Program-made: the position numbers and the translations under genes
DNA from: Alloscardovia macacae
GTDB lineage: Bacteria > Actinomycetota > Actinomycetes > Actinomycetales > Bifidobacteriaceae
Assembly: GCF_002259705.1 (NCBI RefSeq)
Contig: NZ_MWWT01000001.1
Span: forward strand, 62,001 to 126,000
DNA: 64,000 nucleotides
Direction: 5' to 3'
Notes under the pieces: model-generated
What the model was told of the DNA's origin: nothing
The model's database searches: none
What the model saw: only the letters and a program-made list of their open reading frames with translations
Shown here: piece by piece, positions 1-64,000 of the stretch
Layout of the letters: each line of letters opens with the position of its first letter
Position numbering within the stretch: position 1 is the first letter of the stretch

Positions 1-1
1 C

Positions 2-109
2 GCAGGCGACGCCGTGGATAAGGTCTACCGCCAGGCCATCGTGGCCGCAGGCGCTGGCTGCCAGGCAGCACTCGATGCTCAGGCGTATCTCGTAGAGCAC
101 GCAGAGTAA
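2..109 (+). CDS. trxB: Thioredoxin reductase, C-terminal end (partial)
   Basis: The window opens inside a gene whose last 35 codons read [20 protein letters not shown] and then a Gln/Ala-rich helix ending at TAA. This is the typical FAD-binding C-terminus of bacterial thioredoxin reductase (AGD...YRQA...AAG-GC-AA), the flavoenzyme that reduces thioredoxin with NADPH in the cytosol. The 5' part lies outside the window, so the CPxC motif cannot be seen. trxB beside the rsmG-parA-parB cluster is a known actinobacterial arrangement, which supports the call. A rho-independent terminator follows 28 bases after the stop. Confidence 0.85.
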
Positions 110-136
110 GTTTTTTAGGATACCACGTTACACGAC

Positions 137-180
137 GCGCGAGGCTTTCTCTTTTCTGAGGAGCCTCGCGCTTGTGTCTT
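137..180 (+). terminator. Rho-independent terminator of trxB
   Basis: A perfect 10-bp stem (GCGCGAGGCT at 137-146 with AGCCTCGCGC at 162-171) is followed by a T-rich tract. It lies just after trxB and faces the end of the convergent minus-strand gene at 181-333, so it may serve both sides. Confidence 0.8.
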
Positions 181-333
181 TTAAAGATTACGGATGGAGA
201 TGCGCTCATCCTTCGTAGTCTGATGATTCTTCTTCAGGTACTTCACTGCAGCCATAGTGAGCACCCCTAATGCCCCGAGAATGAAGACTACCAGGAGTAT
301 ACCGAAGATACATCCAAACACAGCTCCTATCAT
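181..333 (-). CDS. Small single-pass membrane protein (50 aa)
   Basis: The reading frame gives a 50-residue peptide starting MIGAVFGCIFGILLVVFILG, so nearly the whole first half is one hydrophobic helix. It is followed by AAVKYLKKN and a charged tail (KDERISIRNL). The ATG overlaps the stop of the DUF2089 gene by 4 bases (ATGA type), which indicates translational coupling, and an AAAGGGG Shine-Dalgarno lies 8 bases upstream. No family is recognised. Co-translation with a putative regulator suggests a membrane partner or sensor, but that is inference. The alternative 60-aa frame across the same DNA lacks this coherent hydropathy. Confidence 0.6.
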   Translation of the reverse strand: MIGAVFGCIFGILLVVFILGALGVLTMAAVKYLKKNHQTTKDERISIRNL

Positions 334-620
334 GATTCCTGCCCCTTTCTGTACTCATCGATGAGTACTTTTGCAGTATCGATGTCATATTTTTCTTCTA
401 TAGCGAGCCTTTTCACGAGAAGGACGAAGTCATCATCGTGCTCCTGATCAGTGAGCTGAATCTTTTCCCTCACTTTATCGAGTCTGGCGCGAATAGTGGG
501 ATACGAGACCTGGTACAGACTCGCCATCGTCTTCAGAGAGCCCGAAGACAGCAGAAAATTCCGGATGAATGCATGATCATCCTCGGATAACACTGCGAAC
601 CACCGTGGAATTTCTGCCAT
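330..620 (-). CDS. DUF2089 family protein, putative HTH regulator
   Basis: The 96-aa protein has the DUF2089 pattern: an N-terminal PRWFAVLSEDDHAFIRNFLL stretch, then SGSLKTMASLYQVSYPTIRARLDK, which reads as a helix-turn-helix, and a C-terminal SHOCT-like acidic/hydrophobic region. Family members are small, often sit beside genes for short membrane proteins, and are suspected transcription factors; none of this is proven here. The start has a GGAAGGAG Shine-Dalgarno. Seventeen bases upstream lies a 27-bp AT palindrome that is a good candidate operator for autoregulation and for the divergent peptide genes at 762-991. Confidence 0.75.
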   Translation of the reverse strand: MAEIPRWFAVLSEDDHAFIRNFLLSSGSLKTMASLYQVSYPTIRARLDKVREKIQLTDQEHDDDFVLLVKRLAIEEKYDIDTAKVLIDEYRKGQES

Positions 621-636
621 GACTCTCCTTCCCGAT

Positions 637-663
637 ATTTAATATTATTAAATAATATTAAAT
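637..663. promoter_or_regulatory. 27-bp AT-rich palindrome, candidate operator
   Basis: The 11-bp arms ATTTAATATTA (637-647) and TAATATTAAAT (653-663) are perfectly complementary around a 5-bp centre. The element lies between the divergent DUF2089 gene and the small-peptide genes. Its GC content is close to zero in an otherwise GC-balanced region, and it continues into a TATA-rich stretch to about 680. A binding site for the DUF2089 protein is inferred from position only. Confidence 0.5.
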
Positions 664-761
664 ATATTTTATATATAAGAAGAACTTTTTGTCAATTCAC
701 CATCCACCGAAGCCATAAAGAGATAGAATGTAAGTACTTTCATCCAGAAAAGGAGGCCATA

Positions 762-881
762 ATGGCGTGGGCTATAGCGGATATAGCATTATCTGTCATT
801 CTCAGTTTCGCAGCTTTTATGGGCGGATGGTATACCGTGAAGGCATATCTCACTAAGAGAACTGCTAAGGAGGAGAAGTAA
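762..881 (+). CDS. Small single-pass membrane protein (39 aa)
   Basis: A short frame with a strong Shine-Dalgarno (AAAGGAGG, 5 bases before ATG) encodes 39 residues. The N-terminal hydrophobic helix reads AIADIALSVILSFAAFMGGW and the basic tail ends TKRTAKEEK. It is the first of two tandem peptide genes that share a transcript; its own last codons (AAGGAGGAGAAG) supply the ribosome site for the next gene. No homologous family is recognised. The arrangement could reflect a type I toxin, a regulator of a membrane enzyme or a secreted peptide. Confidence 0.55.
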   Translation: MAWAIADIALSVILSFAAFMGGWYTVKAYLTKRTAKEEK

Positions 882-883
882 TC

Positions 884-991
884 ATGTGGTGGTGGATAGA
901 AAAATTACTCATCATCGTGAGTTTTTTCATTTCCGGAGGATTCTCCGCTTATGGAAGTATGACATGGGGAAAATTATCTGAGAAAAAATAA
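884..991 (+). CDS. Small Trp-rich membrane peptide (35 aa)
   Basis: The frame starts two bases after the preceding stop and encodes 35 residues: MWWWIEKLLIIVSFFISGGF, then a short tail ending KLSEKK. Three N-terminal tryptophans followed by a hydrophobic helix suggest an interfacial membrane peptide. Its ribosome site lies inside the end of the upstream gene (AAGGAGG), so the two are translationally linked. A strong bidirectional terminator begins at its stop codon. Function unknown. Confidence 0.55.
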   Translation: MWWWIEKLLIIVSFFISGGFSAYGSMTWGKLSEKK

Positions 992-1024
992 AGGCGAGGT
1001 CCACGCATACGCGAACCTCGCCTT
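991..1024. terminator. Bidirectional terminator between peptide genes and parB
   Basis: A perfect 10-bp stem, AAGGCGAGGT (991-1000) with ACCTCGCCTT (1015-1024), has A and T ends on either side. It can end transcription both from the plus-strand peptide genes and from the minus-strand parAB operon. Confidence 0.85.
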
Positions 1025-1036
1025 CAGAGCGGAATA

Positions 1037-2191
1037 TTAGTTCAGCACGTTTAGAATCCTGTCCAGCTCCTCCTGCGAGGTGAAGCTGATCTCTATACGT
1101 CCGCGCTTCGCTGAACCCTTGATAGCTACGTGCGTGGAGAAGCGAGACTCGAGACGCTCCACGAGTTCTGGGTTCTCCCACGGATTCGTCCGCACAGCGC
1201 GCGGCTTCTTCTCCGAGTCGCTCATGCGTGCCACGAGCTCCTCCACGGAGCGCACAGACAGGCCTTCCTTCACTATCTTCTCAGCCAGCTTTTCCATGTC
1301 CTCCTGGTTCTGCAGGCTCAGCAGAGCACGTGCATGTCCAGCAGACAGTTCACCGGCCGCCACACGCTTCTGAATGCCCCCAGGAAGCTGGAGAAGACGC
1401 AGGGTGTTCGTAATCTGTGGGCGAGACTTCGAGACGCTCTGAGCGAGCTTTTCTTGCGTCAGACCGAACTCTTTAAGCATCTGCTGGTATGCAGCTGCCT
1501 CTTCGAGTGGATTCAGTGCCACACGGTGCAGGTTTTCCAGCAGAGCATCGCGCAGCATGTCTGTATCTGCCGTGGTCTTCACGATGGCTGGAATCTTCTC
1601 CAGCTGAGCCAGACGGCTCGCACGCGTACGGCGCTCACCCATGATGAGCTCATAGTGGTGACCATCATGCGTCTGAGGATCCACTTCGCGCACCACGATA
1701 GGCTGGAGCACACCCACTTCTTTAATGGAGTTCGAGAGCTCCTGAAGCTCCTGCTCTTCGAAGACGTGACGTGGCTGGTATTCATTCGCCACGATGTCAT
1801 CGAGACGCACTTCTGTGAGGTATGCACCCTTCACCGGACGCAGGCCAGAGATGACCGTAGCACCCTCTGTAGAGGACAGCAAGGCATCCAGCGCATCCGT
1901 AGACTTATAGTGCGGGATAGAGTCCTGCAGCGATGGGATCGCTGGGCGCTCTTCTTCCAGGGAATCAGCAGCAGAGCCCCTATCCGAGCCCATACCAGGC
2001 ATCTCGATGGCTGGCATAGCTGCACGCTGAGTCTTCGTCTTCTTCACAGGCTTATTAGCTCCTTGTGCTGGAGAGGATGCGGCGGATGCAGAAGCAGCTA
2101 CAGCTGCCTCATTCACTTCTTCTTCGCCGGATTCATTAATCGTAGGGAAGAGTGCTCCGAGGCCTTTTCCGAGTCGAGAACGTCCTGGCAT
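1037..2191 (-). CDS. parB: Chromosome partitioning protein ParB
   Basis: This 384-aa ParB/Spo0J protein binds parS sites near the origin, loads as a CTP-dependent clamp and recruits condensin and ParA. Visible parts are: a low-complexity N-terminus starting PGRSRLGKGLGALFP; the ParB nuclease-like domain with EYQPRHVF and the CTP-binding ELIMGERRTRASRL motif around residue 185; the helix-turn-helix LTQEKLAQSVSKSRPQI around residues 245-262; and a C-terminal dimer domain. The ATG lies one base after the parA stop, so the two form an operon read away from oriC. Confidence 0.95.
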   Translation of the reverse strand: MPGRSRLGKGLGALFPTINESGEEEVNEAAVAASASAASSPAQGANKPVKKTKTQRAAMPAIEMPGMGSDRGSAADSLEEERPAIPSLQDSIPHYKSTDALDALLSSTEGATVISGLRPVKGAYLTEVRLDDIVANEYQPRHVFEEQELQELSNSIKEVGVLQPIVVREVDPQTHDGHHYELIMGERRTRASRLAQLEKIPAIVKTTADTDMLRDALLENLHRVALNPLEEAAAYQQMLKEFGLTQEKLAQSVSKSRPQITNTLRLLQLPGGIQKRVAAGELSAGHARALLSLQNQEDMEKLAEKIVKEGLSVRSVEELVARMSDSEKKPRAVRTNPWENPELVERLESRFSTHVAIKGSAKRGRIEISFTSQEELDRILNVLN

Positions 2192-2192
2192 C

Positions 2193-3185
2193 TTACTGCT
2201 CCTTCTTCAGGCGGTCTAACAGAGTGAATATGTGTGTGCTCTTTTTATTAATCTCGAGAGCTGCTTCGCGGTACGCTATGGCACCCATTCCGCGCGGATC
2301 ATACGCGATGACGGACTGGGCGAAGCTCGGCGCTTCCGCTATGCGCACCGCGCGTGGGATGGTAGTCTCGAGCAGAAGTGACGCGTAATGCTGCCCCACT
2401 TCCTCATACACTTCGTGGCTCAGCAGTGTGCGCTTGTCGTACATGGTGATGAGGATGGCCGAGATGACCAGCTCGCGGTTCATGCTCTTCTGGACGAGCT
2501 GAATGGTGCGCAAAAGCTGGCCGAGGCCTTCCAGAGCGTAGTACTCTGCCTGGATAGGGATGACCACTTCGTGCACAGCGCACAGCGAGTTCAGTACGAG
2601 CAGTCCCAGGCTTGGTGGGCAGTCGATGATGACGTAATCGTACTTCTTCTCACTGGACTCGAGGTACGCGCGAAGCTGGTCACGCAGCAGGTAGACGCGG
2701 TTTTCCAGCGAAGATATTTCGAGTTCAGCACCCGAAAGATCGATAGTGGACGGCACCACGTCGAGGTTCTCGAAGTCAGGGCATACCTGCAGCGCCTCGG
2801 CTATGCTGGCGCGGCCTTCGATGACGTCGTACAGAGACAGGGTCTGCGAGTCATGCTGAGCTCCGAGAGCAGTGGAAGCATTGCCCTGAGGATCCATATC
2901 CAGAACGAGCACGTTCATGCCAGCCTCAGCCAGCGCTGCCGCCAGATTCACGGACGACGTGGTCTTTCCCACGCCACCCTTCTGATTCGCCACAGCGAGG
3001 AATCGCGTGGACTGCGGCCTCTCGAACGTCTGCGAAGCCAGCTTATCGATGCGGTTAATCTCTTCAGTAATGGACGCGCCTACCTCAGACTCAGGCGAAT
3101 CCTTAAAAATGCGGTTAATAACGTGCGAGGCAGATTCGAACTGAGGGTCGTCGGTCGGGAATGTTTCACGTGAAACATCACTCAT
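2193..3185 (-). CDS. parA: Chromosome partitioning ATPase ParA
   Basis: This 330-aa Walker-type ATPase segregates origins by binding DNA non-specifically and being stimulated by ParB. The deviant Walker A motif KGGVGKTTSSVNLA is at residues 69-82, the DMDPQGN motif follows, and VIIDCPPSLGLL is the Walker B-like region. The N-terminal extension of about 60 residues is longer than in minimal ParA and is common in actinobacteria. The start ATG has a GGAGGT ribosome site. Codons 4-8 (VSRET) are encoded by a perfect parS site, so partition complexes can form on the parA gene itself. Confidence 0.95.
   Translation of the reverse strand: MSDVSRETFPTDDPQFESASHVINRIFKDSPESEVGASITEEINRIDKLASQTFERPQSTRFLAVANQKGGVGKTTSSVNLAAALAEAGMNVLVLDMDPQGNASTALGAQHDSQTLSLYDVIEGRASIAEALQVCPDFENLDVVPSTIDLSGAELEISSLENRVYLLRDQLRAYLESSEKKYDYVIIDCPPSLGLLVLNSLCAVHEVVIPIQAEYYALEGLGQLLRTIQLVQKSMNRELVISAILITMYDKRTLLSHEVYEEVGQHYASLLLETTIPRAVRIAEAPSFAQSVIAYDPRGMGAIAYREAALEINKKSTHIFTLLDRLKKEQ
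3162..3177. promoter_or_regulatory. parS: parS centromere site inside parA
   Basis: The 16-mer TGTTTCACGTGAAACA is the perfect palindromic parS consensus that ParB recognises in most bacteria. It overlaps codons near the start of parA (reading VSRET). It is about 3.4 kb left of the first oriC box cluster. Confidence 0.95.
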
Positions 3186-3198
3186 GGTCTACCTCCAC

Positions 3199-3906
3199 TT
3201 ATTTCTTATTCACTACGAGTACGCGCGTCGGCTCGAGGCCTTCGCCTACAGGCGCTTCATACACATGCGGATGCACTGCCCCATACTTTTTCATCTCTTT
3301 GGCAGCCTTCTCCAGCTCCGCTTCCACGCTCCTGCCCTTCAGAGTTACTAATTTACCACCTGAAGCAAGCAGTGGGAATATCATACCCGTAAGCTTAGTC
3401 ATAGGAGCCACAGCACGGCACGTAGCGATGTCAAACCCTCTAAAACCGCGAGGCAGCAGGCTTTTCACATTCCCCGCCACATGTCCCGGCGTCACTTCCT
3501 GCGCACGCGCGCGCACCACCGTCACGTTCGTCAAGCCCAGCTCAGCGACCACTTCATGCAGCCACTCCACGCGGCGTTCCATAGGCTCCACGAGATACAC
3601 AGGAACATCCGGCATGCACGCCGCCACGATGATTCCCGGGAAGCCGCCGCCGCTGCCGATGTCGCCGATGATAGGCTCGCGACCGCCCTTCACCGAGCGC
3701 AGATCCTCCATCTCCTCCCAGAGGAATGGCACGAGCGCAGCCGAGTTCAGGATGTGGCGCTCCCAGATAATGTCCACATCCCGCGGTCCTATGATACCGC
3801 GCGGCTCACCCTCCTTCTCCAGCTTGGCATGAAAAAGGGCGAGCGGTTCGTACGCCTCTGCGAGCACCTCGCGTGGCAGGGGCGATGAAGAAAGAAGATC
3901 AGTCAT
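3199..3906 (-). CDS. rsmG: 16S rRNA (guanine-527-N7)-methyltransferase RsmG
   Basis: A 235-aa protein of the RsmG/GidB family, which methylates N7 of G527 in 16S rRNA using S-adenosylmethionine. The SAM-binding loop IGDIGSGGGFPGI lies around residue 80. The family signature RDVDIIWERHILNSAALVPF precedes it and VTVVRARAQEV follows, as expected for the Rossmann fold. It sits between jag and parA in the conserved origin-left operon. Loss of this gene gives low-level streptomycin resistance in other bacteria (family knowledge). Confidence 0.93.
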   Translation of the reverse strand: MTDLLSSSPLPREVLAEAYEPLALFHAKLEKEGEPRGIIGPRDVDIIWERHILNSAALVPFLWEEMEDLRSVKGGREPIIGDIGSGGGFPGIIVAACMPDVPVYLVEPMERRVEWLHEVVAELGLTNVTVVRARAQEVTPGHVAGNVKSLLPRGFRGFDIATCRAVAPMTKLTGMIFPLLASGGKLVTLKGRSVEAELEKAAKEMKKYGAVHPHVYEAPVGEGLEPTRVLVVNKK

Positions 3907-3916
3907 ACTCTCGATA

Positions 3917-4498
3917 CTACTCGTTCGTCTCGGCTGTGTCTGGGGTGTCCTCGAAGTCCTCGTCGAGCTCGTCTACGTCCGGCTTATCCCCAGCATCTGC
4001 CGTGTCTGCTGGACGCTGGTAGACGGTGACGTACCGCTTCGGATCGACGCCATGCGAGCGGGACTTCAGGCCTTCTTCGCGGATGACGTCGTGGACTATC
4101 TTTCGCTCGTACGAGTTCATAGGCCGCATGTCCACCGGTTCGCCGGTGTCCAGGACTTCCTGAACGGCGTCGAGCGCGAGGTTTACGAGGCGTTCGCGGC
4201 GCTTGCGCAGATATCCGTCCACGTCCACGATGACGCGCGAATGCTCGCCTGTGGCCTGCTGAACGGCGAGGCGTGTCAGATGCTGCAATGCGCTGACCAC
4301 CTGTCCGTCGCGCCCGATAAGGTGTCGGATATCCGTATCATCGTCCGCTACTATCTGCACGACAGGGTGCCCCTGGCGCACGCCCATCTCGATGTCGCCG
4401 TCATAGTCGGCTATGTCGAGCAGCTCCTCCAGGTAGTCTGCCGCGATGTCAGCTTCTTCGTTGAGCTGATCGATGTCGACTTCAGTGTTCTGATTCAT
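3917..4498 (-). CDS. jag: Jag/KhpB-like RNA-binding protein (KH-R3H)
   Basis: A 193-aa protein with the KH-like segment (LIGRDGQVVSALQHLTRLAV) followed by an R3H segment (YLRKRRERLVNLALDAV ... MRPMNSYERKIVHDVI). That is the order in Jag/KhpB, an RNA-binding protein encoded downstream of yidC. It lacks the long N-terminal Jag_N domain of Firmicutes, as is usual in actinobacteria. The C-terminal 30 residues are strongly acidic (PDVDELDEDFED). An AAGGAG ribosome site precedes the ATG. Confidence 0.9.
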   Translation of the reverse strand: MNQNTEVDIDQLNEEADIAADYLEELLDIADYDGDIEMGVRQGHPVVQIVADDDTDIRHLIGRDGQVVSALQHLTRLAVQQATGEHSRVIVDVDGYLRKRRERLVNLALDAVQEVLDTGEPVDMRPMNSYERKIVHDVIREEGLKSRSHGVDPKRYVTVYQRPADTADAGDKPDVDELDEDFEDTPDTAETNE

Positions 4499-4610
4499 AA
4501 TGCTCCTTACATTACTTTCAGTTTACCGCCGGATAAGTATATCGACGCGCGATGCCTCGTAAGAAGCACCGCGCTCGTTTCGTTCTTTTTTTTATGTCAA
4601 TTTTTCCGTT

Positions 4611-5606
4611 TTAGGAGCGCTTCTTTTTGCGCGATGGCTGGTAGCGCTGCGTGCCCCCATTTTTCTTCAGTTCTGCTTCAGCTTCCTTAGCTTTCTGCAG
4701 CTCTTCTTCCTCGATGGATGGCAGGCCTTCCCTCTGGCGGCGCTCCTGCTCCTTCGTGTAATCGCGCTTTTCCTTCGCCTCATAAGCCGCAGATCCTGGG
4801 GTCGGGAAATTCTCTACCTGGTAGATCATCTGAAGCAGCGTCCACGTGTTATTCGTAGCCCAGTAGACGAGTACTGCGAACGGGAATGCCACACCAGAGA
4901 AGATGTACATCACCGGGAAGATGAAGGCCATAATGCGCTGCGTGTTATACTGCTGAGTTCCGATGGACGCCTTCGGCATATTACGACGCAGGCTGTAGTA
5001 CTGCGAAAGGAACATGGTCACGCACATGTAGGCCACAAACAGACCGATGATGATCTTTCCGGAGCCTTCTGCGCTCGTAAAGTTCGTGGAGATCTTCGTC
5101 CCGAAGACCGTGGTGTGCATAATCTCTTCAGCCACCGTCTTATCGAATCCACCGAGGGCATCTCTCGTACCATTCGCTATAGGCTGGATGGCGTAAAGAA
5201 TGTAGAACAGGGCCATGAACACAGGGCCCTGGATAAGGGATGGGACACACGAGCCCATAGGATTCACATTATTATCCTGGTAGAGCTTCATGGTCTCGCG
5301 GCTCTGAGCTTCGCGAGACGCAGCATCCGTCTTTCCCTTATACTTGTTCTGTATCTTCTGCATCTTCGGCTGGAGAGCCTGCATACGGCTCATGGACGCC
5401 ATCTGCTTGGCGAAGAATGGCAGAATGATGATGCGCACCGTAATGGTCAGAAAGATGATGGACAGTACCCAGGCAAATCCTGGCCCGGACTGCATCCCCA
5501 GTGCCACGAAGATACGGTGGAAGAACACCATAACCTGCGTCATGACCCATTCCAGTGGGTACAGGATTCTATAAATAAATCCGAAGAAACCTTGATCGAG
5601 ATTCAT
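4611..5606 (-). CDS. yidC: Membrane protein insertase YidC
   Basis: A 331-aa YidC/Oxa1/Alb3 insertase, which folds proteins into the cytoplasmic membrane alone or with SecYEG. There is a first transmembrane helix near residues 35-60, a charged cytoplasmic hairpin with QALQPKMQKIQNKYKGKTD, the conserved PMGSCVPSLIQGPVFMALFY helix, and further helices (IIIGLFVAYMCVTMFL and IMAFIFPVMYIFSGVAFPF). The long basic tail ending QRYQPSRKKKRS probably contacts ribosomes. The gene follows yidD by 4 bases. Confidence 0.95.
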   Translation of the reverse strand: MNLDQGFFGFIYRILYPLEWVMTQVMVFFHRIFVALGMQSGPGFAWVLSIIFLTITVRIIILPFFAKQMASMSRMQALQPKMQKIQNKYKGKTDAASREAQSRETMKLYQDNNVNPMGSCVPSLIQGPVFMALFYILYAIQPIANGTRDALGGFDKTVAEEIMHTTVFGTKISTNFTSAEGSGKIIIGLFVAYMCVTMFLSQYYSLRRNMPKASIGTQQYNTQRIMAFIFPVMYIFSGVAFPFAVLVYWATNNTWTLLQMIYQVENFPTPGSAAYEAKEKRDYTKEQERRQREGLPSIEEEELQKAKEAEAELKKNGGTQRYQPSRKKKRS

Positions 5607-5610
5607 ACTT

Positions 5611-5922
5611 TTATTCTTCCTCTCCGTACGGATGGTACTGAGGTTCTATGCTCGGCTCTTCGTGAGCTGAAGACCACGAGAATCTATACCAGACCGAAAA
5701 CTTTTTCGGTACGTCATCGATGCCGCCACGTGACCAGGGTCTGCAACGCAGAAGCCTGAGAATGGCCAGTACACTGCCACGAAATGCACCGAAGCGCTCC
5801 ACAGCAGTGAGAGCATACGTAGAGCAGGTGGGATAGTACTTACAGGATGGCAGTGTCCGAGCAGAAATCTGCGTGCGGTACCACTGAATCATCCGTATCA
5901 CTACCCTACTCGCCCAGCTCAT
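5611..5922 (-). CDS. yidD: Membrane protein insertion efficiency factor YidD
   Basis: A 103-aa protein with the YidD signature: IQWYRTQISARTLPSCKYYP, TCSTYALTAVERFGAF and RLLRCRPWSRGGIDDVP. The family assists YidC-dependent insertion at the inner membrane face. It begins two bases after the rnpA stop, keeping the conserved rpmH-rnpA-yidD-yidC order. Length is normal for actinobacteria. Confidence 0.95.
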   Translation of the reverse strand: MSWASRVVIRMIQWYRTQISARTLPSCKYYPTCSTYALTAVERFGAFRGSVLAILRLLRCRPWSRGGIDDVPKKFSVWYRFSWSSAHEEPSIEPQYHPYGEEE

Positions 5923-5924
5923 GC

Positions 5925-6323
5925 TCAGTCTTTCTGAGATTCTACGATGCTGGCTATCTTCGTCAGCGCCTTTTCTACCTGCGGCTCGAGATCACTAAAG
6001 GGGACGCTGTAGCACCCCGGTTTGGCTCTCATTACACAGTCGATGCCATATCCCGCTGGGAGGAGATGCTCGTACCGGCGTGCGAGTACGCGAAAACGGC
6101 GCTTCACCGTATTTCGCTGAACCGCATGTCCCACAGACTTCGACACTGCCAGCCCCAGACGATGTACTGCCGTAGAACTGACTAAGTCGTCCATTTGATT
6201 CTTACTATCTGAGCTCTGTGGCGTAGACGTAACAAGGAAATGAACGACTATATCGTGTGTGGAAACGCGCTGGCGCTTCCGTAAAACTGCAGTAAAGTCC
6301 TGGTGACTCTGTAACCGCTCCAC
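5925..6323 (-). CDS. rnpA: Ribonuclease P protein component
   Basis: The protein subunit of RNase P, which matures tRNA 5' ends. The RNR signature is clear in LGLAVSKSVGHAVQRNTVKRRFRVLARR. The GTG at 6323 is preferred because the resulting N-terminus, VERLQSHQDFTAVLRKRQRV, matches the start remembered for bifidobacterial RnpA. The frame stays open upstream to an ATG at 6413, but that start would overlap the end of rpmH by 62 bases and add a poor leader; still, no clear Shine-Dalgarno precedes the GTG. An insert around residues 38-46 (TSTPQSSDSKNQ) is unusual. Confidence 0.9.
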   Translation of the reverse strand: MERLQSHQDFTAVLRKRQRVSTHDIVVHFLVTSTPQSSDSKNQMDDLVSSTAVHRLGLAVSKSVGHAVQRNTVKRRFRVLARRYEHLLPAGYGIDCVMRAKPGCYSVPFSDLEPQVEKALTKIASIVESQKD

Positions 6324-6351
6324 TGTCAGGCGCTTTTTTCGCGCGTATCGC

Positions 6352-6486
6352 TTATGCAGAGAGGGACTTGCGGCCCTTTGCACGACGACGGTTAATAACT
6401 GCGCGACCCGCACGGGTACGCATGCGCAAACGGAAACCGTGCTTCATATGACGACGACGGTTGTTTGGCTGGAATGTACGCTTCAT
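6352..6486 (-). CDS. rpmH: Ribosomal protein L34
   Basis: A 44-aa, extremely basic protein beginning [20 protein letters not shown] and ending with [12 protein letters not shown], which is bacterial L34 with no doubt. It is the first gene of the minus-strand operon leading away from oriC. The ATG is preceded by GGGAGCGTTAACT on the minus strand. Confidence 0.97.
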
Positions 6487-6588
6487 AGTTAACGCTCCCA
6501 TATGTAGCCGTGACCATCACGGCTTCCTTTTATTAAGTCAATCTCTACAACCTTACTTGAAACCCTGTACCAGAGCAAGTTCACCCCG

Positions 6589-6816
6589 TTATCCACGCGT
6601 CGTACACAAGTTACCCACACATTATCCACCATGTGCATAACTTCCTCATTTCATGCACATTTAAAAATTACACCCGTGTAGTTATGCACACAAAGGCTTG
6701 TGAATAAGCGGATAACATTGTGGATAACTTTATCCACTTATCCACAAATTACACCCGTGTTATTCACAAACCCTTATTTTCAACACACGTGCTTGTGGAT
6801 AACTTACTGTGGATAG
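6589..6816. other. oriC: oriC, DnaA-box cluster I (rpmH-dnaA)
   Basis: The intergenic region holds a dense set of DnaA boxes (TTATCCACA or near matches): plus orientation at 6589, 6611, 6622, 6682, 6730, 6738 and 6760, and reverse orientation (TGTGGATAA type) at 6699, 6719, 6794 and 6808. The boxes at 6730 and 6738 overlap by one base. TTACACCCGTGT occurs around 6668 and 6749, a repeated spacer element. This is one half of a bipartite origin that flanks dnaA and probably also autoregulates dnaA. Confidence 0.93.
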
Positions 6817-6873
6817 TGTAAACTGTGGTAGGCGTGAAAAAGATGCGCGGAATTTTTCGTTCGAGGAGAGGCT

Positions 6874-8355
6874 ATGGCACAGAACATGGATGCTACTGAG
6901 GTCTGGAATCAGACCTATCAGTTGCTGCTTGATCAGCCGCTGGACCTCACCTTACGTGAAGTGGCCTGCCTGAATGACATTAAGGTCACAAATATCTTCG
7001 GCACCATGCTGGTGCTGACCGTCTCGAGCGAATCCACACGTAGCGTCGTGGAAAAGAAGCTGCATTCTGCTCTTACTCAGACTTTTTCTCAGGTTATGGG
7101 CCAGGCCATGACCTACGTGGTTCAGATAGATCCACAGGTCCTTGAGCAAAACGCTCAGAATGTAAATGTACCAGTCCCCCAGCCTGTACCACAGAACATC
7201 GCGCAGGTGCGTGAACCTGCGCCTCCAGTGGCAGCACCGAGGATAGTAGAGCCGGAGATAGTCCCTCCGAATGCCGCTCTCGACGTTCCGCAGAATACGC
7301 GCGACGAGGTCACGCACCTGAATAAAAGCGCGCGCTTCGATAACTTTGTTCCAGGCGACTCGAACCAGTTCGCGAAGTCTATAGCCTTCGCCACGGCTGA
7401 GCGTCCAGGCTTCGAATATAACCCACTGTTTATCTATGGCGGGTCGGGGCTCGGAAAGACGCACCTGCTGAACGCCATCGGAAACCAGGCGCTGCTTATT
7501 AATCCGCGTCTGAAGGTGCGCTACACGAATTCTGAGGAATTCACGAACGAGCTGGTCATCGCTCTGGGTAATAACGCGAGCAGCCGCCGCGCGGAAATGG
7601 TGGAATTTAACCGCCGCTACCGCGGAGTGGATATCCTCCTGGTCGATGACGTGCAGTTCATCGCAGGACGAGATACCACCGTCGAAGCGTTCTTTAATAC
7701 CTTTAATGAACTCTATGAACAGGGTAAGCAGATAGTCCTCGCCTCAGATGTTCCTCCGAAGAACCTGAAGGGACTTCCAGACCGCTTAATCTCACGCTTT
7801 AGCCAGGGCCTGCCGGTAAGCATCGACCCGCCATCGCACGAGCTGCGCGTAGCTATCCTGCGTATGAAGGCGAAGGCTCAGCACATCGATATTCCTATGG
7901 AAGTGCTGAATCTTATCGCAGAAAAGGTCACGGATAATGTCCGCGTCCTCGAAGGTGCGCTCACGCGTATCTCCGCTATGGCGAGTTTGAGTAATCAGAT
8001 TATTACGAAGAATCTGGCAGAACAGACTCTGAAAGACTTCGCGAATTCCACGGTGGAGATTACTCCTACGAATATCATCACTTTCGTGGCGAAGTATTAT
8101 AAGCTTACGTTCGAGGACATCGTCGGATCCTCGCGCACGAAGAACGTAGCGCAAGCACGCCAGGTGGCTATGTATCTGTCCCGAGAGCTCACATCTATGT
8201 CTCTCGTGGACATCGGATCCACCTTTGGCGGCCGCGACCACTCGACTGTGATGCATGCCTGCCGTAAGATTTCTGCAGAAATGCAGGAAAATCCAGAGAC
8301 GTATACGGCTGTAACAGAGCTGACCACGCAGCTGAAGCAGGGAAACGGCTTCTAA
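6874..8355 (+). CDS. dnaA: Chromosomal replication initiator DnaA
   Basis: A 493-aa AAA+ initiator that binds the flanking DnaA boxes and melts the origin. Domain I is at residues 1-85, a proline-rich linker (VPVPQPVPQNIAQ) follows, then the AAA+ domain with Walker A GGSGLGKTHLL at about 189-199 and Walker B VDILLVDDVQF at about 251-261. The C-terminal DNA-binding domain ends with GGRDHSTVMHACRK near residue 451. The start ATG has a GAGGAGAGG ribosome site. Boxes immediately upstream suggest autoregulation. Confidence 0.98.
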   Translation: MAQNMDATEVWNQTYQLLLDQPLDLTLREVACLNDIKVTNIFGTMLVLTVSSESTRSVVEKKLHSALTQTFSQVMGQAMTYVVQIDPQVLEQNAQNVNVPVPQPVPQNIAQVREPAPPVAAPRIVEPEIVPPNAALDVPQNTRDEVTHLNKSARFDNFVPGDSNQFAKSIAFATAERPGFEYNPLFIYGGSGLGKTHLLNAIGNQALLINPRLKVRYTNSEEFTNELVIALGNNASSRRAEMVEFNRRYRGVDILLVDDVQFIAGRDTTVEAFFNTFNELYEQGKQIVLASDVPPKNLKGLPDRLISRFSQGLPVSIDPPSHELRVAILRMKAKAQHIDIPMEVLNLIAEKVTDNVRVLEGALTRISAMASLSNQIITKNLAEQTLKDFANSTVEITPTNIITFVAKYYKLTFEDIVGSSRTKNVAQARQVAMYLSRELTSMSLVDIGSTFGGRDHSTVMHACRKISAEMQENPETYTAVTELTTQLKQGNGF

Positions 8356-8492
8356 AAAAGGCTTCTAAAACTTCGCCCAGAATGCGTCCCGTTCATCTGA
8401 GCGCTTCTCAGAGACGAAAAACGTATTTCACGGAAAAAATCCATAATTTCAGAGCGCGCCACGCCGAACGGAAAAGAATTTTTAAAAAAAAG

Positions 8493-8712
8493 TTATCCAC
8501 ATGTCTATCCACATTATGCGCAAAAACCCGTGGAAAAGCCGTGAGTAACCCGTGAAAAAGAGACCCGAAAATGTGGATAATTCAGAAATCATCGAAACCA
8601 TGTGGATAACCACCCTAGTTATACACATTTTTTCATCCACCTATACACACTGTGGATATCTTCGAGAAGCGCAGTATTTCGCCCTTCCGCGTAGTTTTCC
8701 ACAGTATCCACA
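8493..8712. other. oriC: oriC, DnaA-box cluster II (dnaA-dnaN)
   Basis: A second group of DnaA boxes lies between dnaA and dnaN: TTATCCACA at 8493, CTATCCACA at 8505, TGTGGATAA at 8572 and 8601, TTATACACA at 8619, CTATACACA at 8641, TGTGGATAT at 8651, TTTCCACA near 8695 and GTATCCACA at 8704. The last two face a GC-rich trinucleotide and the AT-rich trio element at 8717. The whole gap (8356-8897) carries no gene; the dnaN promoter must also lie here. Confidence 0.9.
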
Positions 8713-8716
8713 GCCC

Positions 8717-8731
8717 TTATTATTACTACTA
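8717..8731. promoter_or_regulatory. DnaA-trio unwinding element
   Basis: Right after the last DnaA box and the GCCC spacer, the top strand reads TTATTATTACTACTA. On the bottom strand, read 3' to 5', this is AAT-AAT-AAT-GAT-GAT, the DnaA-trio pattern described for Bacillus subtilis as the single-strand platform for DnaA at the basal unwinding region. The AT-rich stretch continues to about 8745. It marks the probable unwinding site. Confidence 0.7.
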
Positions 8732-8897
8732 TCTTAGTTATCTTTTATCCTCGTCATCATAAAACTTACGTAAGTAGCGCGCGTATAAACGTTCAGCAGA
8801 AAACCGCCCAGTTTTCGGCTACAATGGTTCCTAGCTCGTGAATCTGAAGAATTTTTAAGCATCCGCGCTCTCAGAGCGCCACAGAAGGAGAAGTTTT

Positions 8898-10022
8898 ATG
8901 AAACTCGACGTCGATTCTGCTGCCTTTGCCGACGCAGTCGCCTGGGCTACGCGCATTCTGCCGTCTCGTCCAGCTACGCCTATCCTTGCTGGCATTAAGC
9001 TCGAAGCTCGTGACGGTGAGCTCGCTTTTTCCACTTTCGATTACGAAAAGTCCGCTCGTCACCACATCGAGGCCGCTGTGGACGAGGATGGCACTATCGT
9101 GGTGCTTGGTAAGCTTCTCGCAGACATAGCGAAAGCTCTTCCTCAGGGCACTATTTCGCTACAAACTGCGAATTCTCGCGTGACGATATCCGGCGGAAAG
9201 TCGAAATTCTCCCTGCAGCTCATGCCGGAGAGCGACTATCCACAGCTTCCAGAAATTCCTGCTGCCGTAGGCCAAGTAGACGCGGAAACCTTCTCTGCGG
9301 CTGTGAATAAGACTGCAGTAGCTGTGGCGCGTGAGGAAAACCGCATCGTTCTCAAAGGCATCCGCGTAAACATCGATGGGGATAAAGTGGTGATGACGTC
9401 CACAGACCGCTTCCGTCTGGCGCGCACCAGCTTCACGTGGACCCCGGAAAACGCAGACTTCCAGTCCACGCTGCTCATCGATGGCAGCGTCATCAAGGAC
9501 ATCTCAAGGAGCCTCGACACCACGAGTAACGTGGTCCTCGGCTATAACCCAGAAAAGTCCACGCTTCTAAGCGTGTCGAATGCGGGCCGCCAGTCTACGG
9601 CGCAGCTTATCGATGGCGAGTTCCCTGCTGTGGACCGCCTCTTTGTGGATGAGTATCCTATCCACGCGGTCATTAACCGTTCCGAGCTCATCAGCGCCAT
9701 TACGCGTGTAGCTCTCGTGGCGGAAAAGAACGCGCCTATCCGCATGGTCTTTACGAATAATGAAGTCCAGCTTTCTGCAGGATCTGCCGACGAGTCCCAG
9801 GCGAAGGAGACCATCGACGCACAGCTGGACGGTGAAGCCATCACCGTGGCCTTTAATCCGTCCTATCTTAAGGAAGGTCTGGGTGCTATCGACGAGCCGT
9901 ACGTGCGCATGAAGATGGTGAATGCGGCACGCGCTGTGGAATTTAACGGACAGCAGGAGCTCGACGGCGACGAATCGCTGGATTACCGCTATCTGCTCGT
10001 TCCTATGCGTTTCATCGACTAG
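8898..10022 (+). CDS. dnaN: DNA polymerase III beta sliding clamp
   Basis: A 374-aa beta clamp that encircles DNA and tethers polymerase III. It starts MKLDVDSAAFADAVAWATRI, contains the three repeated clamp folds, and ends with the conserved YRYLLVPMRFID. The GAAGGAGAAG ribosome site lies before the ATG. Length is the usual one (about 375). It is followed after 15 bases by recF. Confidence 0.97.
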   Translation: MKLDVDSAAFADAVAWATRILPSRPATPILAGIKLEARDGELAFSTFDYEKSARHHIEAAVDEDGTIVVLGKLLADIAKALPQGTISLQTANSRVTISGGKSKFSLQLMPESDYPQLPEIPAAVGQVDAETFSAAVNKTAVAVAREENRIVLKGIRVNIDGDKVVMTSTDRFRLARTSFTWTPENADFQSTLLIDGSVIKDISRSLDTTSNVVLGYNPEKSTLLSVSNAGRQSTAQLIDGEFPAVDRLFVDEYPIHAVINRSELISAITRVALVAEKNAPIRMVFTNNEVQLSAGSADESQAKETIDAQLDGEAITVAFNPSYLKEGLGAIDEPYVRMKMVNAARAVEFNGQQELDGDESLDYRYLLVPMRFID

Positions 10023-10037
10023 GCGCACGCGAACCGT

Positions 10038-11222
10038 ATGTATATATCGCGTCTCGCGCTGGACCATTTTCGTTCCTGGGAGCAGTGTCTGCTGGACCTC
10101 GCTCCCGGGATCACCATTTTTTATGGGGCGAACGGCATCGGGAAGACAAATATCGTGGAGGCTGTGGAGTTCCTCTCTACGGGGATGAGCCACCGCGCGT
10201 CGTCAGCGAAGCCGCTTATTCAGGCAGGTCAGCCATCAGCCCACATCCGCGCGAATGTGGAGTTTCGCGAGGAGCAGCAGACGCAGTATGCGGTGACGCT
10301 TTCGTCTCGCGGAGGCCACCGCGCTCGCGTGAATGGCGGCGCGTCCGGCTTTCTGCGTGACGTCCTCGGACAGGTTCCGAGTGTGACGTTCGCGCCGGAA
10401 GATCAGCGCCTCGTTTCTGCTGAGCCGGCTCTTCGCCGTCAATTTCTCGATACCGCTGCTATAGTGCTTTTCCCGCGGTATTATGACCTCTTACAGCGTT
10501 ACACGCATATAGCGAAGCAGCGCGCTGCACTGCTGAAAAATGTGGCGGCTTTGCGTGCCCAGCCCGATGCAGACCTTTCTCAGGTCTTCGTAGGCCTTGA
10601 GATATGGACTGCACAGCTCGTACAGACTGGTCTTGAGATTACGCAGATGCGTTCTCAGGTGTGTGAACGCCTCGCTGAGCCCTTCTGCGAGATTTATGAG
10701 CATGTAGCGGGAGAAAAGCAGACAGTAGAACTGCGCTACTCCCCTTCCTATGCTGAGGGTGAGTACGAGGCAGTCATAGCACACTATCAGCGGCTTTTCG
10801 AAGGAGAAGTAGCGCAGGCTCGAAACCTCATAGGTCCACATCGCGATGATGTAGAGTTCATCTTAAACGGTATGCCTGCGAAAGACTATGCCTCGAATGG
10901 GGAGATGTGGAGCATCGCACTCGCCCTGAAAATGGCTCTCTTCGAAGTGATGAAAGAGGCGAAAGAGACCATACCCATCCTCATTCTTGATGATGTCTTC
11001 GCCCAGCTGGATAATGCTCGGCGCTCGCAAATCCTAGATTTTGCTTCTCAAAATGATCAGGTGTTCATTACCGTAGCTGCGAAAGATGATGTTCCTGCAC
11101 AGCTGCTGAGCACAGAGCTTCAGGAACGTGTGCATTTCGTCGATGTAGAGGCGCTGCGCCAGGCGGAGGAAAAATTGGCAGAAATGCCGAAACTCGAGGA
11201 CTTTCTGAAGCATGACGCGTAA
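10038..11222 (+). CDS. recF: DNA replication and repair protein RecF
   Basis: A 394-aa SMC-like ATPase that loads RecA at gaps. It begins MYISRLALDHFRSWEQCLLD, has Walker A GANGIGKTNIVEAV near residues 30-43, the RecF signature region MWSIALALKMALFE, and Walker B PILILDDVFAQLD near 313-325. Its last codons overlap the DUF721 gene by 11 bases. A copy of the recurring 12-mer (reverse orientation) lies at 11168-11179 and forces AAA and TTG codons that are rare in neighbouring genes. Confidence 0.97.
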   Translation: MYISRLALDHFRSWEQCLLDLAPGITIFYGANGIGKTNIVEAVEFLSTGMSHRASSAKPLIQAGQPSAHIRANVEFREEQQTQYAVTLSSRGGHRARVNGGASGFLRDVLGQVPSVTFAPEDQRLVSAEPALRRQFLDTAAIVLFPRYYDLLQRYTHIAKQRAALLKNVAALRAQPDADLSQVFVGLEIWTAQLVQTGLEITQMRSQVCERLAEPFCEIYEHVAGEKQTVELRYSPSYAEGEYEAVIAHYQRLFEGEVAQARNLIGPHRDDVEFILNGMPAKDYASNGEMWSIALALKMALFEVMKEAKETIPILILDDVFAQLDNARRSQILDFASQNDQVFITVAAKDDVPAQLLSTELQERVHFVDVEALRQAEEKLAEMPKLEDFLKHDA

Positions 11223-11685
11223 ACCCATACCCGAGGAATTCCGCCTGAACACGGACGCTCTGGCCGCGCGGCTCTTCGAACCGTACGCCCATCAGTTCGT
11301 ACAGAAACGCAGCTTCGACGAGGAAAACAGAAAAGCCGCCGAAAGCTTCGGACAGAAGGGCCGCGACTGGACGGATTTCGGATCTGTCCTCGCTTCCCTC
11401 ACGCAAAACCCGCTGTGGAAGACGCGGATGGCGCTCGCCCGGCTGTATGATGACTGGACAAGCATCGTGGGAGACAGCATAGCGCGAAACTCACGCGTGG
11501 GACGCCTCAGGGGCGGAGAGCTGAGCATCATCGTGAACTCTCCGGCCTGGGCGAATACCATCAGCTTCATGTCCGAGGCGATTCTCGAAAAACTCCACAC
11601 GCATCCGGCCACGAAAGACCTCGATATCCGCTCCATAAAAGTGATAGGTGGGCAGAATGAGCCGTATAAAAGGCGGCGGTATTAA
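11212..11685 (+). CDS. DUF721 (DciA-like) protein
   Basis: A 157-aa DUF721 protein. The family signature is in LYDDWTSIVGDSIARNSRVGRLRGGELSIIVNSPAWANTISFM (shown here only as landmarks: WTSIVGDSIA, LSIIVNSPAWA). DUF721 proteins between recF and gyrB are typical of actinobacteria, and related DciA proteins help load the replicative helicase; that role is inferred here. The gene overlaps recF and ends with PYKRRRY. Confidence 0.85.
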   Translation: MTRKPIPEEFRLNTDALAARLFEPYAHQFVQKRSFDEENRKAAESFGQKGRDWTDFGSVLASLTQNPLWKTRMALARLYDDWTSIVGDSIARNSRVGRLRGGELSIIVNSPAWANTISFMSEAILEKLHTHPATKDLDIRSIKVIGGQNEPYKRRRY

Positions 11686-11825
11686 GGGCGGCATGAACGG
11701 CTATATAAACGGTAGTATGAAGTCGCGCTCTGTGTGGGACATGTCCCACTTTTCTAGTACCCTATTAGTAAATAGTAAAAACGCGTGTGAGGCCCCTTTA
11801 TGGGGCTGTGAGCGTGAATGGGATA

Positions 11826-11857
11826 AAAAATAAGCCTCGGAAACGGGGTTTATTTTT
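11826..11857 (+). terminator. Terminator of the dnaN-recF-DUF721 unit
   Basis: The arms AAAAATAAGCCTCG (11826-11839) and CGGGGTTTATTTTT (11844-11857) pair over 14 positions with two G-U wobbles around a GAAA tetraloop. The element ends less than 20 bases before gyrB, so it could also act as a 5' leader hairpin. A smaller GGCCCC/GGGGCT hairpin lies at about 11792-11808. Confidence 0.65.
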
Positions 11858-11875
11858 ATAGTGGAAGGAATGTCA

Positions 11876-13921
11876 GTGGCGGACGAAGAGAGCACCTCAG
11901 CTCAGCTTGATGACACCATGTCCCCAGAGCATTATGATGCTAGCGACCTGAAGGTGCTGGAGGGGCTGGAAGCAGTCCGAGTACGACCAGGTATGTACAT
12001 CGGCTCTACAGGTCCTCGCGGCTTGCACCATCTCGTGTACGAGATAGTGGATAACTCCGTGGATGAAGCACTGGCAGGGTATGCGTCACACATCGAAGTG
12101 ACTATCCTGCCGGATAATGGCATCCGCGTGGTGGATAACGGCCGTGGTATTCCTGTGGACGAAGTGCCTGGCGAAGGAAAGTCTGGCGTGGAAGTAGTGC
12201 TCACGAAGCTGCACGCAGGCGGTAAGTTCGGTGGCGGCGGATATGCCGTCTCCGGTGGTCTGCATGGTGTGGGTATATCTGTGGTGAATGCTCTGTCCAC
12301 GCGCATAAATGTGGAAGTGCGCCGCCAGGGATACTACTGGACTCAGAACTTCGAAGACCAGCATTCCGTGACCCCACTCATTCAGGGACGCGCTCTCGAA
12401 GAGGGTGAAGAAACGGGTACATCCGTTACCTTCTGGGCGGATCCTGCCATCTTCGAAGTAACGGAATATGACTTCGAAACTCTGCGCGCACGCTTCCAGC
12501 AGATGGCCTTCCTGAATAAGGGGCTGCAGATTACTCTGACGGATGAGCGAAGCTTCGACGAAGCTGGAGATGAGATAGCGTCTGAATCCGGTGAGGATGG
12601 GAACGGCGAGCCACAGCACCAGACCGTCACCTATAAGTACCCGAACGGTATTAAAGATTATGTCGAGTACCTCGTGAGGGGAAAGAAGTCCGCTCCTGTG
12701 GAAGACGAAGTCATCGACTTCGCATCCGAAGACCTGAGCTTGGGTATTTCTGCAGAGATAGCCATGCAGTGGACGCGCGCGTACTCCGAGTCCATCCACT
12801 CCTTCGCGAATACCATCACTACGACCGAGGGTGGCACACACGAAGAGGGCTTCCGTGCAGCCCTCACCGGTCTTATAAACCGCTATGCGCGCGAAAAGGG
12901 CCTGCTGAAGGATAAGGATGATAATCTTTCTGGTGATGACGTACGTGAAGGCCTCACTGCTGTCATCTCCGTAAAGCTGACCGTGCCACAGTTCGAAGGT
13001 CAGACGAAGACGAAGCTCGGAAACTCTGAAGCTAAGACCTTCGTCCAGCGCGTCGTCACCGAAAAGCTCGGAGACTGGCTTGGCGAGCATCCAGCAGAAG
13101 CGAAGATGATAGTCCAGAAGGGGCAGGAAGCAGCACGCGCACGCATTGCAGCGAAGAAAGCCCGCGAGAATACTCGCCGCAAGTCCATCTTCGAGTCTGC
13201 AGGCATGCCGGATAAGCTGAAGGACTGCCAGTCGAATAATCCTGCTGAGTGCGAGCTGTTCATCGTCGAGGGAGATTCCGCAGGTGGTTCCGCTATCCAG
13301 GGACGTAACCCTATCACGCAGGCCATTCTGCCTTTGCGCGGTAAGATCCTGAACACGGAGCGCGCGAGCCTGGACCGCATGATGAAGTCAGACACCATCG
13401 AGTCCCTCATCACGGCCATCGGCGGAGGATATGGCGAAGACTTCGACATAGAAAAGGTCCGCTACCATAAGATCATCATTATGGCAGATGCGGATGTGGA
13501 TGGTGCACACATCGCCACTCTGAACCTTACACTCATGTTCCGCTATATGCGCCCACTCATTAATGCTGGATACGTGTATGTGGCCATGCCACCTCTGTAC
13601 CGCTTGAAGTGGACGAAGGGGAACCATGACTTCGTGTACACGGATGAAGAGCGCGACCGCGCGCTCGCAGAGGGCCGTGCTGCAGGACGTCAGCTACCGA
13701 AGGGTGAAGGTATCCAGCGTTATAAGGGTCTGGGTGAGATGAGCTACCAGGAGCTGTGGGAGACCACTATGGATCCTCACCAGCGTATCCTGAAGCAGAT
13801 TCACATCGAAGATGCAGCGCAGGCAGATGAAACCTTCTCCATGCTCATGGGAGACGACGTGGAGCCACGCCGCCTGTTCATCCAGCGAAATGCTCACGAC
13901 GCCCGCTTCATCGATGCGTAA
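11876..13921 (+). CDS. gyrB: DNA gyrase subunit B
   Basis: The ATPase subunit of DNA gyrase, which introduces negative supercoils. The GHKL ATPase signature [19 protein letters not shown] and [10 protein letters not shown] are near the N-terminus; the TOPRIM motifs [12 protein letters not shown] and DADVDGAHI follow. The GTG at 11876 is chosen since GAAGGA lies 6 bases upstream, giving an N-terminus reading (V/M)ADEESTSAQ. The frame is open to a GTG at 11861, but that would leave no ribosome site. Confidence 0.96.
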
Positions 13922-13978
13922 GTGGTCAGCACAGATACGAGAACATTTCACACGTCTTTACACTAAAAGGTGACACAC

Positions 13979-16642
13979 ATGGCAGATGATATGACGCCAG
14001 AAAACCAGAATGCTGCTGAGCACGATTCTGGGAACGCAGCAGCCCTTCCGAATAACGCGCCGACAGCAGAGGACCCAGGCCTTATGGCTGGACACCGCGT
14101 CCAGCGCACTGACCTGCAGAAGGAGATGCGCGAGTCCTACCTCGCGTATGCTCTGTCCGTTATCGTCGAGCGTGCACTTCCAGATGTACGCGACGGTATG
14201 AAGCCAGTGCACCGCCGCGTCGTCTACGCGATGTATGACGGTGGCTACCGTCCAGACCGCGGGTATAACAAGTGCTCGCGCGTGGTCGGAGACGTGATGG
14301 GTAAGTACCATCCACACGGTGATTCGGCTATCTATGACACTCTCGTGCGTATGGCTCAGAGCTGGTCCATGCGCTACATGCTCGTGGATGGTCAGGGAAA
14401 CTTCGGCTCTCCTGGTGATGACCCTGCAGCAGCTATGCGATATACCGAGTGCCGCATGGCTCCACTAGCCATGGAGCTCGTACGCGATATCGATAAAGAG
14501 ACTGTAGACTTCGTCCCGAATTATGACGGTAAGACTCAGGAGCCTACAGTTCTGCCGAGTCGCTTCCCGAACCTTCTGGTGAACGGTTCCTCCGGCATCG
14601 CCGTGGGTATGGCTACGAATATTCCTCCGCATAACATGCGTGAGGTAGCAGAAGGTGTGCACTGGGCTCTCGAGCATCCAGATGCCTCGAAGGAAGAGCT
14701 GCTGAATAACCTCATAGCCATCATTAAGGGGCCGGACTTCCCTACGGGAGCTACTATCCTCGGACATAATGGCATCGAGCAGGCATATCGCACGGGTCGC
14801 GGTCTCATCACCATGCGTGCCGTGGTGAATACGGAAGAGATTCATGGACGCCTCTGTCTCGTGGTCACTGAGCTACCGTACCAGGTGAATCCAGACCGTC
14901 TCGCTTCCTCCATCCGCGAGGGTGTGCGCGACGGAAAGATTCAGGGTATAGCAGACATGCGTGATGAGACGTCGGGACGCACTGGACAGCGTCTCGTCCT
15001 CGTCCTGAAGCGTGATGCTGTGCCGAAGGTCGTGCTGAATAACCTGTACAAGCACACACAGCTCCAGCAGACGTTTGGTGCGAACATGCTCGCTCTCGTG
15101 GACGGTGTGCCACGCACGCTCAGCCTCGACGCGTTCATCCGCCACTGGATTAACCACCAGCTGGACGTCATCTACCGCCGTACCGAGTACCTGAAGCGCG
15201 AAGCTGAAGAGCGCGATCACATCCTCCAGGGGTACCTGAAGGCTTTGGATATGATAGAAGAGGTCATAGCTCTTATCCGCCGCTCCCCTGATGTAGACCA
15301 GGCACGTACAGGCCTCATGGACCTGCTGGACGTGGACCAGATTCAGGCAGATGCCATTCTGGCCATGCAGCTGCGTCGCCTGGCAGCTCTCGAACGCCAG
15401 AAGATTCTCGACGAGCATGAAGAGCTCATGCGCCGCATCGCAGATTATAACGATATCCTCTCGAGCCCAGAGCGTCGTCGTCGTATCGTCGGCGAAGAGC
15501 TGGACGAGATAGTGGATAAATATGGAGACGAGCGCCGTACGCAGATTCTGCCATTCTCTGGCGAGGTGAATGTGGAAGACCTCATCGCCGAAGAAAATGT
15601 GGTCGTGACCGTGACCCATTCTGGCTACATTAAGCGTACGAAGGCAGACGAGTACCGCGCTCAGCATCGCGGCGGTAAGGGCATTAAGGGTGCGAAGCTG
15701 CGTGAGGATGATGTCGTGGATCACTTCTTCGCCACCTCCACGCATAACTGGCTGCTCTTCTTCACGAACGAAGGCCGCGTGTACCGTCTGAAGGCGTATG
15801 AGCTGCCGGAAGGTTCGCGTGACTCGAAGGGTCAGCACGTGGCGAACCTGCTGCAGCTGGGACCGGACGAGCATATACAGCAGATTCTGTCCATTAAGGA
15901 TTACGAGGCTGCCGAGTACCTCGTTCTGGCGACGAAGAGCGGAAAGATTAAGAAGACGCGCCTTCCTGAGTATGATTCGACTCGTCAGGGCGGCCTTATA
16001 GCCGTGCGTTTGATGGAGTTCGGCTCTGAGGATTCTGAGGTCAATTCTTCCTCGACTCACGACGAGCTCATCGGCGCAGCGCTGTGTAATAAGGATGATG
16101 AGATTATCGTCGTCTCTCACAGCGGCATGTCTGTGAAGTTCGCGGCAGACGATGAGACGCTACGTCCTATGGGACGCCAGACTGCTGGCGTACAGGCCAT
16201 GAAGTTTAAGGGTGCTGAAGGCGAAGACTACCTGCTGAGCATGGCAGTAGTCCCGGCAGATTCAGACTCGAGCCTTCTCGTGGTAACGAGCGAAGGGTAC
16301 GCGAAGCGTACGGCGCTGTCCGAATACCGTCTTCAGGGTCGAAATGGCTACGGTGTGAAGGCCATAAACCTCGTCGAAGGTCGCGGAGAACTCGTCGGAG
16401 CTGTCGTGGTAAGCGAAGACGACCAGATTATGGCCATCATGAAGTCGGGTAAGGTCATCCGCTCCCATGTGAACGAGATAAACCTCACCGGCCGTAATAC
16501 ACAGGGAGTCACCCTCGCAAAGCCAGATTCTGGTGATGAGATAGTATCCATAGCGAGAAACGAAGAAAAGGAATCTTCTGAGGAAGAATCCTCAGTATCG
16601 AGTGAAAATGCAGTAACGGAAACGGTCTCTGCAGCGCAGTAG
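13979..16642 (+). CDS. gyrA: DNA gyrase subunit A
   Basis: An 887-aa gyrase A subunit that cuts and rejoins DNA. The catalytic tyrosine is in [11 protein letters not shown], and the quinolone-resistance region reads [17 protein letters not shown] with the sensitive-type Ser and Asp. The C-terminal beta-pinwheel carries the GyrA box [10 protein letters not shown]. The tail is rich in Glu and Ser. The ATG is placed after AAAGG; a GTG three codons earlier is possible. A copy of the 12-mer GTCAATTCTTCC is at 16040-16051 (codons VNSS). Confidence 0.97.
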
Positions 16643-16699
16643 GCAGAACATTTGGTATTCTGAGAAAAGAGAATACCCCGACGAGAAAAAGGGAATCAC

Positions 16700-17206
16700 A
16701 TGAGTGAGGAAACCGAAGTCATACAGCCAGTAGGCCAGGAGAACACTTCTGCCCCTACTCCTGCTACCCCAGCAGCAGCACCAGAACCTGCTACTCCTGC
16801 GCCAGTGGCAAAGGCAGAGCGAGAAAAGAAGAAGTCTGTTCCTCGCGCTCGCCGCATGAAGCTGAGCCTGACGCAGATAGACCCATGGTCGGTGACGAAG
16901 GTATCCTTCATGCTGCTCTTGGCTGGAGCACTCATTCAGCTCGTAGCAGTCATTTTCCTTTTCTACGTTCTGCAGGCCGTGGGCATCTTCGACTCGCTCA
17001 CCTCCATCGTCTCCAGTGCTGGACTGAACTCGAGCGGATTCGACCTTTCCGCGTTCATTAGCCTGAACCGCGTGGTGTCCATCTTCACCATCATCGGCGT
17101 GTTCGAGATAGTGGTGGGTACAGTGCTCGCAGCCATAGCCGCGTTCCTGTATAACATCGTCAGCTCGCTCGTCGGCGGCATCCATGTGACGCTGGGTGAT
17201 GACTAA
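16700..17206 (+). CDS. DUF3566 membrane protein
   Basis: A 168-aa protein of the actinobacterial DUF3566 family that regularly follows gyrA. A Pro/Ala-rich cytoplasmic N-terminus (about 45 residues) precedes RRMKLSLTQIDPWSVTKVSF, then two transmembrane helices around residues 75-95 and 130-155. Function is unknown; links to cell envelope or division are only suggested by its conserved place. A terminator follows 12 bases after the stop. Confidence 0.9.
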   Translation: MSEETEVIQPVGQENTSAPTPATPAAAPEPATPAPVAKAEREKKKSVPRARRMKLSLTQIDPWSVTKVSFMLLLAGALIQLVAVIFLFYVLQAVGIFDSLTSIVSSAGLNSSGFDLSAFISLNRVVSIFTIIGVFEIVVGTVLAAIAAFLYNIVSSLVGGIHVTLGDD

Positions 17207-17217
17207 ATCTCCTCTGT

Positions 17218-17254
17218 AAAAAGGCTCCCTTCCTTCTGGCTGGGGAGCCTTTTT
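17218..17254 (+). terminator. Terminator after gyrA-DUF3566
   Basis: Perfect 12-bp arms AAAAAGGCTCCC (17218-17229) and GGGAGCCTTTTT (17243-17254) end in a T run. Confidence 0.92.
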
Positions 17255-17282
17255 GTATGAGCACCTGCTACACTGAGAAACC

Positions 17283-17513
17283 ATGAACGAAATAGCACAG
17301 TCGCGCCTGTATCTTTTTACGAGTCTCGCCTGCATCATCTGGTTAGGACAGAGCCTCTACAGTTCCTCGCAGGATGGAACGCTCCTGCACTGGTCCACCT
17401 GGGTCTTCGCTTTTTGCATAGGCATCGTCGCTGTATACACGGGATACCAAGGGTGGAAGCTCTACGTAAAAACGCGTCCTGCAGACGATGATGAGGAAGA
17501 AAACGAAGACTAA
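17283..17513 (+). CDS. Small two-helix membrane protein (76 aa)
   Basis: A 76-aa protein with two hydrophobic helices (YLFTSLACIIWLGQSLY and WVFAFCIGIVAVYTGY) and an acidic C-terminus (ADDDEEENED). No family is recognised. It stands alone behind the gyrA terminator, and its last bases overlap the convergent gene at 17510 by 4 bases. The start has no strong ribosome site, so confidence is moderate. Confidence 0.6.
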   Translation: MNEIAQSRLYLFTSLACIIWLGQSLYSSSQDGTLLHWSTWVFAFCIGIVAVYTGYQGWKLYVKTRPADDDEEENED

Positions 17514-17827
17514 CGCTTCTTCAGCGTGCGCATATTCTTCGGGCGGAATATCTTAAAGCGCTGCACAAACCAAAGGTGCACGGCAGGAATCTTCGCTACG
17601 CCGAAACCTACGAGCATAAAGCCTATGAAAGCATAAGATGCCCAGTCGTTCTTCGTAATGACGAGCGCGAGGAACAGGCCGAGGCTCAGGAAGCTGAGGG
17701 CTGAGCCATAGCTCTCCTGCTTGCGCGTCATCTGCGTACTCTTCAGTGGGAATGCGCCGAAAAGAACACCGAGTGCGAGCCCCACGAAACAGCTGCTGAT
17801 GAGAATGGTAAGAGTAAGTGTAGTCAT
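17510..17827 (-). CDS. Small membrane protein in the ROK operon (105 aa)
   Basis: A 105-aa protein with three predicted helices (LTILISSCFVGLALGVLFGA, YGSALSFLSLGLFLALVI, YAFIGFMLVGFGVAKIPAV) and a basic tail ending RPKNMRTLKKR. An AAGGAGG ribosome site precedes its ATG. It follows the ABC ATPase gene by 23 bases and so probably belongs to the ROK-ATPase transcript. It does not look like an ABC permease, being too small and lacking an EAA-type loop. Confidence 0.65.
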   Translation of the reverse strand: MTTLTLTILISSCFVGLALGVLFGAFPLKSTQMTRKQESYGSALSFLSLGLFLALVITKNDWASYAFIGFMLVGFGVAKIPAVHLWFVQRFKIFRPKNMRTLKKR

Positions 17828-17850
17828 AATAGATTCCTCCTTGAATACTT

Positions 17851-18645
17851 TTAGTTATACCTGTCGATGAGCTTATGTGGCACAGGAACAGTGTCATTAT
17901 TCACGAATTCTTCATTCACATGACGAGCGCCCGCTATTTCAGCGATGACCTGCTCGTATGTGGTTTCATGCGTCTGATGGATGGCCACTATCTTTCCATG
18001 CCGCATAATGGCTATCCTGTCTGCCACGGCGAAGACGTCGGGAAGATTATGACAGACGAGAAGAATGGCCTTTCCCTGGCTGCGCAGCTCCTTAATATAA
18101 GAGAGAACCTGTGCTGTCTGAATGACAGACAGGGATGCGGTCGGTTCATCCATAAGAACTATCTCGGGGTCATTCAGCATGGCGCGCGCTATGGCCACAG
18201 TCTGCATCTCTCCATGAGACAGGCCATCCATAGAGCGAAAAGCACTCAGGGGTGAAGTGAGAGTGGAGAGGATTTTCCTCGCTTTCAGATGCATGGCGGT
18301 ATCATCGCGGGTAGTGATGCCTGAAGCTATCTCCTGACCGAGGAAGATGTTTGCTGCTATGTCGAGGTTCATGCAGAAGCTGACGTCCTGGAAGATGGCA
18401 GTGATACCGAGAGCGTTTGCTACTTTAATGCTCGAGATATGTGTCTCTTCGCCGCGCACGAGGATGCGACCGGTATCTGGCATGTGGACGCCCGCTATGG
18501 TTTTTAAAAGAGTGGACTTTCCGGCGCCGTTATCTCCTACGATGGCTACGACTTCGTGGTCATGCATAGTGAGGCTGACGTCGTGGAGGGTATCCACGTA
18601 GTCAAAGCTTAAGCCTAAGTGCTGTACTTCTAGTAATGCTGTCAT
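17851..18645 (-). CDS. Sugar-type ABC transporter ATP-binding protein (single domain)
   Basis: A 264-aa single ABC domain: Walker [14 protein letters not shown] near residue 38, signature LSHGEMQTVAIARAML, Walker B EIVLMDEPTASL, and H-loop VCHNLPDV. The signature LSHGE (not LSGGQ) and the loops resemble the FrcA/RbsA carbohydrate group, which are normally two ABC domains or are paired with a CUT2 permease. No permease gene is beside it. It may serve the nearby GguB-like permease or a distant one. The upstream ROK gene suggests sugar control. Confidence 0.85.
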   Translation of the reverse strand: MTALLEVQHLGLSFDYVDTLHDVSLTMHDHEVVAIVGDNGAGKSTLLKTIAGVHMPDTGRILVRGEETHISSIKVANALGITAIFQDVSFCMNLDIAANIFLGQEIASGITTRDDTAMHLKARKILSTLTSPLSAFRSMDGLSHGEMQTVAIARAMLNDPEIVLMDEPTASLSVIQTAQVLSYIKELRSQGKAILLVCHNLPDVFAVADRIAIMRHGKIVAIHQTHETTYEQVIAEIAGARHVNEEFVNNDTVPVPHKLIDRYN

Positions 18646-18694
18646 ACTCGAAAGTCACCCTTGTCCTCGGTCTTCTCATGTACTCTAGTATAAC

Positions 18695-19867
18695 TCAGTT
18701 TCCCGTAGGGGCGAGTTCTAATGCACTCAGTGCCGCGCCTAAGGCTACGCTTGTGCTGGAGATAGGGGAGGAGATGATAAGAATTGGCTCTACGGCATCC
18801 GGGAAAAGCAGCCGCGCGATGGACTGCCGCAGCGGCTCCATGAACACGTCTCCCGCCTCACACAGCGCGCCGCCTATGATAATGCAGCCCGGATCCATGG
18901 ATATGCAGGTCTGCGCGATAACGGTCCCCACGCGCACGGCCGCATCCGACACGACGCGCCGGCAGCCCGCATCGCCGTCTGACGCGCGGCGGATTAAGTC
19001 ATCCAGCGTGAGTGAGCCGTGCGTGATGGACAGCACGGACACGAGGCGCTGCTCGTTCACGACGGTATCGAGGCAGCCGCGGTTTCCGCACACGCAGATG
19101 TCGCCGAACGGGTCCACCTGAACGTGGCCTATCTCACCAGCCAAGCCCATAGAACCGCGGTAGAGGGCGCCGTTAATGAACATGGCAGAGCCCACGCCAT
19201 CGCCCGCCTGCACGTATAGGAAGTTCGGGTAGTCCACGCCCGCGCCGCGCTTCGACTCAGCCACAGCAGCGCAGTTCGCGTCGTTATCCACGAAAACGGG
19301 GCAGTGGAAGGACTGCGCGAAATGCGCCACCACGTCCACGTCATCCCAGTCGGGCAGAATGCCACGCACGCCTATCTGCTGATGCTTCCAGTCGATGGGC
19401 GTGGCCATGGCCACCATAATGGCAGAAATCTCCTCGACGCTCGCACCGATGTTCTCGATGGTCTCGTGGATGAGGCGCAGCGCCTGGATAAGAGTGGAGT
19501 CGGGCTTATGGCCGAAAGGCAGAGGGTGGTCGTGGTAGGCGAGAGTGGTCTGCGAAAAGTCGGTCACACAGATGGACAGCTGGCTGCGCCCTATGTACAG
19601 GCCCACGCCTATGCCCACTTTACGCGCGATGGATACGAGGGTGGCACGCCGGCCACTGCGGATGGTGTCTGTGGTGGTGAAGGTGCCCTCTTCGACGAGG
19701 CGGCGCACGAGGATGGAGACGGTGGAGGAGGACAGGCCAGTATTTTCTGCTAACTCGACCTGCGTCATAGCACCGTATTTAGTGATGGCATCGAAAAGAA
19801 GTGCCATATTTGCCTCGCGTAAGGATACTTGGGATCCTGTGATGTGACTCGCCATGAGTTTAAGCAT
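18695..19867 (-). CDS. ROK family transcriptional regulator
   Basis: A NagC/XylR-type ROK repressor. An N-terminal winged helix (EANMALLFDAITKYGAMTQVE, then LSSSTVSILVRRLVEEG) precedes a sugar-kinase-like domain with VFVDNDANCAAV and the zinc-binding CVCGNRGCLDT motif. No ribosome site is obvious; ATG codons at 19867 and 19855 both fit, while the open frame upstream to 20023 would run through the operator region and is not credible. It is divergent from the sugar-binding protein gene at 20098 and probably controls both transcripts. Confidence 0.9.
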   Translation of the reverse strand: MLKLMASHITGSQVSLREANMALLFDAITKYGAMTQVELAENTGLSSSTVSILVRRLVEEGTFTTTDTIRSGRRATLVSIARKVGIGVGLYIGRSQLSICVTDFSQTTLAYHDHPLPFGHKPDSTLIQALRLIHETIENIGASVEEISAIMVAMATPIDWKHQQIGVRGILPDWDDVDVVAHFAQSFHCPVFVDNDANCAAVAESKRGAGVDYPNFLYVQAGDGVGSAMFINGALYRGSMGLAGEIGHVQVDPFGDICVCGNRGCLDTVVNEQRLVSVLSITHGSLTLDDLIRRASDGDAGCRRVVSDAAVRVGTVIAQTCISMDPGCIIIGGALCEAGDVFMEPLRQSIARLLFPDAVEPILIISSPISSTSVALGAALSALELAPTGN

Positions 19868-19958
19868 AAACGTTAAGTGGTAGAAAATAAAGTTCCGAGT
19901 GGCGGTTTTATGCGTGTTTTCGCGGTTTTTGGGGCTTTTGCTGGGTGAAGCACGGGTC

Positions 19959-20023
19959 TTGAGTTCGAGAAATAAAGACAAAACTCGAAAATTAGGCGTG
20001 TTGAGTTGAAATCTAAAACTCAA
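19959..20023. promoter_or_regulatory. Candidate ROK operators
   Basis: Two inverted repeats lie between the divergent genes: TTGAGTT(20001-20007)-N9-AACTCAA(20017-20023), and TTCGAG(19964-19969)-N14-CTCGAA(19984-19989). Both share GAGTT/AACTC half-sites, similar in style to NagC-type operators. They lie between the ROK start and the transporter start, so control of both is plausible. Confidence 0.55.
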
Positions 20024-20097
20024 TGCTTTATACTCGATATCACGTGAGCGGAATCACAGTAGACGTCCGTTCGCCACTTCCTACGAAGGAGAAGGAT

Positions 20098-21258
20098 ATG
20101 AAGAATGTAAAGAAGCTGGTAGCTCTGGTAGCTGCGGCAGCGATGATGGTAGGTCTGGGTGCCTGCAGCACGAGCCGTGGCGGCGGTGCTTCGGGCGAAG
20201 GTAGCAAGATAGAAAAGGGTGCTACCATCGGTATCTCTATGCCTACGAAGTCTGAAGAGCGCTGGAATAAGGATGGTAATAACCTGAAGGCAAAGCTGGA
20301 AAAGGCTGGATATAAGGTTATTCTCTCCTTCGCAGATGATAAGCCAGCACAGCAGAACGCAGACATCGAAAACATGGTGAATAACAGCGCAAAGGTGGTC
20401 GTGGTGGCATCGAAGGATGGTACCGCTGTAGGACCAGCTGTAGAAAAGGCTAAGGAAGCCGGCGCTAAGGTCATCGCATACGACCGCCTCATCATGAACA
20501 CGAAGGCTGTGGACTACTACGCGACCTTCCAGCTCGAGCAGGTGGGCGTTCTCGAAGCGAACTACATCATCGATAAGCTCGGCCTGAAGAATGGTGCTAA
20601 GGGACCATTTAACATCGAGCTGTTCGCTGGTTCTGCAGATGATAATAACGCGAAGTACTTCTTCAAGGGTGCATGGGATCTGCTCCAGCCGTACTTTAAG
20701 AGTGGCGTGCTGGTGAACCCATCGAACCACGGTGGCGGTCTGAATGCAGACAGCACGGTGGATGCATCCTGGCAGAAGATAGCAGTAGAGTCCTGGAAGA
20801 CTGCAAACGCGCAGAAGGATATGGAATCCATCCTCGACTCCACCTACGCACAGGGTCAGAAGCTCGACGCAGTACTCTCTCCATACGATGGCATCTCTCA
20901 GGGCATCATTAACGCTATCCAGCAGAAGCGCCCAGACATGAAGCCAAACACAGACACCTGGCCAGTAATCACCGGTCAGGATGCTATGGAGATCGCTGTG
21001 GCGAACATCGCTAAGGGCCTGCAGGGTGAAACCGTCTTTAAGGATGTGAACAAGCTGGCTGAGGCTGTCTACCAGATGGTAGTGGAGATCGCCGAAGGTA
21101 AGGAAGTCTCTGGTCTGAACGGTTCCTTTAATAACGGTCAGATAGATGTGAAGTCGAAGCTGCTCGACCCAGTATCTATCACGAAGGATAACCTCTCTGA
21201 TCTGGTGAAGGCGAACTACGTCTCCCAGGAGAAGTTCGACAAGCTGACGAAGGAATAG
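20098..21258 (+). CDS. Sugar ABC transporter substrate-binding lipoprotein (ChvE/MmsE-like)
   Basis: A 386-aa periplasmic-binding-type lipoprotein that captures a monosaccharide at the cell surface. The signal peptide ends in the lipobox GLGACS at about residue 22. The mature part resembles ChvE-like multiple-sugar binding proteins (ISMPTKSEERWNKDGNNLK, VVASKDGTAVGPAVEKAKEA, KVIAYDRLIMNT). The ATG at 20098 follows GAAGGAGAAGG; an in-frame upstream extension overlaps the operators and is rejected. It is the first gene of a three-gene transporter operon. Confidence 0.92.
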   Translation: MKNVKKLVALVAAAAMMVGLGACSTSRGGGASGEGSKIEKGATIGISMPTKSEERWNKDGNNLKAKLEKAGYKVILSFADDKPAQQNADIENMVNNSAKVVVVASKDGTAVGPAVEKAKEAGAKVIAYDRLIMNTKAVDYYATFQLEQVGVLEANYIIDKLGLKNGAKGPFNIELFAGSADDNNAKYFFKGAWDLLQPYFKSGVLVNPSNHGGGLNADSTVDASWQKIAVESWKTANAQKDMESILDSTYAQGQKLDAVLSPYDGISQGIINAIQQKRPDMKPNTDTWPVITGQDAMEIAVANIAKGLQGETVFKDVNKLAEAVYQMVVEIAEGKEVSGLNGSFNNGQIDVKSKLLDPVSITKDNLSDLVKANYVSQEKFDKLTKE

Positions 21259-21283
21259 TCAGTAGATAGCTCAGTATGAGTGC

Positions 21284-21374
21284 GGGGTGTGCGCCTGAAG
21301 CGAGGCGCCCAGGTGGCCCAGGCAGCCCAGGTGGCCTAGGCGCACACAAAGCGAGGCGCACAGGCGCACACCCC
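21284..21374 (+). promoter_or_regulatory. Large intra-operon stem-loop
   Basis: Perfect 14-bp arms GGGGTGTGCGCCTG (21284-21297) and CAGGCGCACACCCC (21361-21374) enclose GC-rich direct repeats (GCGAGGCGC, CCCAGGTGGCC). The structure stands between the binding-protein and ATPase genes. Such stem-loops often protect the upstream mRNA or attenuate read-through, giving more binding protein than transporter. Confidence 0.75.
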
Positions 21375-21399
21375 ATCTTTAAAACCCTAAGGAGTGATT

Positions 21400-22947
21400 A
21401 TGGCTGAGGCACAGACTATTCTGCGCATGCGCGATATCACCAAGACGTTCGGTCCTGTGAAGGCACTGACAGACGTAAACTTGAGCGTAGATCGCGGTGA
21501 GATTCACGCTATCTGCGGTGAAAATGGTGCAGGTAAGTCCACGCTGATGAACGTTCTGTCTGGCGTGTACCCATACGGAACCTACAGCGGTGATATCGAA
21601 TTCGAAGGAAAGATCTGCAAGTATAAGAACATTAAAGACTCGGAAGAAGACGGCATCGTCATCATCCACCAGGAGCTGGCGCTGATCCCATTCCTGTCCA
21701 TCGCAGAAAACATCTTCCTCGGGAACGAGACGCAGAAGAATGGTGTGATTAACTGGGAAGAGACGCGTGCGAAGGCTCAGGAGCTGCTCGACCGCGTGGG
21801 ACTTCCGGAAGACCCAGACACGAAGATTATGGACATCGGTGTGGGTAAGCAGCAGCTCGTCGAGATAGCGAAGGCGCTGACGAAGGATGTGAAGCTGCTC
21901 ATCCTCGACGAACCGACCGCTGCACTGAATGATGAAGACTCTGCACACCTGCTCGGCCTCATCCGTGACCTCAGGGATAACCATGGCGTGACCAGCATCA
22001 TCATCTCGCATAAGCTGAATGAGATCGCGGCCATCGCAGATAACATCACCATCATCCGAGATGGTTCCACAGTGGGTGTCATGTACATCGACGAGGAGCA
22101 GCCTCTGGATACGGATGAACTCATCCGTAAGATGGTGGGTCGTCCGCTGACGAACCTGTACCCAGTCCACGAGTCGAAGGTGGGCGAGGAGATTCTGCGT
22201 GTGGAGAACTGGACTGTCCATTCGCCACTGGATCCTGAGCGCGTCATCGTCGATCATGCGAACTTCCATGTGCGTGCCGGCGAAATCGTGGGCTTCGCAG
22301 GCCTGATGGGTGCGGGCCGCACCGAGATGGCCATGAGCCTGTTCGGTCATTCGTACGGTGTGGGCATCTCTGGAGACATGTACGTCCACGGAAAGAAGCA
22401 GAACATTAAGAGCGTGCAGCAGGCCATTAACGCAGGCCTGGCATACGCCACGGAAGACCGTAAGTCCTACGGTCTGAACCTCCTGCAGAACATCCGCGAG
22501 AACTCGTCTCTGGCATCGCTTATGAAGCTCAGCTCGCGCGGCATCATGGATGCGAACGCCGAGCGTAAGGCTGTGGAAGAATACCGCCATGGCTTTAACA
22601 TCAAGTGCCAGAACATCGACGTGAACGTGGGAACGCTTTCTGGTGGTAACCAGCAGAAGGTCGTGCTCGCGAAGTGGGTTATCTCGGATCCAGACATCCT
22701 CATCCTCGACGAGCCGACCCGAGGCATCGACGTAGGTGCGAAGTATGAGATCTACGAGATTATCGATCGCATGGCAGATGCGGGGAAGGCAGTAGTGGTC
22801 ATCTCGTCCGAACTGCCAGAACTCATCGGTATCTGCGACCGCATCTACACGGTAAACCAGGGCGTTATAACCGCAGACGTATCCAAAGAAGGATTTACTC
22901 AGGAATATCTCATGCGCTGCATGACTAAGGAAAAGGAGGAGATTTAA
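21400..22947 (+). CDS. Multiple-monosaccharide ABC transporter ATPase (GguA/MmsA-like)
   Basis: A 515-aa fused double ABC protein of the CUT2 family. The first domain has Walker [17 protein letters not shown] near residue 38 and Walker [12 protein letters not shown]; the second has [16 protein letters not shown] (degenerate Walker A), signature LSGGNQQKV and [13 protein letters not shown]. It powers import with the adjacent permease and binding protein. AAGGAG lies 5 bases before the ATG; the GTG six bases earlier is part of the same ribosome site and is rejected. Confidence 0.93.
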
Positions 22948-24210
22948 ATGGCTACTTCCGCATCTCCAGCATCCACAGCTGCCGTCCAGCCGAAAGCTGC
23001 ACCGGGTGCTAAGAACCCAAAGGGCAGTGATAACACACTTCTGTCCACCGTCATGGGGAACCTGCGCCAGTACGGTATCGTGGGCGCACTCATCATCATC
23101 GTGGTGGCATTCCAGATTCTCACCGGTGGCGTGCTCCTGAAGCCGAACAGCTTCGTCTCGCTCATCCAGCAGAACGCGTATGTGATTATCCTGGCCATCG
23201 GTATGGTTATGGTCATCATCGCCACGCACATCGACCTGTCGGTCGGTTCCCTCGTGGCCTTCATCGGCGGTGTGTGCGCACTGCTCATGGAACACTATAA
23301 CGTGAACTGGATAGTGGCCATCGTGGTCTCTATCATCCTGGGTCTGCTCATCGGTATATGGAACGGCTTCTGGGTGGCATACGTGCGCATCCCAGGCTTC
23401 ATCACCACACTGGCAGGCATGCTCATCTTCCGTGGTCTGGCCACGGTTATCGTAGGTGAGTCTGTGCCTATCACCTCGCGCGACTTCCGCGGTATCGCGA
23501 GCAACTACATTCCAAACTTCCTTGGCTTCGGCCCTGGCGGTATGTCTATCCTCACCATCGTGGTGGGTGCTCTGGTCTTCGCTCTCTTCGTCTTCCTGCA
23601 GTTCCGTAACCGCGCGAAGGTGGCTGCATCTGGCCTTCAGCCAGAGCCGATGAGCCTGACCTGGATTAAGATAGTGGTCGCAGGTGTGGTCATCGCCTTC
23701 GTCACCTATCTCCTCTCTCTTTCGGGTAATGATGAAAACGGTGGTATCCCTATCATGCTCGTCATCGTGGGCGTGCTCGTGGTCATCTATAACTTCATCC
23801 TCACCCGTACAGTATTTGGTCGTCACGTCTACGCCGTCGGTGGCAACCGTAAGGCTGCTCGCCTCTCCGGTATCGATGACCGCAAGGTAGACTTCTTCCT
23901 CTACGTCCATATGGGCTTCCTGTCCGCAGTAGCAGCAGTGTGCATGCTCTCGCGCCTCGCATCTGCGACCGCTCAGGCAGGTATGGAATTCGAGATGGAT
24001 GCTATCGCTGCGTGCTTCATCGGTGGAACGGCTGTGACCGGTGGTATCGGTACTATTCCGGGCGCTGTGGTCGGTGCATTCGTTATGGGTGTCATTAACC
24101 AGGGTCTGTCCATCATGGGTGTGGATACCGCCATCGTGAAGACCATCAAGGGCCTCGTGCTCCTCGGCGCTGTGGCTGTGGATCTCATGTCCAAGCGCAA
24201 GAAGGGCTAG
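22948..24210 (+). CDS. Multiple-monosaccharide ABC transporter permease (GguB/MmsB-like)
   Basis: A 420-aa membrane permease with about ten helices; the CUT2 signature is seen in AIGMVMVIIATHIDLSVGS and in the C-terminal AACFIGGTAVTGGIGTIPGA segment. The start ATG abuts the stop of the ATPase gene, with the ribosome site GGAGG inside the latter. With genes at 20098 and 21400 it completes a ChvE-GguA-GguB-type importer for monosaccharides such as glucose, galactose, xylose or arabinose; the true substrate is not decided by sequence. Confidence 0.93.
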   Translation: MATSASPASTAAVQPKAAPGAKNPKGSDNTLLSTVMGNLRQYGIVGALIIIVVAFQILTGGVLLKPNSFVSLIQQNAYVIILAIGMVMVIIATHIDLSVGSLVAFIGGVCALLMEHYNVNWIVAIVVSIILGLLIGIWNGFWVAYVRIPGFITTLAGMLIFRGLATVIVGESVPITSRDFRGIASNYIPNFLGFGPGGMSILTIVVGALVFALFVFLQFRNRAKVAASGLQPEPMSLTWIKIVVAGVVIAFVTYLLSLSGNDENGGIPIMLVIVGVLVVIYNFILTRTVFGRHVYAVGGNRKAARLSGIDDRKVDFFLYVHMGFLSAVAAVCMLSRLASATAQAGMEFEMDAIAACFIGGTAVTGGIGTIPGAVVGAFVMGVINQGLSIMGVDTAIVKTIKGLVLLGAVAVDLMSKRKKG

Positions 24211-24311
24211 TAGCCTGTACCTGGCTGGTGGGTAAGGCGGCGAACGTTCTGTTCCTTTGTGGGACGCTCGTCGCCCGTGCTAGGCCCGCCAGCTGGGCTC
24301 TCCATTAACGG

Positions 24312-24372
24312 CTCGGCGCCTCGTGCGCGCTGTATCGTCTGGTACAGCGTGTGCGGGGCGCTGAGTTTTTTT
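24312..24372 (+). terminator. Strong terminator of the sugar transporter operon
   Basis: A 23-bp stem with five G-U pairs (24312-24334 with 24343-24365) ends in seven Ts. A second hairpin, GCTGGTGGG (24224-24232) with CCCGCCAGC (24285-24293) and an inner GGCGGCGA/TCGTCGCC stem, precedes it. The 343-base gap between genes is therefore mostly structured RNA, followed by the 12-mer GTCAATTTTTCC at 24376 and the next ribosome site. Confidence 0.88.
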
Positions 24373-24553
24373 ATGGTCAATTTTTCCTCTAGCACATGCA
24401 CTTTAAGAAAGAAAAACGTCCACTCAGGAAGTATCTCTTCTTCTCTCGAGTCTCCTCCCGTAGAATGACAGCGTATGCATTTTGCGAGACAAGAGTCGTC
24501 GCTCGGAATGCGCCTCTCGACCTGAGGAGACTAGAGATAAGAAAGGAGTGGAG

Positions 24554-27500
24554 ATGCTCGGCATTAATATGGATGACGTTATAGCACTGATCGAGTCTAT
24601 GCGGACTCAGCTTATCGTCATCGGTGTAGCTCTCTGCGTGGCTATCGTTCTGACGGTAGCAGTAAATAAGTTCTGGCTGAAGTCCCAGGGATGGCGAAAG
24701 CTCATCCATTCGTGGTCTTGGATAGCCGCGACCGTGGCCATTATGGTGGCTGTATCTATGATTTTGTTCGGACCGCTGAACACGACTTTGAACCTGATGT
24801 CGGGTTCGGGTACGCTGTCTGCCGCATCGAAGGCGCGTGCGGAGAAGCTGGCTACGGAGATTCAGAATGAGGGTGTGACCCTTCTGGAGAATAATGATTC
24901 CAGCCTTCCTCTGGCAGATGGTTCTGCTGTGAATGTGTTCGGCTGGGCTTCCTCGAATCCTATCTACGGTGGTACCGGTTCTGGTTCCATGAATACGAAG
25001 TATCCTACGACGTCTCTGATTCAGGGCTTGCAGGATGCTGGTTTGAAGACGAATGAACAGCTGACGAAGAAGTATACCGACTATCGTGCAGACCGCCCTA
25101 TCGTGGGTATGGTGAGCCAGGACTGGTCGCTTCCTGAGCCTACTGCTGCGTCTTATACGGATGCTGAGATGAGCCAGGCGAAGAACTTCTCGAAGAAGGC
25201 TATCGTGGTCATCGGTCGTTCTGGTGGTGAAGGTGCAGACCTTCCTACGGATATGAGTAAGGTATCCACCCACCCAGCAGGCTATGTCTCTAAGGTACAG
25301 GCCTTCGGCGGTGAAGAGACTCACGATTACGTGAATAACGGTGATTATAACGACTTCGAGGCTGGCCAGGGCTATCTGACCCTTTCGAAGACTGAGCAGG
25401 ATCTCGTGAAGCTCGTGACCTCGAACTTTGATGATGTGACGGTGATTTATAACGGTGCGAATGCGATGAATCTGAACTGGGTGAATGATTACTCGCAGAT
25501 CAAGTCTGTGCTCTGGTGCCCACCAGCAGGTCAGACCGGTTTCGCATCCCTCGGCTCCATTCTGGCCGGTAAGGTGAACCCTTCGGGTAAGACCTCGGAC
25601 ACCTTCATCCGTGACTTCACTAAGGCTGCTTGGTATAATAACATCGGTCACTGGAACTATGAGAACATGACCGATTTTAACACCGATGGTGGTTTCTTCG
25701 GTAAGTTTACTCCGTCTTTCGTGAATTACGTCGAGGGTATTTATGTGGGTTATAAGTTCTTCGAGACTGCTGCTGCAGAAGGTGCTCTGAACTATGATGA
25801 GGCTGTGCAGTATCCATTCGGTTATGGCCTGTCCTACACGACCTTCTCTCAGACCATGAGTGATCCTACCGTTTCGGATGGTAAGGTGTCCTTCGACGTG
25901 ACCGTAACGAATACGGGTTCTGCTGAGGGTAAGACTGCTGTGGAAGTGTTCTATAACCCTCCATACACGAATGGTGGCATCGAAAAGTCTACCGCGAACC
26001 TGGTGGCTTTCGAGAAGACGAAGAGCCTCAAGCCTGGCGAGTCTGAGACGGTGAAGATTTCGTTTAACGAGTCTGATATGGCGTCGTATGATACGCGTGG
26101 TAACGGTGGCTATGTGCTCGAGGCTGGTGACTACCAGATCTCTATTAACTCGGATTCGCATAACCGTATCGAGTCGAAGACTCTGAATGTGGCTTCTGAA
26201 GTGCGTTACGATGGGTCGAATACGCATAATGGGGATAAGACTGCTGCTGTAAACCACTTCGCAGACGCTGACGGTAACGGCTCGGTCACCTACCTGTCTC
26301 GCGCTAACGGCTTCGCAAACCTCGCTCAGGCTACCGCAGCACCGACAAATACCGAACTCTCCAGCGAATACAAGCAGTCCTTCGTGAACTCCTCGAATGT
26401 GGAGAAGTATCTGTCTGATGCACGCTCTGCTGAGGGCGACGTGAAGATGCCGACGACGGGCGCGAAGAATAATATCCAGCTCTACCAGCTGTATGGTAAG
26501 GATTATAACGATTCCATGTGGGATAAGCTGCTCGACCAGCTCACCTACGAACAGATGGCTCAGCTCATCGGCTACGCCGGTTATAATAACGGCGCCATTC
26601 CTTCCATCGGTAAGGTGCGTCAGAGCGACGTGGACGGTCCAGCTGCTCTGAATAATAACTTCACGCAGCAGGGTTCCATCGGTCTGCCTTCGAGCACCAC
26701 CGTGGCTTCTACCTGGAATAAGAACCTGGCGAAGGAATTCGGTAAGGCTATCGCTCAGATGGGTAAGGATCTGCAGGTGACCGGTTGGTATGCGCCAGCT
26801 ATGAACATTCACCGTAGCCCATATGCAGGCCGTAACTTCGAGTACTTCTCCGAAGATCCAGTTCTGTCTGGTGTCATGGCTTCTTCCGAGATTAAGGAAG
26901 TCCAGGATGCTGGTATGTACGCCTTCATGAAGCACTTCGCTCTGAATGACCAGGAAGACTACCGTCTCGGTATGCTTCACACCTGGACGAATGAGCAGGC
27001 TCTGCGCGAGATCTACCTCAAGCCATTTGAGATGAGCGTGAAGGATGGCGGCGCTACCGCTGTCATGTCTGCCTTCAACTACGTCGGTAACACCTGGGCT
27101 GGTGCAAATAACGCTCTGCTGAACGACGTTCTGCGCAAGGAATGGGGCTTTAACGGCTTCGTTCTGACCGACTACTTCGGCGGCTACGGCTACATGGATG
27201 CTACGGAGTCCATCTATAACGGTGGTAACGCGATGCTCGCTACCGTGAAGACCACGAACGAGATTACGGATAAGTCCGCGAACACGGTGGCGCACATGCG
27301 TGAAGCAGCTCATGGCATTCTCTACGCGGCAGTGAACACCTACGTGTACGCGAACGGTGCTCCGAAGGTAGAGATAGCCCTGTGGCAGTGGATCTACTAC
27401 GCAGCAGTGGCTGTGATCACCCTCCTGCTCCTGTGGGCAGCATGGGTCTCCATCCGCCGCTTCCTCAAGCGCCACGCAGCAGAAAAAGCTGCAGCAGAAG

Positions 27501-27571
27501 TAGAAGCTGAAGTCCTCGACGAGACTGAAGCCGACGCTCCTGCTGAAGCTGAAGCTCCGGCTGCTGAGTAA
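24554..27571 (+). CDS. Circularly permuted, membrane-anchored GH3 beta-glycosidase
   Basis: A 1005-aa glycoside hydrolase family 3 enzyme that removes terminal beta-linked sugars. The domain order is reversed: two N-terminal helices (about 18-38 and 53-74), then the GH3 C-type domain (AEKLATEIQNEGVTLLENND), a fibronectin-III-like domain near 430-530 (YPFGYGLSYTTFSQ), and only then the catalytic barrel (MNIHRSPYAGRNFEYFSEDP; nucleophile Asp873 in VLTDYFGG). A last helix at about 945-967 and an Ala/Glu-rich tail follow. Permuted GH3 enzymes are known from Ruminococcus and Butyrivibrio. AAGGAG precedes the ATG at 24554. Membrane topology is inferred. Confidence 0.88.
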   Translation: MLGINMDDVIALIESMRTQLIVIGVALCVAIVLTVAVNKFWLKSQGWRKLIHSWSWIAATVAIMVAVSMILFGPLNTTLNLMSGSGTLSAASKARAEKLATEIQNEGVTLLENNDSSLPLADGSAVNVFGWASSNPIYGGTGSGSMNTKYPTTSLIQGLQDAGLKTNEQLTKKYTDYRADRPIVGMVSQDWSLPEPTAASYTDAEMSQAKNFSKKAIVVIGRSGGEGADLPTDMSKVSTHPAGYVSKVQAFGGEETHDYVNNGDYNDFEAGQGYLTLSKTEQDLVKLVTSNFDDVTVIYNGANAMNLNWVNDYSQIKSVLWCPPAGQTGFASLGSILAGKVNPSGKTSDTFIRDFTKAAWYNNIGHWNYENMTDFNTDGGFFGKFTPSFVNYVEGIYVGYKFFETAAAEGALNYDEAVQYPFGYGLSYTTFSQTMSDPTVSDGKVSFDVTVTNTGSAEGKTAVEVFYNPPYTNGGIEKSTANLVAFEKTKSLKPGESETVKISFNESDMASYDTRGNGGYVLEAGDYQISINSDSHNRIESKTLNVASEVRYDGSNTHNGDKTAAVNHFADADGNGSVTYLSRANGFANLAQATAAPTNTELSSEYKQSFVNSSNVEKYLSDARSAEGDVKMPTTGAKNNIQLYQLYGKDYNDSMWDKLLDQLTYEQMAQLIGYAGYNNGAIPSIGKVRQSDVDGPAALNNNFTQQGSIGLPSSTTVASTWNKNLAKEFGKAIAQMGKDLQVTGWYAPAMNIHRSPYAGRNFEYFSEDPVLSGVMASSEIKEVQDAGMYAFMKHFALNDQEDYRLGMLHTWTNEQALREIYLKPFEMSVKDGGATAVMSAFNYVGNTWAGANNALLNDVLRKEWGFNGFVLTDYFGGYGYMDATESIYNGGNAMLATVKTTNEITDKSANTVAHMREAAHGILYAAVNTYVYANGAPKVEIALWQWIYYAAVAVITLLLLWAAWVSIRRFLKRHAAEKAAAEVEAEVLDETEADAPAEAEAPAAE

Positions 27572-27594
27572 GCTGCTCGCTAAGTAAAAGACTC

Positions 27595-27638
27595 GGGGTC
27601 TGGCATCCTTCCTCCGCTGTGGAGGGATGCCAGACCCC
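27595..27638 (+). terminator. Terminator of the permuted GH3 gene
   Basis: Perfect 14-bp arms GGGGTCTGGCATCC (27595-27608) and GGATGCCAGACCCC (27625-27638) are followed by CTTCTT. Confidence 0.88.
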
Positions 27639-27657
27639 CTTCTTATATGCGCGGAGA

Positions 27658-27878
27658 GCAGTTTAGGGCTAAAACCGACGCCCGCGTTTCTGCTGTTCTG
27701 CACTTTAGGGCCAATTCCGACGAGAGCTCTCCACACGGTCAGACGCCCGGGAGACGCAATGGCATAAATATGGGGTGCTGCCGTTCGCGGGACACAGCGC
27801 ACGGCGGCACCCGCGTCGGAATTAGCCCCAAACTGCCAGACCGCTCCAGAACACACGTCCGAATTAGCCCATAACTGC
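27658..27878. repeat. Four-copy 23-bp repeat, two direct and two inverted
   Basis: Copies at 27658-27680 and 27700-27722 (plus) and at 27814-27836 and 27856-27878 (minus) follow the consensus GCAGTTTRGGGCTAATTCC plus GACG. Each pair is spaced exactly 42 bp start to start, so the element is an extended imperfect inverted repeat centred near 27768. It lies in the gene-free 776-base gap between the two GH3 genes. It may be a small mobile element remnant or a set of regulator sites. Confidence 0.7.
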
Positions 27879-27953
27879 GCATTCGCCACACAATCATCAC
27901 ATACCCACCCGCGTCGCCAGCCCACTACCGCTCGAAACCCCTCCTCCGAGCAA

Positions 27954-28084
27954 GGAGTGAGCTTTTCGGGACGCTTCCTCGCTCCCGCCCCGTACGCGCA
28001 CGCGGAAAATTGGCAGAAAAAAGCCATTCTCGTACCCAGCCTAGCACGCAGCTCCACGCCTGAGCGTCCCGAAAAGCTCACTCC
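27954..28084. repeat. 22-bp perfect inverted repeat flanking 87 bp
   Basis: The left arm 27954-27975 (GGAGTGAGCTTTTCGGGACG plus CT) and the right arm 28063-28084 are exact reverse complements. The 87-bp interior has no recognisable gene and holds a GGAAAATTGGCAG stretch related to the recurrent 12-mer. It may be a miniature inverted-repeat element or a structured RNA. The rest of the gap (28085-28347) shows no clear gene. Confidence 0.65.
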
Positions 28085-28347
28085 TCTCGCCCGGAGCCCC
28101 CGCGTCGCCGCCAGCCCGCCCCGCCCACAGCAAAAATTGCCATTCATGAACGAAAACGTGCTATTCATGCACAAAGCCTACCGTCCCGCGCGCACAGCCC
28201 CTACACTAAAAATTAGAAACGTGACATCGTGTGCAAAGCGGCGTCCGTCACGCGACGTAAAACGCAGCGCAGAGCGCGACACAGACGCCCACAGAACGCA
28301 GCGTCCAGCGCCCCACACGACAGACCTCACAGAAAGCGGAGACAGCA

Positions 28348-30789
28348 GTGACACCAGCACAGGACATGACGCTCCTCGAGCGAGCATCGTTACTTTCCGG
28401 ACAGTCGGAGTGGGAAAGCCGCGCGCTCCCGCAGCACGACGTGCCAGCATTCGTCATGAGCGACGGCCCGAACGGTGTGCGCCGCCAGACGGGTGCGGGT
28501 GACCATCTGGGCCTCGGCGAATCGAAGCCAGCCACGTGCTTCCCTACGGCGGGCACGGTGGCGAACTCGTGGGATCCGGACGCTGCTCGCGTCGTGGGTC
28601 AGGCGCTCGGCGAGGAAGCGCGCGACCTCGGCGTGCAGGTGCTGCTCGGACCGGGCATTAACATGAAGCGTAACCCGCTGTGCGGACGTAATTTCGAGTA
28701 CTATTCGGAAGATCCTCTCGTGGCAGGACGCCTGGCTGCGGGGTTTATCGAGGGCATTCAGTCGAACGGTGTGGGCGCATGTCCGAAGCATTTCGCGGTG
28801 AACTCGCAGGAGTTGCGCCGTCAGGCTTCGAACTCCATCGTGGACGAGCGTACACTGCGCGAATACTACCTCACTGCCTTCGAGATAGCGGTGAAGGAAG
28901 CGAAGCCGTGGACCATTATGTCCTCGTATAACATGGTGAACGGTACGTATGCGCATGAGAGCGACCATCTCATTAAGGACATTTTGAAGGGGGAGTGGGG
29001 CTTTGATGGCCTCGTCATCTCGGACTGGGGTGGCTCGAATGACATCGTCGAATCGGCTCGCGTGGGTGCGGCGCTCGAGATGCCGGCTGCAGGCCTTGCG
29101 TCGGCGCGTCAGGTCGTCGAAGGCGTGCGTGCTGGACGCCTCACGGAGGCTGAGCTCACCGCGTCCGCGCAGGACGTGCTGAACGTGGTGGAGCGCACCC
29201 GCGGCACGCATCCGACCGGCGACGGCTTCCTCACCGACGCTCAGAAGGCTGAGCATCACGAGATCGCGCGTCAGATCGCGCAGAAGACCGCCGTTCTGCT
29301 GCAGAACACGGGGTCAATTCTTCCTCTCTCTCATCATTCTCGCCTCGTCGTGGTGGGCGATATGGCTGCTACCGCACGTTACCAGGGATCTGGTTCCTCG
29401 AAGGTAAACGCCTACCGTGTGGACCATCTTCTCGATGCTCTGCGTGCGAGCGAGGATGTAGAAGTCCTCGCTTACGAACAGGGCTACGACCGCCAGGGAG
29501 CATCGCGCCCAGACCTCGTGAGCGCGGCTGTGGCTACCGTGCGCGAGCAGAATCCAGACGTCGTGGTGGCCTGCATAGGCCTCGATGAGCGCTCCGAGTC
29601 CGAAGGTCTCGACCGCTCGCACATGCACATTCCACAGGCTCAGCTCGATATGCTTTCTGCTGTGGCAGAAGCGGGCAAGCCAGTGGTCGTCGTGCTCGTG
29701 GCAGGTTCGGCTGTGGAAGTGGACTTTGCTGACAGTGTGGATGCCATCCTGTACATAGGCCTGTCTGGTCAGGCAGGGGCACTGGCCACTGTGGACGTGC
29801 TCACCGGTGCGGTGAATCCGTCCGGACACTTGGCCGAGTCCTGGCCAGTGCGCTACGAAGACGTGCCAAGTGCGGGTAACTTCCCTGTGGAAGAGCGCGA
29901 CTCCGTCTACCGAGAAGGTCCTTTCGTGGGCTACCGCTACTACAGCACGCAGAGCATTCCTGTGCGCTACCCATTCGGCTATGGTCTGAGCTACTCCACC
30001 TTTGAGTACTCGGCTCTCAGCGTGGATGACAAGGGCGTGAGCTTCACGGTGACGAATACCTCGTCCGTGGCTGGCACAGACGTGGCTCAGCTCTACGTCC
30101 ATCCAGTGCATTCGGGAGTGCTGCGCCCAGCACGTGAGCTGAAGGGCTTTACGCGTGTGGAGCTTGAGGCTGGTGAGTCGAAGCAGGTGCGCATCGACTT
30201 CGACGAGTACACGTACCGTCACTTCGACCTCGCCTCGAACTCGTGGCAAGTAGAGTCTGGCGCCTGGGAGCTCTTCGTGGGGAACAGTGTGGAAAATACC
30301 CCACTGTCTGCCACGCACGTCGTGCAGGGCACCATGGAGCCAGCTGCCGAGAAGAACGACGTTCTCGGCCACTACTGGACGGGTGACGTGCGTCACGTGA
30401 CGGACACTGAGTTCGAGGCACTGTACGCGGGGACGCCACACCGCACGCTCGAAACCACGCCAGGAGTCTTCGTGGCAAACGATGCCATCTCGTCCTGGAC
30501 CTCGTCTCGCTCGTGGGTGGCTCGTACCATAGCCTCCACGCTCATCAAGCAGAGTGATAAGGCATTAGAAAAGACGGGTGCACCAGACCTGAACACCCTC
30601 TTCGTTCTGAATATGCCTCCACGTGCTATGGCGAAGATGACTGCCGGTGCTGTGAGCCCACAGATGGTGGACGGCATCGTGGACATAGCAAACAAGCACT
30701 TCTGGCGTGGGGTCACCCACGTCATCGCGGAATACTTCCGTAACGCGAAGGATAACAAGCAGACCTTAAAGGAGATATCGCATGAGTAA
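28348..30789 (+). CDS. GH3 beta-glucosidase (canonical order)
   Basis: An 813-aa GH3 enzyme in the usual order. The barrel contains MSDGPNGVRRQ, NPLCGRNFEYYSEDPLVAGR, KHFAVNSQE and the nucleophile Asp226 in VISDWGG. The C-terminal domain (AVLLQNTGSILPLS), then a fibronectin-III-like domain (RYPFGYGLSYSTFEY), follow. No signal peptide, so it probably works in the cytosol on imported glycosides. GTG at 28348 is used, with GGAGA upstream. A C-terminal extension of about 110 residues is unassigned. A 12-mer copy is at 29313-29324. The stop overlaps the next gene by 8 bases. Confidence 0.92.
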   Translation: MTPAQDMTLLERASLLSGQSEWESRALPQHDVPAFVMSDGPNGVRRQTGAGDHLGLGESKPATCFPTAGTVANSWDPDAARVVGQALGEEARDLGVQVLLGPGINMKRNPLCGRNFEYYSEDPLVAGRLAAGFIEGIQSNGVGACPKHFAVNSQELRRQASNSIVDERTLREYYLTAFEIAVKEAKPWTIMSSYNMVNGTYAHESDHLIKDILKGEWGFDGLVISDWGGSNDIVESARVGAALEMPAAGLASARQVVEGVRAGRLTEAELTASAQDVLNVVERTRGTHPTGDGFLTDAQKAEHHEIARQIAQKTAVLLQNTGSILPLSHHSRLVVVGDMAATARYQGSGSSKVNAYRVDHLLDALRASEDVEVLAYEQGYDRQGASRPDLVSAAVATVREQNPDVVVACIGLDERSESEGLDRSHMHIPQAQLDMLSAVAEAGKPVVVVLVAGSAVEVDFADSVDAILYIGLSGQAGALATVDVLTGAVNPSGHLAESWPVRYEDVPSAGNFPVEERDSVYREGPFVGYRYYSTQSIPVRYPFGYGLSYSTFEYSALSVDDKGVSFTVTNTSSVAGTDVAQLYVHPVHSGVLRPARELKGFTRVELEAGESKQVRIDFDEYTYRHFDLASNSWQVESGAWELFVGNSVENTPLSATHVVQGTMEPAAEKNDVLGHYWTGDVRHVTDTEFEALYAGTPHRTLETTPGVFVANDAISSWTSSRSWVARTIASTLIKQSDKALEKTGAPDLNTLFVLNMPPRAMAKMTAGAVSPQMVDGIVDIANKHFWRGVTHVIAEYFRNAKDNKQTLKEISHE

Positions 30790-31399
30790 CACCGCCGCTA
30801 CGAGCGCGACCGCATCCGAAGCGACCGCATCCGAGCAGTTAGGCGCCGAAACCGCACAGAAGGCAGAGAAGACAGAGAAGGCACAGAAGGCAGAGAAGGA
30901 AAAGTCCGCCTTCCAGAGCTGGATAGCTGAACATCCAGACCTGTGGGAGTTCATCCTCTTTAACATTCTCTCGAATGTGTCCACAGCCTCGCGCTTCGCC
31001 GTCCTGTGGTCGCTGACTCCCCTGTTCGTGAACGTGCTGCACATGACCACGCCATTCCACTTCGCGTTCTATAACTATGACGCGGCAGCTGGCGGCCTGG
31101 GCGTCTTCCTGGCTACCATTCTCGCGGAAATCGTGGCTCAGGTGGTGAACTTCTTCGTCCAGATGAAGTGGGTCTTTAAGTCCGACTCGAACTTTAAGGA
31201 TGCAGCCTGGAAGTACGTGGTACTGTCCATTCTGCTCATCATCGTCTCCGGTTTCGCACCGAGCTACATCACCGCATGGGCGAATGGCGCTGGATTTGGC
31301 GGCATAGCGAGCACTCTGACCGCTGTGTTTAACACGATGCTGGCCGTGGTGGTCTCGTATCCGCTGCTGAAGTTCTGGATCATGCCGAAGACGAAGTAA
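30782..31399 (+). CDS. GtrA-like membrane protein (first copy)
   Basis: A 205-aa GtrA/DPMS-associated family protein: an Ala/Glu/Lys-rich cytosolic N-terminus of about 45 residues, then LWEFILFNILSNVSTASRF and four helices with FVQMKWVFKS between. GtrA proteins are thought to move polyprenyl-phosphate-linked sugars across the membrane for glycosylation. The start lies inside the last codons of the GH3 gene, so the two are co-translated. It is about two-thirds identical by eye to the gene at 31510 in the membrane part, pointing to a tandem duplication. Confidence 0.85.
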   Translation: MSNTAATSATASEATASEQLGAETAQKAEKTEKAQKAEKEKSAFQSWIAEHPDLWEFILFNILSNVSTASRFAVLWSLTPLFVNVLHMTTPFHFAFYNYDAAAGGLGVFLATILAEIVAQVVNFFVQMKWVFKSDSNFKDAAWKYVVLSILLIIVSGFAPSYITAWANGAGFGGIASTLTAVFNTMLAVVVSYPLLKFWIMPKTK

Positions 31400-31446
31400 G
31401 GGCCCGCGCCCTTACGGAGCCTGTAAACGCTCAGCTGTATAATGAG

Positions 31447-31481
31447 AGTCTGTCTCGTGCGCGTCGCGAGGCAGACTTTTA
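31447..31481 (+). terminator. Hairpin with T tract between the GtrA copies
   Basis: Arms AGTCTGTCTCG (31447-31457) and CGAGGCAGACT (31467-31477) form an 11-bp stem with one wobble, then TTTTAT. A TATAAT hexamer (31438-31443) sits immediately upstream, so the hairpin could be the leader of a transcript for the second copy, or a terminator for the first. Confidence 0.65.
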
Positions 31482-31509
31482 TCATGGAGGACACACGACG
31501 GGAGACGAC

Positions 31510-32016
31510 ATGAGCACGACGTCCGGCTTTACGAAGTGGAAAGAAGAGCATCCAGATTTGTGGGAGTTCATTAAATTTAATGGCCTGTCCCAGATCTCCA
31601 CGGTCGTGCGCTTCGTCCTGCTGTGGATCCTCACTCCGCTCTTCGTCAGCGGCCTGGGCCTGACCGAACCGTTCCACTTCGCGTTCTATAACTATGACAC
31701 GGCGGCCGGCGGCGTGGGCATCTTCCTGGCTACCATCATCACGGAAGTCATCGCGCAGACGGTAAACTTTTTCGTGCAGATGAAGTGGGTGTTCGTCTCG
31801 GACGCGAGTTTCGCGCAGGCTGCCTGGAAGTACGTTCTGCTTTCGCTGCTCATCATCGTCATCTCCGGTTTCGCGCCGAGCTACATCAGCGCCTGGGCCA
31901 ATTCTATAGGATGGGGCGCTGCAAGCAGCACACTATCCGCCGTGTTTAACACCATCGCAGCGACCATAGTGGCGTACCCACTTCTCAAGTTCTGGATAGC
32001 ACCGAAAAGCAAGTAG
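31510..32016 (+). CDS. GtrA-like membrane protein (second copy)
   Basis: A 168-aa paralogue of the preceding protein without its charged N-terminal extension. It shares EEHPDLWEFIKFNGLSQIST, PFHFAFYNYDTAAGGVGIFL, FVQMKWVFVSD and the C-terminal YPLLKFWI-PKSK. Four transmembrane helices. It is followed after 6 bases by a glycosyltransferase, the usual partner of GtrA proteins in making or flipping a lipid-linked sugar. Confidence 0.87.
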   Translation: MSTTSGFTKWKEEHPDLWEFIKFNGLSQISTVVRFVLLWILTPLFVSGLGLTEPFHFAFYNYDTAAGGVGIFLATIITEVIAQTVNFFVQMKWVFVSDASFAQAAWKYVLLSLLIIVISGFAPSYISAWANSIGWGAASSTLSAVFNTIAATIVAYPLLKFWIAPKSK

Positions 32017-32022
32017 AGATAT

Positions 32023-33057
32023 ATGACTGATAAGACTATAACCTTCGTCGTTCCTTCCTATAATGTGGAAGATTACCTCGCGCGCTGCGTGGATTCGCTC
32101 GTGGATACGGCAGATACGCGGGATGTAGAAATTGTCATAGTAAATGACGGCTCGCACGACCGCACAGCCGAGATAGCCGACGCGTATGCCGAGCGCTACC
32201 CAGACGTAGTCCGCGTCATCCACCAGGAAAACGCGGGACACGGCGGCGCGTGTAATGCCGGCATAGCAGCGGCGCGCGGGCAGTACCTGAAGATAGTGGA
32301 CGCGGACGACTGGGTGGATAAAGCCGCGTACGTCACGTACCTCACGTTCCTGCGCGCGCAGGCCGCGTCGGACCAGCCGGTGGACCTCCTCGTGAGTAAC
32401 TACACCTACGAAAACGTGGAAAAGCACCACACGAGCACCATCCGCTACGCGAACGTCTTCGAAGCGGGCAAGCGCCTCACGTGGGACGACGTGAAACCGT
32501 TCCATATCCAGCAGTATCTGCTCATGCACACGCTTACGTACCGTACGGCCGTGCTGCGCGACAGCGGGCTGAAGCTGCCGGAGCACACCTTCTACGTGGA
32601 CTTCATCTTCTCCTTCCAGCCACTGCCATGGGTGAAGACGCTCACATACCTGAACATCGACTTTTACCGCTATTTCATAGGCCGCGAAGGCCAGAGCGTG
32701 CAGAAGGACATCATGATCAAGCGCGTCGATCAGCTCATACGCGTGAATGACGTGATGGTAAAGGCTATGCCGGGCGCAGACGCGGTGCCGGCGGGCCTCT
32801 ACCGCTACATGCTGCACTACCTCGCTTCGGAATTCATCGTGACCAGCGTCTTCCTCATTCTGTCGAATGATAAGCAGCGCTGGGCGCAGAAGGACGAGCT
32901 GTGGGAGCGGCTGCGCGCGCAGGATGAGCGCGTGTATGCGGATATGCGCCGCTATGAGGGGCTGACTCGACTGGCTGGTAGCCGGGGGGCGCTCGGGCGT
33001 GCGCTGGTGAAGACGGGATATACGCTGTCGAATCTGGCTGTCGGGTTTAATAGCTAG
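32023..33057 (+). CDS. Family 2 glycosyltransferase
   Basis: A 344-aa GT2 enzyme: TFVVPSYNVEDYLARCVDSL, then EIVIVNDGSHDRTAEIA, the QENAGHGGACNAGIAAARG segment and the metal-binding DADDW motif near residue 99. It transfers a sugar from a nucleotide donor to an acceptor such as a wall or membrane glycan; the product is unknown. It has no obvious membrane helices. It forms a unit with the GtrA-like genes. Confidence 0.9.
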   Translation: MTDKTITFVVPSYNVEDYLARCVDSLVDTADTRDVEIVIVNDGSHDRTAEIADAYAERYPDVVRVIHQENAGHGGACNAGIAAARGQYLKIVDADDWVDKAAYVTYLTFLRAQAASDQPVDLLVSNYTYENVEKHHTSTIRYANVFEAGKRLTWDDVKPFHIQQYLLMHTLTYRTAVLRDSGLKLPEHTFYVDFIFSFQPLPWVKTLTYLNIDFYRYFIGREGQSVQKDIMIKRVDQLIRVNDVMVKAMPGADAVPAGLYRYMLHYLASEFIVTSVFLILSNDKQRWAQKDELWERLRAQDERVYADMRRYEGLTRLAGSRGALGRALVKTGYTLSNLAVGFNS

Positions 33058-33145
33058 AGGCGGGGCTGCTGGGGGCTGGACGTTTTGGCTCAGTGGTCCG
33101 ACTGAGCCTAGCACAGCGTCCCTTCGTCACGTGTATGGTGTCTGA

Positions 33146-33223
33146 AAAAACTTGCGCTCAAGATTTAGCTATTTTTCACGCTCTGCGCCGTCTATAATGG
33201 CTAAATCTTGAGCGCAAGTTTTT
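33146..33223. terminator. 24-bp perfect palindromic stem-loop
   Basis: Arms 33146-33169 and 33200-33223 are exact complements (AAAAACTTGCGCTCAAGATT... and its reverse), with a 30-base loop holding a TATAAT (33193-33198). A and T runs at the ends allow termination in both directions, between the GT2 operon and the minus-strand island. The stem is much longer than normal terminators here. A smaller hairpin GGCTCAGT/ACTGAGCC is at 33087-33108. Confidence 0.75.
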
Positions 33224-33252
33224 GTATGGAGTCTTCGTCTGAGAATAGGAGA

Positions 33253-33603
33253 CTAATCTGCCATTTCTTTTAAAGACTCTTCCCAGAGCTGCGCAGTGGC
33301 TACGCTATCAAAAGCGCTGACGAGATTACCATCTACCCAAGAATATTCACTATTCTGGGTATCAAGGTAAGCGCGAACGAATGCCCGTGCTTCCTCTGGT
33401 GTGGCTCCTTGGTCTCCGAAATGTCTAGAGTAGGCATGTGAAAAATCCTCGTAGAGTGCAGGGTCAGCGGAACCTTCATCTTGCCAAAGAAATGGGTTAG
33501 CTTCTGATAAAAATAATCGTAGTCGTTCTGTGCTCTTGTGCTCGAAAGCAGCATCGAGAGCGTAGAACATAGATAGAAATGTGTGATAGCTGTGTACTCT
33601 CAT
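33253..33603 (-). CDS. Putative immunity protein (116 aa)
   Basis: A 116-aa acidic protein starting MRVHSYHTFLSMFYALDAAF, with NPFLWQDEGSADPALYEDF and SYVDG-like C-terminal parts. The family is not recognised. Its ATG lies one base after the stop of the toxin-like gene (TAG-T-ATG) behind AGAAAGAAG, which is the tight coupling expected of toxin and immunity genes. The net charge is negative, opposite to the basic upstream protein. The role is inferred from context; an in-frame upstream ATG at 33642 would overlap the neighbour and is rejected. Confidence 0.6.
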   Translation of the reverse strand: MRVHSYHTFLSMFYALDAAFEHKSTERLRLFLSEANPFLWQDEGSADPALYEDFSHAYSRHFGDQGATPEEARAFVRAYLDTQNSEYSWVDGNLVSAFDSVATAQLWEESLKEMAD

Positions 33604-33604
33604 A

Positions 33605-33970
33605 CTAGTTCTTCTTTCTAAAAACATTGCGTGGATTACCATGAGGATTCCGATTTAAGCCTGTTTCTTTATCCCAAACTCTGGGAGTCACATTACTTCC
33701 TCCCTCCTGGATGGTTCCGTTGAGAGCTGAAACCCATGTTTGAGTGCCATCTTGTTCTGTACGCGCATACCATTCGATACCTAGTTTATCTTTGCCTAGA
33801 TAGTATGTTTCATCATTTGCGAGTTCCATCAATTTTTGTCGGTTTCGAGGAGTATCCACGAGGTGACCTTTTCGACTACCGAATATATGTCTTAACTGTG
33901 CTTCTCCAGATGGCAGTATATTTCCGCGAGACTTATTAAATCCTCCTATTCCATGTCCTTTCTCACACAT
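33605..33970 (-). CDS. Putative nuclease-type toxin domain protein (121 aa)
   Basis: A 121-aa basic protein: MCEKGHGIGGFNKSRGNILP, then EAQLRHIFGSRKGHLVDTP, ANDETYYLGKDKLGIEWYA, and a WVSALNGTIQEGGSN-TP...ETGLNRNPHG end. The His near the start, the GTDK-like YLGKDK and the Trp/Tyr-rich strands resemble small C-terminal toxin domains of polymorphic toxins and phage MuF proteins (BECR-like folds); this is recalled family resemblance, not a search result. The ATG overlaps the DUF4417 stop by 8 bases. No secretion signal or carrier domain is present. Confidence 0.55.
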   Translation of the reverse strand: MCEKGHGIGGFNKSRGNILPSGEAQLRHIFGSRKGHLVDTPRNRQKLMELANDETYYLGKDKLGIEWYARTEQDGTQTWVSALNGTIQEGGSNVTPRVWDKETGLNRNPHGNPRNVFRKKN

Positions 33971-34670
33971 TGGTGTCACCTCTATAATAGCGTTCTGTAG
34001 TGCCGCTGAAGAAGTGTAAAGGAATATTATTTTTTTTGGCATAATCAAAAACTCCATAAGAGTCTTTGCCAACTACTACTAGCCCTGTAGGATGTAATTC
34101 GTGAATAGCTCGGATTAATCCTCCTAAGAAACGATTGCGGTCTTGACAATTTTTTACACACCCTATCTCGCCTATAGCGATAATGCTATTGCGAGGAGCT
34201 CCTGTAAGAAAATAGTCTGAGCCAGTTGCAGGGCACCGTACGTTACACAGGACATGAAAACCAAGAGTCTGCAGCCATGCTCCCGTAAGCTGATTGCGAT
34301 AGACATTCCATCTGCGGATAGGATCAGGAAGATCTGTCCCAGTACTATAATCTGTGGCAATGAATCCAGAAAATTTACTCAGACGTGGTAGGTATCTCCA
34401 TGGAGAATTCCAGAAACGCTCAATTTGATCGTCATTCTCGAAAAAATGAATGTAGTTACTATAATCTAGTGATTTAGTAGACATCGCTTCTGAAAAAGAA
34501 ATTATTCCCGTTGGAATAGAATTTTCAGAATGCATAATAGGCATATTGAATACTGGGTCGAAAGCTACGCCTTTGGTCATATATGTATGGAATATGTCAC
34601 GTGATGATCCTCGTTTGACTCTATGCTCTGGGAGAGGAAAATCCAATGAGTTTTGATAAAAAGTTTTCAT
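33963..34670 (-). CDS. DUF4417 family protein
   Basis: A 235-aa protein of the DUF4417 family, known mainly from phages and mobile elements. Landmarks are SKFSGFIATDYS, WNVYRNQLTGAWLQTLGFHV, NVRCPATGSDYFL, NSIIAIGEIGCVKNCQDRN and PTGLVVVGKDSYGVFDYAK. The function is unknown. It leads a three-gene minus-strand unit with the toxin-like and immunity-like genes. Its 3' end runs in another frame through the start of the toxin gene, so the pair could derive from one DUF4417-toxin fusion. Base composition is AT-richer than the surrounding chromosome. Confidence 0.8.
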   Translation of the reverse strand: MKTFYQNSLDFPLPEHRVKRGSSRDIFHTYMTKGVAFDPVFNMPIMHSENSIPTGIISFSEAMSTKSLDYSNYIHFFENDDQIERFWNSPWRYLPRLSKFSGFIATDYSTGTDLPDPIRRWNVYRNQLTGAWLQTLGFHVLCNVRCPATGSDYFLTGAPRNSIIAIGEIGCVKNCQDRNRFLGGLIRAIHELHPTGLVVVGKDSYGVFDYAKKNNIPLHFFSGTTERYYRGDTNV

Positions 34671-34806
34671 TTTTAAATTCCTGTTCCGTTGCTATGCAAC
34701 ATTAAAAGACAATACGGTAATTTGGAATTCGCTGAAAACTTATGGTATATGCTGAACTTAGCGTATACTTATAGAGTGTACGGTTTCCAACGAATTCCGA
34801 CTATTG

Positions 34807-34832
34807 GTCGCACCTGTTGCAGCAGGTGCGAC
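34807..34832. promoter_or_regulatory. Hairpin between ImmA/IrrE gene and DUF4417 gene
   Basis: Perfect 10-bp arms GTCGCACCTG (34807-34816) and CAGGTGCGAC (34823-34832) lie directly after the protease gene's stop (34834). No T run follows on the minus strand, so it could be a weak terminator or an operator. A short GTTGCATAGCAAC hairpin lies at 34694-34706, ahead of the DUF4417 start. Confidence 0.55.
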
Positions 34833-34833
34833 T

Positions 34834-35409
34834 TTACATTTGACTAAGTAACCCACCTCCAATCCAAGTAGACTTCTCTAAAAGCCATTGTTCATGTGGA
34901 CGCCATGATCCTTCATTAACTCGAGAATTTGCTTGATCATATGCGAAGCTCGCACAATCAATACTTACTCCGAAGGCCTCAGCGAAGTTTGTATTTGCTG
35001 GAGACGTCAAAATGAGTGGATGGGGAGCTAAGAAGTATCCTGCAAAATAATTGGCTTCTTCTTCTATATTAGGTTGGTCTTCTTTATGCGCTAACCAGAT
35101 GTGCCCCAGCTCGTGGGCTCCCGAAAAACGGGATCGATAGAAATATGCGCCACAAGTATCATCTACAATAATCCGGATGTCCATAAAATTCGAAGTACGA
35201 ATATGGAAAGCATCACTGGATGCTGCATATGCCATTACTCTTTCTTCATCGGACAGACTAGAGTAGGGGACAACTTTTATTCCAAGTATTTCAGCTGTCC
35301 TTTGAATGCTCATAGGGTAGGTTGGTTTAATACCAAAGTCCTGGAACATTTCGATGATAGATTCTTCGATTTCAACCTGGCGTTTACGACTTAGCAATGC
35401 AGATATCAC
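34834..35409 (-). CDS. ImmA/IrrE-type metalloprotease
   Basis: A 191-aa zinc protease of the ImmA/IrrE family. The HExxH motif is HELGH (in RFSGAHELGHIWLAH) and the third-ligand region reads EEANYFAGYFLAP. Such proteases cleave a partner HTH repressor after a signal (DNA damage or peptide) and so switch on mobile elements, defence or toxin genes. GTG directly follows the stop of the HTH gene (zero spacing), so the two are coupled. The target is probably the adjacent HTH protein; this is inferred. Confidence 0.85.
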   Translation of the reverse strand: MISALLSRKRQVEIEESIIEMFQDFGIKPTYPMSIQRTAEILGIKVVPYSSLSDEERVMAYAASSDAFHIRTSNFMDIRIIVDDTCGAYFYRSRFSGAHELGHIWLAHKEDQPNIEEEANYFAGYFLAPHPLILTSPANTNFAEAFGVSIDCASFAYDQANSRVNEGSWRPHEQWLLEKSTWIGGGLLSQM

Positions 35410-35718
35410 CTAGTCCTTTGAAAGGATTGCCTGAATTAGGCTTTCGCGTTGTGCGTCGGAAAGATTATTTTTATTACGGGCGATAAGAGTAACAGCGTTA
35501 TCGATTTCTCGTTCCTGGGCAAATCCGGTTAAGTCCTCGGGAGAAGTATCAAGAGCTTTTGCGATCTTAGCGAGCATTATGGGGCGTGGTGCTCGTTCAC
35601 CATTTGCATAGCGACTGATTGCAGCAGGCGTAATCCCTGTCTTGTCGGATAGGTCTTTCTGTGACATGTTTTTTTCATGGAGTAGGCTTACTAATTTGCC
35701 TGTAATTAGCCTATTCAT
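35410..35718 (-). CDS. XRE-family HTH regulator
   Basis: A 102-aa regulator with an N-terminal XRE helix-turn-helix: LVSLLHEKNMSQKDLSDKTG then ITPAAISRYANGERAPRP. The start with AAAGGA five bases upstream is ATG 35718; the open frame extends further upstream without coding features. It is coupled to the ImmA/IrrE-type gene. Together they make the switch typical of integrative elements, but no integrase or attachment site is visible here. Confidence 0.85.
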   Translation of the reverse strand: MNRLITGKLVSLLHEKNMSQKDLSDKTGITPAAISRYANGERAPRPIMLAKIAKALDTSPEDLTGFAQEREIDNAVTLIARNKNNLSDAQRESLIQAILSKD

Positions 35719-35971
35719 GTCGTTCCTTTCTCTAAGAGAATTACCATCTAAAAGAAATATTACCATTATTTGGCAATATGTCAAGATTAAACGGAAAATG
35801 GTTAGGTGCAACTTAAAAGTGCTGTGGTCTGGTTTTTTATTCCGCTACTAGGGTGGCTTAGCTTCTTGCTTTAGTATGTCAATCCACCCCATGGAAAAGT
35901 CGCGTACTCGAGCTCTTTGTCACTATAAAAATGCTGATGCCTCTGCCTTATACGCATTATTCGTTTTTCTG

Positions 35972-36795
35972 CTAGAGCGGTATCATACGAATCTCTTTCA
36001 GCATTTCTCCTTCATAAACTACATAAGGATAGATATATTCTTCCCCCTCGTAGTAGTGTACGAGAAGCTTCTTAAATTCCGGTACTTCTGACTCTGGTAT
36101 GACGAGGTAGCCACCTGCATGAGAGATGAGATAGTGGTTTGCGAAGATAATCGCCGCGCGCTTATTCCCGTCTAGGAATATCTGCTTTGCATGCAGTAAA
36201 GGCAGAGTGTAATGGTAGTAGTGATGGGTTTATCTGCGGAAGTGCTCGCATTCTCAGCGGGGTCCGTTATGTCATGAATCATGTCTTACACATCCGCTTC
36301 GAAAGGAATCTTTGGAACATACGATGATCTTCCTATAGTAACTGGTACTCCACGTATACGACCACCCTGAGCGAAGAATCCTTCGTTCACGAGCTGCGCT
36401 GTATGGCTGAGGACAGAGTAGTCTGTTCGGCTGTACAGCACGTCATTATCCAGTATGAATTCCCGTGCAAAGTCTCGGTTTCCGAGAATATCAGGAGCGG
36501 GCGCAGAATCGGTGTATCTGTTCTGCGATAATTCTTTTTCTATGCGACGGAGTTCTTTACGTAGTGAGCGTGCTTTGTGCGCATTACGCAGAAGGAGGTT
36601 ATACAGGTCTTCCGTATATGCTCCCGCATACGTAGAGGTGAGCTTTCCTGCCACACGTTTGCTAGTGTAAAGGTAACGTCCATCTCCGGGCTCTTTAATT
36701 TCCGGGAATCCGTTATAAGGGAGGAGCTGAAGGCGTGCATGGATATCTACTCGCGCGTGGAGTAGTTCTTCTATATCTTCATACTTCGGTGCCAT
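35972..36795 (-). pseudogene. Decayed Fic-domain protein gene
   Basis: The frame from 36795 starts MAPKYEDIEELLHARVDIHA and runs through TSTYAGAYTEDLYNLLLRNA and SHTAQLVNEGFF-QGGRIRGVP to EADV, where TAA stops it at 36286. The same frame continues DMIHDI...LCLYCMQ, then a one-base loss shifts to the frame reading QIFLDGNKRAAIIFANHYLI and YLVIPESEVPEFKKLLVHYY until 35972. That is one Fic-family gene (AMP transfer or similar) with a nonsense mutation, a frameshift and, compared with relatives remembered from Firmicutes, a missing segment of about 50 residues after NRDFAR. Normal ribosome site AAGGA is intact. Confidence 0.82.
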
Positions 36796-36827
36796 CTGAG
36801 TGTTCCTTCGTGAACACGATACCGGAT

Positions 36828-36873
36828 TTTAGGGAACTTTGTATATAGAATCTTACTGCAAAAGTTCCCTAAA
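36828..36873. promoter_or_regulatory. 13-bp inverted repeat upstream of the fic remnant
   Basis: Arms TTTAGGGAACTTT (36828-36840) and AAAGTTCCCTAAA (36861-36873) are exact complements separated by 20 bases that contain a TATATA box. Placed 33 bases before the fic start, it looks like the operator/promoter of that gene. The remaining DNA to 37069 shows no gene. Confidence 0.6.
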
Positions 36874-37069
36874 TTGTGCAGCCTCGTACCGGCCTGAGAA
36901 GTTACCTCAAAGATACCTCCTAGTGCATCCGCACTGTGCTCGACACTCACGAAGGATGAGAGATGAATTGGCATTCAGGAATCCCCTCCCGAAGCGCACT
37001 CGTGAGTTTTCTGTATAGACGTCGCGTCCGCCCGCCCGCCGCCAGCCCAAAGCTTTTAGAGTAGAACGT

Positions 37070-38044
37070 ATGGTTACTAGTCCGGAATATCGTGGTGTCT
37101 CGCATGGGAAAGTCATACTCATCGGCGAGCACTCCGCGGTATACGCGCAGCCGGCCATCGTGCTGCCACTGGCGGACGCGCGCATGGAAGCCGTGGTGAG
37201 CCCGAGTGTGCGGTCCTCGGCGGACGTGTACATCCACTGTGAGTATTTTAGCGGGAAACTGTCTCAAGCTCCGGACATTTTAAAGAATCTGCAGGTGCTC
37301 GTGCAGCGCGTACGGTATGACTTCGCGCTTGAGGAGCAGGGCTTCGACCTCACCATTACGTCCACGATTCCGCACGAGCGTGGGATGGGTTCGTCGGCTG
37401 CCGTGGCCGTGGCCATAGTACGGGCGCTGGCGAAGTATGCGAGTGTGCCGCTGAGCTTGACGCAGGAGTTTGAGTACGCACAGATAGCGGAAAACATCGC
37501 GCATACGAACGCGTCCGGCATGGATAGTGCTACCGTGGCTTCGGATAGCGCAGTCTGGTTTAAGCGCACGGATGACGCTCCGGACATCTCCACATTTGCC
37601 TTCCATACGGACGGTGTGCTCGTGGTGGCAGATACGGGCGTAGAAGGAAACACGCGCGAGGCAGTGAGCGCCGTGCGTGCCCTGCTGCGTTCTAGCGATA
37701 CGCAGACTGCCGAGCGTGCGCGCGCCGGCATAGAGAAGCTGGGACGGCTTGCGTATGCGTGCGCTGACTCGCTGCAGCTGAATGAGCTTGCTGCGGTGGG
37801 ACGCATGATGGATACCGCGCAGGAGACGCTGGCAGCGCTAGGCGTCTCGAGTGCTGAGCTTGATGCGCTCAATTCTACCGCGCGGCAGGCTGGTGCTCTC
37901 GGTGCGAAGCTTACGGGGAGCGGGGGAGGCGGCTGCATGATAGCTCTAGCTGGCTCGCGGGCCTCTGCGGGGTATATACGCCAGGCACTCGAAGATGCAG
38001 GAGCGAAGCGCACGTGGTATGTGCCACTTATCTCGCAAGGATAG
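37070..38044 (+). CDS. mvk: Mevalonate kinase
   Basis: A 324-aa GHMP kinase that phosphorylates mevalonate, the first of three kinase/decarboxylase steps to isopentenyl diphosphate. The N-terminal GKVILIGEHSAVYAQPAIVL motif and the ATP loop PHERGMGSSAAVAVAIVRAL identify it; TGSGGGGCMIAL is the third GHMP motif. It opens a tight operon mvk-mvaD-pmk-idi. The start ATG has only a weak ribosome site (AGAGTAGAAC). Confidence 0.94.
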   Translation: MVTSPEYRGVSHGKVILIGEHSAVYAQPAIVLPLADARMEAVVSPSVRSSADVYIHCEYFSGKLSQAPDILKNLQVLVQRVRYDFALEEQGFDLTITSTIPHERGMGSSAAVAVAIVRALAKYASVPLSLTQEFEYAQIAENIAHTNASGMDSATVASDSAVWFKRTDDAPDISTFAFHTDGVLVVADTGVEGNTREAVSAVRALLRSSDTQTAERARAGIEKLGRLAYACADSLQLNELAAVGRMMDTAQETLAALGVSSAELDALNSTARQAGALGAKLTGSGGGGCMIALAGSRASAGYIRQALEDAGAKRTWYVPLISQG

Positions 38045-38054
38045 AGGGAGAGAA

Positions 38055-39110
38055 ATGACCGGGATGGCCGCCGCTCGAGCGCATACGAATATAGCGCTCA
38101 TCAAGTACTGGGGTAAGCGGGATGACGTTCTGTACTTACCGACGAGTACGAGTTTATCCTTCACACTCAGCTCTCTGTATACGGACACATGCGTCCGCTT
38201 CGTGGATGGGGCTGCTGAGGATGTACTCGTACTGGATGGTGAAGTCCAGGATGCAGCATCGACGGCGAAGGTGACGCGTGTGGTGGATCTTTTCCGCACG
38301 CGCTATGGTGTGGGAGACTCAGCGGCCGGTGCAGCTTTCGGTGCCGATGCGCCACGCGTGCGGGTGGAAAGCCATAATCACGTGCCTACAGCTGCAGGAC
38401 TGGCGAGCTCTTCCAGTGGTTTTGCCGCGCTCGCCTTCGCGCTGCGCGCGCTCTTCGAAGAGCGCTACCCAGATGCTCCACGCATGAGTGACACCGAGCT
38501 GAGCACCTTCGCACGCCGAGGCTCAGGCTCGGCCACGCGCAGCATCTTCGGAGGATTCGTGGAGTGGGTGTACGGGACAGGCAGCGACGATAGCGTGGCT
38601 GTGCCTGTGGATGATGCGCAGTGGGATGTGGCCATGGTGCTTGTGGCGTTATCTACGCAGAAAAAGAAGATTTCGAGCACGTATGGCATGAAGCATACTG
38701 CTGAAACGTCTGCATTCTACCCTCTTTGGCGTGAAGTATCGGAGAAGGACTTGGACGAGGTTCGTGCGGGTATCCGCGAGCGGGACATCGACCGCGTGGG
38801 AGCAGCTATGGAGGCGAACTGTATGAAGTTCCATGCCACCATGTTTGCTGCGAATCCGCCGTTTACCTACCTCACGTCGCGAAGCCTCGAGGTTATCGAG
38901 TACATTCAGGAACTGCGTGCTCAGGGGCTCAGCGTGTACTACACCATGGATGCTGGCCCGAATGTAAAAGTACTCTGCCGCCGCTCAGAGCAGCCGCGCG
39001 TGCATGAGCTGCTCGCTCAGCGCTTTCCGAATGTGACACTTTTCGACGCAGGAGCAGGATCAGGTCCGCGCATTCTCTCTGAGCAGGAGTGGGAGGAGCT
39101 CTATGGCTAA
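38055..39110 (+). CDS. mvaD: Diphosphomevalonate decarboxylase
   Basis: A 351-aa GHMP-family decarboxylase that turns mevalonate diphosphate into isopentenyl diphosphate with ATP. Signature segments are AHTNIALIKYWGKRDD, PTSTSLSFTLSSLYTDT, VPTAAGLASSSSGFAALA and GSGSATRSIFGGFVEW. The ATG at 38055 follows AGGGAGAG, ten bases after the mvk stop; the open frame upstream lies inside mvk. It overlaps pmk by 8 bases. Confidence 0.95.
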   Translation: MTGMAAARAHTNIALIKYWGKRDDVLYLPTSTSLSFTLSSLYTDTCVRFVDGAAEDVLVLDGEVQDAASTAKVTRVVDLFRTRYGVGDSAAGAAFGADAPRVRVESHNHVPTAAGLASSSSGFAALAFALRALFEERYPDAPRMSDTELSTFARRGSGSATRSIFGGFVEWVYGTGSDDSVAVPVDDAQWDVAMVLVALSTQKKKISSTYGMKHTAETSAFYPLWREVSEKDLDEVRAGIRERDIDRVGAAMEANCMKFHATMFAANPPFTYLTSRSLEVIEYIQELRAQGLSVYYTMDAGPNVKVLCRRSEQPRVHELLAQRFPNVTLFDAGAGSGPRILSEQEWEELYG

Positions 39111-40113
39111 AGGCGCTCAAGGAAAGCTGTACCTGTGTGGTGAGTATGCCGTCGTGGATGGGGGAGCTGCGGTGGTCAGCGCTGTGGACCGCGAGATTAC
39201 TGCACAGCTCGTCCCTGCCGGCACGGGCACTGTACGTGTAGAATCGCAGCCAGAAGTTCGGGTGGACGACCCGTTACGCTATGTGCTCGCAGCCATGCGA
39301 GTGGCAGACGTGGATGTGCCGGACGCAGACCTCGCTTTTATTTCTCAGCTCGTGGAAGCCGACGGTCGCAAGTTCGGTCTCGGCTCCTCAGGAGCTGTAA
39401 CCGTAGCGACCCTACGAGCGCTTTTTACTGCAGGAGAAGTCTATCCATCCCCAGAAGAACTCTATAAATATGCCGTCTGCGCACTTCTCCTCGCAGGGGA
39501 TAATGGCTCCTTCGGAGATGTAGCGTGCAGTGCATACGGCCAGCTCATCTTTTATGTGAAACCTTCAAAGGAATGGATTCAGTATGTGCGAGATGCTCTC
39601 ACTGAAGACACCTCAGACGTACGTCCCCTCGTCGCCCAGCACTGGGAGGGACTCGAAATAGAGCCTCTCGAGTGGCCAGAGGGCATCGACCGGCGCATAG
39701 GCTGGACTGGGCACCCAGCGAGCTCCGCAGACCTCGTGAATGCTGTGCGTGCGTATAAGACAGAGCAGACTGAGCAGTATGCAGACTTCGTGCGCATGTC
39801 TGACGGCATAGCGCGCACCATGCGCCAGGCCTGCCGGGAGAATGATGCGGATGCTTTCCTGCGTGTGTATGGCCTCGCAGGCAGAATCCTTAGTGACTTC
39901 TCGGACTGCACAGGGGGATATGCGCTGACAGAAGAATTGGCCACACTGAACCGTCTCGCTGAACGCCACGGATATACGGCGAAATTCTCCGGCGCGGGCG
40001 GCGGCGACTGCGGCATCGCGCTCGCGCAGAACAGTACAGACGAGCAGGCGCGTGCGCTCGAGCAGGACTGGCGGGCGGCGGGCATCGAGCCGATGCACTG
40101 GACGCTGAGCTAG
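39103..40113 (+). CDS. mvaK2: Phosphomevalonate kinase
   Basis: A 336-aa GHMP kinase that converts 5-phosphomevalonate to the diphosphate. It begins AKGAQGKLYLCGEYAVVDGG, contains KFGLGSSGAVTVATLRAL and ends with the glycine motif FSGAGGGDCGIAL. The start overlaps mvaD by 8 bases (translational coupling). Gene order kinase-decarboxylase-kinase-isomerase is the usual bacterial mevalonate operon. Confidence 0.94.
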   Translation: MAKGAQGKLYLCGEYAVVDGGAAVVSAVDREITAQLVPAGTGTVRVESQPEVRVDDPLRYVLAAMRVADVDVPDADLAFISQLVEADGRKFGLGSSGAVTVATLRALFTAGEVYPSPEELYKYAVCALLLAGDNGSFGDVACSAYGQLIFYVKPSKEWIQYVRDALTEDTSDVRPLVAQHWEGLEIEPLEWPEGIDRRIGWTGHPASSADLVNAVRAYKTEQTEQYADFVRMSDGIARTMRQACRENDADAFLRVYGLAGRILSDFSDCTGGYALTEELATLNRLAERHGYTAKFSGAGGGDCGIALAQNSTDEQARALEQDWRAAGIEPMHWTLS

Positions 40114-40156
40114 CTCGCGGCCGGATCGGGTAGAGCAGAAGCAGAAAAGGACGAGT

Positions 40157-41290
40157 ATGTACGACTCTCACATCTCCTCACGTAAAGATGATCACGTGCG
40201 GCTCGCGCAGCAGTATTACGAGCAGAACGCGCTGAATCCGCGCACGCACGCGGAGATAGACGCCATGCAGTTCATCCCGAACGCACTGCCGGAAGTCAGC
40301 CGCGCGGACGTTTCACGTGAAACATCCTTCGCGGGGCTCGCGCTCGAGCGGCCGTACTTTATTAACGCGATGACGGGAGGAACGCCGCGCGCGAACGAGA
40401 TCAACCGCCGTCTGGCTCGCGTGGCTCAGGAGACGCACTCGCCGATGGCGCTCGGATCCATGAGCATAGCCGTGAAAAATCCGGACACGCGTGCTGCTTA
40501 CGCGCAGCTCGCCTCGGACTTCCCGGACGTGCGCTTCCTCGCGAATCTCGGCGCGGAGCATACGCTCGAGTCTGCTCGCTTCGTCGTGGACCTCGTGGGG
40601 GCGAAGGCACTGCAGATCCATCTGAATGCTGCGCAGGAGATAGTCATGCCGGAGGGGGAGAAGGACTTTCGAGGCTGGACGGAGCATATTCGTACAGTGA
40701 CGGAGGGCCTGGGGGCTGACGGTGTGCCTGTCATCGTGAAAGAAGTGGGATTCGGCATGAGTGCTGAGACTGTGGCTCAGCTCGTGGATGCCGGAGTCCA
40801 CACTGTGGACGTGGCGGGACGCGGTGGAACGAATTTCGTGCAGATAGAAAACGCGCGGAATGCCGAGCAGGATTTTAGCTACCTCGAAGACTGGGGGCTG
40901 TCCACGCTGCGTTCGCTGCTGGAGGCTATGCATGTGCGCGAGGAGCGCGAGGAGCTGCGTGCTCACGAGGAGCGCGCGGAAGGCCTCGGTGGTACGCACC
41001 TCGACATCATCGCTTCCGGTGGCGTGCGCGGTCCGCTCGACATCGTCAAATACGTGGCGCTCGGCGCGGATGCGGTGGGACTGTCCGCGGCCTTCCTGCA
41101 GGCTGTGACGGCGTCGGAGGATGCGGACGAGGCTGTGGCTGGCGCGGTGGCGCTCGTGCGTGCGTGGGATGAGCACGTGACGAACCTGCTGACCATCCTC
41201 GGCGTGCGCTCGCTGCCTCAGCTGCGCGCGCGGGCGCCGTACGTGCTTCCCGAGAGCGTGCACGCGTACGTACGTCAGCGTTTTGCGTGA
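40157..41290 (+). CDS. fni: Type 2 isopentenyl-diphosphate delta-isomerase
   Basis: A 377-aa FMN-dependent type 2 isomerase interconverting isopentenyl and dimethylallyl diphosphate. Landmarks are SSRKDDHVRLA at the N-terminus, YFINAMTGGTPRANEINR, the flavin-site VKEVGFGMSAETV, DVAGRGGTNFVQIE and IIASGGVRGPLDIVKYV. It ends the mevalonate operon. Codons for VSRET near residue 52 are formed by a perfect parS core, which is absent from the protein family consensus and so appears to be a DNA-level constraint. Confidence 0.95.
   Translation: MYDSHISSRKDDHVRLAQQYYEQNALNPRTHAEIDAMQFIPNALPEVSRADVSRETSFAGLALERPYFINAMTGGTPRANEINRRLARVAQETHSPMALGSMSIAVKNPDTRAAYAQLASDFPDVRFLANLGAEHTLESARFVVDLVGAKALQIHLNAAQEIVMPEGEKDFRGWTEHIRTVTEGLGADGVPVIVKEVGFGMSAETVAQLVDAGVHTVDVAGRGGTNFVQIENARNAEQDFSYLEDWGLSTLRSLLEAMHVREEREELRAHEERAEGLGGTHLDIIASGGVRGPLDIVKYVALGADAVGLSAAFLQAVTASEDADEAVAGAVALVRAWDEHVTNLLTILGVRSLPQLRARAPYVLPESVHAYVRQRFA
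40310..40323. promoter_or_regulatory. parS: Second parS-like site inside idi
   Basis: GTTTCACGTGAAAC is the 14-bp palindromic core of parS; only the outermost 5' base (C instead of T) differs from the 16-bp consensus. It is about 33 kb to the right of the oriC clusters. Confidence 0.85.
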
Positions 41291-41346
41291 GTCTTACCTC
41301 GAGGTCAATTCTTCCTCTAACACACTCCTCTCATCGCGTTCTGTGA

Positions 41347-41363
41347 GTACAGTAGGACTGTAC
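41347..41363. promoter_or_regulatory. Palindrome upstream of the aminotransferase gene
   Basis: GTACAGT-AGG-ACTGTAC is a perfect 7-bp inverted repeat 48 bases before the aminotransferase start. It could be an operator or a short leader hairpin. A copy of the 12-mer GTCAATTCTTCC is at 41304-41315 in the same gap. Confidence 0.4.
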
Positions 41364-41411
41364 AGAAAACAGGACTACTGCAGGATAGAGCAGAATAGAT
41401 GAGGAGGCGCT

Positions 41412-42620
41412 ATGACGAACTCTCCTGTACGCCAGAGTGTGCGTGACTTACGAGGATCACTCATCCGCTCGTTTGATGCGGATATCTCAGGCATCGAGGG
41501 CATTATTAAGCTCACTCTCGGCGAGCCAGACTTTCCTACGCCTCAGCGCATCGTGGATGCGGGCATAGCCTCCATCCAGGCTGGGCGCACGCATTATGCG
41601 CCAAATGCGGGAACGATGGGACTTCGTGAGGCTGCAGCAGGATATCTGCGCCGCCGCCGCGGGCTCGAGTATACAGCAGAGAACATCGTGTGCACGGTGG
41701 GTGCATCCGAGGCTCTGTCTGCAGTCTTCGGCTCTGTCTTAAGCGATGAGACGGTGTCCATTATCCCTATCCCTGCTTTCGGAGCATATAAGACGCAGAC
41801 GCTCCTGGCTGGCGGTGCGGTGGATCTTATCGATACCACGGACACCGGTTTTAAGCTCACTCCTGAGCAGCTCGAAGCGGCACTGAGCCGCGCGAAGGGA
41901 GCTGGGAAAAAGCCCGTACTCATCCTGAATTACCCGAATAATCCTACGGGTGTGGCTCTGAATAGCGCAGAAATCCAGGCTCTGGCAGACGTGGTTCTCG
42001 AGCATGACGTCCTCGTCATCTCGGATGAAGTGTATGCGGAGATCTCGTATGGCACGGAGCGTGTGGACTCCATCGCACGCTATGCTCCTGAGAATACTGT
42101 GCTCATCGACTCCGCCTCGAAGGCCTTCGCTATGACGGGCTGGCGCGTGGGATACATCGCCGCTCCGGTCGAGCTCGCGAACGAATTCGTGAAAGTACAC
42201 CAGTCGAACGTGGCCACCGGTGCCACCTTCACCATGGACGCGGCCCAGGAAGGCTATGAGCATGGTGATGCAGACATCGACGCTATGGTGGCTGAGTACT
42301 CTGAGCGCCGCAACTACCTTTATAACCAGCTCACGGACATGGGCTTGAGCGTGGCCTACCCGGATGGCGCGTTCTACCTGTTCATCCAGATGCCAGACTG
42401 GTTCGAGGGCTCGAGCCTCGAGTTCTGCACGAAGCTCGCCTATGAGGCGAAAGTGGCGCTTATCCCCGGTGCTGCCTTCGGAGACCCGGCCTCGCGCTGG
42501 GTGCGTGCGAGCTATGCGGCCAGCATGGAGAATCTCAGAGAGTCCGCACGCCGCATTCGCGCGTGGGTGGGCGCACAGAGCGCTAGCGCTGCGCAGGGCG
42601 CTGCACAGAGCGCACACTAG
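41412..42620 (+). CDS. PLP-dependent aminotransferase (aspartate/aromatic type)
   Basis: A 402-aa fold-type I aminotransferase. Landmarks: LTLGEPDFPTPQRIVDAG near residue 36, ILNYPNNPTGVALN, VISDEVYAEISYG and the PLP lysine in DSASKAFAMTGWRVGYIAAP. Such enzymes move amino groups between aspartate or aromatic amino acids and 2-oxoglutarate. Its place ahead of asparagine permease, asparaginase and asparagine synthetase suggests aspartate as a substrate, which is inference. The Ala/Gln/Ser repeat tail is unusual. ATG follows GAGGAGGC. Confidence 0.88.
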   Translation: MTNSPVRQSVRDLRGSLIRSFDADISGIEGIIKLTLGEPDFPTPQRIVDAGIASIQAGRTHYAPNAGTMGLREAAAGYLRRRRGLEYTAENIVCTVGASEALSAVFGSVLSDETVSIIPIPAFGAYKTQTLLAGGAVDLIDTTDTGFKLTPEQLEAALSRAKGAGKKPVLILNYPNNPTGVALNSAEIQALADVVLEHDVLVISDEVYAEISYGTERVDSIARYAPENTVLIDSASKAFAMTGWRVGYIAAPVELANEFVKVHQSNVATGATFTMDAAQEGYEHGDADIDAMVAEYSERRNYLYNQLTDMGLSVAYPDGAFYLFIQMPDWFEGSSLEFCTKLAYEAKVALIPGAAFGDPASRWVRASYAASMENLRESARRIRAWVGAQSASAAQGAAQSAH

Positions 42621-42682
42621 GCGTAGAACGCGGAAAAATTGACCTATAGAGCAGAAAAAAGAGAAAAGGAAAGAAGGACACG

Positions 42683-44194
42683 GTGAGCGATACTGACCTC
42701 ACGCGAAACGACGTGAACGGCGCGGCCGAAACGAGCGCGGCGGAAGCACACACACACGAAGCACACACCGCCGCAGATAAGGGCGACGCGGGCTACGACA
42801 AAGCGCTTAAAGCGCGGCACATCCAGATGATAGCCATCGGCGGGTCCATCGGCACGGGCCTCTTCCTCGGCGCGGGCGGCCGCCTCGCGCAGGGCGGTGC
42901 GGGCCTCGTCCTCGCCTACGCCATCTGCGGCATCTTCGCCTTCCTCATGGTGCGCGCACTCGGCGAGCTGGCCATCCGCCGCCCGAGCTCCGGCGCTTTC
43001 GTGTCCTACTCGCGCGAATTCCTCGGCGAAAAGGGTGCGTACATTACGGGATGGATGTTCTTCCTCGACTGGGCCACCACCGTCATGGCAGATATCACGG
43101 CTGTGGCGCTCTACATGCACTACTGGTCACTCTTTAAACCGGTCCCGCAATGGGTGCTCGCACTCATCGCGCTGGCCGTGGTCTTCGTACTGAACATGAT
43201 GAGTGTGAAGATGTTCGGCGAGGCAGAATTCTGGTTCGCGGCCATCAAAGTGACCACCATCATCGCCTTCATGGTCATAGCCATCGGCGCTATCATCTTC
43301 CACGCACACACGGGCACGGCTGCAGACGGCACCGCGTATACGGCCGGCTTCCATAACATTACGAATTACGGCGGATTCCTGCCTCAGGGCCTGACCATCG
43401 TCTTCTCGCTCACCCTCGGCGTCGTGTACGCGTTCGGCGGCACGGAGATGGTGGGCGTGGCGGCCGGCGAGACCGCGGATGCGCAGAAGGTGCTGCCGAA
43501 AGCTATCAATTCCATGATCGTGCGCATTTTCGTCTTCTACGTCGGCTCGGTGCTGCTCATGGCTCTCGTTCTGCCGTATATGGCGTACTCCTCGGCCGAG
43601 TCCCCGTTCGTCACCTTCTTCTCCGGCCTGAATGTGCCGTACGCGGGAGACATCATCCAGGTGGTCGTGCTCACGGCCGCGCTGTCCTCGCTGAATGCGG
43701 GGCTGTATGCTACGGGCCGTACGCTGCGTTCTATGGCCATCGCGGGCTCGGGTCCGCGCTTTGCGGCGAAGCTGAATGCGCATAAAGTTCCGTTCGGTGG
43801 CATTATGATTACGTCCGCGCTCGGCCTCGTGGGCGTGGTGCTGAACGCGGTGCTGGCTGAGGATGCGTTTAACGTCATCATGGACCTGGCGGGCATAGGC
43901 ATCGCGGGAACGTGGGGCATGATCCTCGTCACGCACATCGCGTTTATGCGCCGCGTGCGTGCCGGCCAGGAGACGCGTCCGGCGTATCACATGCCGTGGG
44001 CGCCGTATAGCGACTACATTTCGCTGGCATTCTTCGCTATCGTCGTCGTGTCGAACTTCTGGAGCGAGTCCGGCCGTAAGACGCTCGCTTTGTTCGGCGT
44101 GGTCATCGTCGCGCTCGTCATCGGCTGGTTCGCCGTCCGAGGACGTATTAAGGCCAATCTACTCGACTCCATGCTAGATGAGGAGCAGAACTAA
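42683..44194 (+). CDS. Amino acid permease (APC family, AnsP-like)
   Basis: A 503-aa transporter with 12 helices. The AAT-type signature is KARHIQMIAIGGSIGTGLFLG followed by FLMVRALGELAIRRPSSGAF (each quoted as separate landmarks). Family members carry asparagine, GABA, lysine or aromatic amino acids. The start is GTG after AAGAAGGA. The asparaginase gene begins one base after its stop, so asparagine import is the best guess. The His/Thr-rich N-terminus (EAHTHEAHTA) is of low complexity. Confidence 0.85.
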   Translation: MSDTDLTRNDVNGAAETSAAEAHTHEAHTAADKGDAGYDKALKARHIQMIAIGGSIGTGLFLGAGGRLAQGGAGLVLAYAICGIFAFLMVRALGELAIRRPSSGAFVSYSREFLGEKGAYITGWMFFLDWATTVMADITAVALYMHYWSLFKPVPQWVLALIALAVVFVLNMMSVKMFGEAEFWFAAIKVTTIIAFMVIAIGAIIFHAHTGTAADGTAYTAGFHNITNYGGFLPQGLTIVFSLTLGVVYAFGGTEMVGVAAGETADAQKVLPKAINSMIVRIFVFYVGSVLLMALVLPYMAYSSAESPFVTFFSGLNVPYAGDIIQVVVLTAALSSLNAGLYATGRTLRSMAIAGSGPRFAAKLNAHKVPFGGIMITSALGLVGVVLNAVLAEDAFNVIMDLAGIGIAGTWGMILVTHIAFMRRVRAGQETRPAYHMPWAPYSDYISLAFFAIVVVSNFWSESGRKTLALFGVVIVALVIGWFAVRGRIKANLLDSMLDEEQN

Positions 44195-44195
44195 A

Positions 44196-45209
44196 ATGCG
44201 TATACACGTGACCTATACCGGTGGAACCATAGGCATGGTGGATTCGCCGAAGGGGCTGATTCCGGGAGCGGACCTCCACGGCTGGCTCTCCTTGATTCTG
44301 AAGGGGACGCAGCTGGGCGAGGGGAATGTGACCATCACCGACCTCGACCCGCTTATCGACTCTTCGAATGCCACTCCAGATAACTGGCAGGCCATCATCG
44401 ACGACCTGTGGATGAACCACGATGATGCGGATGCTTTCGTGGTTCTTCACGGTACAGATACCATGAGCTACTCTGCAGCCGCTCTGAGCTATGCTCTGAC
44501 CGACTTCGGAAAGCCTGTAGTGCTCACGGGCTCGCAGCTGCCGCTGGGCATGGTGGAGACGGATGCGACGGCGAATGTGACAGGTGCGCTGAATGCGACG
44601 TTATCGCATCGTGCCGATGGGGTGACTCTCTTCTTCGGACACCACCTCTTCGCAGGAAACCGTGTGACGAAGAGCTCGTCCTGGGCTTTCGAGGGCTTCT
44701 CCTCTCCAGCCACGGGGCCTCTGGCGCGTACAGGTGCTCCGTGGCGCTGGTATCCGGTGGAGCGAGCAGGGTGTGGCTGGGCGGATCCTCAGCCATATAC
44801 CCGCCATGATGTAGTAGTGCTGGACATGGTGCCAGGCATTACTGCTGAGCGCCTTTCGCATATCCTCAAGCCACGTCCAGAAGCCGTACTTCTGCGTGCG
44901 TATGGTGTGGGTAATGTTCCGTCCGATGAGCCGGGCCTTACCGATGTGCTGCGGGAGGCTATAGAGGATGGCGTGCCGGTGATAGTGGCCTCCCAGTGCG
45001 AGCAGTCCGAAGTGCTTCTCGGCCACTATGAGACGGGCGATGCCATAGCACGCGCCGGCGCTGTGGGAGCAGGGGACATGACTCTCGAAGCAGCATATGC
45101 GAAGATAGTCTTCCTCCTTTCGCAGGGGCTGCGTGGCCAGGAGCTCGCCTCCTGGGTGTGTAAGTCCATAGCGGGCGAGCTGACACCGGCGTATAAGGCG
45201 CTGCGGTAG
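44196..45209 (+). CDS. ansA: Type I L-asparaginase
   Basis: A 337-aa cytosolic asparaginase that hydrolyses asparagine to aspartate and ammonia. The first active-site threonine is in HVTYTGGTIGM, and the second motif is VLHGTDTMSYSAAAL; VPVIVASQCEQSEV is near the C-terminus. The ATG lies one base after the permease stop; an upstream in-frame ATG at 44178 lies inside the permease. A terminator follows. Confidence 0.92.
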   Translation: MRIHVTYTGGTIGMVDSPKGLIPGADLHGWLSLILKGTQLGEGNVTITDLDPLIDSSNATPDNWQAIIDDLWMNHDDADAFVVLHGTDTMSYSAAALSYALTDFGKPVVLTGSQLPLGMVETDATANVTGALNATLSHRADGVTLFFGHHLFAGNRVTKSSSWAFEGFSSPATGPLARTGAPWRWYPVERAGCGWADPQPYTRHDVVVLDMVPGITAERLSHILKPRPEAVLLRAYGVGNVPSDEPGLTDVLREAIEDGVPVIVASQCEQSEVLLGHYETGDAIARAGAVGAGDMTLEAAYAKIVFLLSQGLRGQELASWVCKSIAGELTPAYKALR

Positions 45210-45228
45210 GGACGTTTATGAAAATGTG

Positions 45229-45262
45229 AAGTGTGGTGTTATACAGTAGCACCACACTTTTT
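45229..45262 (+). terminator. Terminator after ansA
   Basis: Arms AAGTGTGGTG (45229-45238) and CACCACACTT (45250-45259) form a perfect 10-bp stem followed by TTT. Confidence 0.9.
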
Positions 45263-45427
45263 ATGTGCAGATGTGGCACGCTGGAGTGCCAGACTATAGA
45301 GCACTTACTATACATCCGTAAGAATACGTCAACTCCACGAATAAATTCACATAATATTTTCCCGAGACACTCTGTACCCCATCTGCTACCCTAGTAGAAT
45401 GGGAGAGGGAAATAATGGGAGGATACT

Positions 45428-47332
45428 ATGTGTGGCATAGCTGGCTTTATTAATGACTTCTCCATGGAGGAGAAGCACGCTATCCTGACGGACATGACGG
45501 ATAGGATAGCGCATCGTGGGCCTGATGCGTATGGCGAGCATGTGGATGAGCATGCTGCGCTGGGCTTTCGCCGCCTGAGCATCATCGACCTCGCAGGTGG
45601 AGACCAGCCCATCTATAACGAAGATAAGTCCCTGTGCATCACGTTTAACGGCGAGATATATAACTATCAGCCTCTGCGTGAGGAGCTGCTCGCGCTGGGG
45701 CATACGTTCCGTACACATGCAGATACGGAAGTCATTCTTCACGGATACGAGCAGTGGGGCACGCATTTGCTGAACAGGCTTCGCGGTATGTTTGCTTTCG
45801 TCATCTGGAACTCGAAGACACACGAGCTTTTCGGCGCGCGCGACCACTTCGGCATTAAGCCGTTCTACTACGCACAGATGAACGGCACGTTTATGTACGC
45901 CTCGGAGATTAAGGCTCTGCTGGCGCATCCTCATTTCGAGAAGGAATTGAATAAAAAAGCGCTGAAGCCGTACCTCACCTTCCAGTACCCAGCGCTGCGC
46001 GAGACCTTCTTTAAGGGCGTTTTTAAGCTGCCAGAAGGCCACTACTTCACGTATAAGGACGGTCAGCTGGACATCCACGAGTACTATGACGAAGCATTCG
46101 AGGAGACGCGCCAGAAGCTCGATGACGTGGTGGATACTATAGACGCCACCGTCCAGGATTCGGTTCGCGCGCATCAGATAGCGGACGTGGAAGTGGGATC
46201 CTTCCTGTCCTCTGGCGTGGACTCGTCCTACGTGGCCGCGCTCGCACGCCCAGAACATACATACTCTATAGGCTTCGGTCAGGGCTCGTATAACGAGTCT
46301 CACCAGGCTCAGGAGCTGGCAGGCATGATTCATCTGAATAACACGTCGCGCGAGCTTACGGATGAGGAGGCATTCTCGTACTTCCCACAAATTCAGTGGT
46401 ATATGGATGAGCCAGACTCAAACCCATCCTGTGTGCCGCTCTTCTTCCTGTCCCAGCTGGCAGCAAAGGATGTGAAGTGTGTGCTCTCTGGCGAGGGAGC
46501 AGATGAGCTTTTCGCGGGATACATAGATTACGGTGTTCACACGCGCTCGAAAGCCATTAAGAAGGCTACGCATCTGCTGCAGATGCTGCCAGAAAGCACT
46601 CGCCAGGCCATAGGTCGTTTCGCGAAGGGAAAGACCTTCCACGGAGCCATGCACCTGTATGAAAATCTCGCTCCAGCACGCGAGAATTTCATCGGTCAGG
46701 CGCGTGTCTTCACCTGTGATGAAGCGGATGCTCTCGTCACAGATGAGTACCGCGATGCGCCGAGCGTCCAGTCCATCGTGGATGCGGTGTACGACCGTGT
46801 GGAGGCGAAGACTGCGCAGAAGAGTCAGAAGATTTCCGAGCTGAAGAAGAAGCAGTATCTCGACCTCCACCAGTGGATGCCGGGAGATATCCTTCTGAAG
46901 GCAGATAAGATGACCATGGCACATTCGCTCGAGCTGCGCGTGCCGCTGCTGGATAAGGAGCTTATGGCCGTGGCTCAGAAGGTTCCTACGCGTTACCTTA
47001 TTTCCGAGGAGAATACGAAGTACGCATTCCGTAAGGCTGCAGCCCGCCATCTTCCGGAAGCATGGTATAAGCGTGAGAAGCTCGGCTTCCCTGTGCCTAT
47101 CCGCCAGTGGCTGCGTGAGGAGAAGTTCTACACGGTAGTGCGGAGCCTGTTTGCGCAGGACTTCGTGCGCGAGTTCTTCGACCAGGATGCGCTGCTGAAG
47201 ATGGTAGATGATAATTTCGCGGGGAAGACGGACGACCGCCGTAAGATCTGGACGGTCTACTCCTTCCTCACCTGGTACTCCATTTACTTCCTCGGGGATG
47301 GGACGAAGCCGGACGTGCAGAAATTGGCCTAA
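45428..47332 (+). CDS. asnB: Asparagine synthetase (glutamine-hydrolysing)
   Basis: A 634-aa AsnB: the N-terminal glutaminase starts at catalytic Cys2 in MCGIAGF, with IAHRGPDAYGEH and FNGEIYNYQPLREEL; the synthase domain has the PP-loop FLSSGVDSSYVAA and LSGEGADELFAGY. It makes asparagine from aspartate and glutamine with ATP. It stands beside the asparaginase that does the reverse, which suggests separate control. Promoter DNA ahead (45263-45427) shows no gene. Confidence 0.96.
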   Translation: MCGIAGFINDFSMEEKHAILTDMTDRIAHRGPDAYGEHVDEHAALGFRRLSIIDLAGGDQPIYNEDKSLCITFNGEIYNYQPLREELLALGHTFRTHADTEVILHGYEQWGTHLLNRLRGMFAFVIWNSKTHELFGARDHFGIKPFYYAQMNGTFMYASEIKALLAHPHFEKELNKKALKPYLTFQYPALRETFFKGVFKLPEGHYFTYKDGQLDIHEYYDEAFEETRQKLDDVVDTIDATVQDSVRAHQIADVEVGSFLSSGVDSSYVAALARPEHTYSIGFGQGSYNESHQAQELAGMIHLNNTSRELTDEEAFSYFPQIQWYMDEPDSNPSCVPLFFLSQLAAKDVKCVLSGEGADELFAGYIDYGVHTRSKAIKKATHLLQMLPESTRQAIGRFAKGKTFHGAMHLYENLAPARENFIGQARVFTCDEADALVTDEYRDAPSVQSIVDAVYDRVEAKTAQKSQKISELKKKQYLDLHQWMPGDILLKADKMTMAHSLELRVPLLDKELMAVAQKVPTRYLISEENTKYAFRKAAARHLPEAWYKREKLGFPVPIRQWLREEKFYTVVRSLFAQDFVREFFDQDALLKMVDDNFAGKTDDRRKIWTVYSFLTWYSIYFLGDGTKPDVQKLA

Positions 47333-47353
47333 GCCTGAGAAAAGCCGAAAAAG

Positions 47354-48079
47354 CTACGCGCGCAGCTTCTGAGCCAGACGTATGGACTCGTCCACGAGCT
47401 CAGACTGCGCGTCGATGACCGGCAGCTCGGGCAGCGGGAACGCCTCGTTCAGCACGCTCAGCTCGGTGCAGCCGAGGATAAGCGCGTCGCAGCGGTACGC
47501 GCCGGACGGGTCGAGGAACGCGTCCAGCACCGCGCGGTACGCCTGCTCGTCGAGCCGCCCCGCGTCCTTCACGTCATCATAGATGAGCCGCGTGATGGCC
47601 GCCTGCAGCTCGTCCGACGGCTCCACATACGTGTATCCGGCATCCTCGATGGCCTTCTGGTAAGCGCCCGCCGTCCGCGTGCCCACCGTGGCGAGCAGAC
47701 CGACGCGGTGGAAGCGTTCAGCCGGATACTTTTCTGCCAATTTTTCCACTGCCAGCTTCGGCATGTGCAGAACGGGAACGTCAGTGAGCGCCTGGAAGCG
47801 GTCATAAAAGTAATGCGCGGTATTACACGTGAGCACGAGGAAGGACGCCCCCACAGCCGTAGCCTTCTGAATGTCATCAGCGATGACCGGGAACGGATCC
47901 TCCTCGCTCTTCTGAGTAATGAACGCCGTACGGTCCGGAACCGACGCATCATTAAAAACGAGGTAGTCCAGGTAGTCCTGGTCCTTCGCAGCCTCAGTAC
48001 GCGCATTCAGGACGCGGATGTACGATTCCGTAGCCAGCGTACCCATGCCACCGAGGACAGCAAAAAACGGACGTTTCAT
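47354..48079 (-). CDS. Aspartate/glutamate racemase family protein
   Basis: A 241-aa cofactor-independent racemase. Two catalytic cysteines are visible in LVLTCNTAHYFYD and ALILGCTELSVL, and the start reads RPFFAVLGGMGTLATESY, which fits the aspartate-racemase (RacD/YgeA) branch. ATG 48079 has GAGGTGG five bases upstream; an ATG three codons earlier is weaker. It lies just after the ATP-grasp gene on the same strand, which makes production of D-Asp for peptidoglycan its likely job. A 12-mer copy is at 47736-47747. Confidence 0.88.
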   Translation of the reverse strand: MKRPFFAVLGGMGTLATESYIRVLNARTEAAKDQDYLDYLVFNDASVPDRTAFITQKSEEDPFPVIADDIQKATAVGASFLVLTCNTAHYFYDRFQALTDVPVLHMPKLAVEKLAEKYPAERFHRVGLLATVGTRTAGAYQKAIEDAGYTYVEPSDELQAAITRLIYDDVKDAGRLDEQAYRAVLDAFLDPSGAYRCDALILGCTELSVLNEAFPLPELPVIDAQSELVDESIRLAQKLRA

Positions 48080-48121
48080 GTCTACCACCTCTCTTACTGA
48101 AAAGCCTAAGCTTCTATACTA

Positions 48122-48163
48122 CTACGTCGGCTCTTCTACGTCGGCTCTTCTACTTCAGCTCTT
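48122..48163. repeat. Three tandem 14-bp repeats at the end of the ATP-grasp gene
   Basis: CTACGTCGGCTCTT occurs at 48122 and 48136, and CTACTTCAGCTCTT at 48150. The third unit contains the TAG stop and last codons (ELK) of the minus-strand gene, so the downstream units look like duplications of the gene's own end. Confidence 0.85.
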
Positions 48164-49430
48164 CTTTATGGGTGAAGAACTGACGGTAACGGCGGATGTA
48201 GGCGAAGAAGATGCGGCGAATCATGAGCCAGCGCTTCACATTCATGTCGTCTTTCGACTCGAGCGTGGTGCCCCAGTTTCCCTCGCGCAGCATCTGCAGG
48301 CCGCGGGTCTTATCCTCTCCTGGGAGCACATATGTCTTAAAGATGGTGCGCGGGATCTCCAGCCAGAGCTTGTCTCCCTTACCGATGAGGGTCTCACCGT
48401 CGAATGGGGTGTCGAAGATGAGGTCTTCGGTAAAGTAGCGGGCGAGGTTAAAACCATTCAGCGTGACATAATAGCTCGAACGACCCTGACGGAGGTTAAT
48501 CTCGAAAAGCTTAAACTGGCCGTCACGCTCGTCATACTTCATGTCGAAATTCGCCACACCCTGGTAGCCGATGTCTTCGAGGAATGCCTTCAGCTTCAGG
48601 CAGATCTCCTCGTTATAATCCGGAATAATGGCAGCGTAGTTCCCCACGGCTTCCGGAGTCGGGTCTTCGAGGAGTGGGTGGCCGAGGAACATCATGCGCA
48701 CGTTATGATGCTGGTCCACATACGCATTCAGCACACGCATATGGGTATCATCTCCAGGAATGAAGTCCTGGAGGATCATACGTCCCTCATATCCTGCAGC
48801 GTAGGAACGCTGGATAAGCTCGTCGAGTTCTTCTGGCGTCTCGATGATGAATGCCTTCTTACGGCCGGGGAAGTCCACCTTCAGCCACGCTGCAGAATCT
48901 GCTGGTTTCATGGCCACAGGGAAGGCGAAAGGAAGGTCTTTATATTCGTGTGCTTCTACGGCTTTTTTATCGACGACCTTCGTGGCAGGGTGAGGGATAT
49001 CATACTTTTCGCACAGCTCATAGAAGCTGTTCTTCATGCTGAGCTGATGGTTCAGTTCAGGTGGAAGTGTGTTAAAGATGAAGTAATCTTTCAGCTGCTC
49101 GGCTGTCTGGCTCAGCAGGTTCGCGTAGACGTCTCCGCAGGGGATGAGCAGGAGCTTTACGTTAGGATGTTCGGCGCGCATCTGGCGGGCGTACTCGAGC
49201 AGGTGGTGTGCGAAACTCTCTGGCTGGTCGAAGTCATCAAAAGCGTGTACATCCACGAAACGGCTGTACTGTGTAGGCAGCATGTGGCTCTTCGCGAAGG
49301 AGATGGACTGGATACCATACTCTTCGTAAAAGGCACGTGCCATGCCGTACACGTTAATGTCACTTCCTGTCAGTACTGGCTGGAAGCCTAGTTTTTCTGC
49401 TGTATTTTCACCTGTAGTAGTCCGCTTCAT
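48150..49430 (-). CDS. ATP-grasp ligase, D-aspartate ligase-like
   Basis: A 426-aa ATP-grasp enzyme. Visible parts: an N-terminal Rossmann-like segment (LGFQPVLTGSDINVYGMARA), the ATP-binding FPVAMKPADSAAWLKV and MILQDFIPGDDTHMR, and the metal-binding KLFEINLRQGRSSYYV. It resembles the ligase that attaches D-Asp to the peptidoglycan stem lysine in enterococci and lactococci. The adjacent Asp/Glu racemase and asparagine genes support this. Bifidobacteriaceae have L-Lys/Orn cross-bridges with D-Asp in some species (family knowledge). The substrate is inferred. Confidence 0.75.
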   Translation of the reverse strand: MKRTTTGENTAEKLGFQPVLTGSDINVYGMARAFYEEYGIQSISFAKSHMLPTQYSRFVDVHAFDDFDQPESFAHHLLEYARQMRAEHPNVKLLLIPCGDVYANLLSQTAEQLKDYFIFNTLPPELNHQLSMKNSFYELCEKYDIPHPATKVVDKKAVEAHEYKDLPFAFPVAMKPADSAAWLKVDFPGRKKAFIIETPEELDELIQRSYAAGYEGRMILQDFIPGDDTHMRVLNAYVDQHHNVRMMFLGHPLLEDPTPEAVGNYAAIIPDYNEEICLKLKAFLEDIGYQGVANFDMKYDERDGQFKLFEINLRQGRSSYYVTLNGFNLARYFTEDLIFDTPFDGETLIGKGDKLWLEIPRTIFKTYVLPGEDKTRGLQMLREGNWGTTLESKDDMNVKRWLMIRRIFFAYIRRYRQFFTHKEELK

Positions 49431-49478
49431 AGAGTCTAGACTAGCATGGGTGGTGGGCGGTATGGAAAGAATGGAAAA

Positions 49479-49508
49479 CCGGAGGGGAGCAAGGGTGTTC
49501 CCCTCCGG
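49479..49508 (-). terminator. Terminator of the 47-aa membrane protein gene
   Basis: Perfect 10-bp arms CCGGAGGGGA (49479-49488) and TCCCCTCCGG (49499-49508), six bases after the stop of the small gene. The T-rich tail on the minus strand is short. Confidence 0.75.
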
Positions 49509-49513
49509 ACCCT

Positions 49514-49657
49514 TTAGCGACTCGTGATAATGTGGAGGACGATGAGAGCGATAACTAATCCCGAGATAATCGGATCAGTGTTCACCGCTAACGCGGTGGC
49601 TATCATCACTAGATACATCCATCGTGAGTCGTCATTGGGTTGACTATTATCTGCCAT
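49514..49657 (-). CDS. Small single-pass membrane protein (47 aa)
   Basis: A short frame starting ATG 49657 with AAAGGAT upstream encodes 47 residues: MADNSQPNDDSRWMYLVMIA, then TALAVNTDPIISGLVIALIV and LHIITSR. It has a polar N-terminus and two short hydrophobic stretches. It has its own terminator, so it is probably a real monocistronic gene. No family is recognised. Confidence 0.6.
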   Translation of the reverse strand: MADNSQPNDDSRWMYLVMIATALAVNTDPIISGLVIALIVLHIITSR

Positions 49658-50007
49658 GAGCAGAATCCTTTGCTATGTTCACCGCGTACCGCGAGGACAC
49701 GCGGTGCAGTGATGTCATGCACGGCTGTGCAAGACAAGAAGACATATCATCTCGTCAAAAATGTCGTCTTCTAGTAGCAAGTCTAGCGTATAATAAGAGA
49801 TATCAAGTTAGAGCATCGTCACGTCACTTCTTTTTAGGTGCGCAACTAAACTTTTCGTAGAAGTGATGGTTCTAGCTTGTAGGGCGTGGACTATTCGTCC
49901 TTGTGTTTACCGCGTAGGGGGTATCCAGTTTACTGGGTACCCCCGTGTGGTGTTTAGGACTGTAAGTTCCTATATGCCTAGTCGTTTTAAGAGAGTATAA
50001 AAGAGTA
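49658..50007. other. Gene-free segment with hairpins before the IS
   Basis: No convincing gene is seen. CACCGCGT (49680-49687) pairs with ACGCGGTG (49699-49706) just ahead of the 47-aa gene and may be its operator. GGGGGTATCCAGT (49917-49929) pairs with ACTGGGTACCCCC (49932-49944), a 13-bp stem with a two-base loop. A TATAAT lies at about 49790. The segment ends with the target duplication of the IS. Confidence 0.5.
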
Positions 50008-51414
50008 GACCTATAGGACAGATTGTGTGTATGGTTTTCTTGTTTTGGCGTGTATTTTCGAGGCGTGTCGGGTTTTTAAATCGGTGATGGGTTTTTAAAC
50101 TTTGGACACTATGTGTGTATATAACGCCGTGTGAGGCATTGTGTTTACTGGCGTGAGGACTGGTTTAAATTCTTGCGTGTGGTGTGGTTATGCTCGTTTG
50201 TATGAAAATACTAAAGTGTGGCTCGTGTGGCCAAGCAATGAAAAAGAACGGGTATACCAGTAGTGGTAAGCAACGCTGGAGGTGTTTTACGTGTCGAGTC
50301 TCGCGTACTGTAATCTACCAGACTCGACGAGCGTATTTCACCCAGTTTATTGACTGGTTAACGAGTAAAACAGAGCAAGCATCCATGAAGGGTAAAGGCC
50401 GTACATTTCGCCGGCATACCAGCCAGTTCTGGCAGTATTGGCCGATCCCCCGACAGGCTGCTTCGCCTAGTGATGTGGTATTTTGCGATGGTATTTATGT
50501 AAAACGACGTCTGGTTGTTCTTATTGCTCGTGGACGAGAGTATGTATCAGGCTGGTATCTAGCGCGTAGTGAAAACACGTATGCGTGGGAAAGTCTTCTC
50601 CAACGCATTCCTCCCCCAATTATGGTGGTCAGTGACGGCAGTAACGGGTTTGCCAGCGCTGTCAACACAGTGTGGCCATCTACGCGTATTCAACGGTGCT
50701 TATTCCACGTGCATAACCAGATTATACGGTGTACGACCAGGAAGCCTCAACTCCAAGCAGGCAAAGAACTCTATGCTCTGGCCGAGCGGATCGCGCGTCG
50801 TATGACCGCCAGTCAAGCCCAGCAATGGGTGAAAGACTATAACCAGTGGTGTCAAACCTGGGATGAGTTCCTGAAACAAAAAACAATCATTAATAAGAAA
50901 AGCGAGTATACACATAAACGGTTGCGTAAAGCACGCCGCGCGATTAACCAGCTTATTCGTGAAGGAACGTTGTTTACGTATATCGAGCTCGATCCGGATA
51001 ATCAGGGTCTTTATCCACACACGAATAACATGATTGAAGGAGGAGTGAACTCTCAACTTCGGGATATGATTCGATGGCATCGAGGCCTTCCCCTGAGTAA
51101 ACAAGCAAAAGCTATTTTCTGGTGGTGTACCCTGCATTCTGGTAAAAACATAGACCTCTACGAGCAGTTAGACACACTTCCCACAGACGAAACAATCACT
51201 GGTTTCTACGCGCAAGCCCACGAGAAGTACGAAGACGATAAAGACATGCGTTTATGGGGAGACCAACCCGTATGGGAAGAATTCCACACAAGCGCAAGAC
51301 CCTACTAAACCCCACACTATTTTTAGCAGAAACCTCTCAAAACAAAGAGGTCTTGCACACCACCGTGGAAGACCCCTAAACCACCCCAAATACACACAAA
51401 ATGTCCTATAAGCC
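50008..51414 (+). mobile_element. Insertion sequence with 8-bp target duplication
   Basis: The ends are imperfect inverted repeats: the left reads GACCTATAGGACAGATTGTG and the right, reversed, GGCTTATAGGACATTTTGTG, both followed by TGTAT. The octamer AAAGAGTA flanks both sides (50000-50007 and 51415-51422), as expected for an 8-bp target duplication. The single gene inside is an IS1249-like (IS256-group) transposase. Length is 1407 bp. The intact gene and exact duplication suggest a recent insertion. Confidence 0.85.
50202..51308 (+). CDS. IS1249-like transposase
   Basis: A 368-aa DDE transposase. An N-terminal zinc ribbon (CGSCGQAMKKNGYTSSGKQR, then WRCFTCRVS) is followed by FCDGIYVKRRLVVLIA (first Asp), VVSDGSNGFASAV (second Asp), CLFHVHNQII and NNMIEGGVNSQLR (Glu). 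This layout is typical of the IS1249 branch of the IS256 group. GTG and ATG codons up to 50184 are also possible starts. Codon usage (TTA, AAA) differs from the surrounding genes. Confidence 0.88.
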   Translation: MKILKCGSCGQAMKKNGYTSSGKQRWRCFTCRVSRTVIYQTRRAYFTQFIDWLTSKTEQASMKGKGRTFRRHTSQFWQYWPIPRQAASPSDVVFCDGIYVKRRLVVLIARGREYVSGWYLARSENTYAWESLLQRIPPPIMVVSDGSNGFASAVNTVWPSTRIQRCLFHVHNQIIRCTTRKPQLQAGKELYALAERIARRMTASQAQQWVKDYNQWCQTWDEFLKQKTIINKKSEYTHKRLRKARRAINQLIREGTLFTYIELDPDNQGLYPHTNNMIEGGVNSQLRDMIRWHRGLPLSKQAKAIFWWCTLHSGKNIDLYEQLDTLPTDETITGFYAQAHEKYEDDKDMRLWGDQPVWEEFHTSARPY

Positions 51415-51424
51415 AAAGAGTAAC

Positions 51425-51463
51425 AAAAAAGCCCCGAAAACCAACGTTTCCAAGGCTTTTAAC
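51425..51463 (-). terminator. Terminator of the tRNA-Ile/tRNA-Ala unit
   Basis: On the minus strand AAAAGCC pairs with GGCTTTT, with an inner GGAAAC/GTTTTC stem, and a T6 run follows. It directly follows tRNA-Ala. The IS target duplication lies 2 bases beyond, so the insertion spared the terminator. Confidence 0.7.
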
Positions 51464-51467
51464 CTAG

Positions 51468-51540
51468 TGGAGGTAAGGGGACTCGAACCCCTGACCCTCT
51501 GCTTGCAAAGCAGATGCGCTACCAGCTGCGCCATACCCCC
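51468..51540 (-). tRNA. tRNA-Ala (anticodon TGC)
   Basis: A 73-nt cloverleaf: acceptor GGGGGTA with TACCTCC, D-arm GCGC-AGCTGGTAGCGC, anticodon stem TCTGC-TTTGCAA-GCAGA with TGC, and T-arm AGGGGTTCGAATCCCCT-type sequence. Discriminator base A. CCA is not encoded. Confidence 0.96.
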
Positions 51541-51607
51541 GTCCGAAGAAAAAGCATACCACATACTGTGGATACCGACACGCCGCTTTGACTAATCAAA
51601 CCGAACG

Positions 51608-51681
51608 TGGGCCCGGAGGGACTCGAACCTTCGACCTCATCCTTATCAGGGATGCGCTCTAACCTGCTGAGCTACGGGCCC
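51608..51681 (-). tRNA. tRNA-Ile (anticodon GAT)
   Basis: A 74-nt cloverleaf: acceptor GGGCCCG with CGGGCCC, D-arm AGCTCAGCAGGTTAGAGC, anticodon loop CTGATAA with GAT, and T-arm loop TTCGAGT. It lies 67 bases upstream of tRNA-Ala on the same strand, an Ile-Ala pair without adjoining rRNA genes. Confidence 0.96.
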
Positions 51682-51832
51682 ATTCTTCATTTGTGGTGCT
51701 GTGAATAAGTCTCCTTAAGTCACAACAAAAGAAAATCATAGCCCACTTTTTCGAGAAAGTCAATTCCGCTTTTTCCGCGTGTCGCGCTCATCCTCCGCAC
51801 GCCGCCACGCACATCTATGGCACACTAGACCC

Positions 51833-52504
51833 ATGCCATCTCCGACGAAAAGTACACATCACCTCCTCATCGACGGCCTTCCCGTCACCGTCACTCTGAA
51901 AAACCAGAAGAACATGTATCTGCGCGTGCGACCGGGAGTACTCGTCCATCGCGGTGAGCAGGACCAGCGCGTCAGCGAACCCACTGTGGACATCACCGCC
52001 CCGTACTCCATTCATCTGAGCGACGTGGAGAAATTCGTCAGGTCGAGGAGGAATTGGATAGAGGAAGCGCGAGACCGCATCCAGATGGAAGCTGAGGTCC
52101 GCGCGAACTCCCAGAACCCCGCGGGCCCCCAGAACGCCGCCCAGCACGAAAACCTCCTCGGCGCCTGGCCACTAGAACGCGAAAACGAAGCCCGCGCCAT
52201 CCTTGAAACTAAGCTCCCACCCATCCTCGAAAAGTGGCAGCAGCGCACCGGCCGCGCGCCGAGCCACGTGACGCTGCGGCACATGAAGACGCGGTGGGGA
52301 TCGTGCACGCCGGCCACAGGGCGCATTCGGCTGAATCTCGCCCTCGCGTACGTGCCGGACGAGCTGCTCGAGTACGTGCTCGTGCACGAGCTGACGCATC
52401 TGGATGAACGCGGGCACGGCGCTGGTTTTCAGCGCAGGCTCAGCGCATATCTGCCGGACTGGAAAGAAAAGAGGCGAGCGCTGAACTCCTACGGGAGTTA
52501 TTAA
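51833..52504 (+). CDS. YgjP/SprT-like zinc metalloprotease (DUF45)
   Basis: A 223-aa protein with the DUF45 (M48-like) signature: KTRWGSCTPATGRIRLNLAL, then EYVLVHELTHLDERGHGAGF, where HELTH is the zinc motif and the last His a further ligand. The N-terminus reads PSPTKSTHHLLIDGLPVTVT. Function is poorly known; members are thought to be peptidases. The ATG at 51833 is chosen since the upstream in-frame extension to 51779 is low complexity; no ribosome site is clear. Confidence 0.85.
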   Translation: MPSPTKSTHHLLIDGLPVTVTLKNQKNMYLRVRPGVLVHRGEQDQRVSEPTVDITAPYSIHLSDVEKFVRSRRNWIEEARDRIQMEAEVRANSQNPAGPQNAAQHENLLGAWPLERENEARAILETKLPPILEKWQQRTGRAPSHVTLRHMKTRWGSCTPATGRIRLNLALAYVPDELLEYVLVHELTHLDERGHGAGFQRRLSAYLPDWKEKRRALNSYGSY

Positions 52505-52539
52505 CTGCAGGAGAGATATCTGCAGTGCGCTCGCCTCGA

Positions 52540-52571
52540 GGCGAATAGAAGGAGGTGGGAAACTATTCGCC
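52540..52571. other. Hairpin with an AAGGAGG loop
   Basis: GGCGAATAG (52540-52548) pairs with CTATTCGCC (52563-52571); the loop contains AAGGAGGTGGG, a near-perfect Shine-Dalgarno. CTGCAG repeats at 52505 and 52521 form a second small hairpin. No start codon follows at a useful distance, so the meaning is open. The gap 52505-52723 has no gene. Confidence 0.5.
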
Positions 52572-52723
52572 ATTATCTCAGGGAAAGCCCGAGACTCCTT
52601 TTCCTTCACCACGCCTCTTCTCGAGAAAGCCGTGATAGCGGTAAAAGTCTAGCGGAGTGTTCTGTACGAATGCCGCCCTCAGCCACTTCTGGTGAGAACT
52701 GTCGTTACTACCCTCTACAGCTT

Positions 52724-53635
52724 CTATTCTACCGCATTTTCGTGAGAAGTGGTAATCGCCTGTGTCATCTGATTAAAGAGCTCCTGGTAGCCTCCCGGAG
52801 TGGCCACAGGCAGCACCACAGTCTTCGCATTCTGCGACTCGGACAGGTCTCGCATGACGTCTAGATACTGGTTAAACAGCACTACGTTATTCACATCTTC
52901 GATGTTCATGCCCACGTTCTGCAGGCTGCGGATCTGGTCCACGATACCGTTCGCTATCTCGCGGCGGTAGTTCGCCTGGCCTTCACCCTGCAGGCGCGTG
53001 CGCTCGGCATCTGCTGCTGCCTGCGTTTCGATGGCGATGCGCTTGGCCTCCGCGCGTTCGCGCGTGGCTTCCTTTTCGCGCTGGGCGGCGTTAATGGAGT
53101 CCATAGCGGCCTTCACCTGCTCAGACGGGTCGATGGCGGTGATGAGCGACTTCACCACGGTAAAGCCGAAGCGCGCCATCTCCGCGCCCACGGTCTCCTG
53201 AACGTCGCGCGCCACGTCATCCTTGCGTGCGAAGGCGTCGTCGAGCGTGAGCTGCGGGATGGCCGAGCGCAGAGCGTCTTCCATGTACGAGCGCAGCTGG
53301 CCTGCTGGGTCGCCGAGCTCGTAGTACGCGGTGGCCACGTTCTTTTCGTCCACGCGGAACTGCGTGGAGACGACCACGTTCACGAAGACGTTATCGAGAG
53401 TCTTCGTCTCCACCTTCACCATGAGCTGCTGGACGCGCATGCCCGTCTTATGCGCGATGCGGTCCACGAGCGGGATGCGGAAGTGCAGTCCGGCGAGGCT
53501 GACCGTCTGGAATTTTCCGAGACGTTCTATGATGAACGCTTGCTGCTGCGGCACGATGTAGATGCACTGCGCGAGGATGAGCAGGACGACGACGGCGAGC
53601 GCGAGGCCTGCTCCGGTCATGATATCGAATGGCAT
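52724..53635 (-). CDS. SPFH/band 7 membrane protein (QmcA-like)
   Basis: A 303-aa stomatin-type protein. One N-terminal helix (GAGLALAVVVLLILAQCIYI) precedes the SPFH domain (PQQQAFIIERLGKFQTV, LDNVFVNVVVSTQFRV) and a long helical segment rich in Ala, Glu and Arg (REKEATRERAEAKRIAIET) that oligomerises. Such proteins scaffold membrane microdomains and modulate proteases. The ATG at 53635 has AAAAAGGAG; the open frame upstream to 53932 is a by-product of the opposite strand. Confidence 0.92.
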   Translation of the reverse strand: MPFDIMTGAGLALAVVVLLILAQCIYIVPQQQAFIIERLGKFQTVSLAGLHFRIPLVDRIAHKTGMRVQQLMVKVETKTLDNVFVNVVVSTQFRVDEKNVATAYYELGDPAGQLRSYMEDALRSAIPQLTLDDAFARKDDVARDVQETVGAEMARFGFTVVKSLITAIDPSEQVKAAMDSINAAQREKEATRERAEAKRIAIETQAAADAERTRLQGEGQANYRREIANGIVDQIRSLQNVGMNIEDVNNVVLFNQYLDVMRDLSESQNAKTVVLPVATPGGYQELFNQMTQAITTSHENAVE

Positions 53636-53769
53636 TTTTTCTCCTTTTTCGTCTCTGAATCGTATGGTCAATTCTACCGAATTAAAGGTATTCTCGTCCA
53701 GAGCGTCGGCCTTCTCTGGGCGAAGAATCTCACGAGCTGAGATACGCGTGCCTGAGTACACTACGAAGT

Positions 53770-54390
53770 ATGACTGATATGACTGAGCTGACCGCCCTGG
53801 CAGAAGAAAACCAGGCAAATTCTGTATGGACTCGCATGCTCGAGGGGAACAAGCGCTTCGCACGTGGCGAGGCCGTGCACCCGTGGCAGGATACACAGAC
53901 GCGGGAAAGCCTGTGCGCGGCACAGAATCCATCTGCTGCTGTGCTCACGTGTAGCGATTCGCGTGTGTCTCCGGAGATCATCTTCGACGAAGGTCTCGGA
54001 GACCTTTTCACCATTCGCTCTGTGGGCGGTGTGCTCGACCAGGCTGTTCTGAATTCGCTGGAGTACGCTGTGGACGTCCTCCACGTCTCTGTCCTCGTGG
54101 TCATGAGCCACGAGCACTGCGGATTACTCGAAGCAGCCGTGGACTATGCGAAGACGGGCAATGCTCCAGAATCCCTGAAGTATGCCATCTCCCAGTGCTC
54201 CGGCACGCTCGAAGCGGCTGAGGATGCAGACAGCCAGGCAGATGTGGAGCGCATCCACACCTCCATGCTCATCATGCAGCTCGTGGAGCGCAGTTCCATC
54301 ATCGCTCGCGCTCTGGCAGCTGAAGAGCTGAAGATAGTGGGCGCACGCTACATGATGACGAATGGCCTCGTCGAAGTCCTGAGTTTCTAA
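53770..54390 (+). CDS. Beta-class carbonic anhydrase
   Basis: A 206-aa beta carbonic anhydrase converting CO2 and bicarbonate. Zinc ligands are seen in VLTCSDSRVSPEIIF (Cys, and the Asp-Arg pair) and VMSHEHCGLLEAA (His, Cys). FTIRSVGGVLDQAVLNSLEY is the conserved core. It stands between the SPFH gene (divergent) and a CNNM-type transporter gene 35 bases downstream, with which it may be co-transcribed. Confidence 0.93.
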   Translation: MTDMTELTALAEENQANSVWTRMLEGNKRFARGEAVHPWQDTQTRESLCAAQNPSAAVLTCSDSRVSPEIIFDEGLGDLFTIRSVGGVLDQAVLNSLEYAVDVLHVSVLVVMSHEHCGLLEAAVDYAKTGNAPESLKYAISQCSGTLEAAEDADSQADVERIHTSMLIMQLVERSSIIARALAAEELKIVGARYMMTNGLVEVLSF

Positions 54391-54425
54391 GAATTTCTAA
54401 GAGTTTCTAAGGAGCACGTTCTCTC

Positions 54426-55742
54426 ATGCCCATATGGCTGAATATCTTCTTTATCTTCCTCTTCATGCTCGTGGGAAGCATCTTCTCCGGCACGGAGATG
54501 GCGCTCGTATCCCTGCGCTCCAGCCAGATAGAACGCATGGAGCAGGAGGATGAGCGCGGAGCGCACGTGGCGAAAGTGGCGCGCGACCCGAATCGCTTCC
54601 TGTCTGCACTCCAGATAGGCGTGACTCTGGCTGGATTCCTCTCGGCTTCCTTCGGTGCGAGCTCGCTGTCCCCACACATCGTGCCATGGCTCGTCTCTCA
54701 TGGCATGAGCGAAGGCGTGGCTGGGGCAGTGACCACCATCGTGCTTACCTTGCTCATCTCGTACTTCTCCATCGTCATCTCGGAGCTCGTCCCGAAGCGC
54801 ATAGCGCTGCAGCAGGGCGAGCAGATAGCACGCTCCATGGTGCCCATCATCGACGTCTTCGCCACCATCACCTCGCCTATCGTGTGGCTAATCGGTAAGA
54901 ATACGAATGGCATAGTTCGGCTTCTCGGTTTCGACCCGAATGAGGTGGAAAGCGAAGTGAGTAACGATGAGCTGCGTGTGCTCGTGTCCTCGAATACGCG
55001 CTTGAGCCGCGACGAGCGGGAGATCCTCGCCGACGTGTTCGGCGCCGAGCAGACTATCGTGGCTGAAGTCATGCGTCCGCGCGCGGATGTGGTCTTCCTC
55101 GAAGGCAGCATGAGCCTGCCTGCTGCGGCCGCGTTCGTGCGTGAGCAGCCGTACTCGCGCTACCCGGTCATGGGCGAGAGCTTCGACGACATCATCGGCT
55201 TCGTTCACGTGCGCGACCTGCTGGACGTGCGCGATGCGTCCGCGCATACGGTGGCGGACGTGACGCGTGAGATTATCCAACTTCCTGGTACCTCGCGCAT
55301 TCTCCCGTCCATGAGCATTATGCGTAAGCGTGGCATCCACCTCGCGGTGGTCATCGACGAGTACGGAGGCACCGACGGCATCATCACTCTGGAAGACATC
55401 ACCGAGGAACTCGTGGGGGACATCCACGACGAGTATGACCTTCCAGAAGAGAATGAGGATTCTGCACAGGCTGCCTTCGTGAACGGGGTACTCACAGTAG
55501 AGGGTGGTATGACGCTGGAGGACTTCCATGAAGTCGCGGGAATTGAGCTTACAGACGGACCGTACGAAACGGTAGCCGGATACATGATCGCGCACACGGG
55601 GGAGCTCGGATACGAAGGCCAGGTACTCTCGGACGACGACGGCTACGACATGGTCGTCACCGCGGTAGACGGCCGGCGCATCCAGACCATAGAAGTGCGC
55701 AAACACGTGCCCGAGCCAGACGCGAGCGAAACTGTGAACTAA
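54426..55742 (+). CDS. CNNM/CorC-type transporter (hemolysin C-like)
   Basis: A 438-aa protein with an N-terminal DUF21 membrane domain (starting FFIFLFMLVGSIFSGTEMAL; four helices to about residue 150), two CBS domains (VMRPRADVVFLEGS..., IIGFVHVRDLLD, AVVIDEYGGTDGIITLEDI) and a C-terminal CorC_HlyC domain. Homologues export magnesium or cobalt; the historic hemolysin name is misleading. The ribosome site AAGGAGC lies ahead of the ATG. Confidence 0.93.
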   Translation: MPIWLNIFFIFLFMLVGSIFSGTEMALVSLRSSQIERMEQEDERGAHVAKVARDPNRFLSALQIGVTLAGFLSASFGASSLSPHIVPWLVSHGMSEGVAGAVTTIVLTLLISYFSIVISELVPKRIALQQGEQIARSMVPIIDVFATITSPIVWLIGKNTNGIVRLLGFDPNEVESEVSNDELRVLVSSNTRLSRDEREILADVFGAEQTIVAEVMRPRADVVFLEGSMSLPAAAAFVREQPYSRYPVMGESFDDIIGFVHVRDLLDVRDASAHTVADVTREIIQLPGTSRILPSMSIMRKRGIHLAVVIDEYGGTDGIITLEDITEELVGDIHDEYDLPEENEDSAQAAFVNGVLTVEGGMTLEDFHEVAGIELTDGPYETVAGYMIAHTGELGYEGQVLSDDDGYDMVVTAVDGRRIQTIEVRKHVPEPDASETVN

Positions 55743-55828
55743 GCTACACTGCACGCCGACACAGGGTACGGCGGCGCACTGACGACGTAAAATAAAAGCA
55801 TACCGATAATCAGAAGAAAGGTACACTC

Positions 55829-56308
55829 ATGGCACTGAACTACACCATCCCAGGACTGAGCGAAGAAGTAAGCGAGAAGGTCATCTCCATCCTTCAGAGC
55901 CGCCTGAGCCAGGAGCAGGAAGCATCCCTCGTTCTCAAGCACGCGCACTGGAACGTCTCTGGCCCGAACTTTGTGGCAGTTCACGAGATGATCGACCCAC
56001 AGGTGGACATCGTGCTGAACCAGGCAGATGAGTCCGCAGAGCGTATCTCGCAGCTCGGTGGTAGCCCAGACGGCCGTCCAGATGCCATCGTACGTAACCG
56101 CGACTGGGCAGAGCTCGAGCTGACCGGCACTCAGTCTACTGAAGCGTACATTAAGGCACTCGTGGCATACTACGACGAGTTCATTCAGAATGACCGTAAC
56201 GCCATCGCAGAGCTCGACGAGCTCGACATCGTCAGCTCGAACATCATTCAGGACCACGTGCAGGACCTCGAAAAGTTCCAGTGGTTCCTGCGTGCACACC
56301 TCGCGTAG
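55829..56308 (+). CDS. dps: Dps-type ferritin-like protein
   Basis: A 159-aa Dps protein that stores iron and shields DNA from peroxide as a 12-mer. Ferroxidase-site residues are in KHAHWNVSGPNFVAVHEMID and QADESAERI. The C-terminus is neutral, so DNA binding by a basic tail is unlikely. AAGAAAGG precedes the ATG. A terminator follows at 56372. Confidence 0.93.
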   Translation: MALNYTIPGLSEEVSEKVISILQSRLSQEQEASLVLKHAHWNVSGPNFVAVHEMIDPQVDIVLNQADESAERISQLGGSPDGRPDAIVRNRDWAELELTGTQSTEAYIKALVAYYDEFIQNDRNAIAELDELDIVSSNIIQDHVQDLEKFQWFLRAHLA

Positions 56309-56371
56309 GTAGGGTGCTGCGCGGGGCGGCCTGAATCCGCGAAAAACGGTACACGATACCAAGTACTGACG

Positions 56372-56416
56372 AAAATGCTTCCTCTCGGTTCATTCTGGAC
56401 CGGAGGAAGCATTTTT
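56372..56416 (+). terminator. Terminator of dps
   Basis: Arms AAAATGCTTCCTC (56372-56384) and GAGGAAGCATTTT (56403-56415) form a perfect 13-bp stem ending in a T run. Confidence 0.92.
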
Positions 56417-56467
56417 ATGTGTGGGCGGAGGTCTGCTGGCGCGGGGGTAGCGGTACATGGTGACATG

Positions 56468-56531
56468 AATTTTGCGAGTTATTCCATTTTTGGCTGGTGC
56501 GGGGATAAAAAGTGGAATAACTCGCAAAATT
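56468..56531. repeat. 19-bp perfect palindromic stem-loop (A)
   Basis: AATTTTGCGAGTTATTCCA (56468-56486) and its exact complement (56513-56531) enclose a 26-base loop starting TTTTTGG. It resembles in size and layout the elements at 33146 and 56634. The gap 56417-56765 has no gene; it holds only these two elements. Confidence 0.75.
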
Positions 56532-56633
56532 TACGTATACGAAAATTGATGCATCAGCGCGTGGGGAAAATCGGCTGTGGCAGAACGCCCCCCCAATCGG
56601 ATTCACGTCCTGTTATATGTGAACCATGTCCGA

Positions 56634-56701
56634 TACTTTTTGCTTATCGGCGCATTTTGGCCCTATCCGGCCGCGAAAAACGCGCCGATAAGCAAAAAGT
56701 A
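56634..56701. repeat. 20-bp perfect palindromic stem-loop (B)
   Basis: TACTTTTTGCTTATCGGCGC (56634-56653) and its exact complement (56682-56701) enclose a 28-base loop starting ATTTTGG. The arm sequence differs from element A but the geometry is the same. Confidence 0.75.
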
Positions 56702-56765
56702 GGAAAACGCGCTGTGAAGGATAGCTATCTGTGGCCATCTTCGTGCCACACACAAAAACACAAAG

Positions 56766-56838
56766 AGCCTCCAGGGGGACTCGAACCCTCGACCTGCTGA
56801 TTACAAATCAGCTGCTCTACCAACTGAGCTATAGAGGC
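56766..56838 (-). tRNA. tRNA-Thr (anticodon TGT)
   Basis: A 73-nt cloverleaf: acceptor GCCTCTA with TGGAGGC, D-arm AGCTCAGTTGGTAGAGC, anticodon arm CTGAT-TTGTAAT-CAG with TGT, T-loop TTCGAGT. An apparent frame on the plus strand ending GGLEPSTC is only this tRNA read backwards. Confidence 0.95.
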
Positions 56839-56890
56839 GTTGATTACTCAACGTGATTTACTATACACAAAAACCGCGCCCCATGCAAAA

Positions 56891-56938
56891 GCGGCTCGCC
56901 GAAATTTTCTGAACGTGTCAGAAACTTCAGCGAGCCGC
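56891..56938 (-). terminator. Terminator after the DsbA-like gene
   Basis: GCGGCTCGC (56891-56899) pairs with GCGAGCCGC (56930-56938), with an inner TTTCTGA/TCAGAAA stem. On the minus strand it is followed by TTTTGC, so it ends the transcript of the gene at 57001 before tRNA-Thr. Confidence 0.85.
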
Positions 56939-57000
56939 TCGAACCAGCTGAGCTAGGGTCTAGTGCGCGTGCGCCCCTATGCCTCTGCGCCCCTGCGCCC

Positions 57001-57960
57001 CTAAGCCCCTACAGGCTTGCCCTCGCCGATGCTCGGCAGCACAGAAGCGTTCCCCACATCAGCCTTCGCCAGTCCCAGGCTGGACAGCAGAATCGTGTTA
57101 TAGGACGACGATCCGCCGGCCGAAGCCATAAGCGTGTTATAGTCCCAGTAGTTCTTATTTACGAGGATAGTAGGCGTGGTCATCTGGCCCTTAAGCGAAC
57201 CGCTCACGTTCCACAGGCGGCTGTCGGTCGGGTACCATGCACTCGTGGCATCCACCCATGCCTCATACTTGCCCTTCGCCGCCGCCTCGGCCACCGAGTC
57301 GCTCACGCCCACGGACTTTGCGAGCTTGACGAGGTCGTCATTCGAGACGCTCTTATACGCAGAGCCTTCCTGTGGCTGGAAATTCTCAGCAAACATAGCG
57401 CGGATGAGAGCCATCACCTTATCCGGCTCGTTATCCGCCACGTAGGTGACGAATGCAGCCGAGCGCGTGGAGTAGTTATCCGTAGAGCTGCGGTTCAGGA
57501 ATGCCGCCAGGTGGATGTTCAGGTTTATCTGGCCCGCGTCGAGCATGGAGACGAGGTCTGCGTCGATGGATCGGCCCACGATACCGCAGGCTGGGCAGAT
57601 GAAGTCCATGTAGTCGTCGATGGTCGGTACGCCTTCTACGGCTTTATTCACGCCGTTCTTCGAAAGAAGGAATCCGCCGTCCTTCGACGCGTTCTGCGGC
57701 TTATCCGCGATGCTCTCCACTTTCGCGTATGCGGCGTTCGAGACTTCTTCCGGTGAACGCGTGCTTTCGTAGATGTTCCGTCCCACGAAATATCCCACGA
57801 CGGCGAGGATGAGGATGACCACCGCGAGGACGCTCGCGCCTATAGCGGTCTGAATTTTACGTTCGCGCTGTGCTGCCAGCTGCGCTTCGCGTTCAGCTGC
57901 TGCACGCGCTTCCATACGTGCTTTGCGCGATTTTGCGCGCTTTTCGTCGTTTTTAGCCAT
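57001..57960 (-). CDS. Membrane-anchored DsbA-like thiol oxidoreductase
   Basis: A 319-aa protein: a charged N-terminus (KRAKSRKARMEARAAAERE), one transmembrane helix (IGASVLAVVILILAVVGYFV), and an extracytoplasmic thioredoxin-like domain with the CPAC motif in DYMDFICPACGIVGRSID. The Pro loop is TTPTILVNKNYWD. It probably catalyses disulfide formation in exported proteins, as for actinobacterial DsbA/MdbA. The gene precedes tRNA-Thr and follows the split kinase region by a short gap. Confidence 0.88.
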   Translation of the reverse strand: MAKNDEKRAKSRKARMEARAAAEREAQLAAQRERKIQTAIGASVLAVVILILAVVGYFVGRNIYESTRSPEEVSNAAYAKVESIADKPQNASKDGGFLLSKNGVNKAVEGVPTIDDYMDFICPACGIVGRSIDADLVSMLDAGQINLNIHLAAFLNRSSTDNYSTRSAAFVTYVADNEPDKVMALIRAMFAENFQPQEGSAYKSVSNDDLVKLAKSVGVSDSVAEAAAKGKYEAWVDATSAWYPTDSRLWNVSGSLKGQMTTPTILVNKNYWDYNTLMASAGGSSSYNTILLSSLGLAKADVGNASVLPSIGEGKPVGA

Positions 57961-57973
57961 ACTTCAGATTTTT

Positions 57974-58774
57974 TCACGCACGCAGGATTTCTGTCAATTC
58001 TCCCGTGAAGAACGCGGCCTGTATATCCGGCAGCGGAGCCCACTGCACGCTGCTCGAGGTAGCTATTTCTAGGAGGACACCGAGGGCAGCAAGGCTCCAC
58101 ATTCCGAAGAGACAGATTTTCGCTGTGCGCGATACCTCCAGTGGTGCATGCAGTCCTTCATATAAAGACTGTGCCTGGTGGTGCGCCACGAAGAGGTACC
58201 ATCCCAGGAGCGTTCCCACCGCGTTGATAAGCGCGAAGGTAGAGGAATAATTGCCAAACTCGACAGAAAATCCCCCGAAACGCAGCGCCAGAACGCATGC
58301 AGCATTCACGAGAAGTAGCACAAGCGCGGCGCCAAGCGTGCTGGACAGGGCGGTCGCGGCGGCTTTCAGCGCGTGCCATGGCAGGGCGAGGGTGAGCGCG
58401 AGCGTACTCGAGCCGCGGCGCCGGGTAAGGACACGCGAACCGCGCATCGAGGCGAGGAAACTGAACCCGGCCACGCACGCGAGGCTGGCGAACGGCAGAT
58501 ATGCGCCGAGCCCCACCGCGAGAAATCCGAGGGCGAGCGCATACAGATGCGTGCGGCGCGGCGGCTGCCAGGCGTCCTCCTGCGCGGACGGCGCGGACGG
58601 CGCATACTGACCGTACTGCTGAGCAGATGCGTACGGCTCAGCAGGTGTATACGCAGGCGGAGCCGGTGCGGGCGCAGGAGCTATAGAACCCGGCGGCATG
58701 GCCATGGTCGCCGGCTCAGTCGGTCTCGGCAGCCCAAGCGCTGACGAGGGCGCGAAAGCTGCCGAAGACAGCAC
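57974..58774 (-). CDS. Multi-helix membrane protein, probable C-terminal part of the split kinase
   Basis: From GTG 58774 the frame encodes 266 residues: a Pro/Ala/Tyr-rich cytosolic linker (SIAPAPAPAPPAYTPAEPYA) and about five helices from YALALGFLAVGLGAYLPFAS on. The frame remains open upstream, in the +1 frame relative to the kinase gene, through SGATRVLNTEPARGTYAEPA and DGQTRVLSS. These T-R-V-L units resemble ATTVLRPN near the kinase end, so both parts probably belonged to one protein. As a separate gene it lacks a clear ribosome site. Confidence 0.65.
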   Translation of the reverse strand: MLSSAAFAPSSALGLPRPTEPATMAMPPGSIAPAPAPAPPAYTPAEPYASAQQYGQYAPSAPSAQEDAWQPPRRTHLYALALGFLAVGLGAYLPFASLACVAGFSFLASMRGSRVLTRRRGSSTLALTLALPWHALKAAATALSSTLGAALVLLLVNAACVLALRFGGFSVEFGNYSSTFALINAVGTLLGWYLFVAHHQAQSLYEGLHAPLEVSRTAKICLFGMWSLAALGVLLEIATSSSVQWAPLPDIQAAFFTGELTEILRA

Positions 58775-58829
58775 GCGCGTCTGACCATCGGATGCGGGCT
58801 CTGCGTACGTGCCGCGTGCAGGCTCGGTG

Positions 58830-59870
58830 TTAAGAACGCGGGTGGCGCCCGAAGAGTCGCGCGAGAAAGGGAGGCATCACGGATGTTTTCTCCTCTCTCG
58901 GGGTGGCGCCACTCGGGCTCATAGCAGCGTCACCGGTAGACGTAGCATTCGGCCGCAGTACCGTCGTCGCGCCGATTCCAGGCATGGCAGCCGGCGCATC
59001 CCACAGTTCTGGAGTGAGCGCGTCCTCATGGATAGCGCTCAGCAGGTCCTGCGCGGAGCAGCGCTGCATACGGTCCGGATTTAGCGCCATACGCATCGCG
59101 TTCAGCGTAACGGGCGGCAGGCCAGTGAGATCCGCGTTTCCCGAAGCGGCGCGTTCGAGCACGGTCATGAGCGGCGAGGAGCCGAAGACCGGGCGGCCCG
59201 TGGCGGCGAAAGCGAGGACGGCGGCCACGCTCCACCAGTCGGTGGCCTCGTCGGATTCCGCGCCATCGATGATTTCCGGCGCGATAAAGCCCGGTGTACC
59301 CATGACCAGGCCCGTGCGCGTGACGTGCGATTCATTCTCGCCCATCGCGATGCCGAAGTCCACGAGGATGGGGCCGTTCGGCGAGATCATAACGTTCGTC
59401 GGCTTGATATCGCGGTGAATGATGCCGGCTGCGTGCACGGCGTCCACCGCGTCTATGAGCATGCGCGCGAGATTTTCGAGGTCCTCCGCGGTATAGCGCC
59501 CGTTTTCGTACACGTCGTCGCGCAGATTCTTCCCCTCGATGAGCTCCGTGACGATGAAGGCGAGCGCGTCGTCGAGCTCCATATCCACGATACGGTTCAC
59601 GCCCGGATGGTCTATCTTCCTGAGTGCGAGAGCTTCGCGGCGGAAGCGTTCGCGTGCGGTCAATTTCTCCTCATTGCTTCCCGTCCCGTTCACGTCTGCA
59701 GGCTCTTCTTTCAGGGAGTCGAGCAGGATCTTCATGGCGTAGACGGTGCCACCGTCGTCGCGCACGCGCCAAATGGTGCCCATGCCCCCCTGGTCGAGGC
59801 GGCTGAGCAGCGTATATCCTCCCACCACATGGCCAGGAGCGAGGTCTAAAGCGGAAAACTCATCTACCAT
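58830..59870 (-). CDS. Serine/threonine protein kinase (PknB type, C-terminus altered)
   Basis: A 346-aa Hanks-type kinase. The glycine loop is LLSRLDQGGMGTIWRV, the catalytic Lys is in YAMKILL, the catalytic loop IIHRDIKPTNVMI, DFG in ILVDFGIAMGE, and APE in GFIAPEII. It has no PASTA domains or membrane helix of its own. The ATG at 59870 is preferred; the frame upstream to 59966 has no kinase features. A frame change near 58865-58870 (AAAGGG) separates it from the membrane part at 57974. Confidence 0.9.
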   Translation of the reverse strand: MVDEFSALDLAPGHVVGGYTLLSRLDQGGMGTIWRVRDDGGTVYAMKILLDSLKEEPADVNGTGSNEEKLTARERFRREALALRKIDHPGVNRIVDMELDDALAFIVTELIEGKNLRDDVYENGRYTAEDLENLARMLIDAVDAVHAAGIIHRDIKPTNVMISPNGPILVDFGIAMGENESHVTRTGLVMGTPGFIAPEIIDGAESDEATDWWSVAAVLAFAATGRPVFGSSPLMTVLERAASGNADLTGLPPVTLNAMRMALNPDRMQRCSAQDLLSAIHEDALTPELWDAPAAMPGIGATTVLRPNATSTGDAAMSPSGATPREEKTSVMPPFLARLFGRHPRS

Positions 59871-60174
59871 AATGGTCTCTAGTATAGTGCGCCGTACTCT
59901 CAACTGAAGTGGGGCGGTGAGGTGAGGTGGTTCTAGCGGTCCATGCTCGCCGTGAATGGTGCACATCTATGTGACGCGCCAGTGCTGCTGTGACGTCGCT
60001 CACGTTCTGTGCAAACGTGTGCAAAAAATTCTGCCAGCCCGGGCGCGTCGGGGAGGCCACCGTGTATAGTGGGTAGTGGCTCGAAGAAGAGTTATCTTCC
60101 CAGAACCACAAAGAATAACCGAAAACCTCTCACTCGGATCGTTGGGCACGTACCTGCCCATGAAAGGAATAATT

Positions 60175-61302
60175 ATGGCAGAAGTGGTATTTGAGAACGT
60201 TACCCGCATTTACCCAGGTAACGACACCCCATCCGTGGATAACCTGAACCTGACCATCGAAGACGGCGAGTTCCTCGTACTCGTCGGACCATCTGGTTGC
60301 GGTAAGTCCACGACGTTGCGCATGCTTGCAGGCCTCGAAGAGGTAAATAAGGGCCGTATCCTCATCGGTGGCAAGGATGTCACGAACATGCAGCCTAAGG
60401 ACCGCGACATCGCTATGGTCTTCCAGAACTACGCTCTGTACCCACACATGACTGTGGCAGATAACATGGGCTTCGCTCTGAAGATCGCTGGCACTCCTAA
60501 GGATGAGATTCGCGCTCGCGTCGAAAAGGCAGCAGCCATCCTCGACCTGACTGAGTATCTCGACCGTAAGCCTAAGGCTCTGTCTGGTGGTCAGCGCCAG
60601 CGTGTGGCTATGGGTCGCGCTATCGTGCGTCAGCCTAAGGTCTTCCTCATGGATGAACCACTCTCGAACCTCGATGCAAAGCTTCGTGTACAGACCCGTA
60701 CGCAGATCGCTGCTCTGCAGCGTCAGCTCGGCGTCACCACGCTGTACGTGACCCACGACCAGACGGAAGCTCTGACCATGGGTGATCGCATCGCTGTTAT
60801 TAAGCTCGGCATCCTGCAGCAGGTAGGTGCTCCTACCGAGCTGTACGACCGCCCAGAGAACGTCTTCGTCGCAGGCTTCATCGGCTCGCCTTCCATGAAC
60901 ATCTCCACCCATAAGGTAGAGAATGGTAAGGCTATCATCGGTGATGACGCTATCACCCTCCCAGCAGAGGTCGTCTCTAAGCTCACTGCTGAAGATGGTG
61001 GAAAGATCATCATCGGCTTCCGTCCAGAAGATGCATCCCTCGCATCGGACACTGAGCCAGATGCATTCAAGCTGAACGTCCTGAACGTGGAAGACCTCGG
61101 CTCTGACGGTTACATCTACGGTAACATCGTGGATGCAGAAGGCTCGGATGAAGCAGCATCCGTCATGTCTGATCAGAATAACATGACCACGGTGCGTGTG
61201 AACCCACGTGCTCTCCCGCAGGTCGGTGCTACGGTACGCATCCACATCGACCCTACGAAGATGCACCTGTTCGCACCTTCCACGGAACTGCGCCTGAACT
61301 AA
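60175..61302 (+). CDS. MsmK/UgpC-type sugar ABC transporter ATPase
   Basis: A 375-aa CUT1 ATPase. Walker A is GPSGCGKSTTLRMLAG near residue 38, Q-loop VFQNYALYPHMTV, signature LSGGQRQRVAMGRAIVR, Walker B VFLMDEPLSNLDAKL, and the C-terminal TOBE domain carries regulatory folds. No permease or binding protein lies beside it, which fits the single shared ATPase that energises many CUT1 importers in bifidobacteria and streptococci. GAAAGGAAT precedes the ATG. Confidence 0.93.
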   Translation: MAEVVFENVTRIYPGNDTPSVDNLNLTIEDGEFLVLVGPSGCGKSTTLRMLAGLEEVNKGRILIGGKDVTNMQPKDRDIAMVFQNYALYPHMTVADNMGFALKIAGTPKDEIRARVEKAAAILDLTEYLDRKPKALSGGQRQRVAMGRAIVRQPKVFLMDEPLSNLDAKLRVQTRTQIAALQRQLGVTTLYVTHDQTEALTMGDRIAVIKLGILQQVGAPTELYDRPENVFVAGFIGSPSMNISTHKVENGKAIIGDDAITLPAEVVSKLTAEDGGKIIIGFRPEDASLASDTEPDAFKLNVLNVEDLGSDGYIYGNIVDAEGSDEAASVMSDQNNMTTVRVNPRALPQVGATVRIHIDPTKMHLFAPSTELRLN

Positions 61303-61328
61303 GAGCTCGCTGAGCTAGATTAGTGTGA

Positions 61329-61366
61329 GAAAAGCGGTGTGCGGCCGAAAGCTGCCACCGCTTTTC
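61329..61366 (+). terminator. Terminator of the msmK-like gene
   Basis: GAAAAGCGGTG (61329-61339) pairs with CACCGCTTTTC (61356-61366), extended by an inner GCGGC/GCTGC stem and a GAAA-type loop. The tail TTTTCGT is short. Confidence 0.88.
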
Positions 61367-61413
61367 GTATAATGAAGCTAGACATACACGAGATACATGA
61401 GAGAGGAGCTCGC

Positions 61414-62781
61414 ATGGTAGATCCACGCTTATCGAATGCTACGTCGAAGACTGAGGAGTCTGCAGCAGACCAGGCTGAGCCTCAGACTCTGAACATTACT
61501 GCAGCCACAGCGAACCCGCGCCTGTTCACCCTGCCGTGGTCGCTTCCCCTCGTGAAGTGGTCGCAGGATCTCATCGTGAATCTTCCTCGAGGAATATCTC
61601 GCCACGTGGTGCGCTTCGTACGCGTGGGAGACCACATCGATGCCATGAAAGAGATATCGTACCGTTCGGCGGTGAAAGAGTACGAGATGCTGCGCAGCCT
61701 CGAGAAGATAGACGTGCCGAGCGTAAAGCCTATAGGCGTCGTGGCTGGCCGCCGAAATGCGAAGGGGGAGCCGCTCGAGGCCATTCTCGTCACCGAGCAG
61801 CTGAAGTTCTCGCTGCCGTATCGCGCTCTCTTCGCGCGAAACTTGCGCGCGGATACGGCTGACCGTCTCATCGACGCTCTGGCAGTCCTGCTCGTGCGCC
61901 TGCATCTGCAGGGATTCTACTGGGGCGATGTATCCCTCTCGAACGTTCTGTTCTTGCGCGATGCGGATAATTTTTCCGCTGTCCTCGTGGACGCTGAAAC
62001 CGGCGCACTGTATGCGAACCTGACGGATGGACAGCGTGAGTATGACATCGACCTCGCGCGCACGAACATCATCGGCGAACTCATGGACCTGCATTCGGGG
62101 AACCTTCTTCCGAGTGAGGTAGATGAGATAGAGGTGGGGAACCGCCTCGCAGACCGCTACCACGAGCTGTGGGATGCGCTGACGGGCATGTCCTCCTTCG
62201 CTCCAGATGAGATGTGGAAGATAGAGCAGCGTGTGAACCGTCTGAATGACCTCGGCTTCGACGTGGACGAGCTGGAGATGACCACCACAGATGATGGAAC
62301 GCGCATTAATGTGCGCCCACGCGTGGTGGATGCGGGCTATGCCTCGAATAAGCTTCTGCGTCTGACTGGCTTAGACGTGCAGGAAAGCCAGGCTCGCCGC
62401 CTGCTGAATGACATCGATGCGTACCGTACCTCCACGTGGCGTCAGGGAGATGAGCTGGAAGTGGTGGCCACAGACTGGATGCGGGAAGTCTTCGAGCCTA
62501 CGGTGCGCCGCATTCCGCCAGAGTACCGTATGCAGATAGAACCGGCGCAGTTCTTCCATGAAGTGCTGAATCATCGCTGGATGATGGCGGAGAAGATAGG
62601 TCATGATGTCTCTACGCCAGAGGCTGTAGATGATTACATCGAGACTGAGTTACGCGAGTATGACATGGATCCAGATGCCATCCAGTCCATTCTGGATGAG
62701 GCAGACTCGGGTGTGATGGATGAATTCGGAGACTATCACGCTGAAGATGACCCAGATGCGGCCGTCTGGGCGAGCGAGTGA
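61414..62781 (+). CDS. DUF4032 protein (kinase-like fold)
   Basis: A 455-aa actinobacterial DUF4032 protein. The N-terminal half resembles small-molecule kinases of the LPS-kinase group: a VKEYEMLRSLEKIDVPSVKP helix pair, HLQGFYWGDVSLSNVLF (HxD-like position replaced by GDVSLSN) and AVLVDAETG (DxE in place of DFG). The DUF4032 part follows from about residue 220 (YHELWDALTGMSSF). Its substrate is unknown. ATG 61414 follows GAGAGGAG. Confidence 0.85.
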   Translation: MVDPRLSNATSKTEESAADQAEPQTLNITAATANPRLFTLPWSLPLVKWSQDLIVNLPRGISRHVVRFVRVGDHIDAMKEISYRSAVKEYEMLRSLEKIDVPSVKPIGVVAGRRNAKGEPLEAILVTEQLKFSLPYRALFARNLRADTADRLIDALAVLLVRLHLQGFYWGDVSLSNVLFLRDADNFSAVLVDAETGALYANLTDGQREYDIDLARTNIIGELMDLHSGNLLPSEVDEIEVGNRLADRYHELWDALTGMSSFAPDEMWKIEQRVNRLNDLGFDVDELEMTTTDDGTRINVRPRVVDAGYASNKLLRLTGLDVQESQARRLLNDIDAYRTSTWRQGDELEVVATDWMREVFEPTVRRIPPEYRMQIEPAQFFHEVLNHRWMMAEKIGHDVSTPEAVDDYIETELREYDMDPDAIQSILDEADSGVMDEFGDYHAEDDPDAAVWASE

Positions 62782-62799
62782 CACTCTTTCGGGCATACG

Positions 62800-62836
62800 A
62801 AAAAGGGGCAGTGTGGAAAAACGCACTGCCCCTTTT
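62800..62836. terminator. Bidirectional terminator between DUF4032 and rlmB
   Basis: AAAAGGGGCAGTG (62801-62813) pairs perfectly with CACTGCCCCTTTT (62824-62836); runs of A and T on both sides serve both converging genes. Confidence 0.92.
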
Positions 62837-62848
62837 CTCGTGAAGTAT

Positions 62849-63829
62849 CTACTCGGCGCTGATGCGTGCCTTATGCACGGTATAAAGCGCTATGCCGGCT
62901 GCCACGGATGCATTCAGCGACTCCACCATGGAGGTCATAGGAATGCCCACGATGGAATCACACGATTCGCGCACGAGGCGGCTAATGCCCTTACCTTCCG
63001 AGCCGAGAACCACCACGAGTGGGTCCGTCTCAAAGCCAGACTCACCCACGAGTGCATCTCCACCGCCGTCGAGGCCGATGGCGTAGTATCCACGCTCATG
63101 GAGGCTTTCTATGGCCTTCGTGAGGTTTACCACGCGAGCCACAGGCATGTGCGCTGCCGCTCCTGCGGACACCTTCCATGCGGCAGATGTAACCGATGCG
63201 CTGCGACGCTCTGGAAGGATAACGCCATTCGCTCCGAATGCTGCTGCAGAGCGAATCACTGCGCCGAGGTTCTGTGGGTCAGTGACGCCATCGAGAGCGA
63301 TGAACAGTGGGCGCGCGAGGTTTCGCGCCTTCGGCGATGCGTTCGCCAGAGCTGCTGCCTTCGCTTCTGCACGGTCTGCCAGCTGAGCAAGCGATGCATA
63401 CTGGTATGGCTGTACACGCAGCACCACACCCTGATGGTTCGAGCTGCGTGCTATGCGGTCCATCTCCAGACGGTCTGCTTCCAGCAGTGGTAGCCCCTTG
63501 AGGCCGGCGAGCTTTACTATCTCGCGAGTACGGTCATCATGCTCGAGGCGCGATGCCACGTACACGTCCTTACTTGGCACACCTACACGCAGAGCCTCGA
63601 GGACGGCATTACGGCCGATGACGATGTCATCTGCATCAGATGTGAACTTCGCCACACGGCGCTTCGCTGCCAGACGCGGGTCTGCAGCCTTCCGCTTATC
63701 TGCAGCCTTCTTCGCCGCGTATGCCTTATGATACACGCGGTCTTCAGCCTTAGGAGTAGGCCCCTTACCTGCTAACTTATTACGGTGCTTTCCACCTGAA
63801 CCCTTAGTCGGTCCCTTTTTATTCGCCAT
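62849..63829 (-). CDS. rlmB: 23S rRNA (guanosine-2'-O)-methyltransferase, SpoU/TrmH family
   Basis: A 326-aa SPOUT methyltransferase with a Lys-rich N-terminus (MANKKGPTKGSGGKHRNKLA), the substrate-binding segment IVIGRNAVLEALRVGVPSKD, and the knotted domain: LDGVTDPQNLGAVIRSAAAF, LGSEGKGISRLVRE and IPMTSMVESLNASVAAGIAL. It matches RlmB-like enzymes that methylate 23S rRNA G2251. The target is assigned by family only. Confidence 0.9.
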   Translation of the reverse strand: MANKKGPTKGSGGKHRNKLAGKGPTPKAEDRVYHKAYAAKKAADKRKAADPRLAAKRRVAKFTSDADDIVIGRNAVLEALRVGVPSKDVYVASRLEHDDRTREIVKLAGLKGLPLLEADRLEMDRIARSSNHQGVVLRVQPYQYASLAQLADRAEAKAAALANASPKARNLARPLFIALDGVTDPQNLGAVIRSAAAFGANGVILPERRSASVTSAAWKVSAGAAAHMPVARVVNLTKAIESLHERGYYAIGLDGGGDALVGESGFETDPLVVVLGSEGKGISRLVRESCDSIVGIPMTSMVESLNASVAAGIALYTVHKARISAE

Positions 63830-64000
63830 GGTTCTAGTTTACGCTATACCGGGGGATGAGTGAGATGGAGGAAGAATTGACAGAAAACGACGCGCCGAAA
63901 AACTGTAGAAAACGCAAAAAGGTAGCGGAAATGTGACCGTTCACTCTTATAAGTAGCCCACAAACAAACAAAACGAACAAAAAATTCTCCCGCTCGCCTT
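63830..64000. other. Window end, no gene seen
   Basis: The DNA upstream of rlmB carries a reverse copy of the 12-mer at 63870-63881 and an AAC-rich tract at the end. TTGACA at 63877 overlaps the 12-mer, so a plus-strand promoter for a gene outside the window is possible but unproven. Confidence 0.4.

Follow-up and report, generated by a model that had tools for sequence, protein, structure and literature searches.

A short DUF2089 regulator, its upstream palindrome and a small membrane protein form a conserved module beside parB in Alloscardovia macacae

Introduction

The DUF2089 domain is widespread but has no known function. In Alloscardovia macacae, a gene encoding a short DUF2089 protein lies between trxB and parB, together with a palindrome and three reading frames for small membrane peptides, which raises the question of whether these elements act as one unit and, if so, what that unit does. 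A preliminary description of the window (the whole 64,000-nucleotide stretch of DNA analysed here) had read them as a single compact locus that could serve as a membrane-stress sensor, a toxin/antitoxin set or a bacteriocin-like unit. All of the features that it claimed (the DUF2089 gene, the three peptides, the palindrome and the trxB and parB flanks) are present, and the observation itself was confirmed; the interpretation placed on it was partly supported by the comparisons reported here.

Results

Two divergent gene pairs between trxB and parB

The 900 bp that extend from the trxB stop (position 109, plus strand) to the parB stop (position 1037, minus strand) hold two divergent gene pairs. 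The leftward pair consists of the DUF2089 gene (330-620, minus strand) and a gene for a 50-aa peptide with a single transmembrane segment (181-333, minus strand), which overlap by 4 nt (ATGA). The rightward pair encodes membrane peptides of 39 aa (762-881, plus strand) and 35 aa (884-991, plus strand), separated by a 2-nt gap. By eye, an AGGAGG precedes each of these two frames (at 751-756 and 868-873), in agreement with the strong ribosome sites noted earlier, and because of these sites and the tandem layout we consider both frames credible genes.

A terminator had also been counted as part of the locus. The hairpin at 989-1026 (minus strand) carries a T-run that points towards parB, and a second hairpin, found by eye at 137-171, carries one that points towards trxB; because of these directions, the two are best read as the terminators of parB and trxB, respectively, which places the first outside the locus proper. 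An Rfam scan of positions 1-4000 gave no match up to E 1, and no transporter gene adjoins the locus.

Of the four other genomes of the same genus, three have parB next to trxB and lack the block between them, suggesting that it was either inserted in the window's species or lost in the others. The fourth genome has a different neighbour at this position, by eye an oxidoreductase-like frame.

A short DUF2089 regulator and its relatives

The 96-aa protein matches the Pfam DUF2089 family (PF09862) with an E-value of 1.6e-16 and 60.2 bits, against a cut-off of 33.4, while the model of the SHOCT-like C-terminal region (PF22746) scores 25.4, just below its cut-off of 27. The protein starts at the helix-turn-helix (HTH) region and has no zinc ribbon, and Pfam, a 70-row alignment and the structural model together define it as a short form that lacks this N-terminal element. 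AlphaFold2 predicted six helices (pLDDT 87.5, pTM 0.55), and the model weakly resembles the HTH domains of sigma region 4 among PDB folds (best E 0.23); a sequence search of the PDB returned nothing below E 0.1.

Scanning genome contigs, we confirmed 206 DUF2089 relatives and retained the 80 best. Those most similar to the window's protein among these 80 come from Bifidobacterium sp. N4G05 (63% identity) and from seven Gardnerella-type records (58-60%), and the rest are mostly from Clostridia, together with five records titled Methanocorpusculum. A tree of 76 DUF2089 rows likewise places N4G05 and Gardnerella closest to the window, although it rests on few columns, with many unresolved forks and unsettled bootstrap values. 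Within the window's family, the regulator occurs in 30 of 189 genomes and 2 of 16 genera. Among 394 genomes of the class, 40 match the DUF2089 profile at E-values up to 0.001, most of them partially, with the window scoring 140.7 bits and the next best match 53.8 bits.

A palindromic operator-like site is conserved upstream of DUF2089

The preliminary description had reported a 27-bp palindrome at 637-663. The palindrome exists, but it is longer, spanning 31 bp (635-665) with perfect 15-nt arms and a 1-nt spacer. It lies directly downstream of a promoter-like site on the minus strand, TTGACA-18-TAAAAT (666-695; -35 TTGACA at 695-690, -10 TAAAAT at 671-666), which would serve the left pair. Three promoter-like sites were found in all, compared with 1.5 in shuffled sequences, and the one of the DUF2089 operon matches the promoter pattern at 11/12 positions.

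In the DNA upstream of the relatives' DUF2089 genes we observed a shared pattern, TTTAATnnnATTAAA, often doubled and located around the -35/-10 region. The window's palindrome contains two overlapping matches to this candidate operator, TTTAATAATATTAAA and a copy with one mismatch, the best of them matching 12/12 positions 32 nt upstream of the DUF2089 start. Scoring was possible in 79 of the best 80 of the 206 loci, the other one offering fewer than 100 bp of upstream DNA. At least 10/12 positions were matched upstream in 73/79 loci, compared with 42 of 4388 control stretches taken from these loci, and all 12 were matched in 38/79 loci and in none of the 4388 controls; the mean best score was 11.13, against 8.49 in shuffled AT-rich upstream DNA of the same loci. 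The pattern was first spotted by eye in the very loci that were counted, and independent loci therefore offer a better test.

We thus turned the sites into a matrix of 67, from which the window, six loci scoring below 10/12 and six extra Gardnerella copies were left out. With this matrix the two overlapping sites of the window's palindrome score 19.7 and 17.1 and rank first and second in the entire 64 kb, where the next site scores 7.2. Of 12 plasmid stretches carrying DUF2089, 11 were scanned (L114 was omitted, as its frame is not traceable), and in 10 of these 11 the best site of the stretch falls at most 80 bp upstream of a DUF2089 gene. The margin is small in L130 (11.2 versus 10.8), L110 carries other high-scoring sites far off (19.1 and 18.3), and the sole exception is pA501, the C. 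jeikeium bacteriocin plasmid, whose best match is 7/12. Moreover, in all 26 loci of the family that lie outside the genus, the operator is the best site of a 3-kb stretch and sits 36 to 158 bp upstream of the gene; 14 of these loci, from Gardnerella (9) and N4G05-type genomes (5), were already represented in the matrix, and the other 12 are new.

Within the 1.89-Mb genome of the window, TTTAATnnnATTAAA occurs without mismatch in one place, the palindrome. Allowing one mismatch adds two further places, the same number as for a control pattern, and a genome-wide regulon, which we considered as a candidate, is not supported by these counts.

In the five Methanocorpusculum-titled records (L058, L070, L071, L072 and L080), operator-like repeats stand directly before the DUF2089 start codon. 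No TTGACA was seen by these repeats, suggesting that their retention serves the regulator and not a bacterial promoter; the archaeal origin of the records is taken from their titles and from a 541-aa PheT-like neighbour in one of them. Four of the five carry a membrane ORF after DUF2089, apparently frame-shifted in one, and L058 has no partner ORF.

A coupled membrane partner with a conserved C-terminal tail

In 79 of the best 80 of the 206 loci, the start of a membrane ORF falls within -35 to +60 nt of the DUF2089 stop, and in 30 of the 80 it overlaps DUF2089 by 4 nt, as in the window. Both the length of these partners (54 to about 155 aa in the 80 loci) and their number of helices differ widely, and most partners are longer than the window's and multi-helical. 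What they share is a C-terminal tail with the consensus DKMNIQDL, detected by a strict pattern in 73/79 loci of this best-80 set. The ends of L041 (SRIQDL) and L098 (SRIKDL) fall outside the strict pattern; the partners of L036, L070 and L104 look frame-shifted; and the partner ORF assigned to L034 (396 aa, no Shine-Dalgarno sequence, SD) is probably false, with the DNA before its DUF2089 gene encoding ELEKMNLQDL.

The tail of the window's 50-aa partner, ERISIRNL, is identical to the consensus only at the I and the L, and three of its eight residues differ conservatively. The final L is retained in 7/7 short partners that were aligned, and in a 37-row partner alignment the last six residues hold one of the two invariant and two of the four nearly invariant columns. 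A partner is present in 26/26 family loci outside the genus (24 detected by script, two from reading frames) and ends in DL in 25 of them, the remaining one (L192) ending in KLMDE. Six partners were searched against Pfam and NCBIfam and none received a name over cut-off, while the DUF2089 control did match Pfam. For a 107-aa partner from Clostridia, AlphaFold2 predicted four helices (pLDDT 89.3), the last of which runs into the tail, and this model matched no PDB fold (best E 0.82). In the literature accessible to us, searches on DUF2089, alone and in combination, found neither the operator nor the tail described.

Of the remaining four genomes of the genus, three also encode a DUF2089 protein, located elsewhere in the genome and 44-48% identical to the window's. 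In these three genes (L003, L004 and L005) we found neither an operator nor a recognised partner. It thus seems that operator and partner are retained or lost as a unit, both being present in 26/26 family loci outside the genus. The expectation in the preliminary description that the palindrome stays with the gene therefore holds for these 26 loci and fails for 3/3 same-genus relatives. The DUF2089 proteins of L003 and L004 additionally bear a C-terminal extension.

Neighbourhoods and possible mobility of the pair

DUF2089 relatives occur on 81 plasmid records, and in Gardnerella the cassette is found in varied neighbourhoods within a rearranged, repeat-rich region; both observations are consistent with a mobile cassette. 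Among 50,697 phage records we found no DUF2089, and contigs of IMG/VR contained one relative.

Several other features of these loci were observed. The Gardnerella loci L026-L032 contain many copies of a palindromic repeat about 48 bp long (for example at 4766-4816 and 5476-5527), adjoining the ends of gene cassettes whose order varies among genomes. A Priestia plasmid (L133) carries two copies of the pair, at 1685-2256 and 6989-7569, each with its own operator, and a partner from a Priestia plasmid ends in DRIELKNL. Two further plasmids, the lactococcal pMRC01 and pSICJ18-1, carry the pair divergent from a PadR-family regulator gene (L109, 4436-5580; L110, 4421-5565).

The divergent 39- and 35-aa peptides stand apart

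The 39- and 35-aa peptides each carry a net charge of +2, contain Trp and have no leader. Searches of Pfam, NCBIfam and PADLOC returned nothing for them, PHROGs gave weak matches only, and none of the known leaderless-bacteriocin families in the databases searched was matched. The best non-self match of the 39-aa peptide (E 0.018, among 121 family genomes) and that of the 35-aa peptide (E 0.04, among 189 family genomes) both lie inside long frames and were taken as chance. A single match to the divergent peptides among the 394 class genomes (E 0.008) has internal stops. In plasmids, no match to the 39-aa peptide was found, and three to the 35-aa peptide at E 5-10, one of them an unannotated hit in Subdoligranulum, were also attributed to chance; the single match in viral contigs, to the first part of the 35-aa peptide, was rejected, as it continues into an unrelated frame. 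Searching the best 80 of the 206 loci for small membrane ORFs with a strong SD, we found no tandem like the window's near DUF2089, and the ORFs recovered in these 80 loci were mostly sub-frames of partners or chance-looking frames. The matrix scan also detected no second operator on the side of the promoter region that faces these two genes.

The preliminary description had treated the three peptides as alike. We do not retain a single family, since the conserved tail is present only in the 50-aa peptide, and the other two lack it and align poorly. Conservation of the frames divides in the same way, being wide for the 50-aa partner, with no convincing match to the 39- and 35-aa peptides among the searched genomes and plasmids. 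The four genes fall into two units. One is the conserved module of palindrome, DUF2089 and 50-aa peptide; the two divergent peptides, apparently species-specific as judged from these searches, are separate from it. The latter could be effectors, leaderless-like peptides or mere neighbours.

Discussion

A model for the operator-regulator-partner module

At the level of sequence comparison, what is established is a coupled pair of DUF2089 and membrane protein, a conserved promoter site and a conserved tail. Conservation of both site and partner supports the earlier view of a membrane-linked regulator with the palindrome as its likely operator. We propose, giving it about an even chance of being right, that the DUF2089 gene and its 50-aa partner form an autoregulated sensor and immunity operon for membrane-active peptides. 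In this model, DUF2089 would bind TTTAATnnnATTAAA, probably as a dimer, and when bound would cover the -10/start region and repress its own operon, while the cytoplasmic tail of the partner may contact DUF2089. The arrival of a membrane-active peptide at the membrane would change the state of the partner, such that DUF2089 leaves the DNA; more partner would then be made, and the partner itself may protect the cell, as DdD does against enterocin DD14. This autorepressed sensing and immunity reading draws on the immunity conferred by DdD, on a review of aureocin A70, and on the DUF2089 genes of bacteriocin clusters, including that of pA501.

Alternatively, the module may be a general envelope-stress switch of the Psp/Lia type, which senses any membrane disorder and which bacteriocin clusters have borrowed. 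DUF2089 proteins with a zinc ribbon, an HTH and a SHOCT-like region pair with Toastrack, LiaI-LiaF-TM or PspC and, in the accessible part of the source, are proposed to transduce membrane signals (PMC11237479). Furthermore, most of the DUF2089 plasmid stretches examined carry no bacteriocin gene next to the pair; as far as they are annotated, pA501 alone has one beside the module. However, the short form has small private partners and not Toastrack or PspC, the genome holds one local operator and hence shows no wide regulon, and protection is attributed to DdD itself in the available text of the DD14 report (PMC13262744). We regard this alternative as somewhat unlikely.

It is improbable, in our judgement, that the entire locus forms a small leaderless-bacteriocin system, with the 39- and 35-aa peptides as its two-peptide bacteriocin, DUF2089 as regulator and the 50-aa peptide providing immunity. 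Such a system would fit the gene content, which resembles the enterocin DD14 core as far as that cluster is described in the text available, the coupled, leaderless and cationic Trp-containing peptides, and the lack of the block between parB and trxB in three same-genus genomes, as expected had it been acquired. Against this, the 39- and 35-aa peptides look membrane-spanning, with maximum moments of 0.24 and 0.29, compared with 0.63 for the amphipathic A53-like peptide of pA501 (net charge +5), and they have no convincing relatives. Moreover, the window's genome, which is 95% complete, contains no match to bPH_2 (PF03703), including next to the locus, which argues against an ordinary exported leaderless bacteriocin; a transporter gene next to the locus is likewise missing.

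A toxin-antitoxin-like pair, with the membrane peptide as self-toxin and DUF2089 as autoregulating antitoxin, would account for two translationally coupled genes behind an autoregulation-like operator and for relatives on plasmids and in rearranged Gardnerella neighbourhoods, but it is improbable given that most loci encode a longer, multi-helical partner, that multicopy DdD restored full resistance with toxicity not reported in the accessible text (PMC13262744), and that DUF2089 survives without a recognised partner in three same-genus genomes; we found no direct evidence for the toxin/antitoxin set suggested earlier.

Returning to the sensor and immunity operon, a broader version of this proposal is that short DUF2089 proteins and partners with DKMNIQDL tails constitute a portable, as yet unnamed operator-regulator-immunity cassette against membrane-active peptides that moves among Bacillota, Actinomycetota and methanogens, and that here adjoins minimal two-peptide effectors of a new single-helix family, without a dedicated exporter. 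Taken as a whole, this broader version is unlikely, and we offer it as speculation. The value of the finding lies in the operator-regulator-tail module, for which the comparison yields a regulator, a specific operator and, in the tail, a candidate contact peptide.

Comparison with known systems

Psp/Lia-like DUF2089-Toastrack operons, as far as the source describes them, resemble the window in having an HTH with a SHOCT-like region and membrane-linked partners. They differ in their zinc ribbon and large multi-domain partners, neither of which is seen in the window, where the 50-aa partner has no Pfam match to Toastrack, LiaF-TM or PspC.

Free-standing pairs from Gardnerella and Bifidobacterium (L025-L032, L164-L188) share with the window a DUF2089 gene and an operator downstream of TTGACA, and the nearest of them also an ATGA-coupled, single-TM partner of 56-58 aa. 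Unlike the window, they have other neighbourhoods in which no divergent peptide pair was seen, and in several Bifidobacterium genomes the partner is about 110-180 aa long, in contrast to the window's 50 aa. On plasmid pA501 (L132), a gene for a short DUF2089 protein of about 93 aa likewise precedes one for a small membrane protein whose tail is related, but the operator is absent, the tail is degenerate (EMEKIDRQIS), and bacteriocin and transporter genes are present. Within the stretch 1935-8132 of this plasmid, DUF2089 and the membrane protein are accompanied by genes for an aureocin A53-family bacteriocin, a PH-domain protein and an ABC ATP-binding protein.

Clusters for leaderless bacteriocins, in the available portions of their descriptions, support the bacteriocin lead of the preliminary description. 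DUF2089 is ddC in the enterocin DD14 cluster (PMC7332713) and BawC in the bawcin cluster (PMC10707071), the thucin cluster contains it as well (PMC9484092), and each of these clusters also has a small membrane protein. According to the accessible part of a review, full immunity to aureocin A70 needs AurI together with a co-transcribed putative regulator, orfA (PMC10376788).

In Enterococcus faecalis 14, as in the window, a DUF2089 gene (ddC, 89 aa) is followed by a small membrane protein (DdD, 90 aa), with two short peptide genes nearby (44 and 43 aa); this likeness is one of gene content and description. DdD is described as having a prominent cytoplasmic helix. Unlike the window, DD14 is a ten-gene cluster with PH-domain and ABC transporter genes, and DdD has three TM domains. 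The 2026 report on DD14 (PMC13262744), in the text accessible to us, terms the regulation of leaderless bacteriocins poorly understood and describes DdD as an immunity protein with no characterised homologue: ddD could be deleted only in the absence of the bacteriocin genes, expression of the ddC-J operon was lower without them, and DdD was proposed to bind the bacteriocin, with ddC given no role. The present comparison links this newly described immunity protein to a cassette found in many gut, vaginal and food bacteria.
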